Below are positions 1 through 64,000 of a stretch of 64,000 bases of DNA, piece by piece. The stretch is from the NCBI RefSeq assembly GCF_023913515.1, contig NZ_CP099391.1, positions 558,001-622,000 of the forward strand, written 5' to 3'. The translations under genes and the position numbers were made by a program. The notes below the pieces were generated by a model, which was given only the letters and a program-made list of their open reading frames with translations, did no database searches and was not told where the DNA came from. This stretch comes from Natronococcus sp. CG52 (GTDB lineage: Archaea > Halobacteriota > Halobacteria > Halobacteriales > Natrialbaceae). Numbering within the stretch: the first letter of the stretch is position 1; each line of letters begins with the position of its first letter.

Positions 1-600
1 TGCGAGGGTGTCCTCGTCGACGAGGTCGCACTTGTTGAGCAACAGGACGTCACAGAACTCGACCTGCTCGACGAGTAGGTCGCCGAGGTGTTTCTCGGTG
101 CCGTCGTCGTCCAGAATCTTGTCCGAGCGCATCGCCTCGCGGAACTGGTGGGCGTCGACGACGGTCACGGTCGTGTCGAGGTGACAGTCCTCGAGCGGTT
201 CGATACCGGTCTCCTCGTAGAACTCGGTCGGCTCGAGGTCGCCCTGGTCGAATCCGAGCGTCAGCGTCTGGGCGACCGGGAGCGGCTCCGCCACGCCCGT
301 CGACTCGACGACGATCCCGTCGAACTCGCGCTCGCGAGCGAGGCGGTCGATCGCCTCGAGCAGGTCGCCGCGAAGCTCGCAGCAGATGCAGCCGCTCGAG
401 AGTTCGATCAACTCCTCGTCCTCGTCGGCGATGTCCGACGATTCGGCGACGTGGTCGGCGTCGACGTTCACCTCGCCCATGTCGTTGACGAGGACGGCGA
501 GCCGATCGTCGCTCTCACGCAGGACGCGGTTCAGAACGGTCGTTTTGCCGGCGCCGAGCGTTCCGGACAGTACCGTGACAGGGATCGAGCTATCGGGCAT
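1..600 (-). CDS. CobW/G3E-family P-loop GTPase, C-terminus outside window
   Basis: The gene starts at an ATG at 600 and runs off the left edge after 200 codons. Visible motifs are a Walker A GTLGAGKT (residues 13-20), the family hallmark GCICC metal-binding motif (about 70-74) and a guanine-specificity NKCD near the edge. These define the G3E GTPases (CobW, YjiA, ZNG1 group), which act in cytoplasmic metal delivery, usually zinc or cobalt. It diverges from a FeoB-like gene across an AT-rich spacer with an inverted repeat, so joint metal control is plausible (inference). The C-terminal CobW domain is not visible, so the exact subgroup cannot be told. Confidence 0.9.
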   Translation of the reverse strand, partial: MPDSSIPVTVLSGTLGAGKTTVLNRVLRESDDRLAVLVNDMGEVNVDADHVAESSDIADEDEELIELSSGCICCELRGDLLEAIDRLAREREFDGIVVESTGVAEPLPVAQTLTLGFDQGDLEPTEFYEETGIEPLEDCHLDTTVTVVDAHQFREAMRSDKILDDDGTEKHLGDLLVEQVEFCDVLLLNKCDLVDEDTLA

Positions 601-635
601 CTGATTACCAATACTATCTCGGATCTAATAGTAGT

Positions 636-655
636 TATTATCTTAGACGATAATA
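636..655. promoter_or_regulatory. AT-rich inverted repeat between divergent metal genes
   Basis: Arms TATTATC (636-642) and GATAATA (649-655) are perfect complements around the spacer TTAGAC. The repeat lies in a sharply AT-rich stretch (about 601-662) separating the CobW-type gene from the FeoB-like gene. Position and symmetry fit an operator for a metal-dependent repressor plus overlapping TATA elements. No match to a named regulator site is claimed. Confidence 0.45.
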
Positions 656-689
656 TTATTAACCCGGCGCGGCGAGTGCCGAGCCAGAG

Positions 690-779
690 ATGCACTACCC
701 GCGTCGCGCCGCTATCGCGACAGCCCATCGGTTCGGTGCTGCAGCGTTGCCGACGACCGATCTCGTGGTGATCGAGTGA
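690..779 (+). CDS. 29-codon ORF overlapping the FeoB-like start
   Basis: An ATG at 690 opens 29 codons ending in TGA at 777-779, which overlaps the GTG start of the FeoB-like gene (GTGA). The product starts MHYPRRAAIATAHRF and has no recognisable domain; it is too short to be a FeoA. The overlap would allow translational coupling. It could be a leader peptide, the remnant of an upstream gene, or chance; conservation is needed to decide. Confidence 0.25.
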   Translation: MHYPRRAAIATAHRFGAAALPTTDLVVIE

Positions 780-2494
780 GCGACGATCGAGAGCGAGTCG
801 TCCTGATCGGGAAGGAGAGCGTCGGCAAATCGGCGCTCGCCGCCGGACTCACACGCTCGGCGCCGGCCGACGAGAACGTCGGCGGCTCGACGGTCTCGAG
901 CGAAATCTACCGCACCGGCGACCTCGAGCTGGTCGATACGCCGGGGATCACGCTCGAGGCGGACACCGAGACGACCCGCGAGGCGCTGTCGCAACTCGTG
1001 TCGATCGACCGGGTCGTCCTCGTCGTCCCGGCGACCGACCTCGACCGCGACCTCGCGGAGCTGTTACCGCTCGTCCAGGGACGGCCGGGCGCGGTCGTCG
1101 TCTCCCACTGGGATAAGGTCGACGACCGTCCCGAAGCGGAGGACGCGCTCGCGGACCTCGAGACTGACCTCGGCGTCCCGGTCGTTCCGGTCGACGCGCG
1201 GAGTCTGACCCGTGTAGCGGCGGACGGCGGCGAGCTTCCTGGCGAGAGTCCGGCAGGGGCGAGCGACCCGCGGGCCGTCCTCGACGCGATCCGATACGGC
1301 GGCAAGCTGCCGGGCGGGACCGCGACGCGGGTCGGCTGGGAGATCGAGCCGCCCGAGACGATCCTCGAGCGACCGTACCTCGGACCGATCGCGAGCGCGC
1401 TCGTGTTGCTCCTGCCCGCGGTCGTCGCCGTCTGGTTCGCCAACGCGGTCGCGAGCGAACTCGACCCGATCGTCGGCGAGGCGCTCGAGCCCGCGGCCGT
1501 CCGGGTCGAGACGGCGACGCTACCGACCTCGCTCGCGACTCCGCTCGGCTTCGAGAGCGTGCCGGATCCGCTGGTGGCCGTCCTCGTCAGCGACTACGGG
1601 CTGCTCGCGATGGGACCGTTCCTGTTCGTCTGGGCGCTGCCGACCATGTTCATCTTCGCGCTGTTTACGGGCGCGTACAAGGCGAGCGGGCTCGTGACGC
1701 GAGTAACGGCCGCGCTCCACCCCGTCATGCGTCGGATCGGCCTGACCGGACGGGATCTCGTCCGGGTCGTGATGGGATTCGGCTGTAACGTGCCCGCCGT
1801 GACGAGCACCCGGAGCTGTTCGGACTGTACCCGCTGTACCACCATCTCGGCGATCTCCTTCGGCGCGGCCTGCTCCTACCAGTTCCCGGCCACGCTCGCG
1901 GTCTTCGCCGCGGTGGGAATGAGCTGGCTCGTCGTCCCCTACCTCGTCGTGCTCGCCGCGACGACCCTGCTCTACGTCCGGCTGATCGCGCCGCCCGAGG
2001 CCCGTACGACCTCGCTCGCGGCCGATCGGCGGACCTTCCTCGAGTGGCCTCGTCCGCGCGCGATCTGGCGGGAAGCCCGGACGTCGCTCGCGAGTTTCGT
2101 CACGACGGCTCTGCCGGTCTTCGCCGGAATCTGCGTCGTCGCCGCGCTGCTCGACGACGCCGGCGCGCTCGAGCGACTCGGCGGAGCGCTCGCGCCCGCG
2201 ATGGGCGCGTTCGGCCTTCCGGCGGAGGCTGCCCTGCCGGTCGTGCTCGCCTCGGTTCGCAAGGACGGGATCGCCCTGCTGGCGGCGGACTCGTCGGGTC
2301 TCGCGGCGCTCTCTCCCGTGCAGGTGCTCGTCGCGGTCTACCTCGCCGGCGTGCTCTTCCCCTGTCTGGTCACCGCGATCACGGTCGCACGCGAGGTCTC
2401 GGTCCGATTCGTCGCGAAACTGCTCGCCCGACAGGCCGCGGCGGCGATCGGCTTCGCACTCGTCGTTGCGTGGGTCGGGAGGCTGCTGTTCTAA
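776..2494 (+). CDS. FeoB-like ferrous iron transporter (short form)
   Basis: The 572-residue protein has an N-terminal G domain (G1 GKESVGKS at 12-19, DTPG at 54-57, DKVD at 113-116) followed by a polytopic membrane part from about residue 200. The FeoB gate motif GCNVPA is present (336-341), as is a second gate region near the C-terminus (FPCLVTAI). It is about 200 residues shorter than Escherichia coli FeoB. Directly after the first gate motif sit Cys348, Cys351 and Cys354 plus Cys366, giving CSDCTRC, which I do not associate with standard FeoB. Predicted role is GTP-dependent Fe(II) uptake in the cytoplasmic membrane. The start is GTG, coupled to the upstream short ORF. No feoA is seen. 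Confidence 0.85.
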   Translation: MSDDRERVVLIGKESVGKSALAAGLTRSAPADENVGGSTVSSEIYRTGDLELVDTPGITLEADTETTREALSQLVSIDRVVLVVPATDLDRDLAELLPLVQGRPGAVVVSHWDKVDDRPEAEDALADLETDLGVPVVPVDARSLTRVAADGGELPGESPAGASDPRAVLDAIRYGGKLPGGTATRVGWEIEPPETILERPYLGPIASALVLLLPAVVAVWFANAVASELDPIVGEALEPAAVRVETATLPTSLATPLGFESVPDPLVAVLVSDYGLLAMGPFLFVWALPTMFIFALFTGAYKASGLVTRVTAALHPVMRRIGLTGRDLVRVVMGFGCNVPAVTSTRSCSDCTRCTTISAISFGAACSYQFPATLAVFAAVGMSWLVVPYLVVLAATTLLYVRLIAPPEARTTSLAADRRTFLEWPRPRAIWREARTSLASFVTTALPVFAGICVVAALLDDAGALERLGGALAPAMGAFGLPAEAALPVVLASVRKDGIALLAADSSGLAALSPVQVLVAVYLAGVLFPCLVTAITVAREVSVRFVAKLLARQAAAAIGFALVVAWVGRLLF

Positions 2495-2510
2495 GATCGC
2501 TCGAGGCCGC

Positions 2511-3845
2511 TCACTCGAGCGCGTCGGGGGTCGGTTCGGACGCTTCGCTCGTGACGACCGCCCGGCCGGGCAGTTCGGGGTTGGGCTCTCGACCCAGGGT
2601 GAGGAGCCGCTCGGTCAGAGTGAGTTCTTCCGCGGTCGGACTCGGTTTCTCGATTTCCTCGTACTCGACTATCACGCCGTCGGCGTCGGCCGCGATGCGG
2701 ACGACGCAGAGCTGGTACGACGGGTAGAAGACCGTCGGGAGGCGTCCGGCGACGACGTCCCGGCGGTGGAGGCGCTTCAGCCAGGTTCCCGTGTTGACGA
2801 GCAGCCTGTCGTCGACCTCGAGCATCTTCGGTCGGTGCGTGTGCCCGTAACAGAAGACCGCCGTCTCCGGACGGTCGGCGAAGACCTCGCGGGCGGCTTC
2901 CACGTACGGCTGTTCCGGATCGACCGTGAGGTCGGTCTCGACGACTCCGAATCGGTCGACCGTCTTCCTGGCGTCCCTGGCGAAGAGAAACAGCGGAGCC
3001 GCGACGAGCAACAGCAGTCCGGCGACCGCCGCGTTGATCACGAGGAGCAGGTGAACGGCCGCGCCGGCCAGACCGAACTGATCGAGGAACGCGTCGGCCG
3101 TCTCGACGGGCATCGTCCAGACCCCGGCCAGATCGAGCCCCGCGAGAACCGCGAGGACGACGCTCACGTTGAACAGGAGCAGGAACGGAACCGTGGCGTA
3201 CCGCAGGAGGGGGTTCATTTCGCGGTAGAAGTACTTCGACACGAGCCAGTTCGGCATCCGTTCGGTGGGCGTCACCGCCTGAACGTCCTTCAACCAGTTG
3301 TACCGCCCCCGATCGGAGAGCTGTCCGGCTCGACTCGTCACGTGCGTGTTGTAGAAGTACCCCATCGGCGTCGCGTGCGGGTTGCCGAAGTCTTCGATCC
3401 GGTTGTTGGGATCCTGCTGGTGCCCGTGTTCGAAGTGAATCGTTCGATCGCCGACCGGCCGGGTGATCGACTTCGCCTGGATCAGGTCGACGTTGTACTC
3501 GGCGAGGCGCTCGACGTACTCGTCGTAGGCGGCGAGTTCGTGGTCGTGGTTTCCCGGGAGCAGCGTGATCGGAACGGAGTCGCCGGTCGCACGAAACTGT
3601 TCGAACAGCGTCGGATACCGCTCGATCAGTTCGTCGAACTTCTCCAACCCCTCGAGCTCGGTGAACTCCCAGAGCCCGAACGCGTCGCCGTTGATGATCA
3701 GCTCCGCGTCCTCGTCGCTCGCCTCCAGCCGCTCGAGGAACCCGAGCAACTCCTCGAGAAAGTCGACGCGCTCGAGTTGCTCGTCGCCGCCGATGTGGAG
3801 ATCGCTGATCACGTAGTAGACCGGACCGTCGGCGTCGTCGCTCAT
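2511..3845 (-). CDS. Metallophosphoesterase with inserted membrane hairpin
   Basis: Calcineurin-type phosphoesterase of 444 residues with all metal motifs: SDLHIGG (D15, H17), NGD (52-54), GNHDHE (98-103), an EHGH segment (139-142) and GHTH (334-337). Between EHGH and GHTH lie two hydrophobic stretches (about 217-240 and 262-289), so the catalytic domain would be tethered to the membrane by a hairpin in its middle. Substrate is unknown; relatives include UDP-diacylglucosamine hydrolase-like and phosphodiesterase enzymes. The gene is convergent with the FeoB-like gene, whose stop is 16 nt away. Confidence 0.85.
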   Translation of the reverse strand: MSDDADGPVYYVISDLHIGGDEQLERVDFLEELLGFLERLEASDEDAELIINGDAFGLWEFTELEGLEKFDELIERYPTLFEQFRATGDSVPITLLPGNHDHELAAYDEYVERLAEYNVDLIQAKSITRPVGDRTIHFEHGHQQDPNNRIEDFGNPHATPMGYFYNTHVTSRAGQLSDRGRYNWLKDVQAVTPTERMPNWLVSKYFYREMNPLLRYATVPFLLLFNVSVVLAVLAGLDLAGVWTMPVETADAFLDQFGLAGAAVHLLLVINAAVAGLLLLVAAPLFLFARDARKTVDRFGVVETDLTVDPEQPYVEAAREVFADRPETAVFCYGHTHRPKMLEVDDRLLVNTGTWLKRLHRRDVVAGRLPTVFYPSYQLCVVRIAADADGVIVEYEEIEKPSPTAEELTLTERLLTLGREPNPELPGRAVVTSEASEPTPDALE

Positions 3846-4064
3846 CGGGTCAGATATCCGGGGCCACGACTAAAGCTATTCCTGGCAGCTGTCGTGAGCG
3901 TTCGCCCGCGCTCCCGATCGAGTCCGGCTCTCGAGCGCTCCGCGGAGGGGGGAACGCTCGACGGCCGGTGCTCGCCGCACCAGTGCATGCTAACACCGTC
4001 GTCCATAGTACGATTAGTTATTAAAACAATAGAGTAAAGTAACAACACCCCGTACCGCGGCTGC

Positions 4065-5264
4065 ATGCTCGAGTGCGTCATCGTCGGCGGCGGTATCCAC
4101 GGTACCTACCTCGTCCAGCGACTCCTCGAGGACACCGACCTCGAGCGCGAGGACGTCCGAATCGTCGATCCGAACGAACGGCTGCTGGCCTCGTTCCGTC
4201 GCAAAGCGCAGGCCTGCGAGATGGACGCGATGCGGTCGACGTTCGTCCACCACGTCGGCACCGAACCGTTCGGGCTCGAGAGTTTCGCCGAGGCGTGCGG
4301 TCGCGAGGACGAACTCCTGCCGACGCCGGGCTACCCGCGGCGGCCGTCGTTATCGCTCTTCCTCGACTACGCGGAGTACGTGATCGACGGTCGCGAACTG
4401 GAGGTGCTGCACCGGCGGACGGCGGTCGAATCGATCGACGACCGCGCGGAGGGAGCGGACGGAATAGTCGTCGAGACGGCCGACGGACCGATCCGGACCC
4501 GGTCCTGCGTGCTGGCGATCGGCCACGGTGGTCGCTACCGAACGCCCGACTGGGCAGACGGAATCGACGCGGTCACCCACGTCTGGGACGGGTTCGATCC
4601 CGACGCGAGCGCCGACGAAACGGTCGTCGTCGGCGGCGGCGTCACCGCCGCCCAGCTGGCGACCTGCCTCGCCGATCGGGAGTCCGTGACCCTGCTCTCG
4701 AGACGCGAACTCGAGGAGGCGGCCATCGAAGCCGATCCCCGCTGGATCAACTGGAATCACGTCGAGCGCCACCTCCACCGCCACCCGCCGGGCGCTCGAG
4801 CGCGCGTCGAAACCGTTCGCGAGGCGCGCAACGACGCCACGATTCCGCCGACGCTGTTCGATCGTCTCGAGGACGGCGGGCTGACGGTCCGCACCGACGA
4901 GGTTCGATCGGCTCGCGCCGTCGGCGACCGCGTGCGTCTCTTGCTGGCCGACGACGGCTGTCTCTCCGCGGATCGCGTCGCGCTCGCGACCGGCTTCGAT
5001 CCGGTCTTCGAGCATCCGTTCGTCGACCGCGTCGCGGACGAACTCGGCCTCGAGCGAGGCTATCAGGGGATGCCGGTACTCGACGACGAGACGCTGGCGT
5101 GGCGTCGGACCGACGGCGGCCGCTCGCCGGTGTTCGTCACCGGCGCGCTGGCGGCCGGGACCGTCGGCCCCTTCGCAGGGAACGTCGCCGGCGCACGGCG
5201 GGCCGCCGATCGGATAGTGGGGTCGATCGCCGCCCTCGAGGCGCCGCCGCTGCCGGCCGACTGA
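4065..5264 (+). CDS. FAD/NAD(P)-binding oxidoreductase, unknown substrate
   Basis: A Rossmann dinucleotide motif opens the protein (VIVGGGIHG, G8-G13) and a second one lies mid-protein (TVVVGGGVTAAQLA). The ATGFDPVFEHP segment near the C-terminus fits the second FAD strand of the flavin monooxygenase/ornithine N-hydroxylase-like group. At 399 residues it is a normal length. Substrate cannot be inferred, and the neighbours give no pathway. The ATG at 4065 follows an AT-rich promoter-like stretch (about 4011-4050). Confidence 0.75.
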   Translation: MLECVIVGGGIHGTYLVQRLLEDTDLEREDVRIVDPNERLLASFRRKAQACEMDAMRSTFVHHVGTEPFGLESFAEACGREDELLPTPGYPRRPSLSLFLDYAEYVIDGRELEVLHRRTAVESIDDRAEGADGIVVETADGPIRTRSCVLAIGHGGRYRTPDWADGIDAVTHVWDGFDPDASADETVVVGGGVTAAQLATCLADRESVTLLSRRELEEAAIEADPRWINWNHVERHLHRHPPGARARVETVREARNDATIPPTLFDRLEDGGLTVRTDEVRSARAVGDRVRLLLADDGCLSADRVALATGFDPVFEHPFVDRVADELGLERGYQGMPVLDDETLAWRRTDGGRSPVFVTGALAAGTVGPFAGNVAGARRAADRIVGSIAALEAPPLPAD

Positions 5265-5275
5265 CGACGCAACCC

Positions 5276-6425
5276 TTACTCGGCCGGCTCGTCCCCGCCG
5301 GTCGGTTCGTCGACGCTGGCCTTCCGGCGCAGCCACTCGAGGCCAAGCGCGCCGCCGACGATCCCCGCGCCGGTCGTGAAGCCTGGAACGTCGTCGCCCG
5401 CGTCATCTTCGTCGTCGGTCGTCTCGTCGCCGTCTCCGTCTATCTCGTCTTCGCCACCGTTCGCGTCCGGATCGTCGTCTCCGTCGTCTGCAGCGTCCCC
5501 ATCGTCTTCGCCGACTCCGCTCCCATCGTCCTCGTTGTCTGAGTCGTCGTCCTCGTCGACTGGGTCATCGTTGGCCGAGTCGTCATCGTCGGCCGAGCCA
5601 TCGCCGTCCGGTTCGGCGTCGTCGGCGTCGGACGCGCGCAGCGCGACGAGTGCTTCGACGGTCTCGAGGTAGAGCGTGTTCTCGTCGGCGGCGATCGGTC
5701 GACCGCCGGCGTCGGGGAGTTCTTCGTCGAAGTCGAGGATCCACCGGTCGCTGCCGTCGGCGATGTTGAACGCGACGAGCGACCGCTCCGGATAGTCGGA
5801 TTCGACGTGCTCCGGCGGCGTCGCGAAGTGACCGGCGGTCAGCGCGTCGCCGACGACGATCGGCGACCGCCACGCGTTGTGGTCGCTCTCGACGGTCCAC
5901 CGGTTCCCGCCGTCGAAAACGGTGAGTTCGCCGTTGATATCCCAGTAGGTGGTGACGAAGGCCGTTTCCGTGCTGGCCCGTCTGTTCCGCTCGTAGTATA
6001 AGCCGTCGCCGGTTTCGGGGTCGAACGTGTATTTCACCCTCTCCGCCGCCGAGGTTCACGTTCACGGACGAGCCACTCGCCATGATCGGTTCGGTGACGG
6101 GACCGCCCGCGTGCGGGGCGTGAACGCGACCACTCACACGCGGTTGCCGGTTTCCGCGTCGACCGCGCCGAACCCGCTGGATAACTCGGTCGTGCACTCC
6201 TCCCCGTCGCGCTCGTCGGTGAACGTCGCGCCCTCGAGCGCGGCGTAGACGGTCCCGTTCGCGACGGCGACCGTCTCCTGACGGAACGGCGTCTGCACCC
6301 GCTCGTCGGACTCGTAGTGGACAGAGTCGGCCCGGACGTCGACCGTCTCCGCGCTCCACCGGGTCGAGCCGTCCGCGGGCTCGAGCGCGTGGAGCGCGCC
6401 GTCGACGACGAGACGGTCGTCACGG
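5276..6425 (-). pseudogene. PQQ-like beta-propeller secreted protein, truncated and frameshifted
   Basis: The C-terminal part (from 6037) has PQQ-type propeller repeats, a long Asp-rich linker and a PGF-CTERM tail (VPGFTTGAGIVGG then a basic end), the signal cut by archaeosortase A. The upstream part in the same frame has repeats such as LVVDGALHALEPADGS but begins abruptly near 6425 with no signal peptide. Between them (6136 down to about 6038) that frame holds three stops, while the third frame reads on as propeller sequence (PIMASGSSV, then VNLGGG). One missing base near 6136 (TGG read as TG) and a second shift near 6037 explain this. Convergent with the FAD protein. Function when intact: cell-surface protein of unknown role. 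Confidence 0.75.
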
Positions 6426-6586
6426 TCTGTAAGGCGGGAATCGTCGCTCGAAGGGCGACGTCGGTGGTCGAAAAGGAGGGCTACGACGCCGCGACGCTCG
6501 CCGGCGGAATGCGCGGCTGGAACGGCTATCGGAACGGGTCGATCGGCTACCGCCTGCGGTCGGCGCTCGGCCGCCTGCTTCCCTGA
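6404..6586 (+). pseudogene. C-terminal fragment of a rhodanese-domain protein
   Basis: In frame from about 6404 the sequence reads DETVVTVCKAGIVA and then GYDAATLAGGMRGWNGY, the catalytic-cysteine loop and last helix of a rhodanese (sulfurtransferase) domain, ending at TGA 6584-6586. The first half of the domain and a start codon are absent: upstream bases are the antisense of the PQQ propeller gene. It therefore looks like the 3' remnant of a gene cut by the same deletion that removed the 5' end of the propeller gene. Confidence 0.7.
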
Positions 6587-6673
6587 CGAGCCCGACTCGC
6601 GAAGATATCCACGAACGTGGATTACGGACGAAAGGCGAAAGCGTTTTTGAGCACGGATACGGGGTATCGAGTA

Positions 6674-6925
6674 ATGACGGCCTACACCGTGACGGTGACC
6701 GTTCGACTCAAACGCGGCGTCCTGGATCCCGAGGCGGAGACGACGAAACAGGCGCTCGAGCGCCTGGATTTCGAACTCGAGGCGCTGCGCTCGGCCGACC
6801 GCTTCGAGATCGATCTCGACGCCGCGTCCGCCGACGCCGCCGGCGAGCGCGCGAGCGAGATGGCGGAGCGACTGCTCGCGAACCCGACCATCCACGACTA
6901 CGACGTGGAGGTCGACGAGCGGTAG
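6674..6925 (+). CDS. purS: Phosphoribosylformylglycinamidine synthase subunit PurS
   Basis: The 83-residue protein (YTVTVTVRLKRGVLDPE start, then an alternating helix-strand pattern) matches PurS, the small subunit that dimerises and bridges PurQ and PurL in FGAM synthetase of purine synthesis. The ATG at 6674 is preferred over the in-frame codon at 6617 because family members begin MTAYTV-like. A T-rich stretch at 6641-6648 lies about 30 nt upstream. purQ follows 50 nt downstream, so they are likely co-transcribed; purL is not in the window. Confidence 0.93.
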   Translation: MTAYTVTVTVRLKRGVLDPEAETTKQALERLDFELEALRSADRFEIDLDAASADAAGERASEMAERLLANPTIHDYDVEVDER

Positions 6926-6975
6926 ATGACTGTTTCAATCACGACGACCGAGACCGTCGGTCGCAACACCGCGGG

Positions 6976-7677
6976 GTGGCGACTGTGACGGTCTCGATCG
7001 TCAGATTCGGCGGCTCGAACTGCGACCGCGACGCCGCACGCGCCCTCGAGCATCTCGACATCGGCGCCGAGATCGTCTGGCACGAGGACGGCCTGCCGGC
7101 GGAGACGACCGGGATCGTGCTACCCGGCGGGTTCTCCTACGGCGACTACCTGCGCGCCGGCGCGATGGCCGCTCGCTCGCCCGTCATGGCCGAGGTTCGC
7201 GAGGCCGCCGCCGACGGCGTGCCGGTACTGGGCGTCTGCAACGGCGCCCAGATCGGCTGCGAGACGGGACTCACCGAGGGCGCGTTCACGACTAACGAGA
7301 GCGCCCGGTTCCAGTGCGAACGCGCCTTCCTCCGGGTCGAGCGTGCCGACACGCCCTGGACGGCCGCCTACGACGAGGGCGAGGTCATCGAGGTTCCGAT
7401 CGCCCACGGTGAGGGCCGCTACGAGATCGACGACGACCGACTGACCGCACTCGAGGAGGAGAACCGCGTCCTCTTCCGCTACTGCGACGAATCCGGCGAG
7501 ACGGGGGCAGACGTGAATCCGAACGGCTCCAAACACAACGTCGCGGGCGTACTCGGCGACAGAGAGACGGTCGCAGTGTTGATGCCTCACCCCGAACGCG
7601 CGACGCTACCCGACGTCGGACCGACCGACGGCCAGGGTATCCTCCGGGGCTTCGATTCGGTCGCCGATCGCGCCTAG
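6976..7677 (+). CDS. purQ: Phosphoribosylformylglycinamidine synthase subunit PurQ
   Basis: Class I glutamine amidotransferase that supplies ammonia to FGAM synthetase. Visible motifs are PGGFSYGDYLRAG, the nucleophile elbow GVCNGAQ, and the His-x-Glu end LMPHPER. Length (about 230 residues) is normal. GTG 6976 and GTG 6985 (MTVSIVRFGG) are both possible starts; the second overlaps the TGA (6986-6988) of a 20-codon ORF that starts right after purS (6926), which may be chance. Follows purS. Confidence 0.93.
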   Translation: MATVTVSIVRFGGSNCDRDAARALEHLDIGAEIVWHEDGLPAETTGIVLPGGFSYGDYLRAGAMAARSPVMAEVREAAADGVPVLGVCNGAQIGCETGLTEGAFTTNESARFQCERAFLRVERADTPWTAAYDEGEVIEVPIAHGEGRYEIDDDRLTALEEENRVLFRYCDESGETGADVNPNGSKHNVAGVLGDRETVAVLMPHPERATLPDVGPTDGQGILRGFDSVADRA

Positions 7678-7826
7678 ATACAGCCGGTACCTTTATTTTC
7701 CAACCACTTCGATTCTTTGCAGAAACCAGGCGCATACGACACCCGTGTCGTCGCCTCGGAAGAAAGTCGCCAGTCGGTTAGCGTGTGCTGGCCGACACGA
7801 ACCGGTTTCCACCAGAGCACCGAGTC

Positions 7827-10800
7827 ATGAGTAGAGAAACTCGCGTCGTCTACGTCGATTCCGACGGATCTGCGGCAGTCGAGCGAGCTCTCGCAGTCGG
7901 CGCCTCTGTCGACGCCGTCGAGACGGCTGCCGACTGTCTCCGACGGCTCTCGAGTGCGGACTGCGTCGTGCTGACGGATGGTGTTCCCGACGCGACCTGC
8001 GTCGATCTCTGCTTGCAGATTCGGGACCGTCGATCCGACGTTCCGATCGTCGTCTTCCCGTCGACCGGAAGCGAGGCGCTCGCCGGGGAAGTGATCGCCG
8101 CCGGCGCCGACGGCTACGTTCCGCGCTCGCAGGGCATCGGGACGCTCTCGAGACGCGTCTCCGGACTGCTTTCCGTCGACGATTCGACGCGCGAAACGGA
8201 CGGTTCGATCCAGGCGACCCCCTCGAAACAACTCGAGTTGCTCGTCGAACAGTCGCCGCTCGCGATCATCGAGTGGAACCTCGAGTTCGAGGCGATCAGC
8301 TGGAACCCGGCGGCGACGGAGCTGTTCGGCTATACGCGACGGGAAGCGCTCGGCCGTTCGGCCCTCGACCTGATCGTCGCCGACTCGGAACGCTCGGACG
8401 CGGCCAGCCACTGGCAGAACCTCGTCGATACCGGATCCGGGCGGGGGCCGTCACGGAACGTCAGCCGCAACGTTCGCAAGGACGGCTCCGTAATCACGTG
8501 CGAGTGGTTCAACACGCCGCTGGTCGACGACAGCGGTGCGATCGTCAGCGTGCTCTCGTTCGGACAGGACGTCACCGACGAACTCGAGCGTGCGAACGCA
8601 CTCGAAGCGCTCCAGGAGACGACACACGACCTCATGCGAGCCGCGTCGGTCGACGAAATCGCCGAGATCGTCATCGACGCCGCCGAAACCGTGATCGACC
8701 GCTCGCTGGGCGGAATCCGGTTCTACGACGACGACGCTGCACACCTCGAGATCGCCGGAACGACGACCCAACTCGCACACGCCACCGGAGAGATTCCGGC
8801 AATCGGTCCCGGCGACGGAATCCTCTGGGACGCCTACGAGCGCCAGGAACCGATCGTCGTCGACGACACCTCGACGGAACTGGTCCCGTACGAGATCGAT
8901 CGGCCCGTCGAGAGTGCGGTCTTCCACCCGCTCGGAGAACACGGGCTGCTGTCGGTCGCCTCGACGGGACGGCACGAACTCGACATCGCCGACGTTCATC
9001 TCGTCACCGTGCTCGCCACGACGACGGAAGCGGCGCTCGACCGGGCGGCGCGCGAACGCGAACTCGAGCGAGCGAAGACGATCCTCGAGACCGTCGGCGA
9101 CGGGATCTACGTTCTGGACTGCGACGGCCGGTTCGTCACGGTCAACGACACCATGGCGGAGATGACCGGGTACGACCGCGACGAACTCGTCGGAAAACAC
9201 GTCTCGACGATCCTCACCGAAGGGAGCCTCGAGCGAGGCCGGAGACGGGTTCGGGATCTCGTTTCGGCCGACGACAGCTCCGTTGCGACGACCGAGGTGA
9301 CGATCGTCACTCGGACGGACGAGCGGATTTCGGGTGAGGCCAACACGACGCTGTTGTCCGCGGACGACGAACTCGAGGGGGCCGTCGGAATCGTCCGCGA
9401 CATCAGCGACCGCAAGCGCATGGAGCGCGAACTCGTCGACCGGCGAGCGAAAATCGAGAGTCTCCACGAGATCGCTTCGCTGCTCGACGACTGCGAGCAG
9501 CCCGCGGAGATCTACGATCTCACGGTGATCGCGGCGGAAGACGTTCTCAACTTCGACGTCTGCGTCGTCGATCGCGCGTTCGGTGACTACCTCGAAAAAG
9601 CGGCGCTCTCTTCGCACATCGACGACGCGGACTACGTCGAACGATTTCACGTCACGGAAGGAATCGCCGGAAAGACTTACCGAAACCAGCAAACGTACCG
9701 GATCGACGGGGACGAATCGTCCGAGACGGGAATCAACGAGACCGACACCTACGAGTCGCTCCTCAGCGTCCCGATCGGCGAGCACGGTGTCTTTCAGGCG
9801 GCGTCCACGAAAGGTGACGCGTTCGATCGCGACGACGTAGAACTGACCGAGTTACTGCTCTCTCACGTCACCGATCGACTCGACCAGCTAGCGTCGCAGG
9901 CGGAACTCAGGGACGAACGCGACCGCTTCGTCGCGCTGTTCGAGAACGTTCCGGACGCGGTCGTCAGCATCCGCTACCGCGGCGACGAACCGATCGTCGA
10001 AGCGGTCAACGCCGCGTTCGAGCGCGTCTTCGGCTACGACGAATCCGAACTCGTCGGCGAACCGCTGGACGACTATCTCGTTCCGCCCGATAGAACCGCC
10101 GAGGGGACGGCGATCAACCGGCGAGTTCACGAGGGAGAGATCATCGAAGCCGAAGTCAAGCGTCAGACTGCCGACGGCCTTCGCGATTTCATGCTACGGG
10201 TCGTCCCGATCGAGTTCGGGTCGGCTACGAGTCGCACGTTCGGACTCTACACCGACATCACCGAACAGAAACAGCGCCAGAAGCGCGTCGAGATTCTCAA
10301 CCGCGTGCTGCGCCACGACCTGCGTAACGGAATGAATATCGTCGACGGCTGTGCCGAGATGCTCGGCGAAACCGTCAACGACGAGCACGCCGAATACGCG
10401 ACAACGATCCAGGACCGGGCGGCCGATCTCATCGATCTCGCGGAGAAGACGCGCGCCGTCGAACACACCCTCGAACGAATGTCCCGCGGAACGGGGCCGA
10501 TCGACGTCTCCGCGGTGGTCGAGCGAACGGTGGCTCGGCTCGAGCGCGAGTATCCGGGTGCCGAAATCGAGCGCGCCGTCCCGGACGACGTCTTCGCACG
10601 CGCCGACGAGTACATCGAGATGGCGTTCTCGGAACTGCTCGAGAACGCGGTCGAACACCACGACAGGCCGACGCCGACGCTCGAGGTGACGCTTCGCGAT
10701 CGGGTGGACGAGGGAGTGGTCGTCCTGTCGGTCGCCGACGACGGACCCGGCGTCCCCGGAGAGGAGCGTGAACTGCTCGAAGAGGAGCGGGAGATCACCC

Positions 10801-10967
10801 AGCTTCGACACGCCAGCGGTCTCGGCCTCTGGCTGGTCAACTGGGTCGTCACGCAGTCGGGAGGGCAGCTTTCGTTCGCGGACAACGACCCTCGCGGTAC
10901 CGTGATCACGCTCGAAGTGCCGCGAGCCGAGGCGGATTCCGGGGCAGTCGGCTCCGAATCCGGCTGA
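7827..10967 (+). CDS. Multi-sensor histidine kinase (receiver-like, 3 PAS, 2 GAF)
   Basis: A soluble kinase of 1046 residues. In order: a receiver-like domain (about 1-115) with a weak acceptor site (LTDGVPD); PAS (about 130-250); GAF (about 270-420); PAS (WELF-free form around 430-540); GAF (about 560-700); PAS (about 705-825); H-box RHDLRNGMNIV; and an ATPase domain with LLENAVEH, DDGPGVP and GLGLWLV. No membrane segment is seen, so it should sense internal cues such as redox, light or metabolites (inference). The ATG at 7827 is chosen because the receiver fold begins right after it. No partner regulator is adjacent. Confidence 0.88.
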   Translation: MSRETRVVYVDSDGSAAVERALAVGASVDAVETAADCLRRLSSADCVVLTDGVPDATCVDLCLQIRDRRSDVPIVVFPSTGSEALAGEVIAAGADGYVPRSQGIGTLSRRVSGLLSVDDSTRETDGSIQATPSKQLELLVEQSPLAIIEWNLEFEAISWNPAATELFGYTRREALGRSALDLIVADSERSDAASHWQNLVDTGSGRGPSRNVSRNVRKDGSVITCEWFNTPLVDDSGAIVSVLSFGQDVTDELERANALEALQETTHDLMRAASVDEIAEIVIDAAETVIDRSLGGIRFYDDDAAHLEIAGTTTQLAHATGEIPAIGPGDGILWDAYERQEPIVVDDTSTELVPYEIDRPVESAVFHPLGEHGLLSVASTGRHELDIADVHLVTVLATTTEAALDRAARERELERAKTILETVGDGIYVLDCDGRFVTVNDTMAEMTGYDRDELVGKHVSTILTEGSLERGRRRVRDLVSADDSSVATTEVTIVTRTDERISGEANTTLLSADDELEGAVGIVRDISDRKRMERELVDRRAKIESLHEIASLLDDCEQPAEIYDLTVIAAEDVLNFDVCVVDRAFGDYLEKAALSSHIDDADYVERFHVTEGIAGKTYRNQQTYRIDGDESSETGINETDTYESLLSVPIGEHGVFQAASTKGDAFDRDDVELTELLLSHVTDRLDQLASQAELRDERDRFVALFENVPDAVVSIRYRGDEPIVEAVNAAFERVFGYDESELVGEPLDDYLVPPDRTAEGTAINRRVHEGEIIEAEVKRQTADGLRDFMLRVVPIEFGSATSRTFGLYTDITEQKQRQKRVEILNRVLRHDLRNGMNIVDGCAEMLGETVNDEHAEYATTIQDRAADLIDLAEKTRAVEHTLERMSRGTGPIDVSAVVERTVARLEREYPGAEIERAVPDDVFARADEYIEMAFSELLENAVEHHDRPTPTLEVTLRDRVDEGVVVLSVADDGPGVPGEERELLEEEREITQLRHASGLGLWLVNWVVTQSGGQLSFADNDPRGTVITLEVPRAEADSGAVGSESG

Positions 10968-11015
10968 TCGATCGCGCGGGCAACTGCGCCCGCTCGAGAA
11001 CTCTTTTCCGTCGTG

Positions 11016-12116
11016 TTACCGCGTTAGCGGCTGATTGAAGCCGCGTTCGCGCTCCATGACGGTCTCCCAAGTCAGTTCGCACTCGCAGGAGACCTCCTCG
11101 AAGACCGACGGATCCTGCCGGAGGTCGAAGTCCTTGATCGCCTTCTGGACGAGGTCGTCACACTCCTGGCAGTTGTGCGGTCCGCGGTCGGAGCCGTGAC
11201 CGACCGGGTCCGAGACGACGATGGCGTCGATATCTGCGGTTTCCTCGAGCACGCGGGCGACCGACCAGAGCCACGGCGGTCGGTAGCCGTCGTTGAAGTA
11301 GAGTTCGTCGACCATCGTGTAGCGCTGGACGTTACAGGGGTTCATCGAGACGGTGTGACAGCCCTCGACGTCGGCACAGCGCTCGATCGAGGAGATCATG
11401 TCTTCGACGGCCTCGGACTCGGTGAGGAAGGGCGGCTTCATCAGGAGGTAGGCCTTGATCCCCGCCTCGGCGTCGCTGCCGGCGTCTTCGTCCGCGACCG
11501 CGGCCTCCGCGCAGGCGTCCTCGAAGTCCGCGAAGTCGAAGTACTTGTTCACGCAGTCGTGGCGCACGCGGTCGGTCGCCGTCTCGAGACCGATCGCGAC
11601 GTCCGTGTCGACGCCGTACCGGGTGAAGTCGCCGATCTTCTCGCGGTCGACGAAGTCGGGGAGCGACTCGACGACCATCCGCTCGCGGTCGCCGAACGTT
11701 TCGGCGATGGCCCGGCGGGTCTCGGCGCCGACCTCCCGCTCGTCGAGGAACGAACCCGACGTGTAGATCTTGATGAGTTCGGCCGGCTCGTCCCCGTTCT
11801 CCTCCTCGTGTTCGAGACAGACGTCGATCTGATCCATCAGCGCCTCGTGGGAGACGGAGCCGCCGTCGACGCTCTCGGCGACGTAGCCGCACATCGTACA
11901 GCCGCCGGCGCGGGCCCACCGGCAGCCGCCGGTGTTCAGGATGATCGTCAGGCTTCGCTTGACGCCGGTCGGCGTGTTGTCCTCGTCGAGCCAGACGCGG
12001 GTGGGCTCGTGGGGGTCGTAGCTCGCCTCCTTGCGCGAGCGGATCTCCCGCATCACTTGGTTGTGGGCGTCCATCCCCTTGCCCTGCTCGTAGACCTCCG
12101 GCGTCGGTTGACTCAT
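11016..12116 (-). CDS. raSEA: Archaeosine biosynthesis radical SAM protein RaSEA
   Basis: At 366 residues the protein carries an unusual cluster GGCRWARAGGCTMCGY (Cys65, Cys73, Cys76; CX7CX2C), matching the radical SAM family formerly annotated as an Elp3-like or TIGR01210 protein and now named RaSEA. RaSEA converts the lysine adduct that ArcS places on preQ0-15 of tRNA into archaeosine. ArcS and TgtA, which act before it, are encoded at 35.8-37.5 kb and 39.8-41.3 kb of this window. A C-terminal Cys cluster (NCQECDD, then VSCECE) may bind a second metal centre. It stands alone, divergent from the rhomboid gene. Confidence 0.88.
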   Translation of the reverse strand: MSQPTPEVYEQGKGMDAHNQVMREIRSRKEASYDPHEPTRVWLDEDNTPTGVKRSLTIILNTGGCRWARAGGCTMCGYVAESVDGGSVSHEALMDQIDVCLEHEEENGDEPAELIKIYTSGSFLDEREVGAETRRAIAETFGDRERMVVESLPDFVDREKIGDFTRYGVDTDVAIGLETATDRVRHDCVNKYFDFADFEDACAEAAVADEDAGSDAEAGIKAYLLMKPPFLTESEAVEDMISSIERCADVEGCHTVSMNPCNVQRYTMVDELYFNDGYRPPWLWSVARVLEETADIDAIVVSDPVGHGSDRGPHNCQECDDLVQKAIKDFDLRQDPSVFEEVSCECELTWETVMERERGFNQPLTR

Positions 12117-12266
12117 TAGGAGTGCAAAGCGGTCCAGTGCCTAAATCGCCTTCGTCTGTCGCGGCGGCCGTCGTCCCGGTCGTCTCGGTCGCTCCGGAGC
12201 GGCTCGAGCCGTCGCGCTCGAAAGAATACCGAATAGTTACGACACCAGTCTCGTAACGGGTTCACA

Positions 12267-14171
12267 ATGCCTGTCACACCGACCCAGGTCGTTCTCGTAC
12301 TGACGGTCGTCGCCGCGCTCGGCTTCGTGTGGCAGTGCGGGGAGCGCGACCGCTGGCGCTCGCTCGTCGGGGACAGGTTCCTCTACGGCGTCCCGTGGGG
12401 GACGATGGTCACCGTCGGTATCGTCGTCGCGTTCTACCTGCTGGCCCAGGGCGGCCTCCGCCACTGGGGGGAGCCGCTCACGTACCCGTTCATCACGTGG
12501 TCGTACTTCTACCCGACCGGATGGCTCACGGCCGGCATCGCGCACGGCTCCCCCGAACATCTCGTGGCGAACACGGTCGGCACCCTCGCGTTCGCTCCGA
12601 TCGCGGAGTACGCGTGGAGTCACTACCCCGACCCGTCCCGGAACGCGGGTCGCGCTCGGGGGCAGCCGGCGCCCGACGGCTGGCTGACCCGCCCCTGGAT
12701 CCGGGCGATCGTCGTGTTTCCGGCCGCGCTGCTCGGCGCCGCGTATCTCACGGCGTTCTTCTCGCTGGGACCGGGGCTCGGGTTCTCCGGAGCCGTCTTC
12801 GCCATCGCCGGATTCGCCCTCGTCACGCATCCGGTCGCGACCGTCGTCGCGCTCGTCGCCTCCAGCGCCCTGCGGCTCCTGTACGAGGCCCTGAGCCAGC
12901 CGGTCGTCCGCGAGGCGGTTCAGACGGGGCCGCCGACGCCGCCGGGGTGGGCCTCGATCGGGTTCCAGGCCCACCTTTTGGGCTTTCTGATCGGTGCGCT
13001 CGCCGGAATCGCGCTGCTGGGACGCAGGAGACGGCGACCGACCGCGGAGCGAGTGTTCTTCGCGACCCTCCTCCTCGGATTCGCGCAGGCGCTCTGGCTC
13101 CTCGTCTGGCCCGCCGGCGACGACGTGTTCGTGCTCTACCGGGGTGCCGGCGTCGTGCTCGTCGTCCTGCTGGCGATGGTTGTCACGGTCGCCGTCGCGG
13201 GCGGCGATCGCCCGCTCCCCCGACCGCTCTCGGCTCTGCCTCGAGTTCCGACGCGGCGCCAGCTCGCCGCCGTGTGGATTCTCGTGGTCTCGCTCGGCTT
13301 CGCGGCGGGTTTCGCGGGCGTCCTACTGAGCGACCAACCGCTGTTCCTGCCGCTCGGGACGCTGCTCCTGTTCTCGGCGCTGCTCGCCCTTCCGGCGCTC
13401 CCGCCGTTCGTTCCCGATCGGTGGCTCTCGAGTCCGGTGTCGCGTCGACAGACTGCGATCGTCTGTCTCGCCGTGCTAACGGTACTGGTCGCCGTTCCGA
13501 GCGTTCCGTTCGGCCTAACGGTGGTCGACGACGACACCGTCCCGGGGTCCGGCGAGGTCGAGGCCGGGGACTACGCCGTCACCTACGAGCGGAACGCGAC
13601 GTTCGACCAGCGCACGGTCGTGGACGTTGGCGACGAGAACGAGACCCTCGGAACTCCGCAGGACGGGGTGCTCGTCGTCAGCGACGACCGCGAACTCTCG
13701 ACGGTCGCCGTCCGCACCGACCTGCTCGAGTACGAGGGCGAGGAAACGGTCCACGTCGGCGGGTTCGGCTGGCGGGAGACCGTCCACGTCGAACGGACCG
13801 GCTGGGAGGTGACCGGGAACGAAACGGCGTACGCCGTCGACCTCGAGGTCGACGGCGAGCGGACCCGATCGTTCACCTCCGAACCGGTGCGGGTCCACGC
13901 GTCGGTCGACGGGCAGGCGATTCACGTCGTTCCAGCCGACGACGCGTTCCTGCTTCGCGTCACCGAGGACGGGGACGACGTCGGCGAGACGGCGATTCCG
14001 GAGCCCAACGAAACCGCGACGGTCGGCGACCTGCAGTTCTCGACGGCGGACGTCGACGGAGCCGAGCGCGTGGTCCTCGAAACGGACGACACCGAGATCC
14101 AGATTGCCGAGCGAGAGGTCTACGAGCGCGGGGAAGACGAACCGGAACTGTACGAGCGGGAGGAGGAGTGA
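12267..14171 (+). CDS. Rhomboid-family intramembrane serine protease with large C-terminal ectodomain
   Basis: Polytopic protein of 634 residues. Rhomboid signatures are HGSPEHLVAN (His93, His98), the nucleophile GFSG (172-175, Ser174) and the catalytic-helix His in FQAHLLGF (His236), giving a complete Ser-His dyad. Further membrane segments run to about residue 415. The last ~200 residues form an acidic, soluble domain with NET-type sequons, likely outside the cell. Substrate is unknown. The large extra domain is longer than in minimal rhomboids (about 200-300 residues). Confidence 0.85.
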   Translation: MPVTPTQVVLVLTVVAALGFVWQCGERDRWRSLVGDRFLYGVPWGTMVTVGIVVAFYLLAQGGLRHWGEPLTYPFITWSYFYPTGWLTAGIAHGSPEHLVANTVGTLAFAPIAEYAWSHYPDPSRNAGRARGQPAPDGWLTRPWIRAIVVFPAALLGAAYLTAFFSLGPGLGFSGAVFAIAGFALVTHPVATVVALVASSALRLLYEALSQPVVREAVQTGPPTPPGWASIGFQAHLLGFLIGALAGIALLGRRRRRPTAERVFFATLLLGFAQALWLLVWPAGDDVFVLYRGAGVVLVVLLAMVVTVAVAGGDRPLPRPLSALPRVPTRRQLAAVWILVVSLGFAAGFAGVLLSDQPLFLPLGTLLLFSALLALPALPPFVPDRWLSSPVSRRQTAIVCLAVLTVLVAVPSVPFGLTVVDDDTVPGSGEVEAGDYAVTYERNATFDQRTVVDVGDENETLGTPQDGVLVVSDDRELSTVAVRTDLLEYEGEETVHVGGFGWRETVHVERTGWEVTGNETAYAVDLEVDGERTRSFTSEPVRVHASVDGQAIHVVPADDAFLLRVTEDGDDVGETAIPEPNETATVGDLQFSTADVDGAERVVLETDDTEIQIAEREVYERGEDEPELYEREEE

Positions 14172-14221
14172 CCGGCCCGCCGGAGGTCGGGTGACTGCGC
14201 TCTGTCGATGTTCGAGTCGTC

Positions 14222-14410
14222 CTACAGCCGGAGTTCTCTGGTCTCGACGGCGTCACACGACGGACAGACGAACTGGTACCGGACTCGACTCCCGGTCGTC
14301 GTAACTCGCCACCCGCCGTCGTCGTCGAAGTAGCCGCACTGCGGGCACCTGAGTTCCGAATCGTCGAACTTCGCCCGGAGTCGTTCGAACGGCGATCGGT
14401 ACATTGACAT
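14222..14410 (-). CDS. Small zinc-finger protein, HVO_0649-like
   Basis: A 62-residue protein (starting MSMYRSPFERL; a second ATG lies two codons in) with two CxxC knuckles, CPQCGY and CPSCDA, separated by about 25 residues. This is a treble-clef or ribbon-like zinc finger of the type common in haloarchaeal micro-proteins; I recall the HVO_0649 family with similar sequence. Role unknown, possibly nucleic-acid or protein binding. Convergent with the rhomboid gene. Confidence 0.8.
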   Translation of the reverse strand: MSMYRSPFERLRAKFDDSELRCPQCGYFDDDGGWRVTTTGSRVRYQFVCPSCDAVETRELRL

Positions 14411-14516
14411 ACGGTAGCATACGACGTGAGGAATCATAACGTTCAGTATCGGATGGCTGATAGATGCTCGGTCACGCCCACCATGGTTCTTAGGGAGTCC
14501 CGTCGTACGGAACGGT

Positions 14517-16373
14517 ATGGATACTACTGGGGGGACGCACGATTCGGGGGGCGTCTCGTCGCCGACGGCCGCACTCGAGTACGTCGTCGATCCCGTACTG
14601 GCCGTTACAGACGAAACCGTCGCGTACGCGAACGAGGCTGCACGAGACGCATTCGACGTCTCGGAGGACGACTCCCACGACGCGGCGACGCTGCTCGCAC
14701 CGCACTGGGACGCGCTCGAGGAGGCGATCACGGAGACGACGGTCGGCACTGCTCGGCACGTCTCGCTCGAGCACGACGTGTACGACGCGCGCGTCCACCG
14801 GGGGGAAGAGGGCGCGACGATCACGTTCGAACGAACGAGCGAGGGCGACGCGCCGACGAGCGATCTCGCCGTCAAAGAGCGCGCGATCAACGAGGCGCCG
14901 GTCGGGATCACGATCTCCGATCCGGACCGCGAGGACAATCCGCTGGTGTACATCAACGACGCCTACCAGGAGATCACCGGCTACAGCTACGACGAGGTCG
15001 TCGGCCGGAACTGCCGATTCCTTCAGGGGCCCGACTCCGATCCCGAAGCGATCACGGAGATGCGAGAGGCCATCAACGCCGAACGACCGGTCACCGTCGA
15101 ACTCCTGAACTACCGCGAGGACGGGTCCGAGTTCTGGAACGAGGTGACGATCGCTCCCGTTCCCGACGAAGCGGGCACGGTCACCAACTACGTCGGTTTC
15201 CAGAACGACGTGACGGCGCGCAAGGAGGCCGAACGCGAACTCGAGCGCCGAACGACGGAGCTCGAGTACATCCTGGATCGCGTCGAGGGGCTGATCCAGG
15301 ACGTGACGGACGTCGTCGCGGGATCGACCTCCCGGTCGGAACTCGAGGCCGCGGTCTGCGAGCGGATCGCCGCGGAGTCGGCCTACGACGGGGCCTGGAT
15401 CGGCGAACGGGATCCCGCGACCGAAGCGATCGAGGTGCGCTCGAGCGCCGGCGTCTCGCCCGAGGCGCTTGCGGTGGACGGTACCCATCCGGCGGCCGAG
15501 TCGCTCGCGAGCGGCGACGTCGCCGCGGCCGGCGACGGGGAGACGACGCACGCGGCGTTTCCGCTGACTTACAACGGGATCGAGTACGGCGTCCTAACGG
15601 CCTGTACGGACCGCGATCGACCTATCGCCGACCGCGAGTCGGTGATCCTCTCCGCGCTCGCGCGCGCCGTCGCCAGCGGCGTCAACGCCCGCGAGACCAG
15701 CCGCACCCTCGAGACGGACGCCGTCGTCGCCGTCGAACTCGAGCTCACCGACGCGTCGGTCGCGTCGGTCGCGCTTTCGGCCGCGACCGACAGTCTCCTC
15801 GAGTACCGCCGGTCGGTCCACGGTACCGACGACGGAACGGTGTCGCTGTTTACCGTCACGGGCGCGACCGGCGACGAACTCCGAACGGCTGCAGCCGATC
15901 TCCCCGCCGTCGGCCTCACCGTCCTCGTCGAACGTGACGAGGGGTGTCTGATCGAACTGATGGACGAAAACGACCCCGTCGCCTGGCTCTCGGGTCGCGG
16001 TGCCCGGACGCAGACGATCGAGAGCGAAGGTGGCAGCGCCCGTCTCACGGTCGAGATCCCGCGCTCGGCGAACGTCCGCTCGGTGGTCGAGGCGGTCGAA
16101 GACCGCTACGCGGGAACCGACGTCGTCTCGTTCCAACAGCGCGACGCCGACGGCGAGACCCGCGAGGAGTTCGCCGCCCGACTCGAGGCGTCGCTCACCG
16201 ACCGACAGTTCGTCGCGTTACAGCGGGCCTACCTCGCGGGCTACTTCGAGTGGCCGCGCCCGACGACCGGCGAGGAACTCGCCCGGACGATGAACGTCTC
16301 GCGGCCGACGTTCCACGAGCACCTCCGAACCGCCGAGGCGAAACTGTGCGCCGCGTTCTTCGGCGACGACTGA
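14517..16373 (+). CDS. LOV-domain Bat-type transcriptional regulator (LOV-GAF-HTH_10)
   Basis: The 618-residue protein has a weak PAS-like start, then a PAS domain (about 120-240) with GRNCRFLQ (163-170), the LOV motif whose Cys166 forms the light-induced flavin adduct; a GAF domain (about 265-400); a Bat-specific region; and a C-terminal HTH_10 (about 555-618) with RPTFHEHLRTAE as recognition helix. This is the arrangement of bacterio-opsin activator Bat, which responds to light and oxygen. No bop/brp/blh genes are in the window, so the target is unknown. The start ATG 14517 gives MDTTGG. Confidence 0.87.
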   Translation: MDTTGGTHDSGGVSSPTAALEYVVDPVLAVTDETVAYANEAARDAFDVSEDDSHDAATLLAPHWDALEEAITETTVGTARHVSLEHDVYDARVHRGEEGATITFERTSEGDAPTSDLAVKERAINEAPVGITISDPDREDNPLVYINDAYQEITGYSYDEVVGRNCRFLQGPDSDPEAITEMREAINAERPVTVELLNYREDGSEFWNEVTIAPVPDEAGTVTNYVGFQNDVTARKEAERELERRTTELEYILDRVEGLIQDVTDVVAGSTSRSELEAAVCERIAAESAYDGAWIGERDPATEAIEVRSSAGVSPEALAVDGTHPAAESLASGDVAAAGDGETTHAAFPLTYNGIEYGVLTACTDRDRPIADRESVILSALARAVASGVNARETSRTLETDAVVAVELELTDASVASVALSAATDSLLEYRRSVHGTDDGTVSLFTVTGATGDELRTAAADLPAVGLTVLVERDEGCLIELMDENDPVAWLSGRGARTQTIESEGGSARLTVEIPRSANVRSVVEAVEDRYAGTDVVSFQQRDADGETREEFAARLEASLTDRQFVALQRAYLAGYFEWPRPTTGEELARTMNVSRPTFHEHLRTAEAKLCAAFFGDD

Positions 16374-16464
16374 ACGTACTCCCTCCTCGAGAACCGTCCA
16401 GGACGTTCGTAACCGTCGTGTAGCCCGCGCTTAGCGGTTCGAACTGGTCCGGACGGTCGCCGAG

Positions 16465-16472
16465 ATTTATAT
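16465..16472 (+). promoter_or_regulatory. TATA box for the DUF1328 gene
   Basis: GATTTATA-like sequence (gatttatatg) centred about 27 nt before the ATG at 16496, the position expected for an archaeal TATA box of a leaderless transcript. Confidence 0.5.
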
Positions 16473-16495
16473 GACACGACGTGGGAGTCCGACGT

Positions 16496-16690
16496 ATGCT
16501 CGAACTCGCAACCGCGATTCCGCTCCAGATCGGTGGCGGCGGCTTCCTGTACTGGGCAGTGATCTTCTTCATCCTCGCGATCGTCGCCGCCGCCGTCGGC
16601 GCCCGCGGCGTCGCCGGCGTCTCGATGGAGATCGCGCGCATCTTCGTGCTGATCTTCATCGTTCTCGCGGTGATCGCGCTCCTCCTGTAG
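16496..16690 (+). CDS. DUF1328-type small membrane protein
   Basis: A 64-residue protein with two hydrophobic segments (about 18-36 and 46-64) joined by a short VGARGVAGVSMEIAR turn, matching the DUF1328/YtjA fold found across bacteria and haloarchaea. Function is unknown, although bacterial relatives are often stress-induced. ATG 16496 is preferred over GTG 16481 because MLEL is the usual start and the TATA box fits it. Confidence 0.85.
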   Translation: MLELATAIPLQIGGGGFLYWAVIFFILAIVAAAVGARGVAGVSMEIARIFVLIFIVLAVIALLL

Positions 16691-16716
16691 GCTCCCGGCT
16701 CTCGAACGTCGGGAGC
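16691..16716 (+). terminator. GC-rich hairpin right after the DUF1328 stop
   Basis: GCTCCCG (16691-16697) pairs with CGGGAGC (16710-16716) across a 12-nt loop, starting one base after the stop codon. No T-run follows, so it may be an RNA-stabilising 3' hairpin rather than a classic terminator. Confidence 0.35.
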
Positions 16717-17000
16717 GAGCGAGCCCGAACCGTGGCGGTCTCGAGGCCGATCACGGCGGTTCGCGTAGCAGCTGGCTCCGGTCGAGGGCGGTCCGGATCT
16801 CTCGCTGTTGTCACACCCCAGCCGTGCGCTCGCACGGCGTCGCTCTCACCGAACGCCGACGCCGCCTGCTCGAACGTCTGCTCGACGCGCTCGGCCCTCT
16901 CGCCGCTCGTCGCGGCGATCCGCTCGGTCGCCGGACCGGGCAAGCGAGGTCGCGGACTGAATTTCGGTTGTCAGTATAGAACTCGTCGTAAACTCGACCC
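16717..17000. other. Intergenic stretch with possible gene remnant
   Basis: No intact gene is evident. On the minus strand the reading ERIAATSGERAERVEQTFEQ (part of 16656-16943) looks protein-like but lacks upstream continuity: it breaks where the repeats at 17001 begin. It may be the tail of a lost gene or chance in high-GC DNA. Confidence 0.25.
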
Positions 17001-17002
17001 CG

Positions 17003-17237
17003 TAGTACACTGTCGGACAGAAGTAAGTGAGACGTCGGTCGCGAAATTCCGGCCGTCACCGCTGGGGTGACGCCCGAGTTCGAGCGACCGATCTTCGAAT
17101 AGTCCTGTCCGACAGTACAACAACTGAAACGGTTTACACGCTGACCGCACTGTCCGCGGTTCTCGCTTGCTTCGCTCGCTCCGAACCGCACAGCCGTCGC
17201 GCGATCGGATGTACACTGACTTTCAGTGGCTACTATA
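17003..17237 (+). repeat. Convergent-gene repeat family 1, copy A (interrupted)
   Basis: The core at 17114-17237 runs from ACTGAAACGGTTTACACG to TTCAGTGGCTACTATA and matches copies at 38341-38462 (inverted) and 39680-39802. The left end TAGTAC appears at 17003-17008, separated from the core by the nested element. Inside is the stem GCGGTT...AACCGC (17155-17188), whose inner part is the reverse complement of the inner part of the other copies. It sits between convergent genes (DUF1328 and the HhH-like protein). Confidence 0.8.
17004..17118. mobile_element. Nested MITE-like insertion inside repeat copy A
   Basis: Perfect 12-bp inverted arms ACTGTCGGACAG (17009-17020) and CTGTCCGACAGT (17105-17116) frame about 85 bp without coding sense. 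AGTAC occurs at both borders (17004-17008 and 17114-17118), as a target duplication might. It splits the left end of the family 1 repeat, which is contiguous in the other two copies. No transposase is present. Confidence 0.5.
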
Positions 17238-17390
17238 GTCGGCGCTTACCGGAAGCGGGCTCGGCGAACCGGTTCGATCCCGAACGCGATACTCATCCAT
17301 TAGTAATCCACTATCGATTCAATTTGGCACTTCCCGATTCGAATTTAGAAAGGGATTCTAGTTCGCGAGGCCTTCGATGATAGTTACCTA

Positions 17391-17415
17391 TACACACGGT
17401 AGGGTTCCGTGTGTA
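17391..17415. terminator. 9-bp stem, 7-nt loop hairpin
   Basis: TACACACGG (17391-17399) and CCGTGTGTA (17407-17415) are perfect complements around TAGGGTT. The hairpin is about 85 nt beyond the stop of the minus-strand gene at 17500. Could be a terminator, an RNA processing signal or a protein-binding palindrome. Confidence 0.35.
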
Positions 17416-17499
17416 GAGGTTTCGTGTCTCAGCTTCGAGATCGAATTCACCGAGCGGCGGAGCGGATCGGATCTCTCGGTCAAGTGATCGGCGCCGCCC

Positions 17500-18057
17500 T
17501 CAGTCCGTCCACAGTCGCCAGAGTGCGCGGTACAACGTCCACGCGTCGCACTCGAGGCGATCCGCCACCGACCGGCAGGTCTCGAGGTAGGTCTCGTACG
17601 CCTCGACGGAGGGTGGAGCCGGGTAGGGGTCGGCGAGCAGTCCGTGGTCTGCCAGCACCGTCCACTCGCGCTCGCCGACCACGATACACGCGTCGGGATC
17701 GGCGAACAGCAGGAAGGCGGACGCGACGGGAACGTCGACGCCCTCGAGCGAGAGCAGCCGATCGATCCGATCGGCCGGGTCCACCGCCGCGGCGACCCCG
17801 ACGAGGGCGTTCCGAACGTCGTCGAACTCGTTTTGGCCGAACCGGTCCTCACGCTCGCGTCGGTCGACGTTCGGTACCGCGCCGAGAGACCGTCGGTAGT
17901 GCCACTGCACGACCCACTCGGCGTCTCGCCAGCCGAACTCCCCCGCCGCGAAGGCATCGGGAAGGGTCTCGATCGCCTCCCGTTCGACGGGGAACAGCGG
18001 CTCCTGCGCTCGGTACTCGTCGGCTTTCGCTTTCACGAGCGACCGGGAGAGCGCCAT
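17500..18057 (-). CDS. Uncharacterised haloarchaeal protein with HhH-like segment
   Basis: A 185-residue soluble protein starting MALSRSLVKAKADEY. The middle (LLSLEGVDVPVASAFLLFAD followed by PDACIVVGEREWTVL) resembles the helix-hairpin-helix and following strand of the DNA glycosylase superfamily, where a catalytic Asp would come after the hairpin. The expected Lys/Asp catalytic pair is not clear, so activity cannot be claimed. No signal peptide or membrane segment. It may bind DNA or may only share the fold. Confidence 0.6.
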   Translation of the reverse strand: MALSRSLVKAKADEYRAQEPLFPVEREAIETLPDAFAAGEFGWRDAEWVVQWHYRRSLGAVPNVDRREREDRFGQNEFDDVRNALVGVAAAVDPADRIDRLLSLEGVDVPVASAFLLFADPDACIVVGEREWTVLADHGLLADPYPAPPSVEAYETYLETCRSVADRLECDAWTLYRALWRLWTD

Positions 18058-18237
18058 CGTGTAGAACTTTGGCACACGGGATCGTGAGCGTTTCCCCGAT
18101 CCACAGCGACAGCTCTCCGCTGCGGGGTGCACGAGTCGTCGCCCATCCGTGTGGGGTGCTAGAAAGACTCATGCACGTGGACGAAGACCGTACACGTGTC
18201 AACCGAAGTGCGGTCCGATACCTAGTCAATCAGAACA

Positions 18238-20385
18238 ATGTCCAGTGAGAACCGAGACGCGGTCAAGACGATCTGTCCGTACTGTGGGGTCGGCTGCGGA
18301 ATACAGATCCAGCAGGGAGAGGAACCTGGCGACGTTCAGTTCATGCCGTGGGGCGATGCGCCGGTCAACGAGGGACGGATCTGTATCAAGGGCGGCGCGG
18401 CGACGGAAGTGGTCGATCACGAGGACCGACTCACCGACCCGCTAATCGAGGAGGACGGCGAGTTCCGCGAGGCGACCTGGGAGGAGGCCTACGACTACGT
18501 CGTTTCCGAACTCGAGCGGGTCCGCGAGGAGCACGGTCCCGACGCGGCGGGATTTTTCGGCTCGTCGAAGACGATGAACGAGGAGAACTACCTCCTCCAG
18601 AAACTGGCTCGCCGCTACGGCACCAACAACGTCGACAACTGCACGCGGATGTGCCACGCCTCGACGGTCTGGGCGCTGCGGACGAGCCTAGGCGCGGGCG
18701 CGATGACCAACAGCATGCGCGACCTCCGCGAGGAGGCCGACGTCTTCTGGATCCAGGGGGCCAATCCCGGCGAGCAACACCCTATCGCCAACAGCCAGTA
18801 CTTCCGCCAGGCCGTCCTCGAGGGCGCGACCGTCATCCAGGTCGACCCCCACGCGAACAAGACGACGCGGTCGTTCCAGATCGACGATACCGACCGGCAC
18901 ATGCACCTCCAGCTGAACCCGGGGACCGACATCCCGCTGCTGAATATCGTCCTGAAGATCATCCTCGAGAACCACGAGAAGAACCCCGACGAGGGCTGGA
19001 TCGACGAGGAGTTCATCGCCGAGCGCACGGAGGGGTTCGACCACCTGAAAGAAACCCTCGAGGAGTTCGACGAGGAGGCCGCGGCCGAGGAGTGTGGCGT
19101 TCCCCTCGAGGAGATCGAACTGGCCGCCGAGAAGTACGCGACGGCAGACAACGCGGCTATCTTCACCGGGATGGGGATGAGCCAGCACGCCTGCGGCGTC
19201 GACAACGTCCAGAACGAGATCAACCTCGCGCTGATCACGGGTAACATCGGACGTCCCGGCACCGGGGTCAACCCGCTGCGCGGCCAGAACAACGTCCAGG
19301 GAACCTGCGACGTCGGCGCGATGCCGAACGTGCTGCCGGGCTACCACCTCGTCGACGACGACGAAGCCCGCGAGGCCGTCGAAGCGGAGTGGGGCTTCGA
19401 GGTGCCCGACGAGCCCGGCCTCACCAACGTCGAACTCTCCCACGAGTTCGGCGACTCCGTCCACGGCCTGTATGTCATGGGCGAGAACCCCGTGATGAGC
19501 GAACCCGACGCCAACCGCGTCGCCGAGCGCATCCAGGAACTCGAGTTCATGGTGGTCCAGGACATCTTCATGACCGAGACGGCGAAATACGCCGACGTGA
19601 TCCTGCCGGCGACGACCTGGGCCGAACGCGACGGCACCGTCACCAACACGGATCGACGCGTTCAGCGGATGCGCGGCGTCGACAAAGTCCACGAGAACAC
19701 GAAACACGACCTCGAGATCCTCTCGGAGGTCGGCAGCCGGCTGTTCGACGACGGCGAGGAGCTGTTCGACTTCGACGACCCCGAGGAGGTGTTCGAGGAA
19801 CTCCGGCAGGTGTGTCCGATCTACCACGGGATGACCTACGACCTGCTGGGCGAGGAGGGCCTCCACTGGCCGTGCTACGAACCCGGCGACGAGGGCGACC
19901 CCTACCTCTACGAGGAGGAGTTCGACACCGAGAGCGGGCTGGGTCACGTCGAAGGCGTCCGCCACACGCCGCCGGCGGAGACCCCCGACGACGAGTACCC
20001 CCTGATCCTGACGACCGCTCGCCTCGAAGAGCACTACAACACCGGGACGATGAGTCGCCGGTCGCCGACGCTCAACCGGCAGACCCCGGAGAACTTCGTC
20101 GACGTCCATCCGTCGGACGCCGAGCGGTACGGGATCGAGGACGGCGACGAGGTCGTCCTCAAGTCCCGCCGCGGCGAGATCACCGTCGAGGCACAGGTCA
20201 CCGAGGATATCAAGGAGGGCGTCGTCTGGACGACGCCTCACTTCGCGGCCGCCTCCGCGAACAGGCTCACCAACGACGTGCTCGACGAACGGGCGAAGAT
20301 CCCCGAGTACAAGGCTGCGGCCGCGGAGATCGCGATCGGCGTCGAACCCGCCGGAGACGCGGACACCCCCGCGGCGGACGACTGA
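18238..20385 (+). CDS. Molybdopterin oxidoreductase, formate dehydrogenase alpha-like (Cys form)
   Basis: At 715 residues it is the short form. A 4Fe-4S site opens the protein (CPYCGVGC: Cys13, Cys16, Cys20; fourth Cys49), followed by the bis-MGD domains. NCTRMCHAS places Cys139 where formate dehydrogenase H carries selenocysteine. The C-terminal dinucleotide-binding domain (MSRRSPTLNRQTPENF and following) is intact. No N-terminal ferredoxin modules or adjacent FdhD are present, so the electron partner is unknown. The AOR gene follows in the same direction after 220 nt. Formate oxidation is likely but substrate remains an inference. Confidence 0.85.
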   Translation: MSSENRDAVKTICPYCGVGCGIQIQQGEEPGDVQFMPWGDAPVNEGRICIKGGAATEVVDHEDRLTDPLIEEDGEFREATWEEAYDYVVSELERVREEHGPDAAGFFGSSKTMNEENYLLQKLARRYGTNNVDNCTRMCHASTVWALRTSLGAGAMTNSMRDLREEADVFWIQGANPGEQHPIANSQYFRQAVLEGATVIQVDPHANKTTRSFQIDDTDRHMHLQLNPGTDIPLLNIVLKIILENHEKNPDEGWIDEEFIAERTEGFDHLKETLEEFDEEAAAEECGVPLEEIELAAEKYATADNAAIFTGMGMSQHACGVDNVQNEINLALITGNIGRPGTGVNPLRGQNNVQGTCDVGAMPNVLPGYHLVDDDEAREAVEAEWGFEVPDEPGLTNVELSHEFGDSVHGLYVMGENPVMSEPDANRVAERIQELEFMVVQDIFMTETAKYADVILPATTWAERDGTVTNTDRRVQRMRGVDKVHENTKHDLEILSEVGSRLFDDGEELFDFDDPEEVFEELRQVCPIYHGMTYDLLGEEGLHWPCYEPGDEGDPYLYEEEFDTESGLGHVEGVRHTPPAETPDDEYPLILTTARLEEHYNTGTMSRRSPTLNRQTPENFVDVHPSDAERYGIEDGDEVVLKSRRGEITVEAQVTEDIKEGVVWTTPHFAAASANRLTNDVLDERAKIPEYKAAAAEIAIGVEPAGDADTPAADD

Positions 20386-20605
20386 CCGCGACGGTCGCCG
20401 CGGGCGCCTCGTGCAAGTTCTCGCTCGGGTCGGGGAGACGTTTCGGTGCTCTCGAAAACGGCCCTCGAGGTATCTATGCCCGACCATTTTTCGTGCTGAT
20501 TTAACGGTGAATTCTCGATACCGATTCGACGAGTTCCTGTTGACGGTTACCAATGTGTGGTAACATCTAACACAATAGAACGCGATACACCGCGTGTGAG
20601 CACCA

Positions 20606-22537
20606 ATGGCTGAACTCGGTGGATTCCAAGATCACGTTGCACGGATCGACCTCAATGAGGGGGAGGTGAACTACGACCCGATCGACGAGGAGGACGCGAA
20701 GAAGTATATCGGCGCGCGCGGACTCGGGGTGAAGTACGTCTTCGAGCAGGGGCCGGACGTCGACCCGCTCGGGCCGGACAACCTGCTGGCGTTCGTGAAC
20801 GGCCCGCTGTCGGGGACGCAGGTGACGATGAGCGGTCGGATCGCCGTCTGTACGAAGTCGCCGCTGACCGGCACCGTCACAGACTCTCACCACGGCGGCT
20901 GGTCGGGCGCCCGGCTGAAGTGGGCCGGCTTCGACGGCCTGCTGTTCGAAGGCGAGGCCGACGAACCGGTCTACGCCGTCGTCGAGGACGGCGAGGTCGA
21001 ACTTCGGGACGCCTCACACCTCTGGGGGAAGGGCGTCCACGAAACGCGGGACACGCTCGAAGAGGAAGTCGACGGCTCTTACGGCAAGAACCTCTCGATC
21101 ATGGCGATCGGCCCCGGCGGCGAGAACGGGGTCCGCTACGCCTGCATCATGAACGAGGACGACCGGGCCTCCGGCCGCGGCGGAACGGGCTGTGTCGCCG
21201 GCTCGAAGAACCTCAAGGCCGTCGTAGTGAAGTCGAACACGAAGATGCCCCGGCCTGCCGATCCGGAAACGTTCAAGGAGGGCCACCAGCAGGCGATGAA
21301 GGCGATCCAGGAGTCGGAGGTCACCGCGCCAAACGAGGGCGGCCTCTCGGTGTACGGGACGAACGTCCTGATGAACATCACCGAGGAGATGTCCGGCTTG
21401 CCGACCAAGAACGCCGAGTACACCTCGACCGGCGACGCCGTCGACGCCGGCGAAACGGAACTCGACTCGGAGAAGGTGAGCGGCGAGAACGTCCGGGAGA
21501 ACATCCTCGTCGACGAGCCGACGTGTCACTCCTGTCCGGTCGCCTGCAAGAAGGAAGTCGAGGTCCAGACGATGCACAAGGGCGAGGAGATGAACGTCCG
21601 GATGGAGTCCTACGAGTACGAGTCCGCGTGGGCGCTCGGTCCGAACTCGATGAACGACGACCGAGATAAGGTCGCGCTCATGATCGACCGCTGTAACGAC
21701 ATGGGCGTCGACACCATCGAGACGGGCAACATCATGGCGATGGGGATGGAACTCACGGAGGAGGGCTATCTCGAGGACACGGGAGACGGAATCCAGTGGG
21801 GTGACGCCGACGAGATGGTCGACATGATCGAGCGCATCGCCCGCCGCGAGAACGACCTCGCCGACCTTCTGGCCGAGGGACAGCAGCGCGTCGCGGAGCA
21901 CCTCGACGCCCACGACTGCCGCCTCGACGTCAAGGGCCAGGCGATCGCCGCCTACGACCCGCGCTGTATGAAGGGGATGGGCATCGCCTACGCCACGTCG
22001 AACCGCGGGGCCTGTCACCTTCGGGGTTACACCCCCGCCGCGGAGATTCTCGGCATTCCCGAGAAGGTCGATCCCTACGAGTGGGAAGGCAAGGGCGAAC
22101 TCACCGCGGAGTTCCAGGACCTTCACGCCATCTCCGACAGCTTCGACATCTGCAAGTTCAACGCCTTCGCCGAGGGGATCGAGGAGTACGTCTCCCAGTA
22201 CAACGGGATGACCGGCTTCGACGTCACCGAGGACGAACTCATGGAGACCGGCGAGCGCATCTACAACTTGGAGCGCTACTACAACAACCTCGCGGGCTTC
22301 GACGGCGCGGACGACTCGCTGCCCGCGCGCTTCCTCGAGGACGGCATCCGCGGCCAGGGCGCCAGCGAGGGCGAGTACTGCGAACTCGAGGAGATGAAAG
22401 ACGAGTACTACGACCACCGCGGCTGGGTCGACGGCGTCGTTCCCGACGAGAAACTCGCAGACCTCGAGATCGAAATCGGTCCCGGAACCGGCGTCAGCAC
22501 CGACGACGGCGGTACGACGGCGGCCGGTGACGACTAA
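20606..22537 (+). CDS. Aldehyde:ferredoxin oxidoreductase (tungsten type)
   Basis: The 643-residue enzyme has the AOR N-terminal domain (YIGARGLGVKY, GPLSGTQVTMSGR, HHGGWSGARLKWAG) and the 4Fe-4S ligands CHSCPVAC (Cys307, Cys310, Cys314) with a fourth in DICKFNAF. AOR enzymes bind bis-pterin tungsten and oxidise aldehydes to acids while reducing ferredoxin. Substrate cannot be told. Its stop overlaps the stop of the convergent minus-strand gene (CTAA at 22534-22537). A promoter region lies at about 20505-20605. Confidence 0.92.
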   Translation: MAELGGFQDHVARIDLNEGEVNYDPIDEEDAKKYIGARGLGVKYVFEQGPDVDPLGPDNLLAFVNGPLSGTQVTMSGRIAVCTKSPLTGTVTDSHHGGWSGARLKWAGFDGLLFEGEADEPVYAVVEDGEVELRDASHLWGKGVHETRDTLEEEVDGSYGKNLSIMAIGPGGENGVRYACIMNEDDRASGRGGTGCVAGSKNLKAVVVKSNTKMPRPADPETFKEGHQQAMKAIQESEVTAPNEGGLSVYGTNVLMNITEEMSGLPTKNAEYTSTGDAVDAGETELDSEKVSGENVRENILVDEPTCHSCPVACKKEVEVQTMHKGEEMNVRMESYEYESAWALGPNSMNDDRDKVALMIDRCNDMGVDTIETGNIMAMGMELTEEGYLEDTGDGIQWGDADEMVDMIERIARRENDLADLLAEGQQRVAEHLDAHDCRLDVKGQAIAAYDPRCMKGMGIAYATSNRGACHLRGYTPAAEILGIPEKVDPYEWEGKGELTAEFQDLHAISDSFDICKFNAFAEGIEEYVSQYNGMTGFDVTEDELMETGERIYNLERYYNNLAGFDGADDSLPARFLEDGIRGQGASEGEYCELEEMKDEYYDHRGWVDGVVPDEKLADLEIEIGPGTGVSTDDGGTTAAGDD

Positions 22538-22932
22538 CCGAACTCGTCGACGAGTTCGTCCTCGTTTCGAGTATCCTCGGCTCCGATCAGCACCGGCTCG
22601 CGGATCTCGAGCGCCGTCTCGAACTCGTCCTCGCGATCGGCTCGACGACCGATCCGCAGTAGCTGTTCCTCGTGCGCCCGGCGGACGGCCGACTGCTCGC
22701 GGTCGCTGAACTCCAGGTCGTCGCCGAGTTCGTCCCAGTGGCCCCACTCGACCAGGAACGCCTCGAACTCCTCGCCCGCGTACAGGCGCTCGTACTCGCG
22801 TCGGTACCGCTCGAGTTCTGGCCCGAGTTGCGCCTGCGTCAGGTCGACGAGGTCGGGGAGTCGGGTCGGCGGCACGCTCGCCTTCGCGGCGGTGAGCAGG
22901 AGGACCTGTCCGTCGATCGGATCGCCGGCCAT
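22534..22932 (-). CDS. Uncharacterised acidic protein (132 aa)
   Basis: Starts MAGDPIDGQVLLLTAAKAS and is helical and highly charged, with an ERYRREYERLYAGEEFEAF segment. I recognise no domain. Its ATG overlaps the TGA of the upstream 88-residue gene (TGATG), so the two are translated as a pair. Near the AOR and AzlCD genes but with no clear functional link. Confidence 0.65.
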   Translation of the reverse strand: MAGDPIDGQVLLLTAAKASVPPTRLPDLVDLTQAQLGPELERYRREYERLYAGEEFEAFLVEWGHWDELGDDLEFSDREQSAVRRAHEEQLLRIGRRADREDEFETALEIREPVLIGAEDTRNEDELVDEFG

Positions 22933-23198
22933 CAGCCACCCGCCCGCATCGCTTTCTGGGCGAAGTCTTCCACCAGCGGCTCGAGCGCGTCCGGATCCCC
23001 CTCGAAGACGACCGTCACCTCGGTCAGCGTCAGCGACGGACCGATCCCGACGGTCTCCGAGAAAATCGCCGCCGTCCAGTCGTCGCCCTCGACCGTCTCC
23101 TCGTCGACGCGTTCGCCGCCCAGGTTCGTCAGGTAGCGGATCGCGAGCCGTTCGGAGATGCCGCGAAAGGTGCGCTCGACGCGCGTTCGCGTTGCCAT
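22932..23198 (-). CDS. Uncharacterised small protein (88 aa), coupled to next gene
   Basis: Starts MATRTRVERTFRGISERLA and has the alternating hydrophobic pattern of a small alpha/beta fold (LTLTEVTVVFEGDPDALE). No known motif. ATG 23196-23198 is the first good start; the ORF ends one base into the start codon of the downstream gene. Confidence 0.65.
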   Translation of the reverse strand: MATRTRVERTFRGISERLAIRYLTNLGGERVDEETVEGDDWTAAIFSETVGIGPSLTLTEVTVVFEGDPDALEPLVEDFAQKAMRAGG

Positions 23199-23277
23199 AC
23201 GCTCGATTCGACCGCCAGGTGGATAAAGTCGCGCTCGACGGCAACCGCTCGCGAGATCGACTCGCCTCGCCGCTCGC

Positions 23278-23598
23278 TCAGAAGAGGCCTCTGAGCAGTA
23301 CGACCGCCGCGACACCGGTGCCGAGCGCCAGCAGGATGCTCTCGGTTCGCCACATCACGATCAACACCAGCCCGGCGGCACCCCACTCTGCCGGACCGCC
23401 CGCCGCGAGTTCCGGGCCGAGGATGGCGATCACGATGGCTCCCGGCAGGACCGAGAGCCCGGCCTCGAGCCGGTCGCTCACTTCGATCCGGTTGACGAGC
23501 CACAGTCCGCCCGTCTTGGTGGCGTAGGTTACGACCGCCATCGCGAGGATGACCCCGACGACGATCGGCTCGAGTGCGAGCACGCTCTCACCGATCAT
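23278..23598 (-). CDS. azlD: AzlD-family branched-chain amino acid export subunit
   Basis: A 106-residue membrane protein with about four segments and the family pattern ILAMAVVTYATKTGGLW and VLPGAIVIAILGPEL. AzlD works with AzlC to export branched-chain amino acids and analogues. Its ATG lies 11 nt inside the azlC gene end, so the two are coupled. Confidence 0.87.
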   Translation of the reverse strand: MIGESVLALEPIVVGVILAMAVVTYATKTGGLWLVNRIEVSDRLEAGLSVLPGAIVIAILGPELAAGGPAEWGAAGLVLIVMWRTESILLALGTGVAAVVLLRGLF

Positions 23599-24352
23599 GG
23601 CGAATCACCTCGAGGAGCGCCGCGGCGAAGCCGCCGAGCAGGATGTACCACCGTCCCGGCAGGAACTCCGCGGCGGTGATCGCGGTGCCGAGCGAGACGA
23701 CCCACGGGAGGAGCGTCGAGCGTCCTTCCCAGAGCTCGGCCGCGAGCGCGACGAAGACCGCCGCGAGCACGAAGTCGAACCCGTACTGCGCGGGGTCGCC
23801 GATGGTCTCGCCCGCGAGCGCGCCGACGACCGTCGAACCCACCCAGAAGAGCCAGATCGCGATGCCGCTGCCCAGGAGGAACGCGCCCCGTCTGTTGCCG
23901 GCGCGGAAGTCTCGCATCGTCAGCGCCCAGTTCTCGTCGGCCATCAAGAACAGGCTGCCGTAGGCCTGGGGCGCCGAGAGGCGTCGAAACCAGGGCTGGA
24001 GCGCCGCGCCCATCAGCGAGTAGCGCAGGTTGATCGCGAACGTCGTGACGACGATCGCGGTGACCGGGATCGGGTCCGCCCACAGCTCGACGGCGATTAT
24101 CTGGGAGGCACCGGCGACCACGAGCGCGCTCATCAGCGCCGCCTCCGCGACGCTCAGGCCGACCTGACTGGCGAGGACGCCGAACGCGACGCCGTAGCCG
24201 GCGACCCCGACCGCGACCGGAACGCAGGTGAGCAGTCCGGCGCGGATCCCCCGCCGATTGAACGTCACCGGGGCGTGTGACGCCTCCGCTCGCTCGTCGC
24301 TTCCGCTCGCTGTAGTGGGTTCGCGGTCGCTCGTCTCGGAGTCGTCCTGCAT
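23588..24352 (-). CDS. azlC: AzlC-family branched-chain amino acid exporter
   Basis: The 254-residue protein has an acidic, polar N-terminus of about 28 residues followed by 6-8 membrane segments and AzlC patterns (GVAFGVLASQVGLS, INLRYSLMGAALQPW, ADENWALTM). Overlaps azlD, which follows. Predicted proton-coupled efflux of branched-chain amino acids. Confidence 0.88.
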   Translation of the reverse strand: MQDDSETSDREPTTASGSDERAEASHAPVTFNRRGIRAGLLTCVPVAVGVAGYGVAFGVLASQVGLSVAEAALMSALVVAGASQIIAVELWADPIPVTAIVVTTFAINLRYSLMGAALQPWFRRLSAPQAYGSLFLMADENWALTMRDFRAGNRRGAFLLGSGIAIWLFWVGSTVVGALAGETIGDPAQYGFDFVLAAVFVALAAELWEGRSTLLPWVVSLGTAITAAEFLPGRWYILLGGFAAALLEVIRHDR

Positions 24353-24539
24353 CGATACTTCCTACACGTCCCTCCGGCGACCGGCCCGTAAATCCCTCTC
24401 GAAAGCGGACTCGGTCGTCGAACCCGGCCGTTCCGTCTCCTCCCGCTCCTTCGACGGCGTGAGTCTGCACTCCGATCCGCTCGAGCGCTACCGCGGCCTC
24501 GAGTGCGCTACCGCGATCGCGAGCGCAGTTGCGACCCCG

Positions 24540-24818
24540 TCACCCGCCGGCGACCGGCGGAAACACCGATAGCGTATCTTCCGCTTCGAGTTCCGTCTTC
24601 GGTCCGTTCATGTGAACGACGTTTCGTCCGTTCTTCAACACGTTCAACTGTGGTCGGATCTCGCCGTCCTCGAGCAGTTGTCCCTCGAGGTCGTCGTACT
24701 CGTCCTCGAGCGCGGCGAGGACGTCGCCGACGGTCGCGTCGTCGTCGAACGCGTGCGTTCGCTCCTTTTCGCCGACGGCGTCGCGAAAGTTGGCGAAAAA
24801 CCGCAGATCGAGTTCCAT
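24540..24818 (-). CDS. samp1: Ubiquitin-like small archaeal modifier protein SAMP1 / MoaD-like
   Basis: A 92-residue beta-grasp protein ending in the diglycine VFPPVAGG, which an E1-like UbaA enzyme would adenylate. In Haloferax volcanii SAMP1 is both a protein modifier and the sulfur carrier for molybdopterin synthase. The latter role fits the two pterin-dependent oxidoreductases at 18.2-22.5 kb, although the spacing is too large for one operon. The ATG at 24816-24818 gives MELDLRFFANFRDAVG. Confidence 0.9.
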   Translation of the reverse strand: MELDLRFFANFRDAVGEKERTHAFDDDATVGDVLAALEDEYDDLEGQLLEDGEIRPQLNVLKNGRNVVHMNGPKTELEAEDTLSVFPPVAGG

Positions 24819-24886
24819 GGTCGATCGTTGTGGTACGCAACCATAAGTCCGTGCGGTAGTGACGATGCTTCCCGCCCAGCCGGCGT

Positions 24887-25237
24887 TCAGGCTGCTGCCG
24901 CCGTCGGCGGAGACGTGTACGAAACGGATTTGACGTCCGCGTTCTCGAGCAGTTCGTCGATCGCGGTGGCGCCGCGCTCGGTCGCCGCCTCGGCGTCGTC
25001 GGCCTCGACGGGAACGGTGATCGTGAACGCCACCGCGATCGTGTAGGGGTCGAACGGCCCGGCCGGATGTTCGTGCACCTCGGCGTCGGCGATTTCCCAG
25101 TCGGTGACCGCCTCCGCCGTTGCGAGGGTGGCGAGCGCGTCCGCGAGTTGCTCGGTCGCGTCGTCGATCGCGGTCGTATCGCTTCCTCCGTGCAGTGTCA
25201 CGAGCGTCGTTCCCTCGCGTGAGACGGCGAACTTCAT
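24887..25237 (-). CDS. Uncharacterised haloarchaeal protein (116 aa)
   Basis: Starts MKFAVSREGTTLVTLHGGSD, with a helix (about 25-42), a strand (AEVHEHPAGPFDPYTIAVAF) and a second helix. Soluble and acidic. No recognised domain. The AT-richer gap before SAMP1 suggests its own transcript end. Confidence 0.65.
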   Translation of the reverse strand: MKFAVSREGTTLVTLHGGSDTTAIDDATEQLADALATLATAEAVTDWEIADAEVHEHPAGPFDPYTIAVAFTITVPVEADDAEAATERGATAIDELLENADVKSVSYTSPPTAAAA

Positions 25238-25310
25238 ACCCGTTCTAGCAAGTCACGGGATTTGAACGCTTGGGGTGGGACACCAACCGCTCCGGATCGG
25301 CGGGAACCGG

Positions 25311-26420
25311 TCACGAGTGAAGGCTGTCGTAGACCCGCGCTAGCTGGCCGAGCGAGTGTTCGACCGAGAGCATCGCCCGCCGTCGCCGACAGAGGTCCGA
25401 GAGTCGGTCGTTCTCGGCGAGCGTCCGGCGGATCGCCCACCGGAACTCCTCGAGATCGCCCGGCTCGTAGCGGTAGCCGGTTTCGCCCTCGATGACGCTG
25501 TCGATCAGCGCACCCGCGTCGACGGCGACGACCGGCGTCCCGCAGGCGGTCGCCTCGAGCGCGACCAGTCCCTGGGTCTCGACCGGACTCGGGAAGACGA
25601 AGACGTCGAGCGAGGAGTAGAACGCAGGGAGTTCGTCGCGCTCGAGAAAGCCCAGGAACCGAACGTCGGCGTCGGTCTCCGAGGCGTGTTCTTCGATTTC
25701 CTCGCGGACGGGGCCGTCGCCGGCCAGCACGAGCGTGTGGTCGGTTCCGGCGACGGCGTCGATCGCCTCCTCCAGATTCTTCTCGGGTCCGTGACGGCCG
25801 GTGTAGCCGAGCAGCGGGCCGTCGGGAAGATCGTGGCGCTCGCGGAACGTGGTCGGATCCGTCGGCCGGAAGAAGTCGGTGTTGATCCCGTTGGAGACGA
25901 CGGACACCTCGGCGTCCGCACCGATCTCCTCGAGGAGGTGCTGCCGGGCGAACGAGGTCGGGGCGACGACGTGGTCGACGGTCTCGAAGAACGTTCGCTC
26001 GTAGGTCCGACAGAGCCGCTGTCCCGTTTCGACGAGGGGATCCGGGACGTGGTCGGCCACGCGGTCGTGGAGCAGCGTGTGGTACGATGCGACGACGGGG
26101 ACGTCGTGTTTGCGAGCGAACCGAACGCCAGCGAATCCGACGGTGAAGGGCGTGTGGACGTGAACGACGTCGGGGGCCTCGAGGCCGTCGGGGGTCGTCG
26201 GAAGCCCGAGTCGGTACCGCGGATACAGCGGCGCACCGATGCTCGAGAGCGCGTACTCGCCCTCACCGGGCTCGTAGCCGTCCATCTCGGGGAAGACGAC
26301 GGCCATCGACGTTCGACAGCGGGGCCACCGTTCGCGCCAGAGCGAAACCGTGTAGGTCACGCCGTTGACCGTCGGCAAGTAGAGGTCGGTGAACGCGGCG
26401 ACGGTCTCCGTCCTGGTCAT
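25311..26420 (-). CDS. GT4-type glycosyltransferase
   Basis: The 369-residue protein has a GT-B fold: an N-terminal domain with the family motif YLPTVNGVTY and a C-terminal donor-binding domain with YTGRHGPEKN, a VFPSPVETQGLVALEA E-x7-E element and GTPVVAVDAGA. Close family includes diacylglycerol and phosphatidylinositol sugar transferases, so a glycolipid substrate is likely (inference). The ATG at 26418-26420 (MTRTETVAAFTD) is preferred to a longer start at 26435. Confidence 0.88.
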   Translation of the reverse strand: MTRTETVAAFTDLYLPTVNGVTYTVSLWRERWPRCRTSMAVVFPEMDGYEPGEGEYALSSIGAPLYPRYRLGLPTTPDGLEAPDVVHVHTPFTVGFAGVRFARKHDVPVVASYHTLLHDRVADHVPDPLVETGQRLCRTYERTFFETVDHVVAPTSFARQHLLEEIGADAEVSVVSNGINTDFFRPTDPTTFRERHDLPDGPLLGYTGRHGPEKNLEEAIDAVAGTDHTLVLAGDGPVREEIEEHASETDADVRFLGFLERDELPAFYSSLDVFVFPSPVETQGLVALEATACGTPVVAVDAGALIDSVIEGETGYRYEPGDLEEFRWAIRRTLAENDRLSDLCRRRRAMLSVEHSLGQLARVYDSLHS

Positions 26421-26491
26421 TGGTCCGCGCTGCACCGCCTGCGGTGAAATCAGTTCCGTATCCGATACGTTACGTTCGTCGCGTCAGTCGG

Positions 26492-26971
26492 CTACTCGAT
26501 CCGGAACGCGACGTCGTGGTTGGAGAGCAACGACCGCATTCGTTCGACGCCACCGCTCGTATCCCAGCCCTGTCCCGTGTAGTGTTTGTACGGGTGACGA
26601 AGCCAGGAGTGCTCGCGGTGGGCGAACACCTCGACGGCGTCGGCCCCGTCTTCGAACAGCGCGACGTGGAGTTGCCACGTTGCGAACGGCGACCGTCGCC
26701 GGACCCAACTGCCACAGGACAGTCGGCCGTCCCTGTGGACCTTCAGTGAGGCGATCGGTTCCGGCGAGAACGACATCGTCTCGAGATCCGAGCGGAACCC
26801 GCGGAGGCCGCGCTGGACGGTCCCGACGTACTCGTCGGGGTGCTGCGTACACTGTGCGAAACCGCCGAGCGGTTCCTTGATTCGGTGGAGGGTCGGGAGG
26901 ACGCGACGACGAACCCGCGTCGTCAGATCGATCGCCTTGCGGGGAGCGTCCTGATCGTCGATCGTTGCCAC
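26492..26971 (-). CDS. Uncharacterised haloarchaeal protein (159 aa)
   Basis: GTG start at 26971 giving MATIDDQDAPRKAID. Rich in aromatic and basic residues in the second half (WQLHVALFEDG, AHREHSWLRHPYKHY). No recognised domain. It stands between the glycosyltransferase and a gap upstream of the next small gene. Confidence 0.6.
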   Translation of the reverse strand: MATIDDQDAPRKAIDLTTRVRRRVLPTLHRIKEPLGGFAQCTQHPDEYVGTVQRGLRGFRSDLETMSFSPEPIASLKVHRDGRLSCGSWVRRRSPFATWQLHVALFEDGADAVEVFAHREHSWLRHPYKHYTGQGWDTSGGVERMRSLLSNHDVAFRIE

Positions 26972-27073
26972 GACTTACCGTACGCGCACGAACGCAAAAT
27001 CGTTGTGGCTTCTGTCGTGTCGACCCCTTTCACTTCCGAGACGCTGGCCGACCGCTCGAGGCACCGCCGGTCG

Positions 27074-27460
27074 CTACAGGTCCTTCAACCGAATTCCGTC
27101 CTCGACGAGCCGTGCGTTTCGCTCCCGCTCCAAGTGGTCACCGAGTTCGTCGTGCTCGTACAGCTGCGCGACCACGTCGGCGTACAGCGTCCGCCACGCG
27201 ATCGCGTAGATCGGCGACTGGCCCCACGCTCGCAGTTCGGGCACCAGTTCGTCGTACGTCTGGTAGCGGTCTTCGAACCGGTCGACCGCCTCGAGGACCC
27301 GCCCCGCGGCCTCGCGGTCGTCGTCGGCTTCCTCGAGCACCCGATTCAACTGTCGCTCCCAGCCGGCGACGGCCTCCTGCATGTCGGCCGCGGCGGCCTC
27401 GTCGTCTTCGGGAAGTCGCTCGAGCAGCGGTTCAGGAACGCCGAGTGTGATCGCTTCCAT
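27074..27460 (-). CDS. Uncharacterised helical protein (128 aa)
   Basis: Starts MEAITLGVPEPLLERLPEDD and continues as mainly acidic helices. No membrane segment or known motif. Ends LVEDGIRLKDL. Confidence 0.6.
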   Translation of the reverse strand: MEAITLGVPEPLLERLPEDDEAAAADMQEAVAGWERQLNRVLEEADDDREAAGRVLEAVDRFEDRYQTYDELVPELRAWGQSPIYAIAWRTLYADVVAQLYEHDELGDHLERERNARLVEDGIRLKDL

Positions 27461-27690
27461 GGGCCGACTGAGGGACGCGATCGGTATGAAACCACTAGCC
27501 GGTCTCGAAGCGCCCTCCGGAGGGCTCCCGGATCGGCGTTCGACCGATTTCGTATCGCGGTATTCGATTTATTGGCCGCGAACGTCGCCGTTCGGTCACC
27601 GGTTCCCGAAGCCGGTGCTGACCCCTCTACCTGCATCTATCGCCACCTCGGGAGAACCGGATCCAGTGGAAACGCTCGAGAACGGCCACC

Positions 27691-28220
27691 TTACGCGTTT
27701 TCGGATCGAGTCCCGCGTGCGGCGTCCGCGTCGCGGGAGTTCGTCCGGTCGGTCCGAGTCGTCGCGACGAGATAGATGCCCGCAGCCATCACGACGCCGC
27801 CGAGGACGAACCGCGGTCCCAGCCGCTCGCCGAGAAACAGCGCGCCGAAGACGGCACCGGCGACGGGTTGGGCGAAGAAAAACGCGGAGACGACGCTCGC
27901 GTCGACGTACTCCCGGCCCTTGTACCAGAGATACCACGCGGCGGCCGTCTCGCCGAGGCCGAGGTAGCAGACGGCGACGACGAGCGCGGTAAAACCGAGC
28001 AGATCTCGTCGGCGAAACGCACGACGCGGACAGGCGAGTCGAACGACGGTCAGCAGCGCGATCGAACCGATCGCGACCCTGACGAACGCGAGCGTTAACG
28101 GGGAACCGCGTCGAATCCCCACTTGATCACGACGTAGAGGCCGCCCCAGAGCGCCGCCGCCAGCAGCGGTGCGAGTGCGAACAGGTACACTCTCCGGTCG
28201 ACGGCGATCGCGTAACACGT
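27691..28220 (-). pseudogene. EamA/DMT transporter, frameshifted with internal deletion
   Basis: Two reading frames make one protein. From about 28190, FALAPLLAAALWGGLYVV is the first membrane segment of an EamA drug/metabolite transporter; that frame stops at TAA just after the GGGG run (28100-28103; CCCC on the coding strand). One extra base would continue it into PLTLAFVRVAIGSIALLT. Downstream, a segment that looks like the third membrane helix runs straight into one that looks like the eighth (LGLGETAAAWYLWYKG, then VDASVVSAFFFAQP), so about 110-130 codons are missing against the ~300-residue family. Likely non-functional. Confidence 0.7.
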
Positions 28221-28302
28221 TCCGTAACACACCTGTTCGTAGTCGCGGCTCGAGAATGGCTGCTCTCGTTAGGATGTTACCCCCGCTAGCGGGCGGGCCC
28301 CG

Positions 28303-29165
28303 TCACTCTCGTTCGTCGGCGACGTCCGACTCGAGGACGTCGGCCGTCGGCGAGAGCAGTTTCGCCTCCGCGCGGCGGAGCGTCTTCGAGACCGCGGCGT
28401 CGGAGATCTCGAACGCCGCCGCCAGCTCGCCGAGGGTCGTCGACCGGGGGACCTCGTAGTAGCCCGCCTCGATCGCGCGGTGGATCGTCTCGCGTTCGGT
28501 CGGCGTCAGGTTACGGGCGGCGTCGAGTACCGTTGCGCCGATCTCGCCCGTCCGGACGTCTTCGAGGACGGTCGCCGGATCGAGTCGCCGCCTGTCGCGG
28601 ACGACGAACTCGTCGTGAGCCTCGAGGGCCTCGAGCGCGCTCTCGACTGCGGCCTCGTCGTCGAACCCGATCTCCCAGCGCTCGCTGCCGTCGACGTTTC
28701 TGAACGGACCGGTGAGGTACGCGTCGTGAGCGACGACCGCGCCTATCGAGCGAGTCGTTCCCATCGTGAGTCGCGCTCGCGCGTTCGTCCCCTGTTTCGC
28801 GAGCAACTCGAACGATCCGTTTCCGGGTGAGAGCGGATGGTCTCGAGCCCGCGTTCGACGGTTCGCCGATCCTCGCCTTCGGCCAGGACTCGCAACTCGA
28901 GCCGAGAGTCGTCGCGATGGTAGTGCCAGTGGGGCGTGACGAACGCGACCTCGAACCCGGCGCTCGCCGCGCTCAGCGGGCAGTTTCCCTGGCGCACCGA
29001 GAGCTCGAGACTGATCGTACGCGATCCACAGTCCGGACCGTCAACCCAGTTGCGGAACTGGCAGGATACGGTTTCGCTCCAGGGCACCCGGGGCACTGCA
29101 AACGCTGCCGGCGGGAGACGATTCTCGCGTGGTTTCGTTCCTTCGACCCAATCAATAAACGTCAT
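28303..29165 (-). pseudogene. Bat-type HTH_10 regulator with a frameshift
   Basis: The N-terminal part (MTFIDWVEGTKPRENR... from ATG 29163-29165) and the C-terminal part (TMGTTRSIGAVV... to an HTH_10 with AAFEISDAAVSKTLRRAE) lie in different frames and join at about 28811-28818, where a single missing base would restore RSHPETDR to FELLAKQ. Full length would be about 287 residues, normal for this family. It is divergent from the orc1/cdc6 gene. May be a real pseudogene or a sequencing slip. Confidence 0.7.
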
Positions 29166-29241
29166 AGTACGATACAAAACTCTCGGAAATTTCGGAAGCG
29201 CTACGCCGTAACTTAAGTCGTCGTATCCGGAATAACGACCC

Positions 29242-30249
29242 GTGATCGTCGACGGGCGCATCCTGCGCGAGGATTTCGTTCCGAGCGAGGTGGTCCACCG
29301 CCACGACGAGGTGAACCTCCTCTCGGAGACCCTCGAGCCGCTGGTATCCGACGGCCGACCGAATCCGTCGTTTCTCTTCGGCCCGACGGGGGTCGGCAAG
29401 ACCTGTATCGCGCGGTACACGCTGGGACAGCTCCGCGAACAGGTTCCGACGGTACGGATCGCGTACGTCAACTGCTGGCAGGAGTACACCCGGTTTCGGG
29501 TCCTCTACGGCGTGCTCGAGGCGGTCGACCGGGCGGTCGATATCCATCGCACGACGCCGAAAGACGAGTTGTTCCAGCGGCTGGCCGCGTGCGACGAGCA
29601 GCCGATCGTCGTCATCCTCGACGAGGTCGACCAGCTCGAGGAGACGGCGGCCCTCTACGATCTTCACCGCCTTCCGCAGGTCTCGCTCGTGTTGATCGCC
29701 AACCGCGAGGAGGAACTGTTCGCGAGTTTCGACGACCGCGTTCGGTCGCGCCTGCGTGCCGGGACCCGGGTCCGCTTCGACCGCTACGGCACCGACGAAC
29801 TCGTCGCGATCCTCCGGGAACGAACCGAAAAGGCGCTCGAGCCGAACGTCGTAACCGGCGCGCAACTCGAGCGGATCGCCGACGCCGCGTCCGGCGACGC
29901 CCGCGTCGGGATCGGCGTGCTCCGTTCGGCCGCGCGTCGGGCGGAGCGCGAACGGTGTGAGGTGATCACGGACGAGGCGCTCGAAGCGGCGATACCGGAC
30001 GCCAGGACGGAGATCAGGCGAAAAACCGTAGAGGGGTTGATCGAGCACCAGCGCGTGCTGTACGACGTGATCGACGAGAACGGGGAGATCGAACCGGGCG
30101 CGCTCTACGACGAGTACGAACGGCGAGTCGAGGCGCCGAAGAGCAACCGAACGCTGCGAAACTACCTGACGAAGATGGTCCACTACGACCTCATCGCCGC
30201 GGTCGGCGAACGTGGAGGGCGAACCTACCGACTCGTCGACGACGAGTAG
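29242..30249 (+). CDS. Orc1/Cdc6-family AAA+ ATPase
   Basis: The 335-residue protein has Walker A GPTGVGKT, Walker B VVILDEVDQ, sensor motif LVLIANRE, an AAA+ lid (GDARVGIGVLRSAARRAE) and a C-terminal winged helix (TLRNYLTKMVHYDLIAAV). This is the architecture of archaeal origin-recognition proteins. Haloarchaea carry many paralogues and only some sit at active origins. I looked for origin recognition boxes on both sides and saw none that I would defend. Starts at GTG 29242. Confidence 0.9.
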   Translation: MIVDGRILREDFVPSEVVHRHDEVNLLSETLEPLVSDGRPNPSFLFGPTGVGKTCIARYTLGQLREQVPTVRIAYVNCWQEYTRFRVLYGVLEAVDRAVDIHRTTPKDELFQRLAACDEQPIVVILDEVDQLEETAALYDLHRLPQVSLVLIANREEELFASFDDRVRSRLRAGTRVRFDRYGTDELVAILRERTEKALEPNVVTGAQLERIADAASGDARVGIGVLRSAARRAERERCEVITDEALEAAIPDARTEIRRKTVEGLIEHQRVLYDVIDENGEIEPGALYDEYERRVEAPKSNRTLRNYLTKMVHYDLIAAVGERGGRTYRLVDDE

Positions 30250-30529
30250 CGTCGACGGTCGTTCCGCTCGTCTGGCAGGTAGACCGTACGTATATCCGTC
30301 TTCACTGAGAAAGGGATACGTGAACGACGCATCTTGGCCCGTAAGCTAACTACCCGTAGCGAGATATACGCCGACTCGAACGCCGAGATCCGACCGTCTC
30401 GGCGGTCCGTAGCACGCCCTCACGAGCGATGCTGCTCCGGCGCATTCGACGGTGCGATGGGCCCCCTCGTCGCTCTTTCACCTTCCGAAACCGAAGCAGA
30501 GACGACCGTCATATTCGAACTGAAGACCA

Positions 30530-30997
30530 ATGAGTAAGTCAGGACAGCACTCTCCCGAACCAGCACAGCTTCTCCTGGTCGAGGACAATCCGGGTGACGT
30601 TCGCCTGACCAGAGAGGCGTTCAAGCAAGGACGTATCGAGAACGACTTGCACACCGTCTCGGACGGCAGCGAAGCACTCGATTTCCTCCACCAGCGGGGC
30701 GAGTATACGGACGCTCCGCGCCCCGACCTCGTCCTCCTCGATCTCAACCTCCCTCGCAAGGACGGCGAGGAGGTTCTCGAAGAGCTCAAGGACGACTCCG
30801 AACTCCGCTCGATACCGATCATCGTGTTGACGAGCTCGCGAGCCGAGGAGGACGTCGTCAGATCGTACGAACTGCACGCGAACGCGTATCTCACGAAGCC
30901 GGTCGACCCGGACGAGTTCATCGAAACCGTCCGTGCCTTCGAGAAGTTCTGGTTCTCAGTGGTGCGACTACCGCCCGAGGGTGAGCCCCATGAGTGA
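30530..30997 (+). CDS. Single-domain response regulator (Rcp1-like)
   Basis: A 155-residue receiver domain with the acidic pair VEDNPGDV, phospho-acceptor LLDLNLPRKDG, and the Lys switch YLTKPVD. No output domain, so it would relay phosphate or regulate a kinase. Its last codons overlap by 8 nt the start of the next gene, another receiver protein. No histidine kinase is next to it; the closest one is 20 kb upstream. Confidence 0.9.
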   Translation: MSKSGQHSPEPAQLLLVEDNPGDVRLTREAFKQGRIENDLHTVSDGSEALDFLHQRGEYTDAPRPDLVLLDLNLPRKDGEEVLEELKDDSELRSIPIIVLTSSRAEEDVVRSYELHANAYLTKPVDPDEFIETVRAFEKFWFSVVRLPPEGEPHE

Positions 30998-32690
30998 CAG
31001 CAAGACGCAGTCGAAAGCCGACGAGAGCGACTCCGACGGGGACGCCGGAGCGACGCTCGATCTGCTGTTAATCGAGGATAATCCGGGCGACGCACGGCTG
31101 ATCCAGGAGATGCTCGGGGACGCGACGGAGCTCACACAGCGCGTCAACCCCGAGGAGTCGACGAGCCAGGCGCCGACCGTCGTCCACGAGAACCGTCTCG
31201 AGGACGGACTCGAGACCCTCGAATCCGCGTCTACCGACCTCGTTCTGCTCGACTTGAACCTGCCTGACAGCCGAGGGCTCGAGACCCTCGAGACGGTTAG
31301 CGACGCGACCGAGGAGGCGCCGATCGTCGTGTTTACCGGCGTCAGCGACCAGGAGGTCGGCGTCCAGGCGATTCAAAGCGGCGCCCAGGACTTCCTCGTC
31401 AAGGACGAGGTCACCAGCGAACTGCTGGTCCGGACGATCCATCACGCCATCGAGCGGGCTCACCAGGAGCGCGAGCGCCGACGCCAGCGCGAGCAGCTCG
31501 AGGCGCTCAACCGACTCAACCGGATCGGCCACGACATCACCCACGCGGTGATCACGACGGAGACGCGCGCGGAGCTCGAACAGCAGGTCTGTGACCGTCT
31601 CGTCGATGACGACGGCTACCGCTTCGCGTGGATCGGCGGCGTCAACCCCGGAAGCGACCGCATCGAACCGAAGGCGGCGGCCGGCGTCGAGGAGGGGTAT
31701 CTCGACGAGGTGGAGATCACCACCGACGAGAACGCGGACAGCGGACGGGGCCCCTCAGGGACGGCGATTCGGACCGGCGAGGTCCAGATCGCACAGGACA
31801 CGCAGACCGACTCGACGTTCGAGCCGTGGCGGGAGGCGGCTCGCGAACGCGGCTACCGCTCGTCGGCGTCGATCCCGATCGTCCACGAAGACCTCGTCTA
31901 CGGCGTGCTGAACGTCTACTCCGGCTCGACGGATTCGTTTACGAACGCCGAGGCGACGATCCTCTCGCGGATCGGCGACGTCATCGCCCACGCGATCACC
32001 GCGATCGAACGGAAGGACGCGCTGGTGAGCGACGCCGTCATCGAACTCGAGTTCCGGATCGAGGAGATGGCCGAGGAACTGATTGCGCTCTCGACGGCCG
32101 AATCGTGTACGATCGAGTTCAACCAGATGATCCACGGTGACGAGACGCTGCTGGTCTACGGCTCCGCTCACGACGTCTCACAGGAGACCTTCCAGGAAGC
32201 GGTCGCGAAGACCGACGGAATCAGCGACCTCCGTATCCTCTCGGCCAGGCGGGACTACTTCGAGTTCGAACTGGTGGCCCCGACCGCCGTCTCGCTGTTC
32301 GAGACGATCGCAACCCACGGCGGGCGGGTCGACTCGGCGACGATCGCGGACGGCGAGTTCCGGTTCGTCGTCGAACTCCCGCGCGGGCGGGACACCCGCC
32401 AGATGATCGAACTGCTCAAGGAACAGCGGTCGGATCTCACCTACCTCGCACAGCGCACCACCGAGCGCAGCGACCGATCGGACTCCGGTTCGGCGTCGGT
32501 TCTCGAGAGCGATCTCACGGAGAAACAGCGGGCGGCTCTCGAGACGGCGTACTTCGCGGGCTACTTCGACTGGCCCCGAGAAAGCACGGGCGAGGAGATC
32601 GCCGAACGCCTCGGCATCTCGCCGGCGACCTTCAACCAGCATCTGCGGACCTCGGAGCGGAAGTTCTTCGACTCGGTGCTCGGCGAGTAG
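30990..32690 (+). CDS. Receiver-GAF-HTH_10 Bat-type regulator
   Basis: The 566-residue protein starts at ATG 30990. Its order is receiver (about 25-150; LIEDNPGDAR, VLLDLNLPDS, FLVKDEV), a coiled linker rich in Arg/Gln, a GAF domain (about 185-350), a Bat-type region, and a C-terminal HTH_10 (ISPATFNQHLRTSE). It is a phosphorylation- and ligand-dependent transcription factor by architecture. Overlap with the single receiver gene makes a co-translated pair. Confidence 0.87.
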   Translation: MSDSKTQSKADESDSDGDAGATLDLLLIEDNPGDARLIQEMLGDATELTQRVNPEESTSQAPTVVHENRLEDGLETLESASTDLVLLDLNLPDSRGLETLETVSDATEEAPIVVFTGVSDQEVGVQAIQSGAQDFLVKDEVTSELLVRTIHHAIERAHQERERRRQREQLEALNRLNRIGHDITHAVITTETRAELEQQVCDRLVDDDGYRFAWIGGVNPGSDRIEPKAAAGVEEGYLDEVEITTDENADSGRGPSGTAIRTGEVQIAQDTQTDSTFEPWREAARERGYRSSASIPIVHEDLVYGVLNVYSGSTDSFTNAEATILSRIGDVIAHAITAIERKDALVSDAVIELEFRIEEMAEELIALSTAESCTIEFNQMIHGDETLLVYGSAHDVSQETFQEAVAKTDGISDLRILSARRDYFEFELVAPTAVSLFETIATHGGRVDSATIADGEFRFVVELPRGRDTRQMIELLKEQRSDLTYLAQRTTERSDRSDSGSASVLESDLTEKQRAALETAYFAGYFDWPRESTGEEIAERLGISPATFNQHLRTSERKFFDSVLGE

Positions 32691-32771
32691 CCGAACCGAC
32701 GCCGCCGGATTTCGGTAGCGTCGATCGATTTCTCTCGAGCGTGTTGCACGCAGGTCAAACGAGTATCGAAT

Positions 32772-32918
32772 CGGATTGACTGAACCACGTTGCGGTGGCG
32801 CGCGCCGATCGACGGTGAGCGGACAGCGAACCGTGGATCACAATCGTGCGAGGGATGAGTGAGGGAACGGAGTGACCAAACGAATCGGCTGGGGAGGGCG
32901 TGGCCAATCCGTGTTGCC
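32772..32918 (+). repeat. Repeat family 2, copy 1
   Basis: Runs from about TGACTGAACCACGTTGC through GCGGTGGCGCGCGC, the core GCGAGGGATGAGTGAGGGAA and GGGGAGGGCGTGG to CAATCCGTGTTGCC. Related copies are at 34680-34881 (same strand) and 35552-35705 (opposite strand). No coding sense is seen. It occupies the 364-nt gap between the convergent receiver-HTH_10 and LLM genes; nothing else is evident there. Confidence 0.75.
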
Positions 32919-33054
32919 GGGAACGGTCGCATATTCGATTCTCTCGACCCTTCACAACGAAGTAATCCAGTCAACGAACGTACCGCCGTAAGGGTAATCG
33001 AACGAACCGGTAGCCCTCTCCGAGCCGACTCACGCTTCTAGAGCCGTTCGGAAG

Positions 33055-34079
33055 TTAGCGTCCCTCGAGGCCAACCGCCTCGGCGAGCAGTTCGTGCGAG
33101 CGGATCACGTCGTCGTGGTCGGCGATGAGGTTCTGGACGATGACGTCGTCGACACCGACCCTCTCAGTTAGCTGCTCGAGCAGGTCCTGCATCGTCTCCG
33201 GATTCCCCGAAATCGACCGCGGCCACTCGCCCTCCGGAAGCGGATTCGGCGTCGGGTCCGGAACGCCGCCGAGTTCGTCGATCGCCTCCTCGACCGGCGG
33301 CAGCGAGCCGACGACGCCCTGCTGCATGCGCTTGTAGGAGGCCTCTGCGGTCGCCCGAAGCCGCGCTGCCTCCTGGTCGGTCTCGGCACAGGCCGCGTTC
33401 ACCGCGAGCATCCCCTGCGGTTCGTCAGGGCCGGCGCCGAACGCCGATGGTTCGAACTGTTCTCGGTAGGTCTCGAAGGCCTCTGTCGCCAGATGCGGTC
33501 TGATGAACGCGGCGAAGCAGTACCGAAGGCCGAACTTTCCGGCGATCTCGGCGCTCGAGGGGCTGGAACCGAGCACCCACACTTCGGGGACATCGTCGGC
33601 CGAGCGAGCCGGATCTCGGCGTACGGGTGCTCGTCGTCGAAGCCGTCGTAGAGGTGGCTCACGGCGGCCTCGATCTTCTCGGCGTGGTCCCGGTCGGGAT
33701 TACGCTTGCGTCGCTCGGTCCCCAGCGCGCGGTCGACGGCGGGCATCCCCGTCGCGCGACCGAGACCGAGGTCGACCCGGCCGGGCGCAAGCGCGTCTAG
33801 CGAGCTGAACGTCTCGGCGACCTTGAACGGGCTGTAGTGGTTGAGCAGGACGGTGCCGGAGCCGACCCGGATCTCGTTCGTTTTCGCGGCGAGGTGGGCG
33901 ATCAGCACCTCCGGCGTCGTGCTCGCGATCGAGTCGGCCAGCCCGTGGTGTTCGGCCGCCCAGAACCGCGAGTAGCCCAACTGCTCAGCGATTCGAGCGA
34001 GCTCGGTGGTGTGCTCGTAGGCCTCGGTCGCGCTCTCCCCGTCGCGAACGGGCGCCAGATCGACGATCGAGAGGTTCAC
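33055..34079 (-). pseudogene. LLM-class flavin-dependent monooxygenase, frameshifted
   Basis: The N-terminal two thirds (LDALAPGRVDLGLGRATG is the luciferase-like family signature) and the C-terminal third (VWVLGSSPSSAEIAGK onward) lie in different frames and join at about 33597-33606, where one missing base in a CGGCC context would restore RLAR to DDVPEVWVLGSS. Full length would be about 341 residues, typical of the bacterial luciferase-like MsnO8 type. FMN- or F420-dependent oxidation was the likely role. Either recently inactivated or a sequencing slip. Confidence 0.75.
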
Positions 34080-34186
34080 GACGAACGGTCGGGGCGCGGA
34101 CTGAATAACCGTTCGGCTCGAGCCGGCGCGCGGTCTCGTCGGGCGAACGAGCAGCTATTCACGTGTCTGAAATCGTACCATTTCGT

Positions 34187-34456
34187 ATGGGAACGAAATC
34201 GGACGGTGGGGAGCCGATCGAGGCGGACCGCGAGGAGCTCTACGCCGTCGTCCGCGCCGCCGTCAAGGACGCGATGCTCGACGTGGCCAGCACCGTCGCG
34301 CTGCTCGGACTCGCGCTCCCGTTCGTCGCGACGGGCGCCCGGGGGCTGCTCGAGGCAACCGGGACGACCGGCGCGGCCGTCACCCTCGCGCTCGTCGCCC
34401 TCGGCTTCGTGATCGCCGCGGTCGCACTCGGTCTCGTCCCGTCGATCCGCGAGTGA
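34187..34456 (+). CDS. Small two-segment membrane protein
   Basis: An 89-residue protein, MGTKSDGGEPIEADREE start, with an acidic N-terminus and two hydrophobic helices (about 35-52 and 62-84). No family recognised. A start 8 codons earlier (34163) is possible. Confidence 0.65.
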   Translation: MGTKSDGGEPIEADREELYAVVRAAVKDAMLDVASTVALLGLALPFVATGARGLLEATGTTGAAVTLALVALGFVIAAVALGLVPSIRE

Positions 34457-34508
34457 ACTGTCAGGTGTCGTCGAAACGGCTACTCCGTTGTGGAGGGTAC
34501 GACAGGCT

Positions 34509-34616
34509 GTGACCGATCGGTCCGATGCGGATCGACTCGAGTGCGAGTACTGCGGCTCGCGAGTCCCTGCGCCGATCTACCGCGAGCACCTGCTGAAGGA
34601 GTGTCCGGGACGCTAA
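34509..34616 (+). CDS. 35-residue C2HC zinc-finger micro-protein
   Basis: GTG at 34509 opens MTDRSDADRLECEYCGSRV and ends REHLLKECPGR: CxxC, then His and Cys spaced as in a C2HC/UBZ-like finger. The spacing is too regular for chance in a 35-codon ORF, and haloarchaea encode many such micro-proteins. Function unknown. It lies just before repeat family 2 copy 2. Confidence 0.6.
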   Translation: MTDRSDADRLECEYCGSRVPAPIYREHLLKECPGR

Positions 34617-34679
34617 CAGCGATTGGTACTGCAGGTACCTGGATGAGTGAGGATTCGGATTGCCAGTTCGAACTATCCA

Positions 34680-34881
34680 AGCGACGCTGCGGTGGCGCGC
34701 GCTGTCGATCGGCTCGAGCGAAGCGAGGTGAGAGCATGCGAGCACCTCGAAAAACGAGCGGTGACCGGCAGGAACCGCGAGTACAGCGAAGCTCGATCGA
34801 CGATACCGTACGAGGGATGAGCGAACGCCGGAAGGCGTGAGCGAATCGGTTGGGGAATGCGTGGCGAATCCGTCTTGTCGG
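34680..34881 (+). repeat. Repeat family 2, copy 2
   Basis: From GCGACGCTGCGGTGGCGCGC to GGCGAATCCGTCTTGTCGG. It shares the cores CGAGGGATGAGCGAACGCC and GCGTGAGCGAATCGGTTGGG with copy 3. Longer in the middle than copy 1 (about 50 bp extra). With the AT-rich start of the RidA cassette it fills the 445-nt gap before the RidA gene; nothing else is seen there. Confidence 0.75.
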
Positions 34882-35028
34882 TCCGAATAGAACGTTTAGG
34901 TTTCCATCGGTCTCTCTCAAAAGCAAGTTTGTACGGAAGTACGTCGTCTCAAACAGATTTGAGTCAACGTTTTCAGTCCGTTACGTAGAGGGTGCAAATG
35001 GAACGACGGACAAAACGGAAGTCTACCC

Positions 35029-35037
35029 TAAATATAT
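35029..35037 (+). promoter_or_regulatory. TATA box for the RidA-like gene
   Basis: TAAATATAT ends 24 nt before the ATG at 35062, the correct spacing for a leaderless haloarchaeal transcript. Confidence 0.5.
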
Positions 35038-35061
35038 GTTATAACAATTACTGGTGCAGAT

Positions 35062-35502
35062 ATGGAAAAGATCATACTCGGCCCGGCAATGGGAGAATTG
35101 GATGACGGGAGCGATCCAGCGATGTCTATTGGCGTCGCCACTGAGTGTGCTTCAGGAATTGATGTTTCACTTCCGGGTTTAATCTATCCAGACGGGAATA
35201 CAATTGAACAGGCAAAGGGCATGTTTGAGATCATTGAAGAGATCATCGTGGACGATCTGAATGGGTGTCTTGCTGATATAACTCTTCTTCGTCTATATGT
35301 TCGTGACGACGTGTTCACGACAGAACTCCGTCAGAATCTCCACGAACTACGACATGATCTGTTTGAGTATCCGGCTTTTCCCGCAGCAACGATGGTCGGT
35401 GTCTCTCAACTCGTTCATGAGGATGCCACTATCGAGATCGAAGTAGAAGCCCTCATTCCGGAAGGGGAGTGGGATAAAACCATCATAACTCCAGAAGAGT
35501 GA
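35062..35502 (+). CDS. RidA/YjgF-family protein, AT-rich and likely acquired
   Basis: At 146 residues it has the RidA trimer-fold pattern, with LRLYVRDD and then ELRHDLFEYPAFPAATMVGV and VEALIP at the end. RidA proteins hydrolyse reactive enamine/imine intermediates; some homologues lack the catalytic Arg, and here the Arg in that area is not certain. Codon use is far more AT-rich than in the neighbours. The gene lies between family 2 repeats in opposite orientation, which marks it as an acquired cassette (inference). Confidence 0.75.
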   Translation: MEKIILGPAMGELDDGSDPAMSIGVATECASGIDVSLPGLIYPDGNTIEQAKGMFEIIEEIIVDDLNGCLADITLLRLYVRDDVFTTELRQNLHELRHDLFEYPAFPAATMVGVSQLVHEDATIEIEVEALIPEGEWDKTIITPEE

Positions 35503-35551
35503 GACTTTTATAGTCACTCTGTGCTTCACCTGTACGTAACGCGCTTACACT

Positions 35552-35705
35552 GGCAACACGGATTCGCCACGCCCTCCCCAACCGATTCGCTCACGCCTTC
35601 CGGCGTTCGCTCATCCCTCGCACAGTTTCGGACGACGGCTCGCGCCTCGCTGCGCTCGCCGTCGTCCAGCGCGCGCCACCACAACGTGGTCAGATCGGTT
35701 CGCGA
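35552..35705 (-). repeat. Repeat family 2, copy 3 (inverted)
   Basis: The reverse complement of this stretch reads from about CGAACCGATCTGACCACGTTG to TGGCGAATCCGTGTTGCC and matches copy 2 almost throughout its core. It faces copy 2 across the RidA gene and separates RidA from the convergent arcS gene. Confidence 0.75.
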
Positions 35706-35768
35706 AAACCTCAAAGACGGAACCGAACTGCGAGTTCCCGACGACGGGCCGTGAAAAAGCGACGACCG

Positions 35769-37520
35769 CTATTTCTCTTCGACGTGGCGGATCTCGCAGG
35801 CGATCCCGCGCGTGCTCTCGGCCATCTCGCGGCCGAACATCTCGGCGCGGCCGACGCCGAACGCTTTCGGTCCCTCGACGACGACCTCGTCGCCGACGCG
35901 GATCTCCTCGTCGGCGTCGACGACGCCCGGTGCGAGCACGCTACCGTGGGGAACGAAGCCGTCGATCTCGACGCGTTTGGTCGGCGCGTCGCTCTCGAGC
36001 CAGCGCTTCGCGCCCTCGAGCGTGAACGAGAGCGTCCCGTACTGGGGCACCATCGTCGCGAGCTGGGTGTCCTCGCGGTCGCGAACCTGGATTTTCGGAT
36101 ACCGGCTCGTGGTCTGGATGTCCTCGAAGAGGTCGTCGCCGGCGCCGTCGCCGAGCAGGTAGTCCGCGATGGCGCGAACGGTGTTGTGCTCGCGCTCGCG
36201 CTTGGAGTACTTGAGTTCGCCCGAGAGCGCTCGCTGGAGGTTCGCGAGCGATTCCTCGTCCGTCGGGTGCTCCTCGACGGTGTAGGTGACGTCGAGGTCG
36301 AGTTCGTCCTCGACGCGCCCGACGATGTCGCGGTAGCCCTCGTCCGGAACGTGGGCGATGATGGACGGATAGTCGTTGCGCTCGAGGTACCGTTCGAGAA
36401 CCGCGCTCACGAACCGTTTCTCGTCCTCGGACCAGCGGCCGGTGACGACGGTGTCGTAGTGCTGGGCCGGGTAGGTCGTCTCGAGTTCCTGGGGGACGAC
36501 GCCGATGGGGCTCGTCATCGAGACGAGGTGGGCCCGCCACTGGACGGCGTCGTGGAACTGGCGGTGGCTCTGGGACTCGCTGTAGGGCTTGGCGGCCGAG
36601 CAGGGCACCAGCACGAGCGGATTCTGGAAGCGATTTCGATAGCGGGTCGTCACCCGGTCCGCGTAGCGCTGGATCTCGACCCGGCGAAGGGTGTCCTCGG
36701 TCGCCGCGTTGATCTGGGCGTCGCGGAGAATCGGCGTCCGCTCCTCTAGGTAGCCCCACTGCGAGTCGAGTTCGCGCATGGCGGCGGTGAGCCACTGGTC
36801 GTGGCGGGCCTGGCCCTCGACGTAGTCGCGAAGGCGGCCGTCGCGGATCCGCCGACGGACGATTCCTAGCTCGGCTTCGAGCGCGTTGACGTTGTGGTCG
36901 ACGCAGTCTTCGCGAGTGAATTCCTCGCGCGGTTTCCGGCAGGCCGGACAGGAGCAGGGCAGTTCCTCCAGGTCCTCCAGGAAGTACGCCTCGTCGGTCA
37001 TCAGGTACCGGCCCTCGGTACCCCTGATCGCGGCGGCCGTCTCGTCGAACAGGTCGACGCCGGCGTACGCGAGCAGGGCGACGTTTCGCGGCGTGGCGAC
37101 GCCGGAGAACAGCAGCGCGGTGTCGGCCGGGGTCGCCTCGCGGACGTTCACGACGGCCTCGACCAGCGCCGCGCCGTGACCCGTCACGGACTGGACGTCG
37201 GAGACCGCGTAGGCGTCCGTGCCGTGGTCGTCGTCGCCCTCGCTCGAGACGACGGCGACGCTCGGGTACTCCACGTCGGGGTAGTCGACCGCGAACGACT
37301 CCTGGACCTCCTCGGCGGTGCCGCCGGGGAACGATCGATGGGGAAGGACTGTGAGCGTCGAGTCGTCGCCCTCGGGCACCTCGCGGTTGGCGCTCCAGAG
37401 CGAACCCGCGTCCTCGAGCACGTCGTCGACGAGTGCGGGGGTCGTCAGCGAGGACTCGAGGCGGAGTTCGCCCACGCGCGCGGCCCCGTCGCGTGCGTGT
37501 ACTTCGAAGTAATCGGTCAT
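35769..37520 (-). CDS. arcS: Archaeosine synthase ArcS (TgtA2)
   Basis: The 583-residue protein has a TGT-like N-terminal part with a Cys cluster (LPCSCPACRKP), the ArcS motif PCSAAKPYSESQSH, and a C-terminal PUA domain (KRVEIDGFVPHGSVLAPGV, then AFGVGRAEM). ArcS adds lysine to preQ0 at tRNA position 15, after which RaSEA finishes archaeosine. ATG 37518-37520 (MTDYFEV) is preferred; another ATG lies 9 nt upstream. TgtA is 2.3 kb away on the same strand with unrelated small genes between. Confidence 0.9.
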   Translation of the reverse strand: MTDYFEVHARDGAARVGELRLESSLTTPALVDDVLEDAGSLWSANREVPEGDDSTLTVLPHRSFPGGTAEEVQESFAVDYPDVEYPSVAVVSSEGDDDHGTDAYAVSDVQSVTGHGAALVEAVVNVREATPADTALLFSGVATPRNVALLAYAGVDLFDETAAAIRGTEGRYLMTDEAYFLEDLEELPCSCPACRKPREEFTREDCVDHNVNALEAELGIVRRRIRDGRLRDYVEGQARHDQWLTAAMRELDSQWGYLEERTPILRDAQINAATEDTLRRVEIQRYADRVTTRYRNRFQNPLVLVPCSAAKPYSESQSHRQFHDAVQWRAHLVSMTSPIGVVPQELETTYPAQHYDTVVTGRWSEDEKRFVSAVLERYLERNDYPSIIAHVPDEGYRDIVGRVEDELDLDVTYTVEEHPTDEESLANLQRALSGELKYSKREREHNTVRAIADYLLGDGAGDDLFEDIQTTSRYPKIQVRDREDTQLATMVPQYGTLSFTLEGAKRWLESDAPTKRVEIDGFVPHGSVLAPGVVDADEEIRVGDEVVVEGPKAFGVGRAEMFGREMAESTRGIACEIRHVEEK

Positions 37521-37570
37521 ACCGAACATCGCGGCGGCGCGCGAAAGAGGTTGTCGATACCACCCGGCAG

Positions 37571-37975
37571 CTATCGCTCGGAGCGGGCGCTGGCCCCCGA
37601 CTCGCCGGGCCACAGCGCGACGAACAGGTAGCAACCGCCGAGCGCTCGCGTGGCGGGGACGACCCACGGTTTCAGTTCGATCGTCTCGGGGTTCTCGTAG
37701 GCTGCGGTCAGCGCGGCCCGGAGAAACGGCCGGGGGGTCAGCAACGCCGGGAGACCGACGGTGCCGAACAGGGGCTTGACGCCGGGCCAAGCGGGCTCCC
37801 AGTTCCACGCGAGCCAGAGGGCGGCGAGCCCCTCGAGTCGGGCCATCGGAAGCGTCCACGGCCGAAGTTGCCCAGCATCCGGATTTTCGAACGCGCGGCG
37901 CTCTCCCCACGCGACGATTCGGTCGGGAACGACGATCTCGACTACGGCAATCAGCACGAGCGGTACGCGGCGCAT
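37571..37975 (-). CDS. Small membrane protein (134 aa)
   Basis: Starts MRRVPLVLIAVVEIVVPDRI. It has a hydrophobic N-terminal stretch and two or three further semi-hydrophobic stretches (LEGLAALWLAWNWEP, ALGGCYLFVALWP). No family recognised. 51 nt upstream of it, on the other strand, lies arcS's far end, so both are in the same direction and could share a transcript. Confidence 0.6.
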   Translation of the reverse strand: MRRVPLVLIAVVEIVVPDRIVAWGERRAFENPDAGQLRPWTLPMARLEGLAALWLAWNWEPAWPGVKPLFGTVGLPALLTPRPFLRAALTAAYENPETIELKPWVVPATRALGGCYLFVALWPGESGASARSER

Positions 37976-38077
37976 ATCCGTCACACGCCGGACGGAAAGA
38001 AAAAACCTCACACGGCGAGCGGAACCCGTGACGATGCTCGCCGCAGGGTTCAACTCCGCGGGAGCCGTATCGTTCGT

Positions 38078-38353
38078 ATGTCGCCACCTCCCGACCACGA
38101 CTCGGCGGGTGCGGCCGAGTCCGAGGACGCGGTCGTCGAGCGAATCGTCGAGGCGATTCGAACCGCACCACAGCCGGTCGTGAACACGCGGTACCTCGCC
38201 GGCGAGCTGGACGTCCCGGCCGAGGAACTGGTGGACCCACTCGAGTCGCTGGCCGAAACGGGACGTCTCGAACGCCTGGAGGTTCGCGATCGGGGCAGCC
38301 TCTGGCTCCTGTCGCTCGAGGAAGAACTCGAGTCCGACGGTAGTAGCCGCTGA
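38078..38353 (+). CDS. Winged-helix DNA-binding protein (91 aa)
   Basis: The sequence VVNTRYLAGELDVPAEELVD followed by ESLAETGRLERLEV is a helix-turn-helix with a wing, like small MarR/ArsR-type halophile regulators. The last residues SSR and the TGA stop are encoded by the start of family 1 repeat copy B (TAGTAGCCGCTGA). ATG 38078 is the natural start. Confidence 0.72.
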   Translation: MSPPPDHDSAGAAESEDAVVERIVEAIRTAPQPVVNTRYLAGELDVPAEELVDPLESLAETGRLERLEVRDRGSLWLLSLEEELESDGSSR

Positions 38354-38462
38354 CAGTCAGTGCACACCCGATCGAACGACGGGAGCGCGGTTCTCGCTTG
38401 CTTCGCTCGCTTCGAACCGCGGACAGTGCGATCGGCGTGGAAACCGTTTCAGTCGGTACTAG
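38341..38462 (-). repeat. Convergent-gene repeat family 1, copy B
   Basis: Near-identical (one clear mismatch at position 9, plus ends) to the reverse complement of copy C at 39680-39802. Ends are TAGTAGCC and GGTACTA(G), a rough 13-bp inverted pair. An inner stem GCGGTTC...GAACCGC (38387-38420) is present. It lies between the HTH gene and the HalOD1 gene, which converge on it. Confidence 0.85.
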
Positions 38463-38505
38463 ACGACTAACGGTACCGTTCGCGAACTGGTTCTCGGAGA
38501 ACGGC

Positions 38506-38844
38506 TTACGCGTCGGAACGGGACTCGTCGGAGGAATCACTCTCCGCTGTCGGCCCGGTCGTCGTCTCGCCAACGGTGATCGAGAGGCTGTCCTCCTGCT
38601 CGACGGTAATAGTGTGTCCCGCGTAGTCGAAGACGAATCGCCGCTCGCTCGTCGGGTCAGACGCAGGTGGATCGAAGACGCGCTCCAGCGCCTCCGGATC
38701 GACCCAGTCGTACAGCGGCGGTAGTTCGCTCGACTCGACCCCCCGACGATCTGCGACTGCCCGGACGATCGCGAGGCCGATGGTACAACGGGACCGGCCG
38801 CCCCCTGCGCTGCCGATCGAGTGAGTCACGTCCAGCACCACCAC
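38506..38844 (-). CDS. HalOD1 output-domain protein
   Basis: The 112-residue protein contains AIVRAVADRRGVESSELPPL and YDWVDPEALERVF, the HalOD1 pattern usually found at the end of haloarchaeal signalling proteins or alone as here. Tail is Ser/Asp-rich. GTG codons at the start are clustered (several GTG in a row), so the exact start is uncertain. Confidence 0.75.
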   Translation of the reverse strand: MVVLDVTHSIGSAGGGRSRCTIGLAIVRAVADRRGVESSELPPLYDWVDPEALERVFDPPASDPTSERRFVFDYAGHTITVEQEDSLSITVGETTTGPTAESDSSDESRSDA

Positions 38845-38931
38845 ACCGGTTAGTAAAAGTCCAGCGGAACGTCGGTAGCGTTGGAAAAAACGGTTCTATA
38901 CGGTTCGAAGTCCCGACCGGAATCGCTACTG

Positions 38932-39165
38932 TTACTTCTTGTGTGTGAAGAGGACCGCCTTCCCGTCCGCGGATCCCACGCACAGATCCAGTTGCTTCGA
39001 AAGGTTGAGACTCGCCGGGTTGTCTTTGCACACGACGAGGTCATCGAACTGGGCGTCACAGGCCGGGCAAGCGACTGCGACCGTATTCTGATAGCTCTTG
39101 ATCGCCTGGTTCTCCTCACGAAGCGTTAACGATGCCACGAGTTCGTCGAAGTCAGTGTCGTCCAT
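38932..39165 (-). CDS. Small CxxC protein, DUF7385-like
   Basis: The 77-residue protein has VACPACDAQFDDLVVC and a conserved C-terminal SLNLSKQLDLCVG...VLFTHKK. I recall this family as DUF7385 in haloarchaea. The CxxC plus two later Cys may bind zinc. ATG 39163-39165 preferred over a longer start. Confidence 0.72.
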   Translation of the reverse strand: MDDTDFDELVASLTLREENQAIKSYQNTVAVACPACDAQFDDLVVCKDNPASLNLSKQLDLCVGSADGKAVLFTHKK

Positions 39166-39316
39166 ACACACCCTTTCGATTCAGTACTCATAAAAACAGG
39201 CGAGAGTAGCGATTCAATCGCACTTCGGATCGTCTGCTGATCGACTGCAACAATTTCGACGGCGCCTCGAGACCCGGATCAGAACACCAAAGAGGTGGGC
39301 GACACCCAGTAGCGGT

Positions 39317-39673
39317 ATGCTCGGGGTCGCCTCGCTCGTACTCGGGGGTATCGTCGGACTGCTCTTCGTGTCGTGGCTGGTCGGCCGAATCCGTGGCGGT
39401 GGGGGCGAACAGCGGGAATCCTACCAGCGCCACAGGGACGCCCAGCAGCGCGATCCGCCGGTCGAAATCGGGGAGACCGAAACGGTCGCTATCGAGGAGT
39501 TTACGACGCATCACACGGGTGAACGCCACGCCGTCTGCAAGATCGAGGGGTTCGTCGTCTTCGTCCAGGACCTTCCCGACGACCTCGAGGCGACCGACGT
39601 GATCCGGGTCAAGATCCTCTCGTTTAACAGGGGGCACACGTCTGCGACCGCGACCTTCCTCGAGCGGCCCTGA
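39317..39673 (+). CDS. Membrane-anchored TRAM-domain protein
   Basis: Of 118 residues, the first 25 are a membrane anchor (VLGGIVGLLFVSWLVGR) and residues 45-115 fit a TRAM beta-barrel (IGETETVAIEEFTTHHTGE, then FVVFVQDLPDDLEATDVI). TRAM domains bind tRNA in modification enzymes, and in archaea stand-alone TRAM proteins act as RNA chaperones. An anchored version beside tgtA is unusual. The repeat begins 6 nt after its stop. Confidence 0.75.
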   Translation: MLGVASLVLGGIVGLLFVSWLVGRIRGGGGEQRESYQRHRDAQQRDPPVEIGETETVAIEEFTTHHTGERHAVCKIEGFVVFVQDLPDDLEATDVIRVKILSFNRGHTSATATFLERP

Positions 39674-39679
39674 TCGGTG

Positions 39680-39802
39680 TAGTACCGACTGAAACGGTTT
39701 CCACGCCGATCGCACTGTCCGCGGTTCGAAGCGAGCGAAGCAAGCGAGAACCGCGCTCCCGTCGTTCGATCGGGTGTGCACTGACTGTCAGTGGCTACTA
39801 TA
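39680..39802 (+). repeat. Convergent-gene repeat family 1, copy C
   Basis: TAGTACCGACTGAAACGGTT ... GTCAGTGGCTACTATA. Near-identical inverted copy of 38341-38462 and related to 17114-17237. Its right end (39788-39802) encodes the last residues YSSH and the stop of TgtA on the minus strand. It lies between the convergent TRAM and tgtA genes. Confidence 0.85.
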
Positions 39803-41275
39803 ACTCCCGGTCAAGTCGACCAGTTCTACCGTCTCGGGAACCCGCGCTATCACCTCGGCGGGCCACCCTCGGTGACCGAGTGCGAACTCGGTGTCGGGAT
39901 TCGTCTCGACCAGTCGGGCCACGCCGTCGGCCGCGGCCTCGAGCGCGGCGCGGTCGGTCCGAGCCGGAACCTCCGCGGTGAGCGGGTAGCTCTTCGAGAG
40001 AGCCCGCGGGAACGGCCCGAACGGCGGTTCGACTCGCCAGGAGTCGTCGTAGTCGTCTCCGCTTCCCGGACTGCCCTCCGTGAGAAAGAGCGAGTTGGGA
40101 ACGCTGAGTCGCTCGAGACGCCGGTGGTGGCGCAGCACTTCGGGCCGGCGGGCGCTCTCGGTGGAGGTGTAGAAGAACGCGCCCTTCGAGACCGGATCGG
40201 ACCGCTCGAGTTGGTCGGCGTGATCGAGCAGCGTCCGGTAGCCGTCGAGCATCGTCGGATGGGCGCGGGCGCGCTGCTCGACCAGCTCGAGCAGGTTGCC
40301 GGCGCGGATCGCCTGCTTGATGCGGCGAATCTCCTCGAAGGTCACGTGCAGGTTGTGGGCGGCGAGTTCCTTCTCGCGCTGTTTGTCCGGAAGTTCGCGG
40401 AGTTCGGCGGGGGTGTTGGCGGTACAGACCGGACACGAACACGGCAGGTAGTCGAGGTCGTCGAGGTGGCGCGTGCCTCGAACCGTCAGGTAGCGATCGT
40501 CGCGAGCGTAGAGCGCGTACGCGGCCGAGTCGAACAGGTCACAGCCCATCGCGACCGCGAGCGCGAACATCATCGGGTGGCCGGCGCCGAAGAGGTGAAC
40601 GGGCGCGTCCGCGCTGAGCCCGCGCTTGGCGCCGGCGACGGCGTCGATCATGTCGGCGTAGCGGTAGTCGTTCATCAGCGGGACGACCGCACCGACCGGG
40701 AAGACGTCGAGGTCCGTCCCCTGGGCGTGGCGGCCAGCCTCCTCGCGGAGATCGGGGTAAGTCGATCCCTGAACGGGGGCGTTGACGAGCATCTCCCCAG
40801 TGTCGACGGTCTCGGCGGCCTCGAGGCGTTCCTGGGTGGTATCGAGTTCGCGTTCGGCCTGCTCGCGGGAGGCGTCCGGCGGCGTCGGGATGTCGACCGG
40901 CGTCCCGATGTCGGAGCCGATCGCGTGCTGGAACTCGAGGATTTCCTCGGTGGTGACGTCGATCTCGCCGTACTCCGCGAGCTGGAAGGAGCCGGAGTCG
41001 GTCATGATCGCGCCGGGGAAATCGAGCAGTTCGTGGAGCCCGTCCTCGAGGGCGGCCTCGCGGACGTCGTCGGTTCCGTAGATGATATACGAGTTCGTAA
41101 TGAGAATCTCGGCGCCGAACTCCTCGGCGAGCCGTCGGGGGCTGATCGTATCCAGATTGGGGTTGATCACCGGCAGGAGCGCCGGCGTCTCGACGGTTAC
41201 GTCGGCACGTGGGACGGTGAGTTCACCGATTCGGCCGCCCGCGTCGGTATCTCGGAGTTCGAAGCACTCGCGCAT
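39788..41275 (-). CDS. tgtA: tRNA-guanine(15) transglycosylase TgtA
   Basis: The 495-residue enzyme exchanges guanine-15 of tRNA for preQ0, the first step of archaeosine synthesis. The nucleophile motif is TDSGSFQL (Asp93), zinc is held by CSCPVC (Cys279, Cys281, Cys284) and a His near 307-310. The start ATG 41273-41275 (MRECFEL) is the family start; the reading frame extends further upstream without family support. Its last four codons and stop lie within the 123-bp family 1 repeat, so its natural C-terminus was probably replaced or set by the repeat. Confidence 0.93.
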
Positions 41276-41483
41276 CGACCGTGTGTTGGCGAGCGCGCCG
41301 GTAAACGTTCCGTTCTCCCGCGATTGAATCCCGTGGTAGCGACCGCAAACGCAACAGCGATATCGTTCTGGCGCGCGCCGCGTCAGCGGCTGCAACTATC
41401 ATCAGATGCGACGCGATGAACGAGAGGTTACGACGGTCGCACGGCTTCTAATCGTGATTTCACTCGAACTCGACGAGGACGAG

Positions 41484-41690
41484 ATGGAGGGCAACGAGAC
41501 CGACGGTGAGACGGTCTCTAGCGCCTCCGCATCGTCTCTCACGATCGGTGATACGACCGCCGAAACCCTCTCCCTCGAGGAGCTCGACGACGAGCCGGCC
41601 GCGGATGGCGACGAGACGGACGACAACGTGACGGAAGACGACGACGATCAGCCGTCGATCGCCGTCTCGAGCCGATCGGCACGAACGCAG
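41484..41690 (+). pseudogene. Fragment of the secreted Asn/Glu-rich repeat protein family
   Basis: Reading from ATG 41484, MEGNETDGETVSSASASS continues TIGDTTAETLSLEE and Asp/Glu runs. The order ETV-x-S-x-SASS then beta-repeat then acidic tail matches the intact protein at 42276-43454 (ETVPSLSASSM). There is no signal peptide, and after about 41690 the frame becomes Arg-rich and non-protein-like. Probably a remnant of a duplicate; similarity is judged by eye only. Confidence 0.45.
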
Positions 41691-42240
41691 CACCCGACGC
41701 TAGCGGTCCGCCGAGCGACTACACGCCGCAATCCGATTTTCGACTGCTCCCCTCGAAAGACCGACGAACGGTCTCTGTGCTTGCACGACGAGTCGAACCG
41801 CCCGACACCCGCGGGGGTTGATAAGTCGGTCGGCCGATACTGTTCAGCCGGTGCGAACGTCCGTTTCCGCGGTCCCGGTGTGCAGGGGCAGTGGCGTCTC
41901 CAAATTCGGATTACTCGCCGGCAGGGAGGCGCTCGTCGCGATCGCGGTGAGAACCCGCGGAACGACGAGCGGCCGATCCGCGAGGGGGGCGTCGGCATCG
42001 CTTCGTTTTCCGAGCGTTCACGCCGATCAGTGCGGACGAACGAACCGGTAAACGATCCGTTCAACTCCTCGGTTTGATAAGTCGGTGGCGATCGCAAACG
42101 AAACACGAACGCCGCTCGATCGGTAGCATCGTGTCCGGCGAATTAGGCGAGCGGTACTCGTGACGGGTTCGCAGACTCTCTGCGGTGGATATCAGTTTCT
42201 ACCGGTGGTTTCCTTCTGGATAACGCCGTAACAGTAGATT
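41691..42240. other. Intergenic stretch with no gene seen
   Basis: Frames on both strands are Arg/Ser-rich without domain-like pattern. No repeat or RNA gene was noticed. The promoter of the 42276 gene lies at the right end (a TTTTAG-containing TATA-like element near 42241-42247). Confidence 0.4.
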
Positions 42241-42275
42241 CGTTTTAGCCCCGTGTCGGCTGTACGGCACCACGT

Positions 42276-43454
42276 ATGGTTTCACTATCGAAGAAACTCG
42301 GTGTCGTTTTCGTCGCGCTGTTAGTTGCGCTTTCGGGGGGTCCCGCCCTCGCTGGAGCGACGGCAACGACAGCTGCGGACGATACTGGCACCGAAGACGT
42401 GAGCGTCACACTCGAGAACGTCCAGGTCGAGTCCCTCGAACTCGACAACGTCACGGTCGAGAACGCGACGATCGAGGAGTTGGCCGTCGACGAACTCGAG
42501 GTCCAGGGCGGCGAGCAGCTGCAAGAGGAACTGAACGTGACCGAGGACAACGAGACCGAGGGCGACCAGCAGGAGAACGAGACGGGCGACAACCAGACCG
42601 AGACGATGGAGGACGTGACGATCTCCGACGCCTCCTTCGAATCGCTGTCACTCGAGAACGTCTCGATCGACGACCTCGAGACGAACGGTCAGGCCGATGC
42701 CAACGAAACCGACACCACCGATGCGGCCGAAGACGAACCCGCAACTGAAGACGGTCAGCTGATCGAAGAGGATACGGAGAGCGTGACGGTCCAGAACCTG
42801 ACGATCGAGTCGATGAACGTCGAGCAGATGTCGATCGAGCAACTCTCCGTCCAAGAGGACGAAGGCGGCATCCTCGAGGGTATCTCCGACTTCGTCGGCG
42901 GCCTGTTCGGCGACGAAGAGGACGGCGAAACCGCGGACAACGAGACCGCCGGTCAGAATGCCACGACCCAGGAGTTCGAAGAGTTGACCGTCGAGCAGTT
43001 CGACGTCCAGGAGATCACCATCGAGTCGGTGACCGTCCAGTCCCTCCAGAGTCAGGAAGACCAGGCAGATAACGAGACCGCGGAGGACAACGAGACTGCC
43101 CAAGACAACGAGACTGCGGAGGACAACGAGACCGCCGAAAACGGCGAGGCGGCGACGACCGAAACGGTGCCGTCCCTCTCCGCATCGTCGATGGAGATCG
43201 ACAACGTCTCCGCGAACACCATCACCGTCGGCGAGACGCAGGGTCTCGAGGAAACGACGATGGAGGACAACGAGACGGCGACGGACAACGAGACGGCGAC
43301 GGACAACGAGACGGCGACGGACAACGAGACGGCGACGGACAACGAGACCGAGACCGACGGCGAGAACGAAACCGGCAGCGCCGAAGGCGACGATGATGAG
43401 GACGACGAGGCCACCGAGACCGAAAACGAGTCGTCCCTGGCCCCTCCGAACTGA
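42276..43454 (+). CDS. Secreted acidic beta-repeat protein rich in N-glycosylation sequons
   Basis: The 392-residue protein has a Sec signal peptide (KKLGVVFVALLVALSGGPALA, cut near residue 26). The mature part is made of about 10-residue beta-type repeats such as VTVENATIEELAV and LSLENVSIDDLET, which suggests a beta-solenoid, separated by Asp/Glu-rich linkers with many NET/NVT sequons. Two blocks of 18-bp tandem repeats encode NETAED and NETATD units. No C-terminal sorting signal. A surface or extracellular structural role is an inference. TATA-like element about 30 nt upstream. Confidence 0.8.
   Translation: MVSLSKKLGVVFVALLVALSGGPALAGATATTAADDTGTEDVSVTLENVQVESLELDNVTVENATIEELAVDELEVQGGEQLQEELNVTEDNETEGDQQENETGDNQTETMEDVTISDASFESLSLENVSIDDLETNGQADANETDTTDAAEDEPATEDGQLIEEDTESVTVQNLTIESMNVEQMSIEQLSVQEDEGGILEGISDFVGGLFGDEEDGETADNETAGQNATTQEFEELTVEQFDVQEITIESVTVQSLQSQEDQADNETAEDNETAQDNETAEDNETAENGEAATTETVPSLSASSMEIDNVSANTITVGETQGLEETTMEDNETATDNETATDNETATDNETATDNETETDGENETGSAEGDDDEDDEATETENESSLAPPN
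43068..43139 (+). repeat. 18-bp tandem repeat, 4 units, inside CDS
   Basis: Units of GA[C/T]AACGAGAC[C/T]GC followed by variable codons (43068, 43086, 43104, 43122) encode NETA(E/Q)D. Confidence 0.85.
43266..43337 (+). repeat. 18-bp tandem repeat, 4 exact units, inside CDS
   Basis: Four identical GACAACGAGACGGCGACG units (43266, 43284, 43302, 43320) and a diverged fifth encode DNETAT. Exact identity points to recent slippage, so copy number should vary between strains. Confidence 0.9.
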
Positions 43455-43511
43455 CCGGTAGCACGTCGCGGCTGGCCCGGTAGCCAGTCGATCGCGACGC
43501 GCGAACGATTT

Positions 43512-44069
43512 TTAACGGGTGTCGTCGGCGAACAGTCGGTAGTACGAGATCGCCAGCACCGTCCGCCCGTCGCGGATATCTCCGTTCCCGATCGCGTCGA
43601 CGAGTTCCTCGAGTTCCAGTTTCGTCACGCGAATGCTCTCGTTGTGATCGAGTTGCTGCTCGGCGGTCGGACAGCAGCCGCGGGCGACGAAGAAGTTCAG
43701 GACCGCGTCGGCGATCCCGTTCGCCGGTTCGACGGTCACCAGCGGCTCGAGTCGCTCGGCCTCGTGGCCGGTCTCCTCGGCGAGTTCGCGCCGGGCGGCG
43801 GCCTCGAGGTCGTCGTCTTCCGATTCGGTGCCGCCGACGGGGAGGCCGTAACTGATCCGGGAGACCGCCTGGCGCCACTCCTCGATGCAGACGACGTCAC
43901 CGTCGGGAGTAAACGGCAGGATGCAGACACTCGCGGGTTCCGAGAGGTAGTCGAAGTCGGTTTCGGTTCCATCAGGAAGTTGAACGGTCTCGTTAACCAC
44001 GTCGAAGCCCGGACAGGTGTACGCTACCCGTCGGTCGAGCGTCTCCCAGGCGAGGGGATCCGTTGGCAT
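43512..44069 (-). CDS. Nudix hydrolase (ADP-ribose pyrophosphatase-like)
   Basis: The 185-residue protein carries the Nudix box: GLPVGGTESEDDDLEAAARR followed by ELAEETGHEAE. Upstream SVCILPFTPDGDVVCIEEWR fits the NUDT5-like ADP-sugar branch. It hydrolyses nucleoside diphosphate-linked substrates; which one is unknown. ATG 44067-44069 (MPTDPLAW) is preferred to a longer start at 44096. Confidence 0.87.
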   Translation of the reverse strand: MPTDPLAWETLDRRVAYTCPGFDVVNETVQLPDGTETDFDYLSEPASVCILPFTPDGDVVCIEEWRQAVSRISYGLPVGGTESEDDDLEAAARRELAEETGHEAERLEPLVTVEPANGIADAVLNFFVARGCCPTAEQQLDHNESIRVTKLELEELVDAIGNGDIRDGRTVLAISYYRLFADDTR

Positions 44070-44244
44070 ATCGGCTGTTACGTCCGTCGCCGTCAAAAGC
44101 GCCGCGTCACGATTTCGTTCGAAATTCCGTCAATTAGTGACTCTTCCGATCGCCATACGCGGCGCGTTCTCCGGGATTACGCGCGCGTACCGGCTCTATA
44201 ACAAAGCCACAGATCGGTGAAGGTCGGTATTCAGAGGGTGATCC

Positions 44245-44520
44245 ATGGATCAACTAACTGGCTTCCAGCGTGACTTGCTGTACGTAATCGCGGGCAAAGA
44301 TCGGCCGTCCGGACAGGAAATTCTCGACGATATCAACAGGTACATCGACCAACCGGTAACACACGGTCGACTGTATCCGAATCTCGACACGCTCGTCGAG
44401 AAGCAACTCGTCGAGAAGGGCCAACTCGATCGCCGGACGAACTACTACGCACTGACTCCGAAGGGGCAGCGCGAACTCCAGCAGCGCCAGGAGTGGGTCA
44501 ATCGGTACGTCGACGTCTGA
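44245..44520 (+). CDS. PadR-family transcriptional regulator
   Basis: The 91-residue winged helix (LTGFQRDLLYVIAGKDRPSG, VTHGRLYPNLDTLVEKQL, YYALTPKGQRELQQR) matches PadR regulators. Ligand and target unknown. A strong ribosome-binding element GAGGGTGAT ends 2 nt before the ATG. No operon partner downstream. Confidence 0.9.
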   Translation: MDQLTGFQRDLLYVIAGKDRPSGQEILDDINRYIDQPVTHGRLYPNLDTLVEKQLVEKGQLDRRTNYYALTPKGQRELQQRQEWVNRYVDV

Positions 44521-44918
44521 CCCGGCTGTCTCTTCATCCGAGAGCACACGCCAGTAGCGGCGTCGCTCGAGTGCGGCGGCACGCTCGTGTACAAACCGGC
44601 GAGCGAGGGCACTGCTCGTGCCGTCTTCGGTCGAGAACTACCACCGAGTAGTCCCTTCTCGAGAGCGGTGCCGTATACGGTCCGTCTATCGGCGGGGCTC
44701 ACGGCCTGCCACAGGAGTGTACTTCGAGTAGCAGTCACGTAGACGACGAGGTCGTTGACGCGCCTTTCCGACTGTCAGGGGAACCCGCCGTACCACCTCC
44801 ACGCGACGGGTGAAGCAGCTGATTACTCGCACCGGTGTTGCTGTAAGCTCTGCATGTTGGTGGAACGCGAACCGTACCGCTCACGAGCACAGGCGCGTGT
44901 TCGAACCGTATGCTGTCG
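44521..44918. other. Intergenic stretch with no gene seen
   Basis: No supported ORF, repeat or RNA gene. A short Cys-containing reading (YSHRCCCKLCMLV, about 44819-44857) was noticed but lacks start and pattern. Confidence 0.4.
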
Positions 44919-45647
44919 TTACGGCTCGTCGAACGACACCTGCGAGAGGTCCGCCTCGAGTTCCGCGACGTACTCGTTGAACGCCGCGACGAAGTCGCCG
45001 AGGTCGTCTACGAGCCGGCGGACCTCCGGAGCCGAGGCGGGACCGTACTGCGACAGCAGGTAGGTGCCGTCCGAGCCACCGACTCGCAGGTAGGCGGCGA
45101 CGTCGCCGTCCCACTTCAGCTCCCAGCGGGTTCCCGACACCGTCGTCGCGTAGGTGCCGTACTCGCCCTCGTATCGGTTGAGCTCCTGTGCCATCCTGTT
45201 CGCGACGTCCCGGATCCGCTCGACGATCCGGTCGCGCTCGGCGACCAGTTCGGCCGTGCTCGCGACCGCCGGGAACTCGTCGGGCGCGTCCTCGAGCAGC
45301 CCGTCGAAGGAGTCGATGTGCTCGTTGAACGCCGCGACGAACGCGTCGTAGTCCTCCATCGCGCTTCCGAGCGGGCCGGGTTCGGGCGGCTGCTTGCTCG
45401 AGACGACGTAGGTCTCCGACCCCGAGTTCGGGTCGAACCGGAGGTACTGGACGTCGCCCGCCTCGTACTTGAGCGTCCAGCTCCCGCCGTCGGTGTCGAA
45501 CGTCTCCTGCCCGTAGTCGCCGCCCTGGAGGACGGCGAGTTCGCGAGCCATCTCGCCGGCGTGGGCCCGAACGCGGGCCGCCAGTTCGTCGCGTCGCGCG
45601 GCGACGTCGGCTGCCTCTGAAACGTCGGTCTCGAGTCCGTCGGTCAT
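44919..45647 (-). CDS. Haloarchaeal protein with internal tandem duplication
   Basis: The 242-residue protein contains two about 105-residue repeats. Repeat 1 holds ARELAVLQGGDYGQETF then YDAFVAAFNEHIDSFDGLL; repeat 2 holds MAQELNRYEGEYGTYATT then LGDFVAAFNEYVAELEADL. Each is helix, short beta sheet (SWTLKYEAGDVQYLRFD and RWELKWDGDVAAYLRV), helix. I know no named family. Soluble, acidic, probably cytoplasmic. Confidence 0.72.
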   Translation of the reverse strand: MTDGLETDVSEAADVAARRDELAARVRAHAGEMARELAVLQGGDYGQETFDTDGGSWTLKYEAGDVQYLRFDPNSGSETYVVSSKQPPEPGPLGSAMEDYDAFVAAFNEHIDSFDGLLEDAPDEFPAVASTAELVAERDRIVERIRDVANRMAQELNRYEGEYGTYATTVSGTRWELKWDGDVAAYLRVGGSDGTYLLSQYGPASAPEVRRLVDDLGDFVAAFNEYVAELEADLSQVSFDEP

Positions 45648-45794
45648 CGTCCGTTGGAGGTGCCGCGACACGGTAACGGTTTGGATATCGTACGATGAGC
45701 AGATTCTAGCGCGGGGCGCTCTCGGAATCGTCCCGCGTTCGGTTCGGCGGCTCGAGCCGCCGACTCGCTCACTCGAGCGGTTCGGCCGCGGCGC

Positions 45795-46046
45795 TCACTC
45801 GTCTTCGTCCTGCCCGGTTCCCTCCTCGGATTCGGGCTCGTCGTCGCCACCCTCGATACCTCCGCCTTCGTCGTCGTCGGATTCCGGACCGCCGTCCTCC
45901 TCGCCGCCTTCGATAGCGCCGCCCTCGTCGCCCGTCTCCGGATCCTCCGCTTCCTCGTCGGGGCCGCCACAGCCGGCGACGAGCGCCGTCGCTGCGACGC
46001 CACCGGTCGCCTGCAACAGCCGACGACTCTGCCGAGTGCGTTTCAT
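45795..46046 (-). CDS. Small Tat-type lipoprotein with acidic Gly/Glu tail
   Basis: The 83-residue precursor begins MKRTRQSRRLLQATGGV: twin Arg before a hydrophobic stretch and a lipobox ALVAGC. The rest is a low-complexity Glu/Asp/Gly/Pro tail (IEGGEEDGGPESDDDEGG) without fold. An export-and-anchor type peptide of unknown role. Confidence 0.7.
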   Translation of the reverse strand: MKRTRQSRRLLQATGGVAATALVAGCGGPDEEAEDPETGDEGGAIEGGEEDGGPESDDDEGGGIEGGDDEPESEEGTGQDEDE

Positions 46047-46256
46047 ACGGGCTAGTCTCACTTGATCGGAATACGCCGAGCGCCGGCAGCCGCGTGGTCG
46101 GGACGGTCGCGTCCGCCTCGCGTGTGCGTTCGTTGAGATTCCGTTCTTCGGATGGAATCCGTCTGAAATAGCCGGAAGGTCGAACTGCGAACTGACCTCC
46201 GAGACTGGTATCGACCACGGACGTTCTTCGGCGAGCCGTGCTAAACCGGGCTCGAA

Positions 46257-46601
46257 CTACACCAACAGGGGCCCGCCGTCGCCGCCCTCGGCTAGCCGCT
46301 CGAGCAGCTTCTCGATCGTGTCGAACGCCGGCCCTTTGCGCACCCGATTCCGCTCTCGATCCCACTCGATGAATCCCGTATCGTCGAGTTTGGGAAGATG
46401 GTTGTGATACATCTCGATCTGCACCGCTTCCGTATTCGGTTCCGCGTCGTCGGAGACGGTGGCGACGATGGCCTCCTGGTGGTCGTGTTCCAGCAAAGCC
46501 TTCAGCAGGCGACGGCGACGGACGCTGGAGAGCGCCTCGACGGCTGCGTCGATCGCCTCGAGTTGGTCGGAACCGCTCGATTCGGACGAGGTATCACTCA
46601 T
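46257..46601 (-). CDS. DUF7344-type winged-helix regulator
   Basis: The 114-residue protein has the haloarchaeal pattern SSVRRRRLLKALLEHDHQE, IEMYHNHLPKLDDTGFIEWD and a C-terminal helix. This family (DUF7344) has a winged helix and is assumed to bind DNA. Adjacent Bat-type regulator upstream on the same strand may be unrelated. Confidence 0.85.
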   Translation of the reverse strand: MSDTSSESSGSDQLEAIDAAVEALSSVRRRRLLKALLEHDHQEAIVATVSDDAEPNTEAVQIEMYHNHLPKLDDTGFIEWDRERNRVRKGPAFDTIEKLLERLAEGGDGGPLLV

Positions 46602-46697
46602 TAGCAGAACTATGCTACCCGGTCGGATGGAGCTGCGGCCCGCCGTGTCAGGTCTTTAAGTGATTTTGATGACGGTCGGCGGCCGGTCAGAAAGCGA

Positions 46698-47351
46698 CTA
46701 CCCGTCGGCAGCAGTCGTCACGAGGCTAGACGTGACGAGGTTTTCCGTCCCCCTGTGGAGGAGTTCCGAGACGGACTGATGAGAGATGTCGAGTTCGTCC
46801 GCGAGTTCTCGCGTTGAGATCTCGCGGGGTACCTTGTAGTAGCCGAGTTCGACGGCGGTTACGAGGGCGTCGCGTTGGGTGGGCGTCACGTCGCGCACCG
46901 TTTCGCGCGGGGAACCAGGTTCGTAGATATTCAGCAACTCGAAGTCGCGCCCCCGCTCTCGCAACGCCGTCCGAAACTCGTCGAACTGCTCGCGGGTGAC
47001 GAAGCGGATCTCCAGCTCCCATCCGTCGTCGGTTGCGTCCGCCTGGAGGATCGCCCCCTCGTGATCGACGTAGGAGGAGATCCGTTCGTTCACCTCGTCG
47101 TCCCAGGCGATATGGTAGTACTTCTGGTCGCCGAATTCGTCGGTCTCGACGATCGCGTCCACGGACGGATCCGCTGCGAGCGCTTCGTCGACTGCGTCGA
47201 AATCGCCGGCGGCGACCCACACGCACGGCATCGTCCACTGGACGCTGTCCGCGGCGGTGCGTTCGGCTTCGACGGTCATCTCCGGCACCGCATCGAAGGC
47301 CTGCTCGAGCGCAACGGCGCCGAGCTCGAGGTGAAAGGTTGCGATGAGCAT
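46698..47351 (-). CDS. Bat-type HTH_10 regulator
   Basis: The 217-residue protein has an N-terminal ligand/regulatory domain typical of the family (MLIATFHLELGAVALEQAF) and a C-terminal HTH_10 (PREISTRELADELDISHQSV, LLHRGTENLV). One of five Bat-type HTH genes or remnants in the window. Target unknown. Confidence 0.88.
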   Translation of the reverse strand: MLIATFHLELGAVALEQAFDAVPEMTVEAERTAADSVQWTMPCVWVAAGDFDAVDEALAADPSVDAIVETDEFGDQKYYHIAWDDEVNERISSYVDHEGAILQADATDDGWELEIRFVTREQFDEFRTALRERGRDFELLNIYEPGSPRETVRDVTPTQRDALVTAVELGYYKVPREISTRELADELDISHQSVSELLHRGTENLVTSSLVTTAADG

Positions 47352-47629
47352 ACTGAAGCTAGGCGTCCAGATTTCAAGAGACTATCTTACAGGTCTCACT
47401 GACTATCGCGCGAATCCGTAGCTGGAGCAGCGGGACCGCCGCCTCGGCGGGCCGTATTCGGCACGCCGTTTCGACGGGTTCCGGAACGATCGCCCGTCGC
47501 TCCGGTACCGCTTCTCCCGTCCGCGACTGGTGAGTCCCGATCACCGACAGCGGGATGCAACGGGCCCCGCCGTCGGATACACGGTCGTTAGGAGGAACTG
47601 CCAAATCCCTGGCGCGCCTCCCCTCGAGC

Positions 47630-48019
47630 ATGACCGCCGTTCCAGAGGCGTACCACGACCTGTTCGAGAAGCGGACGTTCGCCCACGTCGCGACGATGAC
47701 CGCCGACGGCTTCCCGCACGTGACGCCGGTCTGGATCGACTACGATCTCGAGGCCGACCGCCTGCTGGTCAACACCGAGCGCGGCCGCCAGAAGGAGCGC
47801 AACGCCCGCGAGAATCCCGCCGTCGGAGTCAGCATGACCGATCCGGACGATCCGTACCGGTTCCTGTCCGTCATCGGCGAGGTCGAGGAGTTGACGACGG
47901 AGGGGGCTCGAGAACACATCGACGAACTCACGCGGCGGTACATGGACCGCGAGGAGTATCCGAACCCGATCGAGACGGAGCGGGTTGTGATGCGGATTCG
48001 GCCTGATCGGGTTTTCTAG
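47630..48019 (+). CDS. PPOX-class (pyridoxamine oxidase-like) flavin/F420 protein
   Basis: The 129-residue split barrel protein starts with FEKRTFAHVATMTADGFPHV followed by TPVWIDYDLEADRLLVNTE and ends at MRIRPDRVF. The pattern fits F420- or FMN-dependent TIGR03618-type enzymes. Substrate unknown. Confidence 0.85.
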   Translation: MTAVPEAYHDLFEKRTFAHVATMTADGFPHVTPVWIDYDLEADRLLVNTERGRQKERNARENPAVGVSMTDPDDPYRFLSVIGEVEELTTEGAREHIDELTRRYMDREEYPNPIETERVVMRIRPDRVF

Positions 48020-48076
48020 GGCCAATCCAAGGGTCAATATGGTGATCTATAGTATACTCGGTCCGAACTGTTTTTA

Positions 48077-48095
48077 ATACATGAATGTATAAATA
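48077..48095 (+). promoter_or_regulatory. TATA box with overlapping palindrome for the AT-rich gene
   Basis: TATAAATA (48088-48095) is centred about 24 nt before GTG 48115. It overlaps the perfect palindrome ATACAT-GA-ATGTAT (48077-48090), a candidate operator. Confidence 0.5.
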
Positions 48096-48114
48096 ACTTA
48101 CAATGAGAGATTAG

Positions 48115-48771
48115 GTGCTGGTAGCAGTACCTCTGTTATTTATAATTGTAAGCGAGTTTTCGTCAATAGCCCGTAACATTGATTTGGAAAAAGCAGTCGA
48201 CGAAGAATGGGATCAGTTCCAATTTTTTGAGTCTACAGAATCAATTTTAGAAACCTATGTTAATTTTCTCGAATCCTATTTGCCAATAGGCAATATGGTC
48301 ACAAATCTTGGTCGGTTTGTTCTCGTTCATTATTTAAATATATCTGTGATATTCGGAGGTATTCTCATACTAATATTTCTCCCAGACCAAAATATAGCGA
48401 CACAAATCTCGATCGGACTTCTAATACTTCTGCATGCATTTCTTCCAATAATTGAAGTAAGCAAATATGATCGATTGCTAGAAAAAGGAGTGTCTCCGAG
48501 ATCTTTTTCAACCCATATATCAATTTCAATGTTATTATTGATATCAACGGTCTCGTCTGGATTTTGGATTCATTTTCCATCTCAATATCAGTATTTGAAT
48601 ATTTTTGCCTTAGTCCTGGGAATTATATTGGCAATAGTTTTATCGAAGGTATTTGTAAATAGCCTTCAAAAAGACGTGGAGAAACTTTGTGCAAAGAAAA
48701 AAAAGAACCGAACTGGAGTATACCGAAGAAACATCTCCCAAGAAAAGCCAAATCAGATGACTATAGATTAG
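48115..48771 (+). CDS. AT-rich orphan multi-pass membrane protein
   Basis: The 218-residue product has four or five membrane segments (about 1-14, 68-92, 98-120, 135-160, 163-185) and a Lys-rich tail. No family recognised. Codon use is strongly AT-rich, unlike every neighbour, which points to transfer. An ATG at 48103 is followed by a TAG (48112-48114), so translation probably begins at GTG 48115, which also fits the TATA box. Otherwise the gene is a fragment with a stop in codon 4. Confidence 0.6.
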   Translation: MLVAVPLLFIIVSEFSSIARNIDLEKAVDEEWDQFQFFESTESILETYVNFLESYLPIGNMVTNLGRFVLVHYLNISVIFGGILILIFLPDQNIATQISIGLLILLHAFLPIIEVSKYDRLLEKGVSPRSFSTHISISMLLLISTVSSGFWIHFPSQYQYLNIFALVLGIILAIVLSKVFVNSLQKDVEKLCAKKKKNRTGVYRRNISQEKPNQMTID

Positions 48772-48964
48772 CTTTGGAGTTATGGAAAGGACGGATCGAC
48801 ACAGATTCGAACCACGGTCGGAGCAAAGCTCCTCCCTGATTCGAATCTGCTTGGATCCATTTCCTCGCATCGCAGACTCGTCACTCCGCTCACGGCTTCG
48901 CCGTTCGCAATAACGTGGCGCTTCGCGCCACGCGTCGCTCCTCGTTTTGCGGTGCGGGAAAAGT
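48772..48964. other. Intergenic region with tRNA-like fragment and hairpins
   Basis: CAGATTCGAAC (48802-48812) matches the T-arm of the adjacent tRNA-Pro (48974-48984). A hairpin GGAGC-AAA-GCTCC follows, and CGTGGCG-CTTCG-CGCCACG (48914-48932) is a strong stem. The stretch looks like border sequence of an integration, with no gene. Confidence 0.4.
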
Positions 48965-49036
48965 GGGCCGGCGCAGATTCGAACTGCGGTTACGGCCACC
49001 CGAAGGCCGAAGGATACCAAGCTACCCCACCGGCCC
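48965..49036 (-). tRNA. tRNA-Pro (anticodon CGG)
   Basis: On the minus strand the sequence folds: acceptor GGGCCGG/CCGGCCC, anticodon stem CGGCC/GGCCG with loop TTCGGGT giving anticodon CGG (reads CCG), and T-arm CGCAG-TTCGAAT-CTGCG. Length 72 nt, no intron, no encoded CCA. Lies next to trmY, a tRNA modification gene, and next to an AT-rich gene as expected of an integration target. Confidence 0.92.
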
Positions 49037-49138
49037 GCACTCCGAATGTGAACGCCCGTTCGTTTAACGCTTCCGAAAGCTAGCATCGGGTCGCCTGATA
49101 GCAGTTCCCGACCTCGATCGACCCCCACTAACGACCCC

Positions 49139-49735
49139 CTAAAACTCCTCGTAGCCGCCGGTATCTAGGTAGTGATGGGCGACCGTGATCGCCTGGTCGG
49201 CGTGGAGCAGTTCCGGTCCCAGTCGAATTCGTTGGTCGGCCGCCTCCGACAGCAGCGCGGCCTCCTCGGTCGTGAAATTCCGGTGGTCCGAGAGCACGAA
49301 GATCGGATCCTCGAGCTCCTCCGCCTCGGCGACCGGGTCGCCGTCCTCGTGCAACTCGACGACGGTTCCGCCGACGGCGATCGCCTCGAGCGTCTCCTCG
49401 AAGCCCCGTCGGTACACCTCGACGCCGGGGCTGGGCTCGGCCGGGAGCGCGCCGATGGCCTCGTCGCGGTGCTCGAGGGCCTTTCGGACCAGCGCGGCGG
49501 TGGATCGCTCGTCGGGATTCAGCCGCCGGAGCTCGCTCCCGTCGAAGCTGATGGTGAGTTCGTCTCGGGCGACGAGGTGAACCCGGACGTCCTCTCGGAT
49601 CCCGTGAGAGGTGACGAACGCCGACGTGATCGACCGACAGAGCGCGTCGAGGCGGCCGGCTCCCCCTGCGAGATCGTCGAGCGAGAAGTCCGGCTCGGTT
49701 GGCACGTCGTGACCGATGAGTACGAACTGGCGCAT
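49139..49735 (-). CDS. trmY: tRNA pseudouridine(54) N1-methyltransferase TrmY
   Basis: The 198-residue SPOUT methyltransferase starts MRQFVLIGHDVPTEPDF and has the C-terminal knot with LEDPIFVLSDHRNFTTEE and RLGPELLHADQAITV. TrmY methylates the pseudouridine made by Pus10 at position 54 of tRNA; pus10 is at 52.2-53.5 kb here. ATG 49733-49735 is the family start (the frame is open further upstream). Confidence 0.93.
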   Translation of the reverse strand: MRQFVLIGHDVPTEPDFSLDDLAGGAGRLDALCRSITSAFVTSHGIREDVRVHLVARDELTISFDGSELRRLNPDERSTAALVRKALEHRDEAIGALPAEPSPGVEVYRRGFEETLEAIAVGGTVVELHEDGDPVAEAEELEDPIFVLSDHRNFTTEEAALLSEAADQRIRLGPELLHADQAITVAHHYLDTGGYEEF

Positions 49736-49931
49736 AGCGAGACGACGCCGACCGGGGGGATAGGAGCCACGATTCGCGCCCACGGTCCCGGACGAAAGCG
49801 ACGGGCCGTCTCGAGCCTTCTCGAGCGCGTTACGGGGCAAACGATACCAGAGACCATTTATTTCAGGGTATATTACATTGCATACTCAGGCCGAACCGTT
49901 TCTCGTACGTCGGGCGGCAGAAGGATGTAGT

Positions 49932-50111
49932 ATGTCGAAACCACAGTCGTCTGCTGGACAGCAGCAGCGATTACTCGCCCTTCTCGAAGGGCGACCGTGT
50001 CCGGCCTGTTCGGACGGCGAGTTGGAACGCGGCGAGTACAAGGACAACACTGCGGCGGTCTGTGATAGCTGCGGCGCGCCGCAGGTACAGGTGTGGCAGC
50101 CGTCACGGTAA
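49932..50111 (+). CDS. Small zinc-finger protein, HVO_A0556-like
   Basis: A 59-residue protein with CPACSDGELERGEYKDNTAA and CDSCGAPQVQVW: two CxxC pairs separated by about 20 residues. I recall the haloarchaeal HVO_A0556 family with this pattern. Function unknown. AT-rich promoter-like region at about 49852-49880. Confidence 0.82.
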   Translation: MSKPQSSAGQQQRLLALLEGRPCPACSDGELERGEYKDNTAAVCDSCGAPQVQVWQPSR

Positions 50112-50272
50112 CGTCGCCGGAACGGTGACGATGTCGGCCCCGAAGCGCGATGTCGCGGACGCCGTATGACGACGGACGGCACGGGGCCGCAAACACGGGT
50201 TTCACGCCCAAGAATCGGTTTTTCTCTGCGAGTCGCGGGTTCGAAGCGTCGAGCGGGGACTCGACAGCGCGA

Positions 50273-50461
50273 TCACTGAGTGCGCGAACCGTCGTACTCG
50301 TGACCGACGACGAGCGCGAGCGCGTGGACGATGAGCAGGGCAAACAGCAGGGTTAGCGTCTCTACCGAGTCGATACCGGCGATGAACACCGGCAGGTAGA
50401 AGACCGGCAGGATGGTCCCGAGCCAGAAGCCAACTGCGGTAACGATGCTCCATCCGTGCAT
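50273..50461 (-). CDS. 62-residue membrane protein
   Basis: Two hydrophobic segments (about 8-28, 33-52). No family recognised. It lies 4 nt after the DUF7511-like gene, so the two are probably one transcript. Confidence 0.65.
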   Translation of the reverse strand: MHGWSIVTAVGFWLGTILPVFYLPVFIAGIDSVETLTLLFALLIVHALALVVGHEYDGSRTQ

Positions 50462-50465
50462 GGCT

Positions 50466-50672
50466 CTATCGCATCGACTCGAGATCGACGAACGCGTCGT
50501 CGTGGGCCTCGATCCAGTTGGTCATCAGTTCCTCCTCGGTCGCGTCTCGTGGGAAGACGGCGCACTCGTTCGGGGCGTTCTCGTTCTCGATGGTGACGTG
50601 ATCGAGTTCGAACACCGGGCTCTCGGTGATCGTCCGTCGGGCGTCCACGTTGTTTGCGTTAGCGTCGGTCAT
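50466..50672 (-). CDS. DUF7511-like small protein (68 aa)
   Basis: The pattern FELDHVTIENENAPNECAVF then PRDATEEELMTNWI is what I recall for DUF7511 in haloarchaea. Function unknown. The downstream membrane protein gene starts 4 nt later. Confidence 0.72.
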   Translation of the reverse strand: MTDANANNVDARRTITESPVFELDHVTIENENAPNECAVFPRDATEEELMTNWIEAHDDAFVDLESMR

Positions 50673-50944
50673 GTTGGGCAGGCGGCCATCGCGCCGAGTA
50701 GTGCTACGGGAGAGACTACCATTGTTATCGACAATTTAAACTCGCTAACCGAAACGGTAGCGTGAGGTTCGCTCCGATTTCAGACAGTTTAATCAGTTGT
50801 AAATGAATGTGTTCTACGACAACATGTATGGGCCTGCTATACACTGTTTTCGGCGAATACGATCGAAATCCGATCCGGTAGGGACTCCGTTCGAACCGTT
50901 TACTGCCGACCCGACGCACCGAGGTCGGCGTTCTCGGGGCGACG

Positions 50945-52045
50945 TTATCGCGTCCCGAGCGCGAGTTCGACGGTTTCCTCCCGCCGGTCCCGGCGAATCT
51001 CGACGGCGATGGTGTCGCCGGGGCTGGTCTCGAGCGCGAGGTGCGTCGAGAGCGCGTGGCGATCCGGAATCGGCTCGCCGTCGATCGCGAGGATGACGTC
51101 GCCGCCGACGGGGATCTCCTCGCCTCGCCGGCGGACGGTTCGATCGGAACCCTCGAGCACCCCCTCAGCCGGTTCGCCGGAGATCGTCTCGGTGACGATG
51201 ACGCCGGTCGCTTCCTCGAGGTCGTTCTCCTCGGCGACGAGTCTGTCGACGGTTCTGAGTCCGATACCCATGAAGGCGTGCTCGTACTCGCCCTCTTCGA
51301 CGAGCGCGGGAACGACGCGACGACTCAGGGCCGCCGAGATCGCAAAGCCGATGTTGTTGCCGCCGCCGGCGTTGATGACGCCGATCACCTCCCCGTCGAG
51401 ATCGACCAGCGGTCCGCCGCTGTTACCCGGGTTGACCGCCGCGTCGGTCTGGACGACGTTCGAGAAGGAGAACCCGCCGTGGGGTGCGGGAACCGTCCGA
51501 TTGACGCCGCTGACGATCCCGGTCGACATCGATCCCTCGAGCCCGAGCGGGTTGCCGATCGCGACGACCTCCTGACCGACGACCGGATACTCGCTGGCCA
51601 GACCGAGCGGCGTCGCCGCCTCGGGAACGTGGTCGGCCTCGAGGACGGCGAGGTCGCTGTAGACGTCGGTTCCGACGAGCCGGGTGCTGGTCCAGTCGCC
51701 GTTGATGTACTGGAGGTCGATCTCCTCGCCGCCGGCGACGACGTGTTCGTTCGTGACGATGTAGTCTCCCTCGACGAGAAAGCCGGAGCCCTGTCCCCGA
51801 CCCTCCTCCTCGGTGATCGGGTCTTCGATACCGAAGACTCGGACCTGCGTCACCGAATCGATGAGCGCGTCGTACACCTCGGTGTAGGTCGATCCGTCCG
51901 CGCGGTTCTCGCGGTTGATACCGTGGGAGGAACTGCCCTCGATCGAACTGTCCGTTCGAGGCTCGGCACAGCCGGCGACGAGACCGGTTACGGCGGCCCC
52001 CGCCGTCGCGAGCAGTTCGCGACGGCCCGGTCGGTACTGGTCCAT
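50945..52045 (-). CDS. HtrA/DegP-type S1C serine protease, Tat lipoprotein
   Basis: The 366-residue protein has a twin-arginine signal (RRELLATAG) and lipobox (GLVAGC, Cys26). The trypsin fold is complete: VTNEHVVAGG (His), YSDLAVLEAD (Asp), NPGNSGGPLV (Ser). A PDZ domain follows (about 255-366). Predicted surface protein quality control or stress protease. The ATG at 52043-52045 gives the Tat signal at once and is preferred to a longer start at 52075. Divergent from pus10. Confidence 0.92.
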   Translation of the reverse strand: MDQYRPGRRELLATAGAAVTGLVAGCAEPRTDSSIEGSSSHGINRENRADGSTYTEVYDALIDSVTQVRVFGIEDPITEEEGRGQGSGFLVEGDYIVTNEHVVAGGEEIDLQYINGDWTSTRLVGTDVYSDLAVLEADHVPEAATPLGLASEYPVVGQEVVAIGNPLGLEGSMSTGIVSGVNRTVPAPHGGFSFSNVVQTDAAVNPGNSGGPLVDLDGEVIGVINAGGGNNIGFAISAALSRRVVPALVEEGEYEHAFMGIGLRTVDRLVAEENDLEEATGVIVTETISGEPAEGVLEGSDRTVRRRGEEIPVGGDVILAIDGEPIPDRHALSTHLALETSPGDTIAVEIRRDRREETVELALGTR

Positions 52046-52163
52046 GTTCGACGGGTCGCAGCCGACGTATTTCAACTCCGGGGAGTTCGGCCCGAGGAAC
52101 CGCCGCGGCGCCTCGCCGCCCGAAGGGAAAACGTGTTACCCGCGGATGCCCGAGTGCTGTCAT

Positions 52164-53546
52164 ATGATCACGGAAGACGCCCGCGCTCTGCTCTCGACGG
52201 GGGCAGTCTGTGACTCCTGTCTCGGCCGCCCCTTCGCCGAGCGGAGTTTCGGACTGACCAACGCCGAGCGCGGCCGGGCACTGCGAACGACGGTCGCACT
52301 CGAGGACGACGAGGACTTCGACCCCGTCGATCCGGAGGCGTGCTGGGTCTGCGAGGGCTACTGCGATACGTTCGACGCGATCGCCGAGACGATCACGGGC
52401 GAACTCGAGGGCGTCGAGTTCGCCACCTACCAGGTCGGGACGCGCGTCCCGCCGCTGGTCGAGGAGAACGAACGCCTGCTCCGGGAGGACGCGGACCTCG
52501 AACCGGACGTCGGCGAGTCGCTCAAACGCGAGATGAACCGCGAGGTCGGCCGTCGCGTCGGTTCGAAGACCGGCGCCGAGGTCGACTTCGACCGTCCGGA
52601 CGTCCTCGCCGTCGTCGACCTCGAGGCGTTCGACCCGTTCGACGTCCTCGAGGACGACACCGTCACGAGCCACGCGGTCGACGTCCAGGTCAACCCGGCG
52701 TTCGTCTACGGCCGCTACCGCAAGCTCGAGCGCGACATCCCGCAGACGGAGTGGCCCTGCCGGGAGTGCGGCGGCAGCGGGATCCAGCTGGGTGACGACG
52801 GCGAGGAACCCTGCGACTACTGCGGCGGTTCGGGCTACATGTACGACACGAGCGTCGAACAGGTCGTGAGACCCCACGTCGTCGAGGCGATGGACGGCGC
52901 CGAGGGCACCTTCCACGGCGCGGGCCGCGAGGACGTCGACGCGCGGATGCTCGAGGGCGGCCGTCCGTTCGTCCTCGAGGTCAAGCACCCCCACCACCGG
53001 GACCCCGACCCCGACGCACTCGAGCGCGAGATCAACGCCGCCGACGGTGCCGTCGAGGTCGAGGGCCTGCGGCTGGCGACCTACGAGATGGTCGAGCGCG
53101 TCAAGGAACACGACGCGAGCAAACACTACCGCGCGGACGTAGAGTTCGCCGAGCCGGTCGACGAGGCCGACTTCGAGACGGCGCTCGAGGAACTCGCCGG
53201 AACGACCGTCGAACAGTACACCCCACAGCGGGTCGACCACCGCCGCGCGGGGCTCACCCGCGAGCGGACGGTGTACGAGATCGACGGCGATCTCCACGAA
53301 CCGACCCGCGGGGAGGTTCGGATCCACGGCGCGGGCGGACTCTACGTGAAGGAACTCATCAGCAGCGACGACGGCCGAACCGAGCCGAGCCTCGCCGGGC
53401 TACTCGAGACCGACGCCGAGGTGACGGCGCTGGACGTGACCGGCGTCGAGGGCGAGGACGAGCCGTTCGAACTCGAGGACTACTTCCGGGACGAACCGCC
53501 CGCCGACGAGCCGACGGACGACGAGTCGGCGGAACCGGCCGAGTGA
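52164..53546 (+). CDS. pus10: tRNA pseudouridine synthase Pus10
   Basis: The 460-residue enzyme forms pseudouridine 54 and 55 in archaeal tRNA. It has the N-terminal zinc site (VCDSCLGR and CWVCEG), a THUMP-like middle region and the catalytic segment GAGREDVDARMLEGGRPF, whose second Asp should be the nucleophile. It also has a second, glycine-rich Cys cluster, CRECGGSGIQ and CDYCGGSGYM (about 195-223), like a DnaJ-type zinc finger. ATG 52164. rnhB follows 52 nt later. Confidence 0.93.
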   Translation: MITEDARALLSTGAVCDSCLGRPFAERSFGLTNAERGRALRTTVALEDDEDFDPVDPEACWVCEGYCDTFDAIAETITGELEGVEFATYQVGTRVPPLVEENERLLREDADLEPDVGESLKREMNREVGRRVGSKTGAEVDFDRPDVLAVVDLEAFDPFDVLEDDTVTSHAVDVQVNPAFVYGRYRKLERDIPQTEWPCRECGGSGIQLGDDGEEPCDYCGGSGYMYDTSVEQVVRPHVVEAMDGAEGTFHGAGREDVDARMLEGGRPFVLEVKHPHHRDPDPDALEREINAADGAVEVEGLRLATYEMVERVKEHDASKHYRADVEFAEPVDEADFETALEELAGTTVEQYTPQRVDHRRAGLTRERTVYEIDGDLHEPTRGEVRIHGAGGLYVKELISSDDGRTEPSLAGLLETDAEVTALDVTGVEGEDEPFELEDYFRDEPPADEPTDDESAEPAE

Positions 53547-53598
53547 CGATCGCGAGCGAGTCACAACGGTTTTTGTTCCACCCGCCAATCTTCGAGCC

Positions 53599-54261
53599 AT
53601 GCCGTTCGGCGTCGACGAGGCGGGAAAGGGGCCGGCGCTCGGCTCGATGTTCGCCGCGGCGATCCACCTCGAAGAGCCTGACGTCCTCCCACACGGGATT
53701 ACAGACTCGAAGCGACTCGCGCCGGAGCGCCGCGAGCAACTGGCGTCGACGCTGCGAAGCGACGAGCGAATCGCCGTCGGCGTCGCCGAGATTCCGCCGG
53801 AGCTGATCGACGATCCCGAGACGGATATGAACTCGCTCGCGGTCAGGGCCCACGCCGAGGCGATCGAAGCCGCGCTCGAGGACGTCGGTGCGTCCGCGGA
53901 GACGCTCCAATCGGGACTCTGTGACGCCTGCGACACCGACGCCGATCGCTTCGCTCGCCGGGTCGCCGACGCCTGTGCGCTCGAGGTCGACGTGACGGCC
54001 GAGCACGGCGCCGACGACGATTCACTGGTCGTCGGCGCGGCGAGCATCGTCGCCAAGGTCGCACGCGACGCTCACATGAGCGCGCTGGGCGACGAGTACG
54101 GCCCGGTCGGGAGCGGCTACCCGAGCGACCCGACCACGCGGGAGTTTCTCGAGAGCTACGTCGCCGATGCCGGCGAACTGCCCCCCTTCGCCCGCGAGTC
54201 GTGGTCGACCTGCGCGGACGTGCTCGCCGACGCGCGACAGACGGGGCTCGAGCAGTTCTGA
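53599..54261 (+). CDS. rnhB: Ribonuclease HII
   Basis: The 220-residue enzyme has the family start FGVDEAGKGPALGS (catalytic Asp and Glu), GITDSKRL, and the later acidic residue near VVGAASIVAKVARD. It removes RNA from RNA-DNA hybrids and misinserted ribonucleotides in DNA. Same strand as pus10. Confidence 0.93.
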   Translation: MPFGVDEAGKGPALGSMFAAAIHLEEPDVLPHGITDSKRLAPERREQLASTLRSDERIAVGVAEIPPELIDDPETDMNSLAVRAHAEAIEAALEDVGASAETLQSGLCDACDTDADRFARRVADACALEVDVTAEHGADDDSLVVGAASIVAKVARDAHMSALGDEYGPVGSGYPSDPTTREFLESYVADAGELPPFARESWSTCADVLADARQTGLEQF

Positions 54262-54333
54262 CGCGCGCAGCTATCCCCCGGTTCAGGTCGCCGTTTTATG
54301 CGGGTTCCCGGTGAAAGTACACGCGAGTAACCT

Positions 54334-55344
54334 GTGCTCGACATCGTCTGGTTTCTCGCGCTCGCGACCGTCGGGACGGCCGTCGTCTGGAAGGGAAGCA
54401 CCTGGCTCGAGTCGGCGTCGAACCGGCTGGCCGCCGGCTACGGCGTGCCGCCGGTCGTTCAGGGTGCAGTTATCGCCGCCGCCGGCTCGAGCGCGCCCGA
54501 ACTGGTGAGCGTGCTCCTCGCGACGCTCATCCACGGCGAGTTCGAACTGGGCGTCGGCGCCATCGTCGGTTCGGCCGTCTTCAACCTCCTCGTGATTCCG
54601 GGACTGGCCGTCCTCGTCGGGACCGGCGGCGTCTCGACGAGCCGGGACCTGGTCTACAAGGAGGCGCTGTTCTACATGCTCGCGCTCGCGGTACTCCTGC
54701 TCACGTTCTCGCTGGCGGTGATCTACTACCCGCTCGAGGGCGCTGGACTGCAGGGAGAGGTCACGCGGTGGCTCGCGCTGTTCCCGCTCGCGCTGTACGT
54801 CCTCTACGTGTTCACCCAGTATCTCGACGCCACCGAGGACGAGGTCGAGGCCGACCAGTCCGTCGACCGCCTCGAGACCTGGCTCTGGTTCGGCCTCGGA
54901 CTGGTCGTCATCGTCGTCGGCGTCGAGGGGCTCGTCCGTGCCGCGATCGGTCTCGGGGACGCCTTCGGAACGCCCGCGTTCCTCTGGGGGATGATCGTCG
55001 TCGCGGCCGGCTCGAGCGTGCCGGACGCGTTCGTCAGTATCGTGGCAGCCCGGTCGGATCGACCGTCGGTCAGCCTCGCGAACGTGCTGGGGAGCAACAT
55101 CTTCGATCTGCTCGTCGCCATCCCGGTCGGCGTCCTCGTCGCGGGGACGCTCTCGATCACGTTCGCCCACGTCGTGCCGATGATGGCGTTTCTCGTCCTC
55201 GCGACGGTCGTCTTCTTCGCCATCGCGCGGACGGACATGCTGCTGTCCGAGCGCGAGGCCTGGCTCCTGCTCGGCGCGTACGCCCTGTTCGTCGGCTGGC
55301 TGGTCCTCGAGAGCGTCGGGGTCTCGGACGTCATTCCGACGTAG
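54334..55344 (+). CDS. CaCA-family cation exchanger (Na+/Ca2+ type)
   Basis: The 336-residue protein has about ten membrane segments and two inverted alpha repeats: AAAGSSAPELVSVLL (about 49-63) and VAAGSSVPDAFVSIV (about 225-245), with GSNIFDLLVAIP following. An acidic cytoplasmic loop divides them. It exchanges cations such as Na+ for Ca2+ (or K+) across the membrane. GTG start 54334. Confidence 0.92.
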   Translation: MLDIVWFLALATVGTAVVWKGSTWLESASNRLAAGYGVPPVVQGAVIAAAGSSAPELVSVLLATLIHGEFELGVGAIVGSAVFNLLVIPGLAVLVGTGGVSTSRDLVYKEALFYMLALAVLLLTFSLAVIYYPLEGAGLQGEVTRWLALFPLALYVLYVFTQYLDATEDEVEADQSVDRLETWLWFGLGLVVIVVGVEGLVRAAIGLGDAFGTPAFLWGMIVVAAGSSVPDAFVSIVAARSDRPSVSLANVLGSNIFDLLVAIPVGVLVAGTLSITFAHVVPMMAFLVLATVVFFAIARTDMLLSEREAWLLLGAYALFVGWLVLESVGVSDVIPT

Positions 55345-55434
55345 TGACCGACGGCACGGCCTCGAGTCGCCGGGGCTGCACTGGCAGGCGAGGCGCTCTT
55401 TTCCCTCACAGCGATTCGTTCTGTGGGAGAGATA

Positions 55435-55542
55435 ATGCCGATCTGTACACGATGTGAGAACCCCGTTTCGCTCGACTTCGTGCGGGCCCACGGCGACGGT
55501 GCCGAGACCGTCGACTGGTGTCCGCGCTGTCGCGGCGAGTGA
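55435..55542 (+). CDS. 35-residue CxxC zinc-finger micro-protein, DUF7563-like
   Basis: MPICTRCENPVSLDFVRAHG then DWCPRCRGE: two CxxC pairs 24 residues apart. The size and layout match small haloarchaeal ribbons (I recall DUF7563). ATG at 55435 and the short distance to convergent secD fit a real small gene. Role unknown. Confidence 0.65.
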   Translation: MPICTRCENPVSLDFVRAHGDGAETVDWCPRCRGE

Positions 55543-55569
55543 ACGAAAGAATCGAGAGACCGAACGCCC

Positions 55570-57189
55570 CTACTTGTCCGTCAGCAGCCGTTGCAGGATG
55601 TCACCGTAGGCGGGACGGGTGATCAGCACCCCGATGAGCACGCCGAGGATCGTGATGATGGCGAACCCGCGAAGGTCGCCGAGGCTCAACACGGCCAGCG
55701 GCGACAGGGCGATGATCGTCGTCGCCGCCGCGGCGCCGATGACCCAGAACGCCTTGCGGAAGCGCGACTCGAACACCCGCTGGGAGTTGACGTCGCCGTC
55801 GTCCATCACCTCGTCGGCGATAATGATGAGGTCGTCCACCCCCGTCCCGACGACGGCGATGAAGCCGGCGACGTGAGAGAGATCCAGCGGCATGCGTATC
55901 AGTGCGGCAAAGCCGAGCAGCACGACGACCTCGGCCAGCGCCGTGAGCACCATCGGCGCGGCGACGCGCGGATCGCTGTACCGCAGGTAGACCACGCCGC
56001 TGACGGTCAGCACCGAGAGCACCCCGATGAGCAGCGAGTAGAGCTTGAACTGATCGGCGAGGGCCGGCTCGAGCGAGTACGTCTGCTCCTGCTCGAAGTC
56101 GAGCGGCGCGGTCAGCGCGCCGGACTGGAGGTTGACCGAGAGGTGGTGGGCGTCCTGCTGGGTGGGGACGATCATCTGGAACGTCGGATCGTTCTCCCAG
56201 GTCCCCTGGGCCATGCTCTGTCCGAGATCCGGGCTCATGCTGTGAGCGTCGACGACTTCGTCGTCGACTACGGTGAGGAGACACCACTGCGGGTTCTCGG
56301 AATCGAAGTCGAACTCGCCGGTTTCACGGTCGTGGATGTTACACTGGCCCATCCCCTCTCCGGTGAAGCCGTACTCGTTCATCGCCGCCTGATACTCCGA
56401 CGCGGGGCTGTTCCCGTCCTCGTCCGCGGTGTCGTCGACGGTAACTGGGACGTAGTTCTGGTCGCGCCGGTCGTCGTAGGACGCCGACCCGACGTTGTCG
56501 AACTCCTCGCCCTCGAGGACGGTCTCGTTGGTCTGGGTGCCGTTCTCGTCGGGATGGTAGGCGACGATCTGGACGTCACCGCGCTCGGTCAGCAGGTTCC
56601 GGAGCTCCCCGGGACTCATCCCGGGGACCTCGGTGACGATGTAGTAGCCGTCGCCGACGGTCGCCTCCTGGTAGGCGTTCCCGCCGGAGAGACCCGCCTC
56701 GTTGATACGCAACTCGATCGTGTTGATCATCTCGTCGCGGGTCTGCTGGGTGACGCCGTCCTCGACGTCGTCCTCGTCGACGTCGACGCCGGCTTCCTGC
56801 AGTGCGGCGGCGAACTCTCCGGGAGTGACGTCCCCGTCGAACACCTCGGCGGTGAACCGGTTGTCGTCCTCGTGGTAGCGGACGACCGCGTCCGAGGGGT
56901 CGATATCGAGTTCCTCGTACAGCGTCGACTCGACCTCCCGTTCCTGGCCGGGTTCGATGTCGATACCGGCGGTCATCCCGACCGGAGGTGCGCTAATCCG
57001 CGTTCCGCCGTCGAGACCGAGACCGTACTCGAGGTTCGTCGGGTTGTCGTCGACGGTCTCGTTCTCCTCGACGAGCGTGTCGTCGTCCATGACGCCGCCG
57101 GGGGCGAACAGCGCGACCAGCGCGGCGGTCACGAAGAGCACCAGCAGGAGGATCCGCCAGTACTCCTTGACGAAGGCGATCGGGTTCAC
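55570..57189 (-). CDS. secD: Protein-export membrane protein SecD
   Basis: The 539-residue RND-like protein has an N-terminal membrane helix, a large acidic extracellular part starting NLEYGLGLDGGTRI, and five C-terminal helices (VLLGFAALIRMPLDLSH, GVDDLIIIADEVMDDG, then the final FAIITILGVLIGV). SecDF uses the ion gradient to help export. GTG at 57189 overlaps the secF stop by 4 nt (GTGA), so the operon order is secF-secD, as is usual in haloarchaea. Confidence 0.93.
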   Translation of the reverse strand: MNPIAFVKEYWRILLLVLFVTAALVALFAPGGVMDDDTLVEENETVDDNPTNLEYGLGLDGGTRISAPPVGMTAGIDIEPGQEREVESTLYEELDIDPSDAVVRYHEDDNRFTAEVFDGDVTPGEFAAALQEAGVDVDEDDVEDGVTQQTRDEMINTIELRINEAGLSGGNAYQEATVGDGYYIVTEVPGMSPGELRNLLTERGDVQIVAYHPDENGTQTNETVLEGEEFDNVGSASYDDRRDQNYVPVTVDDTADEDGNSPASEYQAAMNEYGFTGEGMGQCNIHDRETGEFDFDSENPQWCLLTVVDDEVVDAHSMSPDLGQSMAQGTWENDPTFQMIVPTQQDAHHLSVNLQSGALTAPLDFEQEQTYSLEPALADQFKLYSLLIGVLSVLTVSGVVYLRYSDPRVAAPMVLTALAEVVVLLGFAALIRMPLDLSHVAGFIAVVGTGVDDLIIIADEVMDDGDVNSQRVFESRFRKAFWVIGAAAATTIIALSPLAVLSLGDLRGFAIITILGVLIGVLITRPAYGDILQRLLTDK

Positions 57190-58070
57190 GACCGCACCCC
57201 GTGGAACTTGTACCAGCGAAGCAGGCTCAGGTTCAGCATGTACGTGTTCATCAGGTCGGCCGCGAGGCCGACGAAGAGGATGATGCCGATCGACGCCAGC
57301 AACTCGACGCCGAAGAGCCACGCGGCGATCCCCATCACGAGCATCGCCGACATCGAGGTGACGGTCATCGTGACGCCGGTCTGCATCGCGCGGTGGGTGC
57401 TCTCGTAGAAGTCACCGCTGCGGCGCAGGATGTGGTTGTTCAACAGGATGTCCGAGTCGACCGAGTATCCGATCAGCATCAGGAGCGCGGCGACGGTCCC
57501 GAGCGAGAGCGAAATGCCCGTGATCGCCATGAACGCCAGCGGAATCACGATGTCCGAGAACGCCGACACGACGATCGCGATCGACGGGACGAACGTCCGA
57601 AAGAGCAGGAACGCGAGCACGCTCATTCCGAGGAACGCGACGGTAACCCCCAGCAGAGCGGTCTGCTGTGTCTGCTGGCCGAAACTCGCCGACGTCGAGG
57701 ACACCTGCTGGATGACCGATGCGTCACCGTCCGGATCCAGGTTGGCTTCGGCCTGTTCGCTCAGCGCCTCCTGTTCGGTCGAGGAGAACTGAACGATGTA
57801 CTGGTTCTCCGCGTCGGGCGAGGCGACGGCCTGGACCGACTCCGGTTCCTCGTCGAACGCATCCGGAATGTCTTCCTCCGGCGTCGTCGTCTGTACCGTG
57901 AGTTCCGTCCCGCCGGCGAAATCCATGCCGAGCTGAACCGGCGCTCCGAACAGCAGAAACGAACCGGCGAGGACGAGCAGTGCGACCCCGAGAACCGCAA
58001 GCGGCACCGCCGCGAGTTGGCGGTCACTGTACCGGGTGTAATCGATCTCCGGTACGTCGAAATACCCCAT
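57186..58070 (-). CDS. secF: Protein-export membrane protein SecF
   Basis: The 294-residue protein has the first helix, a small outer domain with GMDFAGGTELTVQ, and five C-terminal helices with IGYSVDSDILLNNHILRR, the SecF signature. It pairs with SecD downstream. ATG 58068-58070 (MGYFDVPEIDY). Confidence 0.93.
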   Translation of the reverse strand: MGYFDVPEIDYTRYSDRQLAAVPLAVLGVALLVLAGSFLLFGAPVQLGMDFAGGTELTVQTTTPEEDIPDAFDEEPESVQAVASPDAENQYIVQFSSTEQEALSEQAEANLDPDGDASVIQQVSSTSASFGQQTQQTALLGVTVAFLGMSVLAFLLFRTFVPSIAIVVSAFSDIVIPLAFMAITGISLSLGTVAALLMLIGYSVDSDILLNNHILRRSGDFYESTHRAMQTGVTMTVTSMSAMLVMGIAAWLFGVELLASIGIILFVGLAADLMNTYMLNLSLLRWYKFHGVRS

Positions 58071-58189
58071 ATACCGGACCACTCGTAGTCGGCAGGTGTA
58101 AGCCTTCCCAATTTCTGCAGCTTTTTCCAGTGAGAATAATTTCGCGTTCACGCAACGACCTGATACTCCTCGAGTCCGTAGACGGAGGT

Positions 58190-58564
58190 ATGGCGCCAGA
58201 ATCAACGCAGTCGTCCGCGGAACTCGAGGAGCCCGCCGACGCGACGCGAGACGCGTTCGCCGAGCGAGTCGTCGTCTCGTACCCGTCCGACCTCTCGGAC
58301 TGGGGCCGGTTCCAGGTCGAAAAGCCCTCCTTCCGGGCGTTCCTCCGGAAGACGCGCGACGCCGCCGAAGAGGGGGACGTCTGGGAGGAGTTCGTCGGCG
58401 TCGGCTGCTGTGGAAACACCCTCGACGTCCCGCTGCGAGTCGAAGCCGTCGAGGGCGGCCCCCGGATCGACGACGATACCGAAATAGAGTACGAGGTCCG
58501 CGAGGCGTGCGGCATTCAGGGGAGCTGGCGCGTTCAGAGCAAGGGCGGGCCGAGCCAGGGCTGA
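58190..58564 (+). CDS. Uncharacterised haloarchaeal protein (124 aa)
   Basis: Starts MAPESTQSSAELEEPADATR; the core is RVVVSYPSDLSDWGRFQVEK and VGVGCCGNTLDVPLRVEAVE. The CC pair and a later EACGIQGSW could bind metal, but no family is recognised. Divergent from secF. Confidence 0.68.
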   Translation: MAPESTQSSAELEEPADATRDAFAERVVVSYPSDLSDWGRFQVEKPSFRAFLRKTRDAAEEGDVWEEFVGVGCCGNTLDVPLRVEAVEGGPRIDDDTEIEYEVREACGIQGSWRVQSKGGPSQG

Positions 58565-58576
58565 TCCCGAACCCCG

Positions 58577-59047
58577 TCAGTCCGGCAGGTACCGGACGCT
58601 CAACACGCCGTCGGCGGCCGACCGACGCACTTCGACGCGAACCGCCTCGAGTCTGGCCGCCCGCGCGATCGTCTCCTCGTCCTCGAGGACGTCCCGTGCG
58701 GCGGTCTCGACGTCCTCGGCGAGGTGAAAGACGTGAATTTCGCCGGTTCCAGCCCGCTCTTCCCGAATCAGGTCGCCGACCTCGGCGGCGGCGGCGAGCT
58801 CCTTTTCGTGCCGGGTCGGCTCGAGGTCGCTGTCGACCAGTTCGATCGAGCGTCGGTTCTCGACGTCGACGACCTCCCAGGCGACCTCGAGGGGCGGTTC
58901 GGGTGCGACGGTGGCCTCGAGAACGTCGCGGATCTCGAGGCCAGGGTTGGACGACAGCGTGTGGACCTGTGCGGTCTCGACGTCGCGGACGACGGCCGAC
59001 TCGTCTTCGGCGTGCGTGACGACGAACGTACCCGTCTTTTCGGTCAT
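58577..59047 (-). CDS. DUF5812-like protein
   Basis: The 156-residue protein starts MTEKTGTFVVTHAEDESAVV and has ENRRSIELVDSDLEPTRHEK and HVFHLAEDVETAARDVL, which I associate with haloarchaeal DUF5812. Soluble, acidic, role unknown. Divergent from pgi, whose start is 124 nt away. Confidence 0.8.
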   Translation of the reverse strand: MTEKTGTFVVTHAEDESAVVRDVETAQVHTLSSNPGLEIRDVLEATVAPEPPLEVAWEVVDVENRRSIELVDSDLEPTRHEKELAAAAEVGDLIREERAGTGEIHVFHLAEDVETAARDVLEDEETIARAARLEAVRVEVRRSAADGVLSVRYLPD

Positions 59048-59170
59048 GGTCGCTCGTAGTAACGCGGCGGTTTTCCGGGTTTCGGCTTCGCTCGACGACG
59101 CTGCGAGGCCGCTCTCGGGGCGCTACCGCGTGACGGAACGACTTTACCGCAGGCGGTCGGCCTCTCGGTC

Positions 59171-60466
59171 ATGGACGTGGACATCGGTAACGCGTTGGCG
59201 TCGGTCGCCTCGCCGGGCGTCTCTCGAGAATCCCTCGAGCGCCTGGACGAGCAGGTCGCCGACGCACACGAGCGTATCGAGGCCGGACTGAACGAGGGAG
59301 AGCACGGCTACGCCGCGCTGAACCTGCCCGAGCGAACCGACCCGGACGAGATTCGAGCCGCGGTCGAGCCGGTCGCCGACGCCGAGGCGCTGATCACCGT
59401 CGGTATCGGCGGCAGCGCGCTCGGTGCGGCGACGATCACGGACGCGCTGGATTCGGACACCGAGACTGTCTATCTCGACAACGTCGATCCCGCGTGGGTC
59501 TCGAACCGCCTCGAGCGACTGCCGCTCGAGAACACCGCGATCAACGTTGTCTCGCGTTCGGGGACGACCGCGGAGACGCTGGCGAACTTTCTCGTGGTCC
59601 GGGAGGCCTTCGAGGACGCCGGCGTCGACTGGACCGAGCGGACGATCGTGACGACGGGCGAGTCCGGACCGCTCCGCGACCTCTCGGACCGCCACGATCT
59701 GCCGTCGCTGAAGGTTCCCGACGGCGTTCCGGGTCGCTTTTCGGCGCTCTCTGCGGTCGGGATGGTCGCCGCCGCGGTCTGCGGACACGACCTCGAGGCG
59801 CTGCTCGAGGGAGCCGCCGCCGAAGCCGACTCGCTGACCGGTTCGTTGTTCGACTGTCCCGCGTACGCCTACGGGGCGACGGCCTACGCGCTCGACGGCC
59901 GCGGCGCCGGCATGAACGCGATGGTCCCCTACGCGGAGTCGCTCGAGACCTACTCCGAGTGGTTCGCACAGCTGTGGGCCGAGAGTCTGGGGAAGGACGA
60001 CCTCGGGCAGACGCCGCTGCGGGCTCTCGGAGTCACGGACCAGCACTCCCAACTCCAGCTCTATCGCGCGGGCCCGCGCGACAAGATGATCACGTTCGTC
60101 ACGCCGCGGGAGGGCGACGACCGGCCGGTTCCGAACACCGACGTCGAGGACCTCGCCTACCTCGGCGACGCGAGTCTCGGCGAACTGCTCGAGGCCGAGT
60201 TCGAGGCGACGGAGGCCAGCCTCGCCGCGGCCGGTCGGCCGAACGTCCGGGTCGAACTCGAGCGCGTCGACGAGTACGAGCTCGGCGGCCTGCTGTACGG
60301 GATGGAAGCCGCGTGCGTGCTCGCGGGCGAACTCTACGGCGTCAACACCTTCGAGCAGCCCGCGGTCGAGTGGGCCAAGAACGCGACCCGCGGGCTCCTC
60401 GGCGGGGGGGCGTTCGAGGAGGCGGAGGCCGTCGCCGAGAAGACGGAACTTCGCGTCGAACGCTGA
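59171..60466 (+). CDS. pgi: Glucose-6-phosphate isomerase
   Basis: The 431-residue enzyme is of the bacterial/eukaryotic PGI superfamily: ITVGIGGSALGAATI, VVSRSGTTAETLANF (sugar isomerase motifs), GPRDKMITFVT, and VNTFEQPAVEWAKN at the end. It interconverts glucose-6-phosphate and fructose-6-phosphate in gluconeogenesis and sugar metabolism. Slightly short of the ~550 of typical bacterial forms, as in other haloarchaea. Confidence 0.93.
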   Translation: MDVDIGNALASVASPGVSRESLERLDEQVADAHERIEAGLNEGEHGYAALNLPERTDPDEIRAAVEPVADAEALITVGIGGSALGAATITDALDSDTETVYLDNVDPAWVSNRLERLPLENTAINVVSRSGTTAETLANFLVVREAFEDAGVDWTERTIVTTGESGPLRDLSDRHDLPSLKVPDGVPGRFSALSAVGMVAAAVCGHDLEALLEGAAAEADSLTGSLFDCPAYAYGATAYALDGRGAGMNAMVPYAESLETYSEWFAQLWAESLGKDDLGQTPLRALGVTDQHSQLQLYRAGPRDKMITFVTPREGDDRPVPNTDVEDLAYLGDASLGELLEAEFEATEASLAAAGRPNVRVELERVDEYELGGLLYGMEAACVLAGELYGVNTFEQPAVEWAKNATRGLLGGGAFEEAEAVAEKTELRVER

Positions 60467-60495
60467 CCGAAGGCCGGCGGAGTTCCGGATCCGCC

Positions 60496-61158
60496 TCAGG
60501 AACTGCTGTCGTCGGCGAACGCACTCTGCAAGATCGCTTTCTGACCGCGCCGAAGGAGCGCGGAGAGCGCCTGGCTCGAGATTTCGAACTCGTCGGCCAA
60601 CTCTTCCGCCGAAATCTCCCGCGGGACTTCGAAATACCCCTCTTCCAGCGCGCGGCGCAGTACGTCGCGTTGTCGGGAGGTGAGATCGTACTTCTCCGTC
60701 TCCTCCTCTTCGCTTCGGTAGAGGCGCCGGAGCGTAAACGACAGATCGCGCTCTTCGCACCGCTTGCGGTAGCTCGACAGCGCGTCGCGGTTTGGAAAGT
60801 GGGCGCGGTACTCCGCCCCGTCTTCCCGCAGTTCGATGTCGAGAAGCGTGACTCCGTACTCGATCGCATCGACGTAAGTCAGCCCCCGCTCCCCCTCGGG
60901 GGAGAGTGCCACCCGGAAGAGACACCGCTCGGAGAGAGTCGAGAGCGTCTCGAAATCCGCAATAGACCGGTCGTTCGACAGCTCCTGAAAGAACAGTTCG
61001 AGATCGGACTCCCGTCCGCTTGCCCAGAAGATGAGTTCCGAGCCGTCTCCTTGGTCCGGCTGCTCGTCTTCGACCTCGATCGTGACTTCGGGGATCTTCT
61101 GCCGGGCTTCCCGCATTATCGGCTGATTCGATATCGTGTACTCCGCGATGAAGCTCAT
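60496..61158 (-). CDS. Bat-type HTH_10 regulator
   Basis: The 220-residue protein has the family N-terminal domain (MSFIAEYTISNQPIMREA) and a C-terminal HTH_10 (PREISAEELADEFEISSQAL, LLRRGQKAILQ). A separate acidic region is between them. Target unknown; pgi is convergent. Confidence 0.88.
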   Translation of the reverse strand: MSFIAEYTISNQPIMREARQKIPEVTIEVEDEQPDQGDGSELIFWASGRESDLELFFQELSNDRSIADFETLSTLSERCLFRVALSPEGERGLTYVDAIEYGVTLLDIELREDGAEYRAHFPNRDALSSYRKRCEERDLSFTLRRLYRSEEEETEKYDLTSRQRDVLRRALEEGYFEVPREISAEELADEFEISSQALSALLRRGQKAILQSAFADDSSS

Positions 61159-61461
61159 GGCTATCGCTCGCAGGGGGCGGTAGCGTTTCGCGTCCCACTG
61201 CTGCGTTCCGGATACGGTAGCCGGTGACCGGCCGCGGCCGCTTGCCCTTCGAAGCAGCGTTGTCGGAGCCGCGGTCGATATTCGTGAGCCATACGCGTTC
61301 GTTCTGTGTGGCGGCTGTTAACTCTTGTCTCGGCGAGATCGATAGATGAGGCGGCTCGATCCGAGTATCGGTGGAAAACTACCCGCCGCATTCGAGCGCC
61401 TCTCCGCCCGGTTCGTAATCGATTACGGTGCCCCTATGAGTATTCGGCCGAACACACACCT
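61159..61461. other. Intergenic stretch with promoters only
   Basis: No supported gene. It separates the minus-strand Bat-type regulator from the plus-strand CPBP protease, so it must hold both promoters, but no convincing element was picked out by eye. Confidence 0.4.
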
Positions 61462-62577
61462 ATGAGCGAGACAGTTCGGTCCGGCGGCGAGGACTCGAGG
61501 GACGATTCTTTCGTCCCGTCGCTCGGCGTCGTTCCCGCGACCGTTGCCATGGCCGCCGCGTTCGTCCCCGTTCGAGGCGGCGCCGACGATCCGTTCGTCT
61601 GGTTGGCGGCCGCCTTCACGGTCGTCACCGTCGTCGCCTTCCTCGCCCGCCGTCACGGGGCACTCGAGCCGGAACTCGGCGGCCTGACCGCCGCGATATC
61701 GAGTCTGCTGGTCGTGCTCTGCTCCGGCTACGCCCTCAATCAGGGCGTATCTGGCGCGGCGACCGTTCCCGGACTCGGGTGGACGATCTCGATGCTCTTT
61801 CTCGCGCTCGTGGCGGCGGGCGCCGCAATCGGATTCGCTGCGGCCGACTACGCCGGCGTCTCGAGCCGCGGACTGGTACGCCGTACGCTGCGCTTCTCGA
61901 CGATGGCGGGGCTCGGCTTCGCCGGTCTGATCTCGATGGCGTTCGTCAGCGCCTTCCTCCTTTCGGCCGTGATGGCTCTCGGCGGTGGCGGCTCGGACCT
62001 CGACCTGCAGTTCGTCCAGTACTCCTCGACCGCGATCGGACTCGGCTCCATCGCGGCCGCCTACCTCCTGTGGCGCGGCCACGGCCTGTCGTACCTCGAC
62101 CTCGAGCGGCCGGACCTTCGATCGGTCCTCTGGACGGTCGGGGGACTGGCCATGATCTTCGGCGCGCTCGTCGCGATCTCGCTGCTCATGTCCGCCATCG
62201 GGGTCGACACCGCAGAACACGGGACGGCACAGCAAGCCGAACAGAACCCCGAGTTGCTGGTCGTCATCATCCCCGCGATGATCCTGATCGTCGGACCGTT
62301 CGAGGAACTGCTCTACCGTAACGTCATCCAGAAGTCGCTTTACGACACCTTCTCGAGATACGGCGCCGTCGTCGTCACGAGCGTGATCTTCGCGGGGGTC
62401 CACGTCGCAGCGTACGGGACCGCGGGCGCCGGCGAGGTGCTCGCGAGTCTGGGCGTGTTGTTCGGGCTCTCGTTGATACTCGGATTCGTCTACGAACGGA
62501 CGGACAACCTGATGGTTCCGGCCATCGTCCACGGCTGTTTCAACGCGGCACAGATGGCGATGATCTACCTCGCCTAA
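61462..62577 (+). CDS. CPBP-family intramembrane glutamic endopeptidase
   Basis: The 371-residue protein has about eight to ten membrane helices and the Rce1/CPBP motifs GPFEELLYRNVIQ (EExxxR), FAGVHVAAYG (motif 2 His) and VHGCFNAAQMA (motif 3 His). These enzymes process membrane-bound or lipidated substrates; in haloarchaea the substrate is unknown. ATG 61462. Its TAA directly abuts the Nob1 stop on the other strand. Confidence 0.9.
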   Translation: MSETVRSGGEDSRDDSFVPSLGVVPATVAMAAAFVPVRGGADDPFVWLAAAFTVVTVVAFLARRHGALEPELGGLTAAISSLLVVLCSGYALNQGVSGAATVPGLGWTISMLFLALVAAGAAIGFAAADYAGVSSRGLVRRTLRFSTMAGLGFAGLISMAFVSAFLLSAVMALGGGGSDLDLQFVQYSSTAIGLGSIAAAYLLWRGHGLSYLDLERPDLRSVLWTVGGLAMIFGALVAISLLMSAIGVDTAEHGTAQQAEQNPELLVVIIPAMILIVGPFEELLYRNVIQKSLYDTFSRYGAVVVTSVIFAGVHVAAYGTAGAGEVLASLGVLFGLSLILGFVYERTDNLMVPAIVHGCFNAAQMAMIYLA

Positions 62578-63036
62578 CTACGAGGGATTCTTTCGGGCCA
62601 GCCCCGAGCCACAGATCGGACACCGGTCCTTCTCCTCGTCGAACTCCCGTCCGCAGCCCTGACACTGGAACAGCCAGTGGCGCTGCTCGTCGATGCCGTC
62701 TCGAGCGATCACTTCGACGCCGACGTGGAGCTTCTCGGCGACGTTTTGCATCGCGTAGTCGTCGGTGACGAGGGTGGCGTCGAGTTCGAAGCTCGCGGCG
62801 ACCAGTCGGATGTCGGTGTCCGAGAGGACCTCGAGATCGCCGGACTCCTTCGCCGCGCGGCGGACCTTCTCCGTGGTGTCCTCGTTCGGGATGTGAACGT
62901 GCATCCCCGAGCCCTCCATCGCGTCGTAGCGATAGGCGCTCTCGTCCTCGAGTTCTTCGCGGACGAGGGGGATCGTTGCAGTCTGTTCTGCCGTGTGGAA
63001 GTCGTGGATAAAAGCCGAGGAGTCGAGAACGTACAT
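62578..63036 (-). CDS. nob1: Nob1-type endoribonuclease (PIN plus zinc ribbon)
   Basis: The 152-residue protein has a PIN domain (VLDSSAFI, SDTDIRLVAASF, TLVTDDYAMQN hold the acidic residues) and a C-terminal zinc ribbon (FQCQGCGRE and CPICGS). Nob1 cuts the 3' end of 16S rRNA precursor. It follows the PRC-barrel gene by 4 nt. Confidence 0.92.
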   Translation of the reverse strand: MYVLDSSAFIHDFHTAEQTATIPLVREELEDESAYRYDAMEGSGMHVHIPNEDTTEKVRRAAKESGDLEVLSDTDIRLVAASFELDATLVTDDYAMQNVAEKLHVGVEVIARDGIDEQRHWLFQCQGCGREFDEEKDRCPICGSGLARKNPS

Positions 63037-63040
63037 ACCG

Positions 63041-63286
63041 TTAGCGCTGGACGACGATGTAGTCTTTCACCGCACGAACGCGGTTGACAGGAACGAGGAA
63101 TCGGCCGACATCGTCGGTTTCGAAATCGACCGCCCGGTCTGGTAGCTCTTCGTCGGGTTCGATGATGAGATCGTGTAGCGTCCCCGAGTTGATGTCCATC
63201 GTGATGTTGTAGAGCATCCCCAGTTCCGTTCCGTCGGAACCCATGACGGACTTCCCCGAGAGATTTTCAGCGAGTATCTCGCTCAT
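63041..63286 (-). CDS. PRC-barrel domain protein
   Basis: The 81-residue protein (LSGKSVMGSDGTELGMLYNI, VDFETDDVGRFLVPVNRV) is a stand-alone PRC barrel, a fold related to the RimM C-terminal domain that binds ribosomal protein S19. Beside nob1, and divergent from the aIF5B gene, it probably helps small-subunit maturation (inference). Confidence 0.9.
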   Translation of the reverse strand: MSEILAENLSGKSVMGSDGTELGMLYNITMDINSGTLHDLIIEPDEELPDRAVDFETDDVGRFLVPVNRVRAVKDYIVVQR

Positions 63287-63710
63287 GCTACCCCGTACTT
63301 ACTAGTTGCTATTAAAGTCCACGGGGGCATCCGCGATGATGTTCAGATTACACCGACTCGCTGAGAGAATCGACCACCGGACGCTGATCACTCACAGTAG
63401 TATCTGAACGCGGCCGGCATCGCCGTTTCCACCGGTCGTCCGAGGGTCGTCATCCGAGGGGGTGACCGTCGGCGACGATCAGACCGCGTTTCACAGCCGT
63501 TGGGGACACGAATCGTTCTCCCAGTCATCGGCTACTACACACGACCGCTCTGTGCCGTTCTCCTCGCGTCGTTCCACTTCTGCTCCAGGCTCGCGACGCG
63601 TCGTCGTGATCGAAACGCGCGGCGCGAACGGACGACCCAGTGCGACCGTGACGATGGGTTTAACTACCGTCCTACGGACGATTTACCAAAGACCTTCTCG
63701 GGTGGTCACC
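63287..63710. other. Intergenic region between PRC-barrel and aIF5B genes
   Basis: No supported gene in 424 nt. It holds the PRC-nob1 promoter near 63310 and, by position, the promoter of the aIF5B gene near 63659-63685 (TTTAACTACC and ATTTACC stretches). A CGTCC-TACGG-ACG stem is at 63669-63680. Confidence 0.45.
63310..63316 (-). promoter_or_regulatory. TATA box for the PRC-barrel/nob1 transcript
   Basis: TTTAATA on the minus strand, about 24-30 nt upstream of the ATG at 63286, the expected spacing for a leaderless transcript. Confidence 0.5.
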
Positions 63711-64000
63711 ATGTCTGATTCAGATACGCGCGACCCTACATCTCTCCGAACGCCGATCGTTGCCGTCCTCGGACACGTCGATCACGGCAAGACCAGTCTC
63801 CTCGACAAGATCCGCGGCTCCGCGGTGATCGAGGGCGAAGCGGGGGCGATTACCCAGCACATCGGGGCGACCGCCGTTCCGCTGGACGTCATCTCCTCGA
63901 TCGCGGGCGAACTCGTCGATCCCGACGACTTCGACCTCCCCGGCCTGCTGTTCATCGACACGCCGGGCCACCACTCCTTTACGACGCTTCGCTCCCGCGG
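63711..64000 (+). CDS. infB: Translation initiation factor aIF5B, N-terminal part
   Basis: The visible 96 codons start [13 protein letters not shown] and reach the first GTPase motifs: [16 protein letters not shown] (G1), [10 protein letters not shown] (G2) and [10 protein letters not shown] (G3). This is aIF5B/IF2-type GTPase, which joins ribosomal subunits. The rest lies beyond the window. A GGTGGT ribosome-binding element precedes the ATG by about 4 nt. Confidence 0.95.

Follow-up and report, generated by a model that had tools for sequence, protein, structure and literature searches.

How did two incomplete genes come to meet 5' end to 5' end within a row of intact genes in Natronococcus sp. 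CG52? The locus lies in the window of this study, a stretch of 64,000 nucleotides (G000:C1:558001-622000) of a 4.74-Mb genome in 3 contigs; positions given below without a contig name are counted within the window. On the left stands an intact FAD/NAD(P)-binding oxidoreductase gene (4065..5264, plus strand; Pfam NAD_binding_9 and Pyr_redox_2), with 87-88% DNA identity to its counterparts in the same-genus genomes G001 and G008. On the right follow purS (6674..6925, plus strand; Pfam PurS, E 7e-24), whose protein is 95% identical to those of G001 and G008, and purQ (6976..7677, plus strand; Pfam GATase_5, E 2e-37), both intact. Between these flanks lie a PQQ-repeat sequence on the minus strand and a rhodanese-domain sequence on the plus strand. 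A first-pass annotation had attributed their state to a single deletion of a shared promoter region and both N-termini of a divergent gene pair. Among the titles and abstract openings listed in searches on Natronococcus rhodanese and on haloarchaeal pseudogenes, none dealt with this locus. We propose that the site is most likely the scar of an insertion and a loss of DNA, consisting of two dead gene halves.

The minus-strand sequence is a 5'-truncated PQQ-repeat pseudogene (5276..6412). Its family similarity extends from 5273-5276, at or just beyond the stop codon at 5276-5278, to 6412, and the previously noted end near 6425 was right within about 13 bp. The piece was aligned to residues 183-571 (from residue 180 in one comparison) of an intact 571-aa paralogue in the same genome (L054, C1:1684531-1686243; PQQ_2, Pfam PF13360, E 1e-25). 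Identity between the two is 73% across the piece (645 bits, E about 4e-185), so the similarity is not due to chance. The remnant thus corresponds to a large part of a haloarchaeal PQQ_2 repeat protein ('BamB'-like), a kind of protein that presumably ends in a C-terminal PGF-type tail. Unlike such a protein, it lacks the 182 N-terminal residues and carries an internal stop and frame changes. An in-frame stop is present at 6134-6136 and two further stops at 6056-6064. Between about 6134 and 6040, the sequence resembles the paralogue in another frame, which by comparison points to two frame changes. The remnant's 253-aa frame by itself gave no Pfam match. The intact frame and N-terminal part expected of a functional PQQ_2 member are therefore both missing, and a single deletion taken as the full account leaves the internal stop and the frame changes unexplained.

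Members of the PQQ family are scattered over this genome: 19 stretches were matched, the window copy among them, and 3 of these span residues 1-570/571. Of the other family pieces, the one at C1:1796460-1796714 is a stub of the C-terminal end, the one at C1:3397972-3399025 gave several separate matches, and the one at C2:143768-145012 has an internal stop. These copies suggest a quick birth and death of the PQQ family. A recent copy from the genome itself was rejected as the source of the piece, since the best own paralogue is just 73% identical over it; the donor is thus old, diverged or from elsewhere. Among 125 family genomes, no donor closer than the own paralogue was found at E <= 1e-20. 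The next-best candidate, from G072, is 74% identical over about 800 bp. This homolog (L203:1731-3528), the closest in another genus, looks frame-broken near 2240, possibly through a sequencing error. A 44-bp exact match to the C1:1685k paralogue was also observed at 6369-6412, ending exactly at the junction; outside it, the piece is 73-81% identical to that paralogue. The match is perhaps a trace of local gene conversion.

This exact match reaches the join, as might be seen if the assembly had fused unrelated sequence there. The genome holds no near-identical PQQ copy: the best other copy is 73% identical over the whole piece and 81% over 361 bp, others reach 86% in a C-terminal stretch of about 130 bp, and no exact match to the nearest paralogue is longer than the same 44 bp. 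Long identical repeats are thus absent, and repeat collapse is unlikely. The assembly is in 3 contigs, and the missing half of the rhodanese gene was found at no second locus in the genome. These results make an assembly artefact hardly credible.

The plus-strand sequence is the 3' remnant of a rhodanese-domain gene (6404..6586), identified by a Pfam match and by comparison with orthologs. In most relatives whose alignments reach that far, similarity begins at 6403-6404, and it continues to the stop codon at 6584-6586; the start of rhodanese similarity at about 6404, as noted before, was confirmed. The remnant corresponds to the last 60 codons and the stop codon of an ortholog of 122-123 aa. 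It is 79% identical to the G001 protein over 62 residues (E 5.7e-29), a value at which the similarity is not due to chance, and no other sequence in the genome matches this rhodanese better. No intact copy of the gene was found elsewhere in the genome; the next own-genome match listed after the remnant is 36% identical (E 4e-17). In its sequence, the remnant equals the 3' half of the single-domain rhodanese (PF00581) at the oxidoreductase-rhodanese-purS locus of Natrialbaceae, and it differs from that gene in having lost the upstream region, the start and the first ~63 codons. It covers positions 52-100 of the 102 in Pfam Rhodanese (PF00581), with a score of 22.1 bits (cut-off 22.2), compared with positions 2-100 in the G001 ortholog. 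The remnant therefore lacks the complete domain of ~100 residues expected of a functional member. The Cys loop VCKAGIVAR (C-K-A-G-I-V), which we take to be the rhodanese active-site loop, is kept as in most orthologs compared.

The native N-termini are missing from both genes, and to this extent the earlier statement that neither has a start was correct. The open frame that enters the rhodanese part does contain formal start codons (GTG at 6317, 6389 and 6464; ATG at 6509). The rhodanese remnant also probably lacks its native promoter. An exact search for the upstream motif CCGTTTTGT, which is found in 3 of the 6 relatives compared and as variants in others, gave no match in 5200-6700. This agrees with the former view that no promoter is present, a claim that was itself an inference. 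A sigma-70 promoter scan is not meaningful for an archaeon.

The remnant has kept its frame and is free of lesions apart from the truncation. When it was compared with four intact orthologs, dN/dS was 0.13-0.37, similar to the 0.16-0.35 among those orthologs, although 60 codons offer too few sites to separate recent truncation from constraint. For the broken copy of G008, 28 codons yielded 1.14 in comparison with the window and 0.90 with G001. On these sequence comparisons, the remnant's value may reflect recent truncation, but also continued use. A rival reading is that the frame 6317-6586 (89 aa) is expressed as a new chimeric protein, in which 29 antisense-PQQ residues would precede the catalytic half of the rhodanese. 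The frame is open over 133 codons, GTG starts are present, and the frame and residues of the remnant are preserved. Long open antisense frames are, however, numerous in this DNA, half of the rhodanese domain is missing (Pfam 52-100, with a score just under the curated cut-off), and the native rhodanese upstream region is gone. Such a protein, which would represent gene birth through truncation and fusion, is very improbable. Judged by their sequences, both the PQQ and the rhodanese remnants are most likely non-functional now.

The ancestral arrangement was then deduced from relatives. In Natronococcus and other Natrialbaceae, the FAD oxidoreductase, rhodanese, purS and purQ genes lie on one strand, and the PQQ gene is absent. 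The same-genus genomes G001, G002, G004 and G005 retain the order oxidoreductase-rhodanese-purS-purQ with a full rhodanese of 122-123 aa; in G005, one other gene separates the oxidoreductase from the rhodanese. In G001, 271 bp lie between the two flanking homologies and represent the spacer and the 5' half of the rhodanese gene; in the window, about 1.13 kb of PQQ sequence takes their place. With three relatives as stand-ins for the ancestral spacer and rhodanese 5' part, no similarity above shuffled controls was found in 5262-6404, and a search of the rest of the genome, run without a positive control, did not find this part either.

No PQQ gene was found beside a full-length rhodanese in any of 60 neighbourhoods from 125 family genomes (E <= 1e-4). 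In 30 of these neighbourhoods the flanks were about 1.5 kb long, except that a contig end left one of them with 342 bp on one side; in the remaining 30 they measured at least 1.9 kb. A co-oriented oxidoreductase gene lies upstream of the rhodanese in 24/60, and purS is within reach in 26/60. Nor was the PQQ gene present at any of 47 oxidoreductase-family loci at the same threshold (E <= 1e-4), with flanks up to 6 kb that had their full length in 34/47. Of these loci, 21 have purS and 13 a rhodanese ortholog, and the rest are mostly paralogues elsewhere. The two sets overlap, with several genomes common to both. The PQQ query detected the window copy in the same run. These results indicate that the PQQ gene is most likely a late arrival and no old partner.

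The same counts bear on the idea that an old divergent PQQ/rhodanese pair with a shared promoter was cut by a single deletion. The orientation of the remnants and their double 5' truncation would fit such a pair. A head-to-head arrangement kept in relatives was seen in none of the 60 rhodanese neighbourhoods, the 47 oxidoreductase-family loci are likewise free of PQQ genes, and the PQQ remnant carries additional lesions. We regard this origin as very unlikely. An intact pair, with which the first-pass annotation had suggested an alignment, was not found in these relatives, and its shared promoter could not be upheld, since the lost region lay in the spacer between oxidoreductase and rhodanese and the relatives have no PQQ gene there.

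We examined both junctions of the PQQ piece. At the left junction (5265..5275), 11 bp separate the stops of the oxidoreductase and PQQ genes. G001 and G008 remain homologous for 7-8 bp beyond the oxidoreductase stop, to 5271-5272, whereas the homology ends earlier in other relatives; in two paralogues from this genome, similarity to the PQQ piece starts at 5273, three bases past its stop. No clear microhomology was found at this junction. A transposon origin was rejected, as no repeat pair of at least 14 bp, inverted or direct, brackets 5273 and 6403; shorter pairs would escape the listing.

At the right junction (6404..6412), 9 letters fit both the PQQ and the rhodanese genes, and the exact match to the G001 rhodanese is 7 bp. 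The antisense overlap described before is a stretch of 9 bp compatible with both genes, which is a join and not two overlapping genes. The true parents of the join were represented by the G001 region and the intact paralogue. Among all 787,980 pairings of positions between these two, a match of 7 or more bp occurred in 0.13% and one of 9 or more in 0.015%; for the join itself, 9 bp applies on the condition that the ancestral rhodanese had the same letters as the window. A short identity common to both stand-in parents is therefore present at the join. A match of 7-9 bp is plausibly the trace of a deletion between short repeats. Microhomology-mediated end joining (MMEJ) is reported to be active in Haloferax volcanii and to produce deletions (PMC7776575; PMC7521656), so the proposed mechanism would require nothing new. 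The match of 7-9 bp and the loss of DNA resemble the MMEJ deletion junctions outlined for H. volcanii (PMC7776575), whereas the undeleted parent and the repair pathway in the present case are hypothetical.

Taken together, we hold with good confidence that a PQQ gene arrived late, that both genes lost their 5' ends and that both became pseudogenes, in whichever order. As the relatives show, the four genes for oxidoreductase, rhodanese, purS and purQ shared one strand in the ancestor. A copy of the dispersed PQQ-repeat gene would have entered the spacer between oxidoreductase and rhodanese in the opposite direction, as suggested by its absence from the site in relatives. Missing today are the first ~182 codons of the PQQ gene, the spacer upstream of the rhodanese, which measures about 100 bp in G001, and ~63 codons at the start of the rhodanese gene. 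Either a later microhomology deletion or the insertion itself may have removed the 5' ends of both genes, together with about 270 bp of ancestral DNA. The remaining ends meet at the 7-9 bp match and were probably joined via microhomology-mediated end joining or replication slippage.

The order of these events can be judged from the PQQ piece. Insertion of a whole gene followed by deletion appears slightly likelier than the arrival of a piece truncated beforehand, since the PQQ sequence is complete to its stop and lies tail to tail with the oxidoreductase, 11 bp from its stop. The other course remains a serious contender, at somewhat less than an even chance: in one step, a 5'-truncated PQQ piece came in and ~270 bp of spacer and rhodanese 5' half went out together, so that a divergent pair never existed. 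It needs one event fewer, the intermediate pair was seen in no relative, and the ancestral sequence was not found between the junctions. Among the 9 genus genomes, none showed the intermediate state with the PQQ gene adjoining an intact rhodanese. For random breakpoints, however, a PQQ piece that ends near its own stop and abuts the oxidoreductase stop is unexpected, and this end would be easier to obtain if the whole gene had resided at the site for some time. The single deletion of both 5' ends proposed earlier was partly right. Both ends are missing and the join bears 7-9 bp of identity, which makes deletion plausible as the last step, and the preceding PQQ insertion had been left out. The observation itself was real.

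The rhodanese gene is broken or missing in 5/9 genus genomes, the present one included, and full at the locus in 4/9 (G001, G002, G004 and G005). The G008 gene (L039:2909-3616) has a frame change, has lost its 3' end and has no recognisable start. G003, G006 and G007, some of which are draft genomes, gave only distant rhodanese matches (best E 8e-20 to 8e-19), and no rhodanese was seen next to purS in them. The spacer varies as well. In G008, a GYD-domain gene (Pfam E 1e-28) lies upstream of the broken rhodanese. The G003 locus (L041:2180-4070), from which the rhodanese is gone, has a universal-stress-protein gene (Pfam E 5e-34). A DUF3267 peptidase-like gene occupies the G005 spacer, and a similar frame is present in G003. 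The rhodanese gene seems dispensable, and its spacer seems to tolerate other genes.

This genuine pair of pseudogene fragments represents ordinary gene decay and matters little outside annotation, where both frames are best labelled as fragments of pseudogenes and the locus should receive no functional rhodanese. For the biology of these organisms, the locus illustrates how a dispersed haloarchaeal gene family can disrupt a neighbour, and the repeated loss of a dispensable-looking rhodanese within one genus.

Follow-up and report, generated by a model that had tools for sequence, protein, structure and literature searches.

A short TA-targeting repeat that supplies replacement stop codons to genes struck at their ends in a Natronococcus genome

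Several described families of short mobile repeats come close to the element considered here. In Streptococcus pneumoniae, RUP is a MITE of ~107 bp, present in ~108 copies and proposed to be moved by IS630-Spn1 (PMC2229807). QMITE1 and QMITE2 of Coxiella burnetii are reported to hit functional annotated genes only at their 3' ends, with little change in protein length (PMC5896051). Among the RU-1/ERIC repeats of enterobacteria, an RU-1 insertion removed the normal stop codon of a gene, and the protein thereby gained a new C-terminal end (PMC2759123). Closer in terms of host, the MITEs and small mobile repeats of Haloquadratum walsbyi are short, transposase-free and present in many copies, in a genome in which CTAG is avoided (PMC3119063).

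The repeat that we analyzed, in a 64,000-nt stretch of Natronococcus sp. CG52 DNA (the window) and across the rest of its genome, shares features with each of these. Like RUP, it has TA at its ends and as its target, and its ends resemble those of an IS630 element; RUP is unrelated in sequence and host, is described as bearing stops in all six frames, and is not described as replacing host-gene stops in the portions of the source used here (PMC2229807). The QMITEs parallel it in their 3'-end hits but differ in sequence, QMITE2 having direct repeats of 7-9 bp, and an in-frame replacement stop in both ends does not feature in the portions of that report drawn upon (PMC5896051). RU-1/ERIC also duplicates TA, but belongs to a different family and added a tail of ~34 residues rather than four (PMC2759123). 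The Haloquadratum walsbyi families, although likewise haloarchaeal, are tied to other transposons, and the text describing them does not mention IS630 (PMC3119063). A literature search, with most subscription journals outside its coverage, found no published description of the present repeat.

The window holds three copies of the repeat, two of which frame a short segment between an HTH-like gene and tgtA:

17115..17235, minus strand: copy A, diverged, with an exact left-end match and a decayed right end; no predicted gene ends inside it
38078..38353, plus strand: HTH-like gene, 91 aa, with its final SSR and stop from copy B
38341..38461, plus strand: copy B, a 121-nt MITE that begins TAGTAGCCGCTGA; nt 11-13 of its left end (TGA, 38351-38353) form the stop of the HTH-like gene
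38462..39679: segment between copies B and C, inverted relative to the sister species G004 and G008
38506..38844, minus strand: HalOD1-domain gene, within the inverted segment
38932..39171, minus strand: DUF7385 gene, within the inverted segment
39317..39673, plus strand: TRAM-like gene, within the inverted segment (sub-threshold Pfam match, E 0.0085)
39680..39800, minus strand: copy C, a 121-nt MITE that begins TAGTAGCCACTGA; nt 11-13 of its left end (39790-39788) form the tgtA stop
39788..41275, minus strand: tgtA, archaeosine tRNA-guanine transglycosylase (TIGR00432, 641.6 bits)

The preliminary description held that copy B codes SSR and a stop for the HTH-like gene and that copy C codes YSSH and a stop for TgtA, and both statements are borne out. 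The open reading frame at 38078-38353 ends GAC GGT AGT AGC CGC TGA (DGSSR); copy B contributes its first T as the last base of the GGT codon, and SSR with its stop is thus encoded by the repeat itself. The HTH-like protein has no match in Pfam or NCBIfam. In the relatives G001, G005, G006 and G007 the gene ends in EELGE, its TGA overlapping the stop of a convergent TRAM-like gene (TGATCA). The end falls inside a repeat copy in G008 (EELGTYSSH), G004 (SSDTH) and the window (DGSSR), and the insertion thus predates the three species.

The end of tgtA has a different and more recent history. It reads AGT TAT AGT AGC CAC TGA (SYSSH), with the stop at 39788-39790; SSH and the stop come from copy C, while the Y codon consists of the target TA plus the first T of the repeat. 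The TA next to the repeat, at 39801-39802, represents half of the duplicated target. TgtA of G008 lacks the repeat and ends in GSRD before TAA, and the right-hand flank of copy C in the window still holds GACGACTAACGG, which places the insertion within TAC, the codon for Y in an ancestral GSYD end; the site was TTAC and not CTAG. Comparison with G008 thus indicates that GSYD became GSYSSH by a recent insertion two codons before the old stop. In neither window protein is the repeat-made C-terminus shared by the orthologues without the repeat (TgtA in G008; the HTH-like protein in G006 and G007). In G004, TgtA ends in ESYD before TAG and a decayed repeat begins at that stop, apparently marking a separate insertion; a single insertion shared with the window is less likely, since GACTAA is retained on the right of the repeat in the window and TACGAC on its left in G004. 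At 80 other haloarchaeal loci TgtA has variable tails and no repeat at the gene end.

Copies B and C lie in inverted orientation and are identical at 120 of 121 positions; among the other copies of that length, the best match to B is at 116. Compared with G008 and G004, the segment between B and C has the opposite orientation in its HalOD1 region as well as its TRAM-like gene, and the TRAM-like gene is likewise reversed with respect to G001, G005, G006 and G007; every relative compared for this segment thus has it the other way round. The gene that tgtA faces in G008 and G004 is the HalOD1 gene, and in relatives the HTH-like and TRAM-like genes converge. Homologous recombination between the two inverted copies would be the simplest cause of this inversion. 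Elsewhere in the window, an unrelated inverted repeat pair (34801-34882 and 35549-35630; 82 nt, 90% alike) surrounds an open reading frame (35062-35502), a layout that resembles the B-C arrangement with a different repeat family. The gene at 42399-43454 contains a repeat of 18-nt period (43032-43400) that codes for D-N-E-T-A units.

We gathered copies of the repeat by pattern and by region. Its left end is matched 91 times genome-wide at up to three mismatches (43 forward, 48 reverse), the reversed-pattern control giving none, and 88 distinct copies remain once three left ends are dropped as duplicates from overlapping contig ends. These duplicates lie in G000 at C1:21846/3958139, C2:4995/362255 and C2:11732/368992; the ends of C1 and C2 repeat each other (as do those of C3, going by a tgt-like match), as expected for unclosed circular contigs. 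There are two main size classes, 80 nt (23 copies) and 121 nt (34 copies), the longer distinguished by an extra central hairpin, and both carry imperfect terminal inverted repeats of 13 nt, the left TAGTAGCCACTGA and the right, read inward, TAGTACCAACTGA. TA stands on both sides in 46 of the 83 bounded copies; as only about half thus keep it, many sites have to be read through decay. Half of these sites (23/46) are CTAG, which points to TA as the target with a preference for CTAG. An empty site corresponding to the insertion at an arginase-like gene is present in G008. On its size, copy number, lack of a transposase gene, terminal inverted repeats and target duplication, we class the repeat as a non-autonomous MITE. 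A DNA search with the consensus finds matches in 112 of 125 genomes of the family and full-length matches in a few dozen, the weak matches probably reflecting the shared central palindrome alone. An Rfam search of the region gave no match above threshold.

How genes end in the repeat follows from its reading frames. Where the target TA supplies codon positions 1-2, the left end reads TAT AGT AGC CRC TGA (the YSSH type) and the right end TAT AGT ACC AAC TGA (YSTN), so that in either orientation a stop follows four added residues. Where TA supplies positions 2-3, the repeat's own TAG terminates translation immediately. No stop interrupts the third frame of the 121-nt repeat in either orientation, nor that of either consensus sequence. 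Among the flanking genes of the 88 copies, whose ends were called with a predictor written and trained here on the fetched sequence rather than taken from curated annotation, 11 end at nt 13 (five through the left end and six through the right, with the tails YSSH, SSR, YSTN and STD), five end at nt 3, and none enters in the open third frame.

For eight of the 11 genes ending at nt 13, the insertion point coincides exactly with the stop of the orthologue in relatives (G003, G004, G006, G007 or G008), which places these insertions on the old stop codon by alignment. A Gfo/Idh-like oxidoreductase that ends in DL in five relatives ends here in DLYSTD. The arginase-like protein, ending in KRIL in G008, G003, G006 and G007, ends here in KRILDSTN, and its far flank, TAGctcgcgac, is the G008 sequence after KRIL. 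The other six loci are 1553144R, 46877R, 2298629R, 68669L, 3240760R and 3755304L; taken as a set, their old ends in relatives are VPAT, TY, QPS, PPGN, RRS and VVW. The remaining three cases are the two window genes and C1:2065906, the last an EF-1A gene fragment with no true gene end. Of the genes ending at nt 3 (C1:2043115 left out), two are of the same length as in G008, one loses one residue and one loses about three. At the aminotransferase gene (C1:46877), insertions lie three bases apart in G006 and G000, with closer relatives lacking the repeat, and are apparently independent.

The preliminary description had noted that the same repeat end closes two unrelated proteins in one frame, which applies to both copies and extends genome-wide. 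With regard to the window alone, the common frame could be a matter of chance: a gene entering in two of the three frames is bound to end at nt 3 or at nt 13, the left end by itself forces a stop in two frames, and two genes out of two in one frame is unsurprising. Against this, the genome-wide distribution of 11:5:0 departs from equal thirds (exact p = 0.0012) and orthologues place the insertions on stop codons, a position that dictates the frame; coincidence is therefore improbable. The first of two accounts offered earlier was that the element inserts at stop codons. A dedicated mechanism by which the MITE seeks out stop codons or translation-termination regions would explain why eight of the 11 cases fall exactly on the old stop, and why apparently separate insertions occur a few bases apart in sister or related species at tgtA and at the aminotransferase gene. 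However, most copies lie away from any stop, and the preference for CTAG combined with the loss of intragenic hits already predicts stop hits. CTAG is avoided in the window (27 observed against 64 expected), with 15 occurrences intergenic, three at stops and eight within the 49 kb of coding sequence; it is scarce in genes yet found at NNC-TAG stops. When TA sites are weighted by the observed target preference and only tolerated sites are considered, stops are expected to make up 12.9% in the window or 5.6% across all fetched segments, against an observed 9.6% (8/83 confirmed) or 12.5% (11/88 in all). Only 11/88 set against the lowest rate of 5.6% exceeds expectation, a mild excess (P = 0.01). 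As the share of stop hits falls inside the range expected from target preference or just over it, dedicated targeting is unneeded, and we regard it as very improbable. Insertion at stop codons thus survives as a description of eight of the 11 cases, with no need for special targeting, and does not describe tgtA.

The second account was that copies are kept for a terminator-like stop, the hairpin acting as a transcription terminator or 3'-end signal for incoming genes. The whole repeat is indeed an imperfect palindrome, the consensus sequences folding at -43 and -58 kcal/mol, and of the 77 copies that could be classified 25 occupy convergent gaps, as did both window copies before the inversion. 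Yet 37 of the 77 occupy tandem gaps and 15 divergent ones, and copy B folds barely better than shuffled sequence on the plus strand (z -0.86; -2.53 on the other). The T-run that follows the hairpin of an intrinsic terminator is absent from both the copy and the consensus. Retention for such a role is accordingly hard to credit, and this part of the earlier proposal is not sustained.

As for the source of mobility, the haloarchaeal IS630-family elements (PF13358) of the genus and class are mostly 1055 bp, begin with TAGTARNCRTTAGAA (TAGTARNC) at both ends and sit between cta and tag. IS630 prefers CTAG as its target. The MITE ends match these ends at nt 1-11 and 14-15 and differ at nt 12-13 (GA in the MITE, AG in IS630). 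Both have an in-frame stop at the same codon, TGA in the former and TAG in the latter. Unlike the MITE, the IS630 elements carry a transposase, and their inner sequence is different. The common first end bases, target and in-frame stop make IS630 the likely transposase source, and IS630-family transposases very probably move the MITE. A search of the PF13358 elements of the genus and class turned up no autonomous element whose ends are identical to those of the MITE; one IS630 copy (L289, 1365-2501) is a 1055-bp element nested within a MITE copy of 80 nt and so is not the autonomous partner. Selection on the transposon itself may also have kept the in-frame stop that both ends carry at nt 11-13, although we hold this to be rather unlikely. 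Since CTAG survives at stops and seldom in genes, an end that restores the stop would make such hits nearly harmless, and IS630 and the MITE retain a stop at the same codon despite the two differing bases.

The reading that we favor, with a probability of about 0.87, is that of a non-autonomous MITE, very probably moved by IS630-family transposases and inserted at TA with a preference for CTAG, whose surviving hits at gene ends acquire a replacement stop; this accounts for both window genes and for the inversion. The MITE would enter at TA, with CTAG favored, and duplicate the TA. Hits within genes would mostly be lost, presumably through purifying selection, and since coding CTAG is rare, the surviving copies would be intergenic or sit at the ends of genes, TAG and TAA stops among them. 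If TA makes up positions 1-2 of a stop codon, translation would run on to the repeat's in-frame stop, adding four residues; if it makes up positions 2-3 of a codon, the repeat's TAG would end translation directly. In the window, the HTH end would be ancestral to three species and the tgtA end the product of the recent hit, with later recombination between B and C flipping the 1.2-kb segment.

Stop replacement is a fairly ordinary effect of a known type of element, here unusually clear. The gene-by-gene evidence from orthologues shows a small mobile element rewriting the C-termini of proteins with hardly any penalty, and the flipped 1.2-kb segment offers a clear instance of gene order reshaped by MITE copies. 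For annotation, YSSH and YSTN tails before the stop in these archaea should be treated with caution as transposon-made. If the stop in the ends was indeed selected, this would be a transposon adapted to landing on stop codons.
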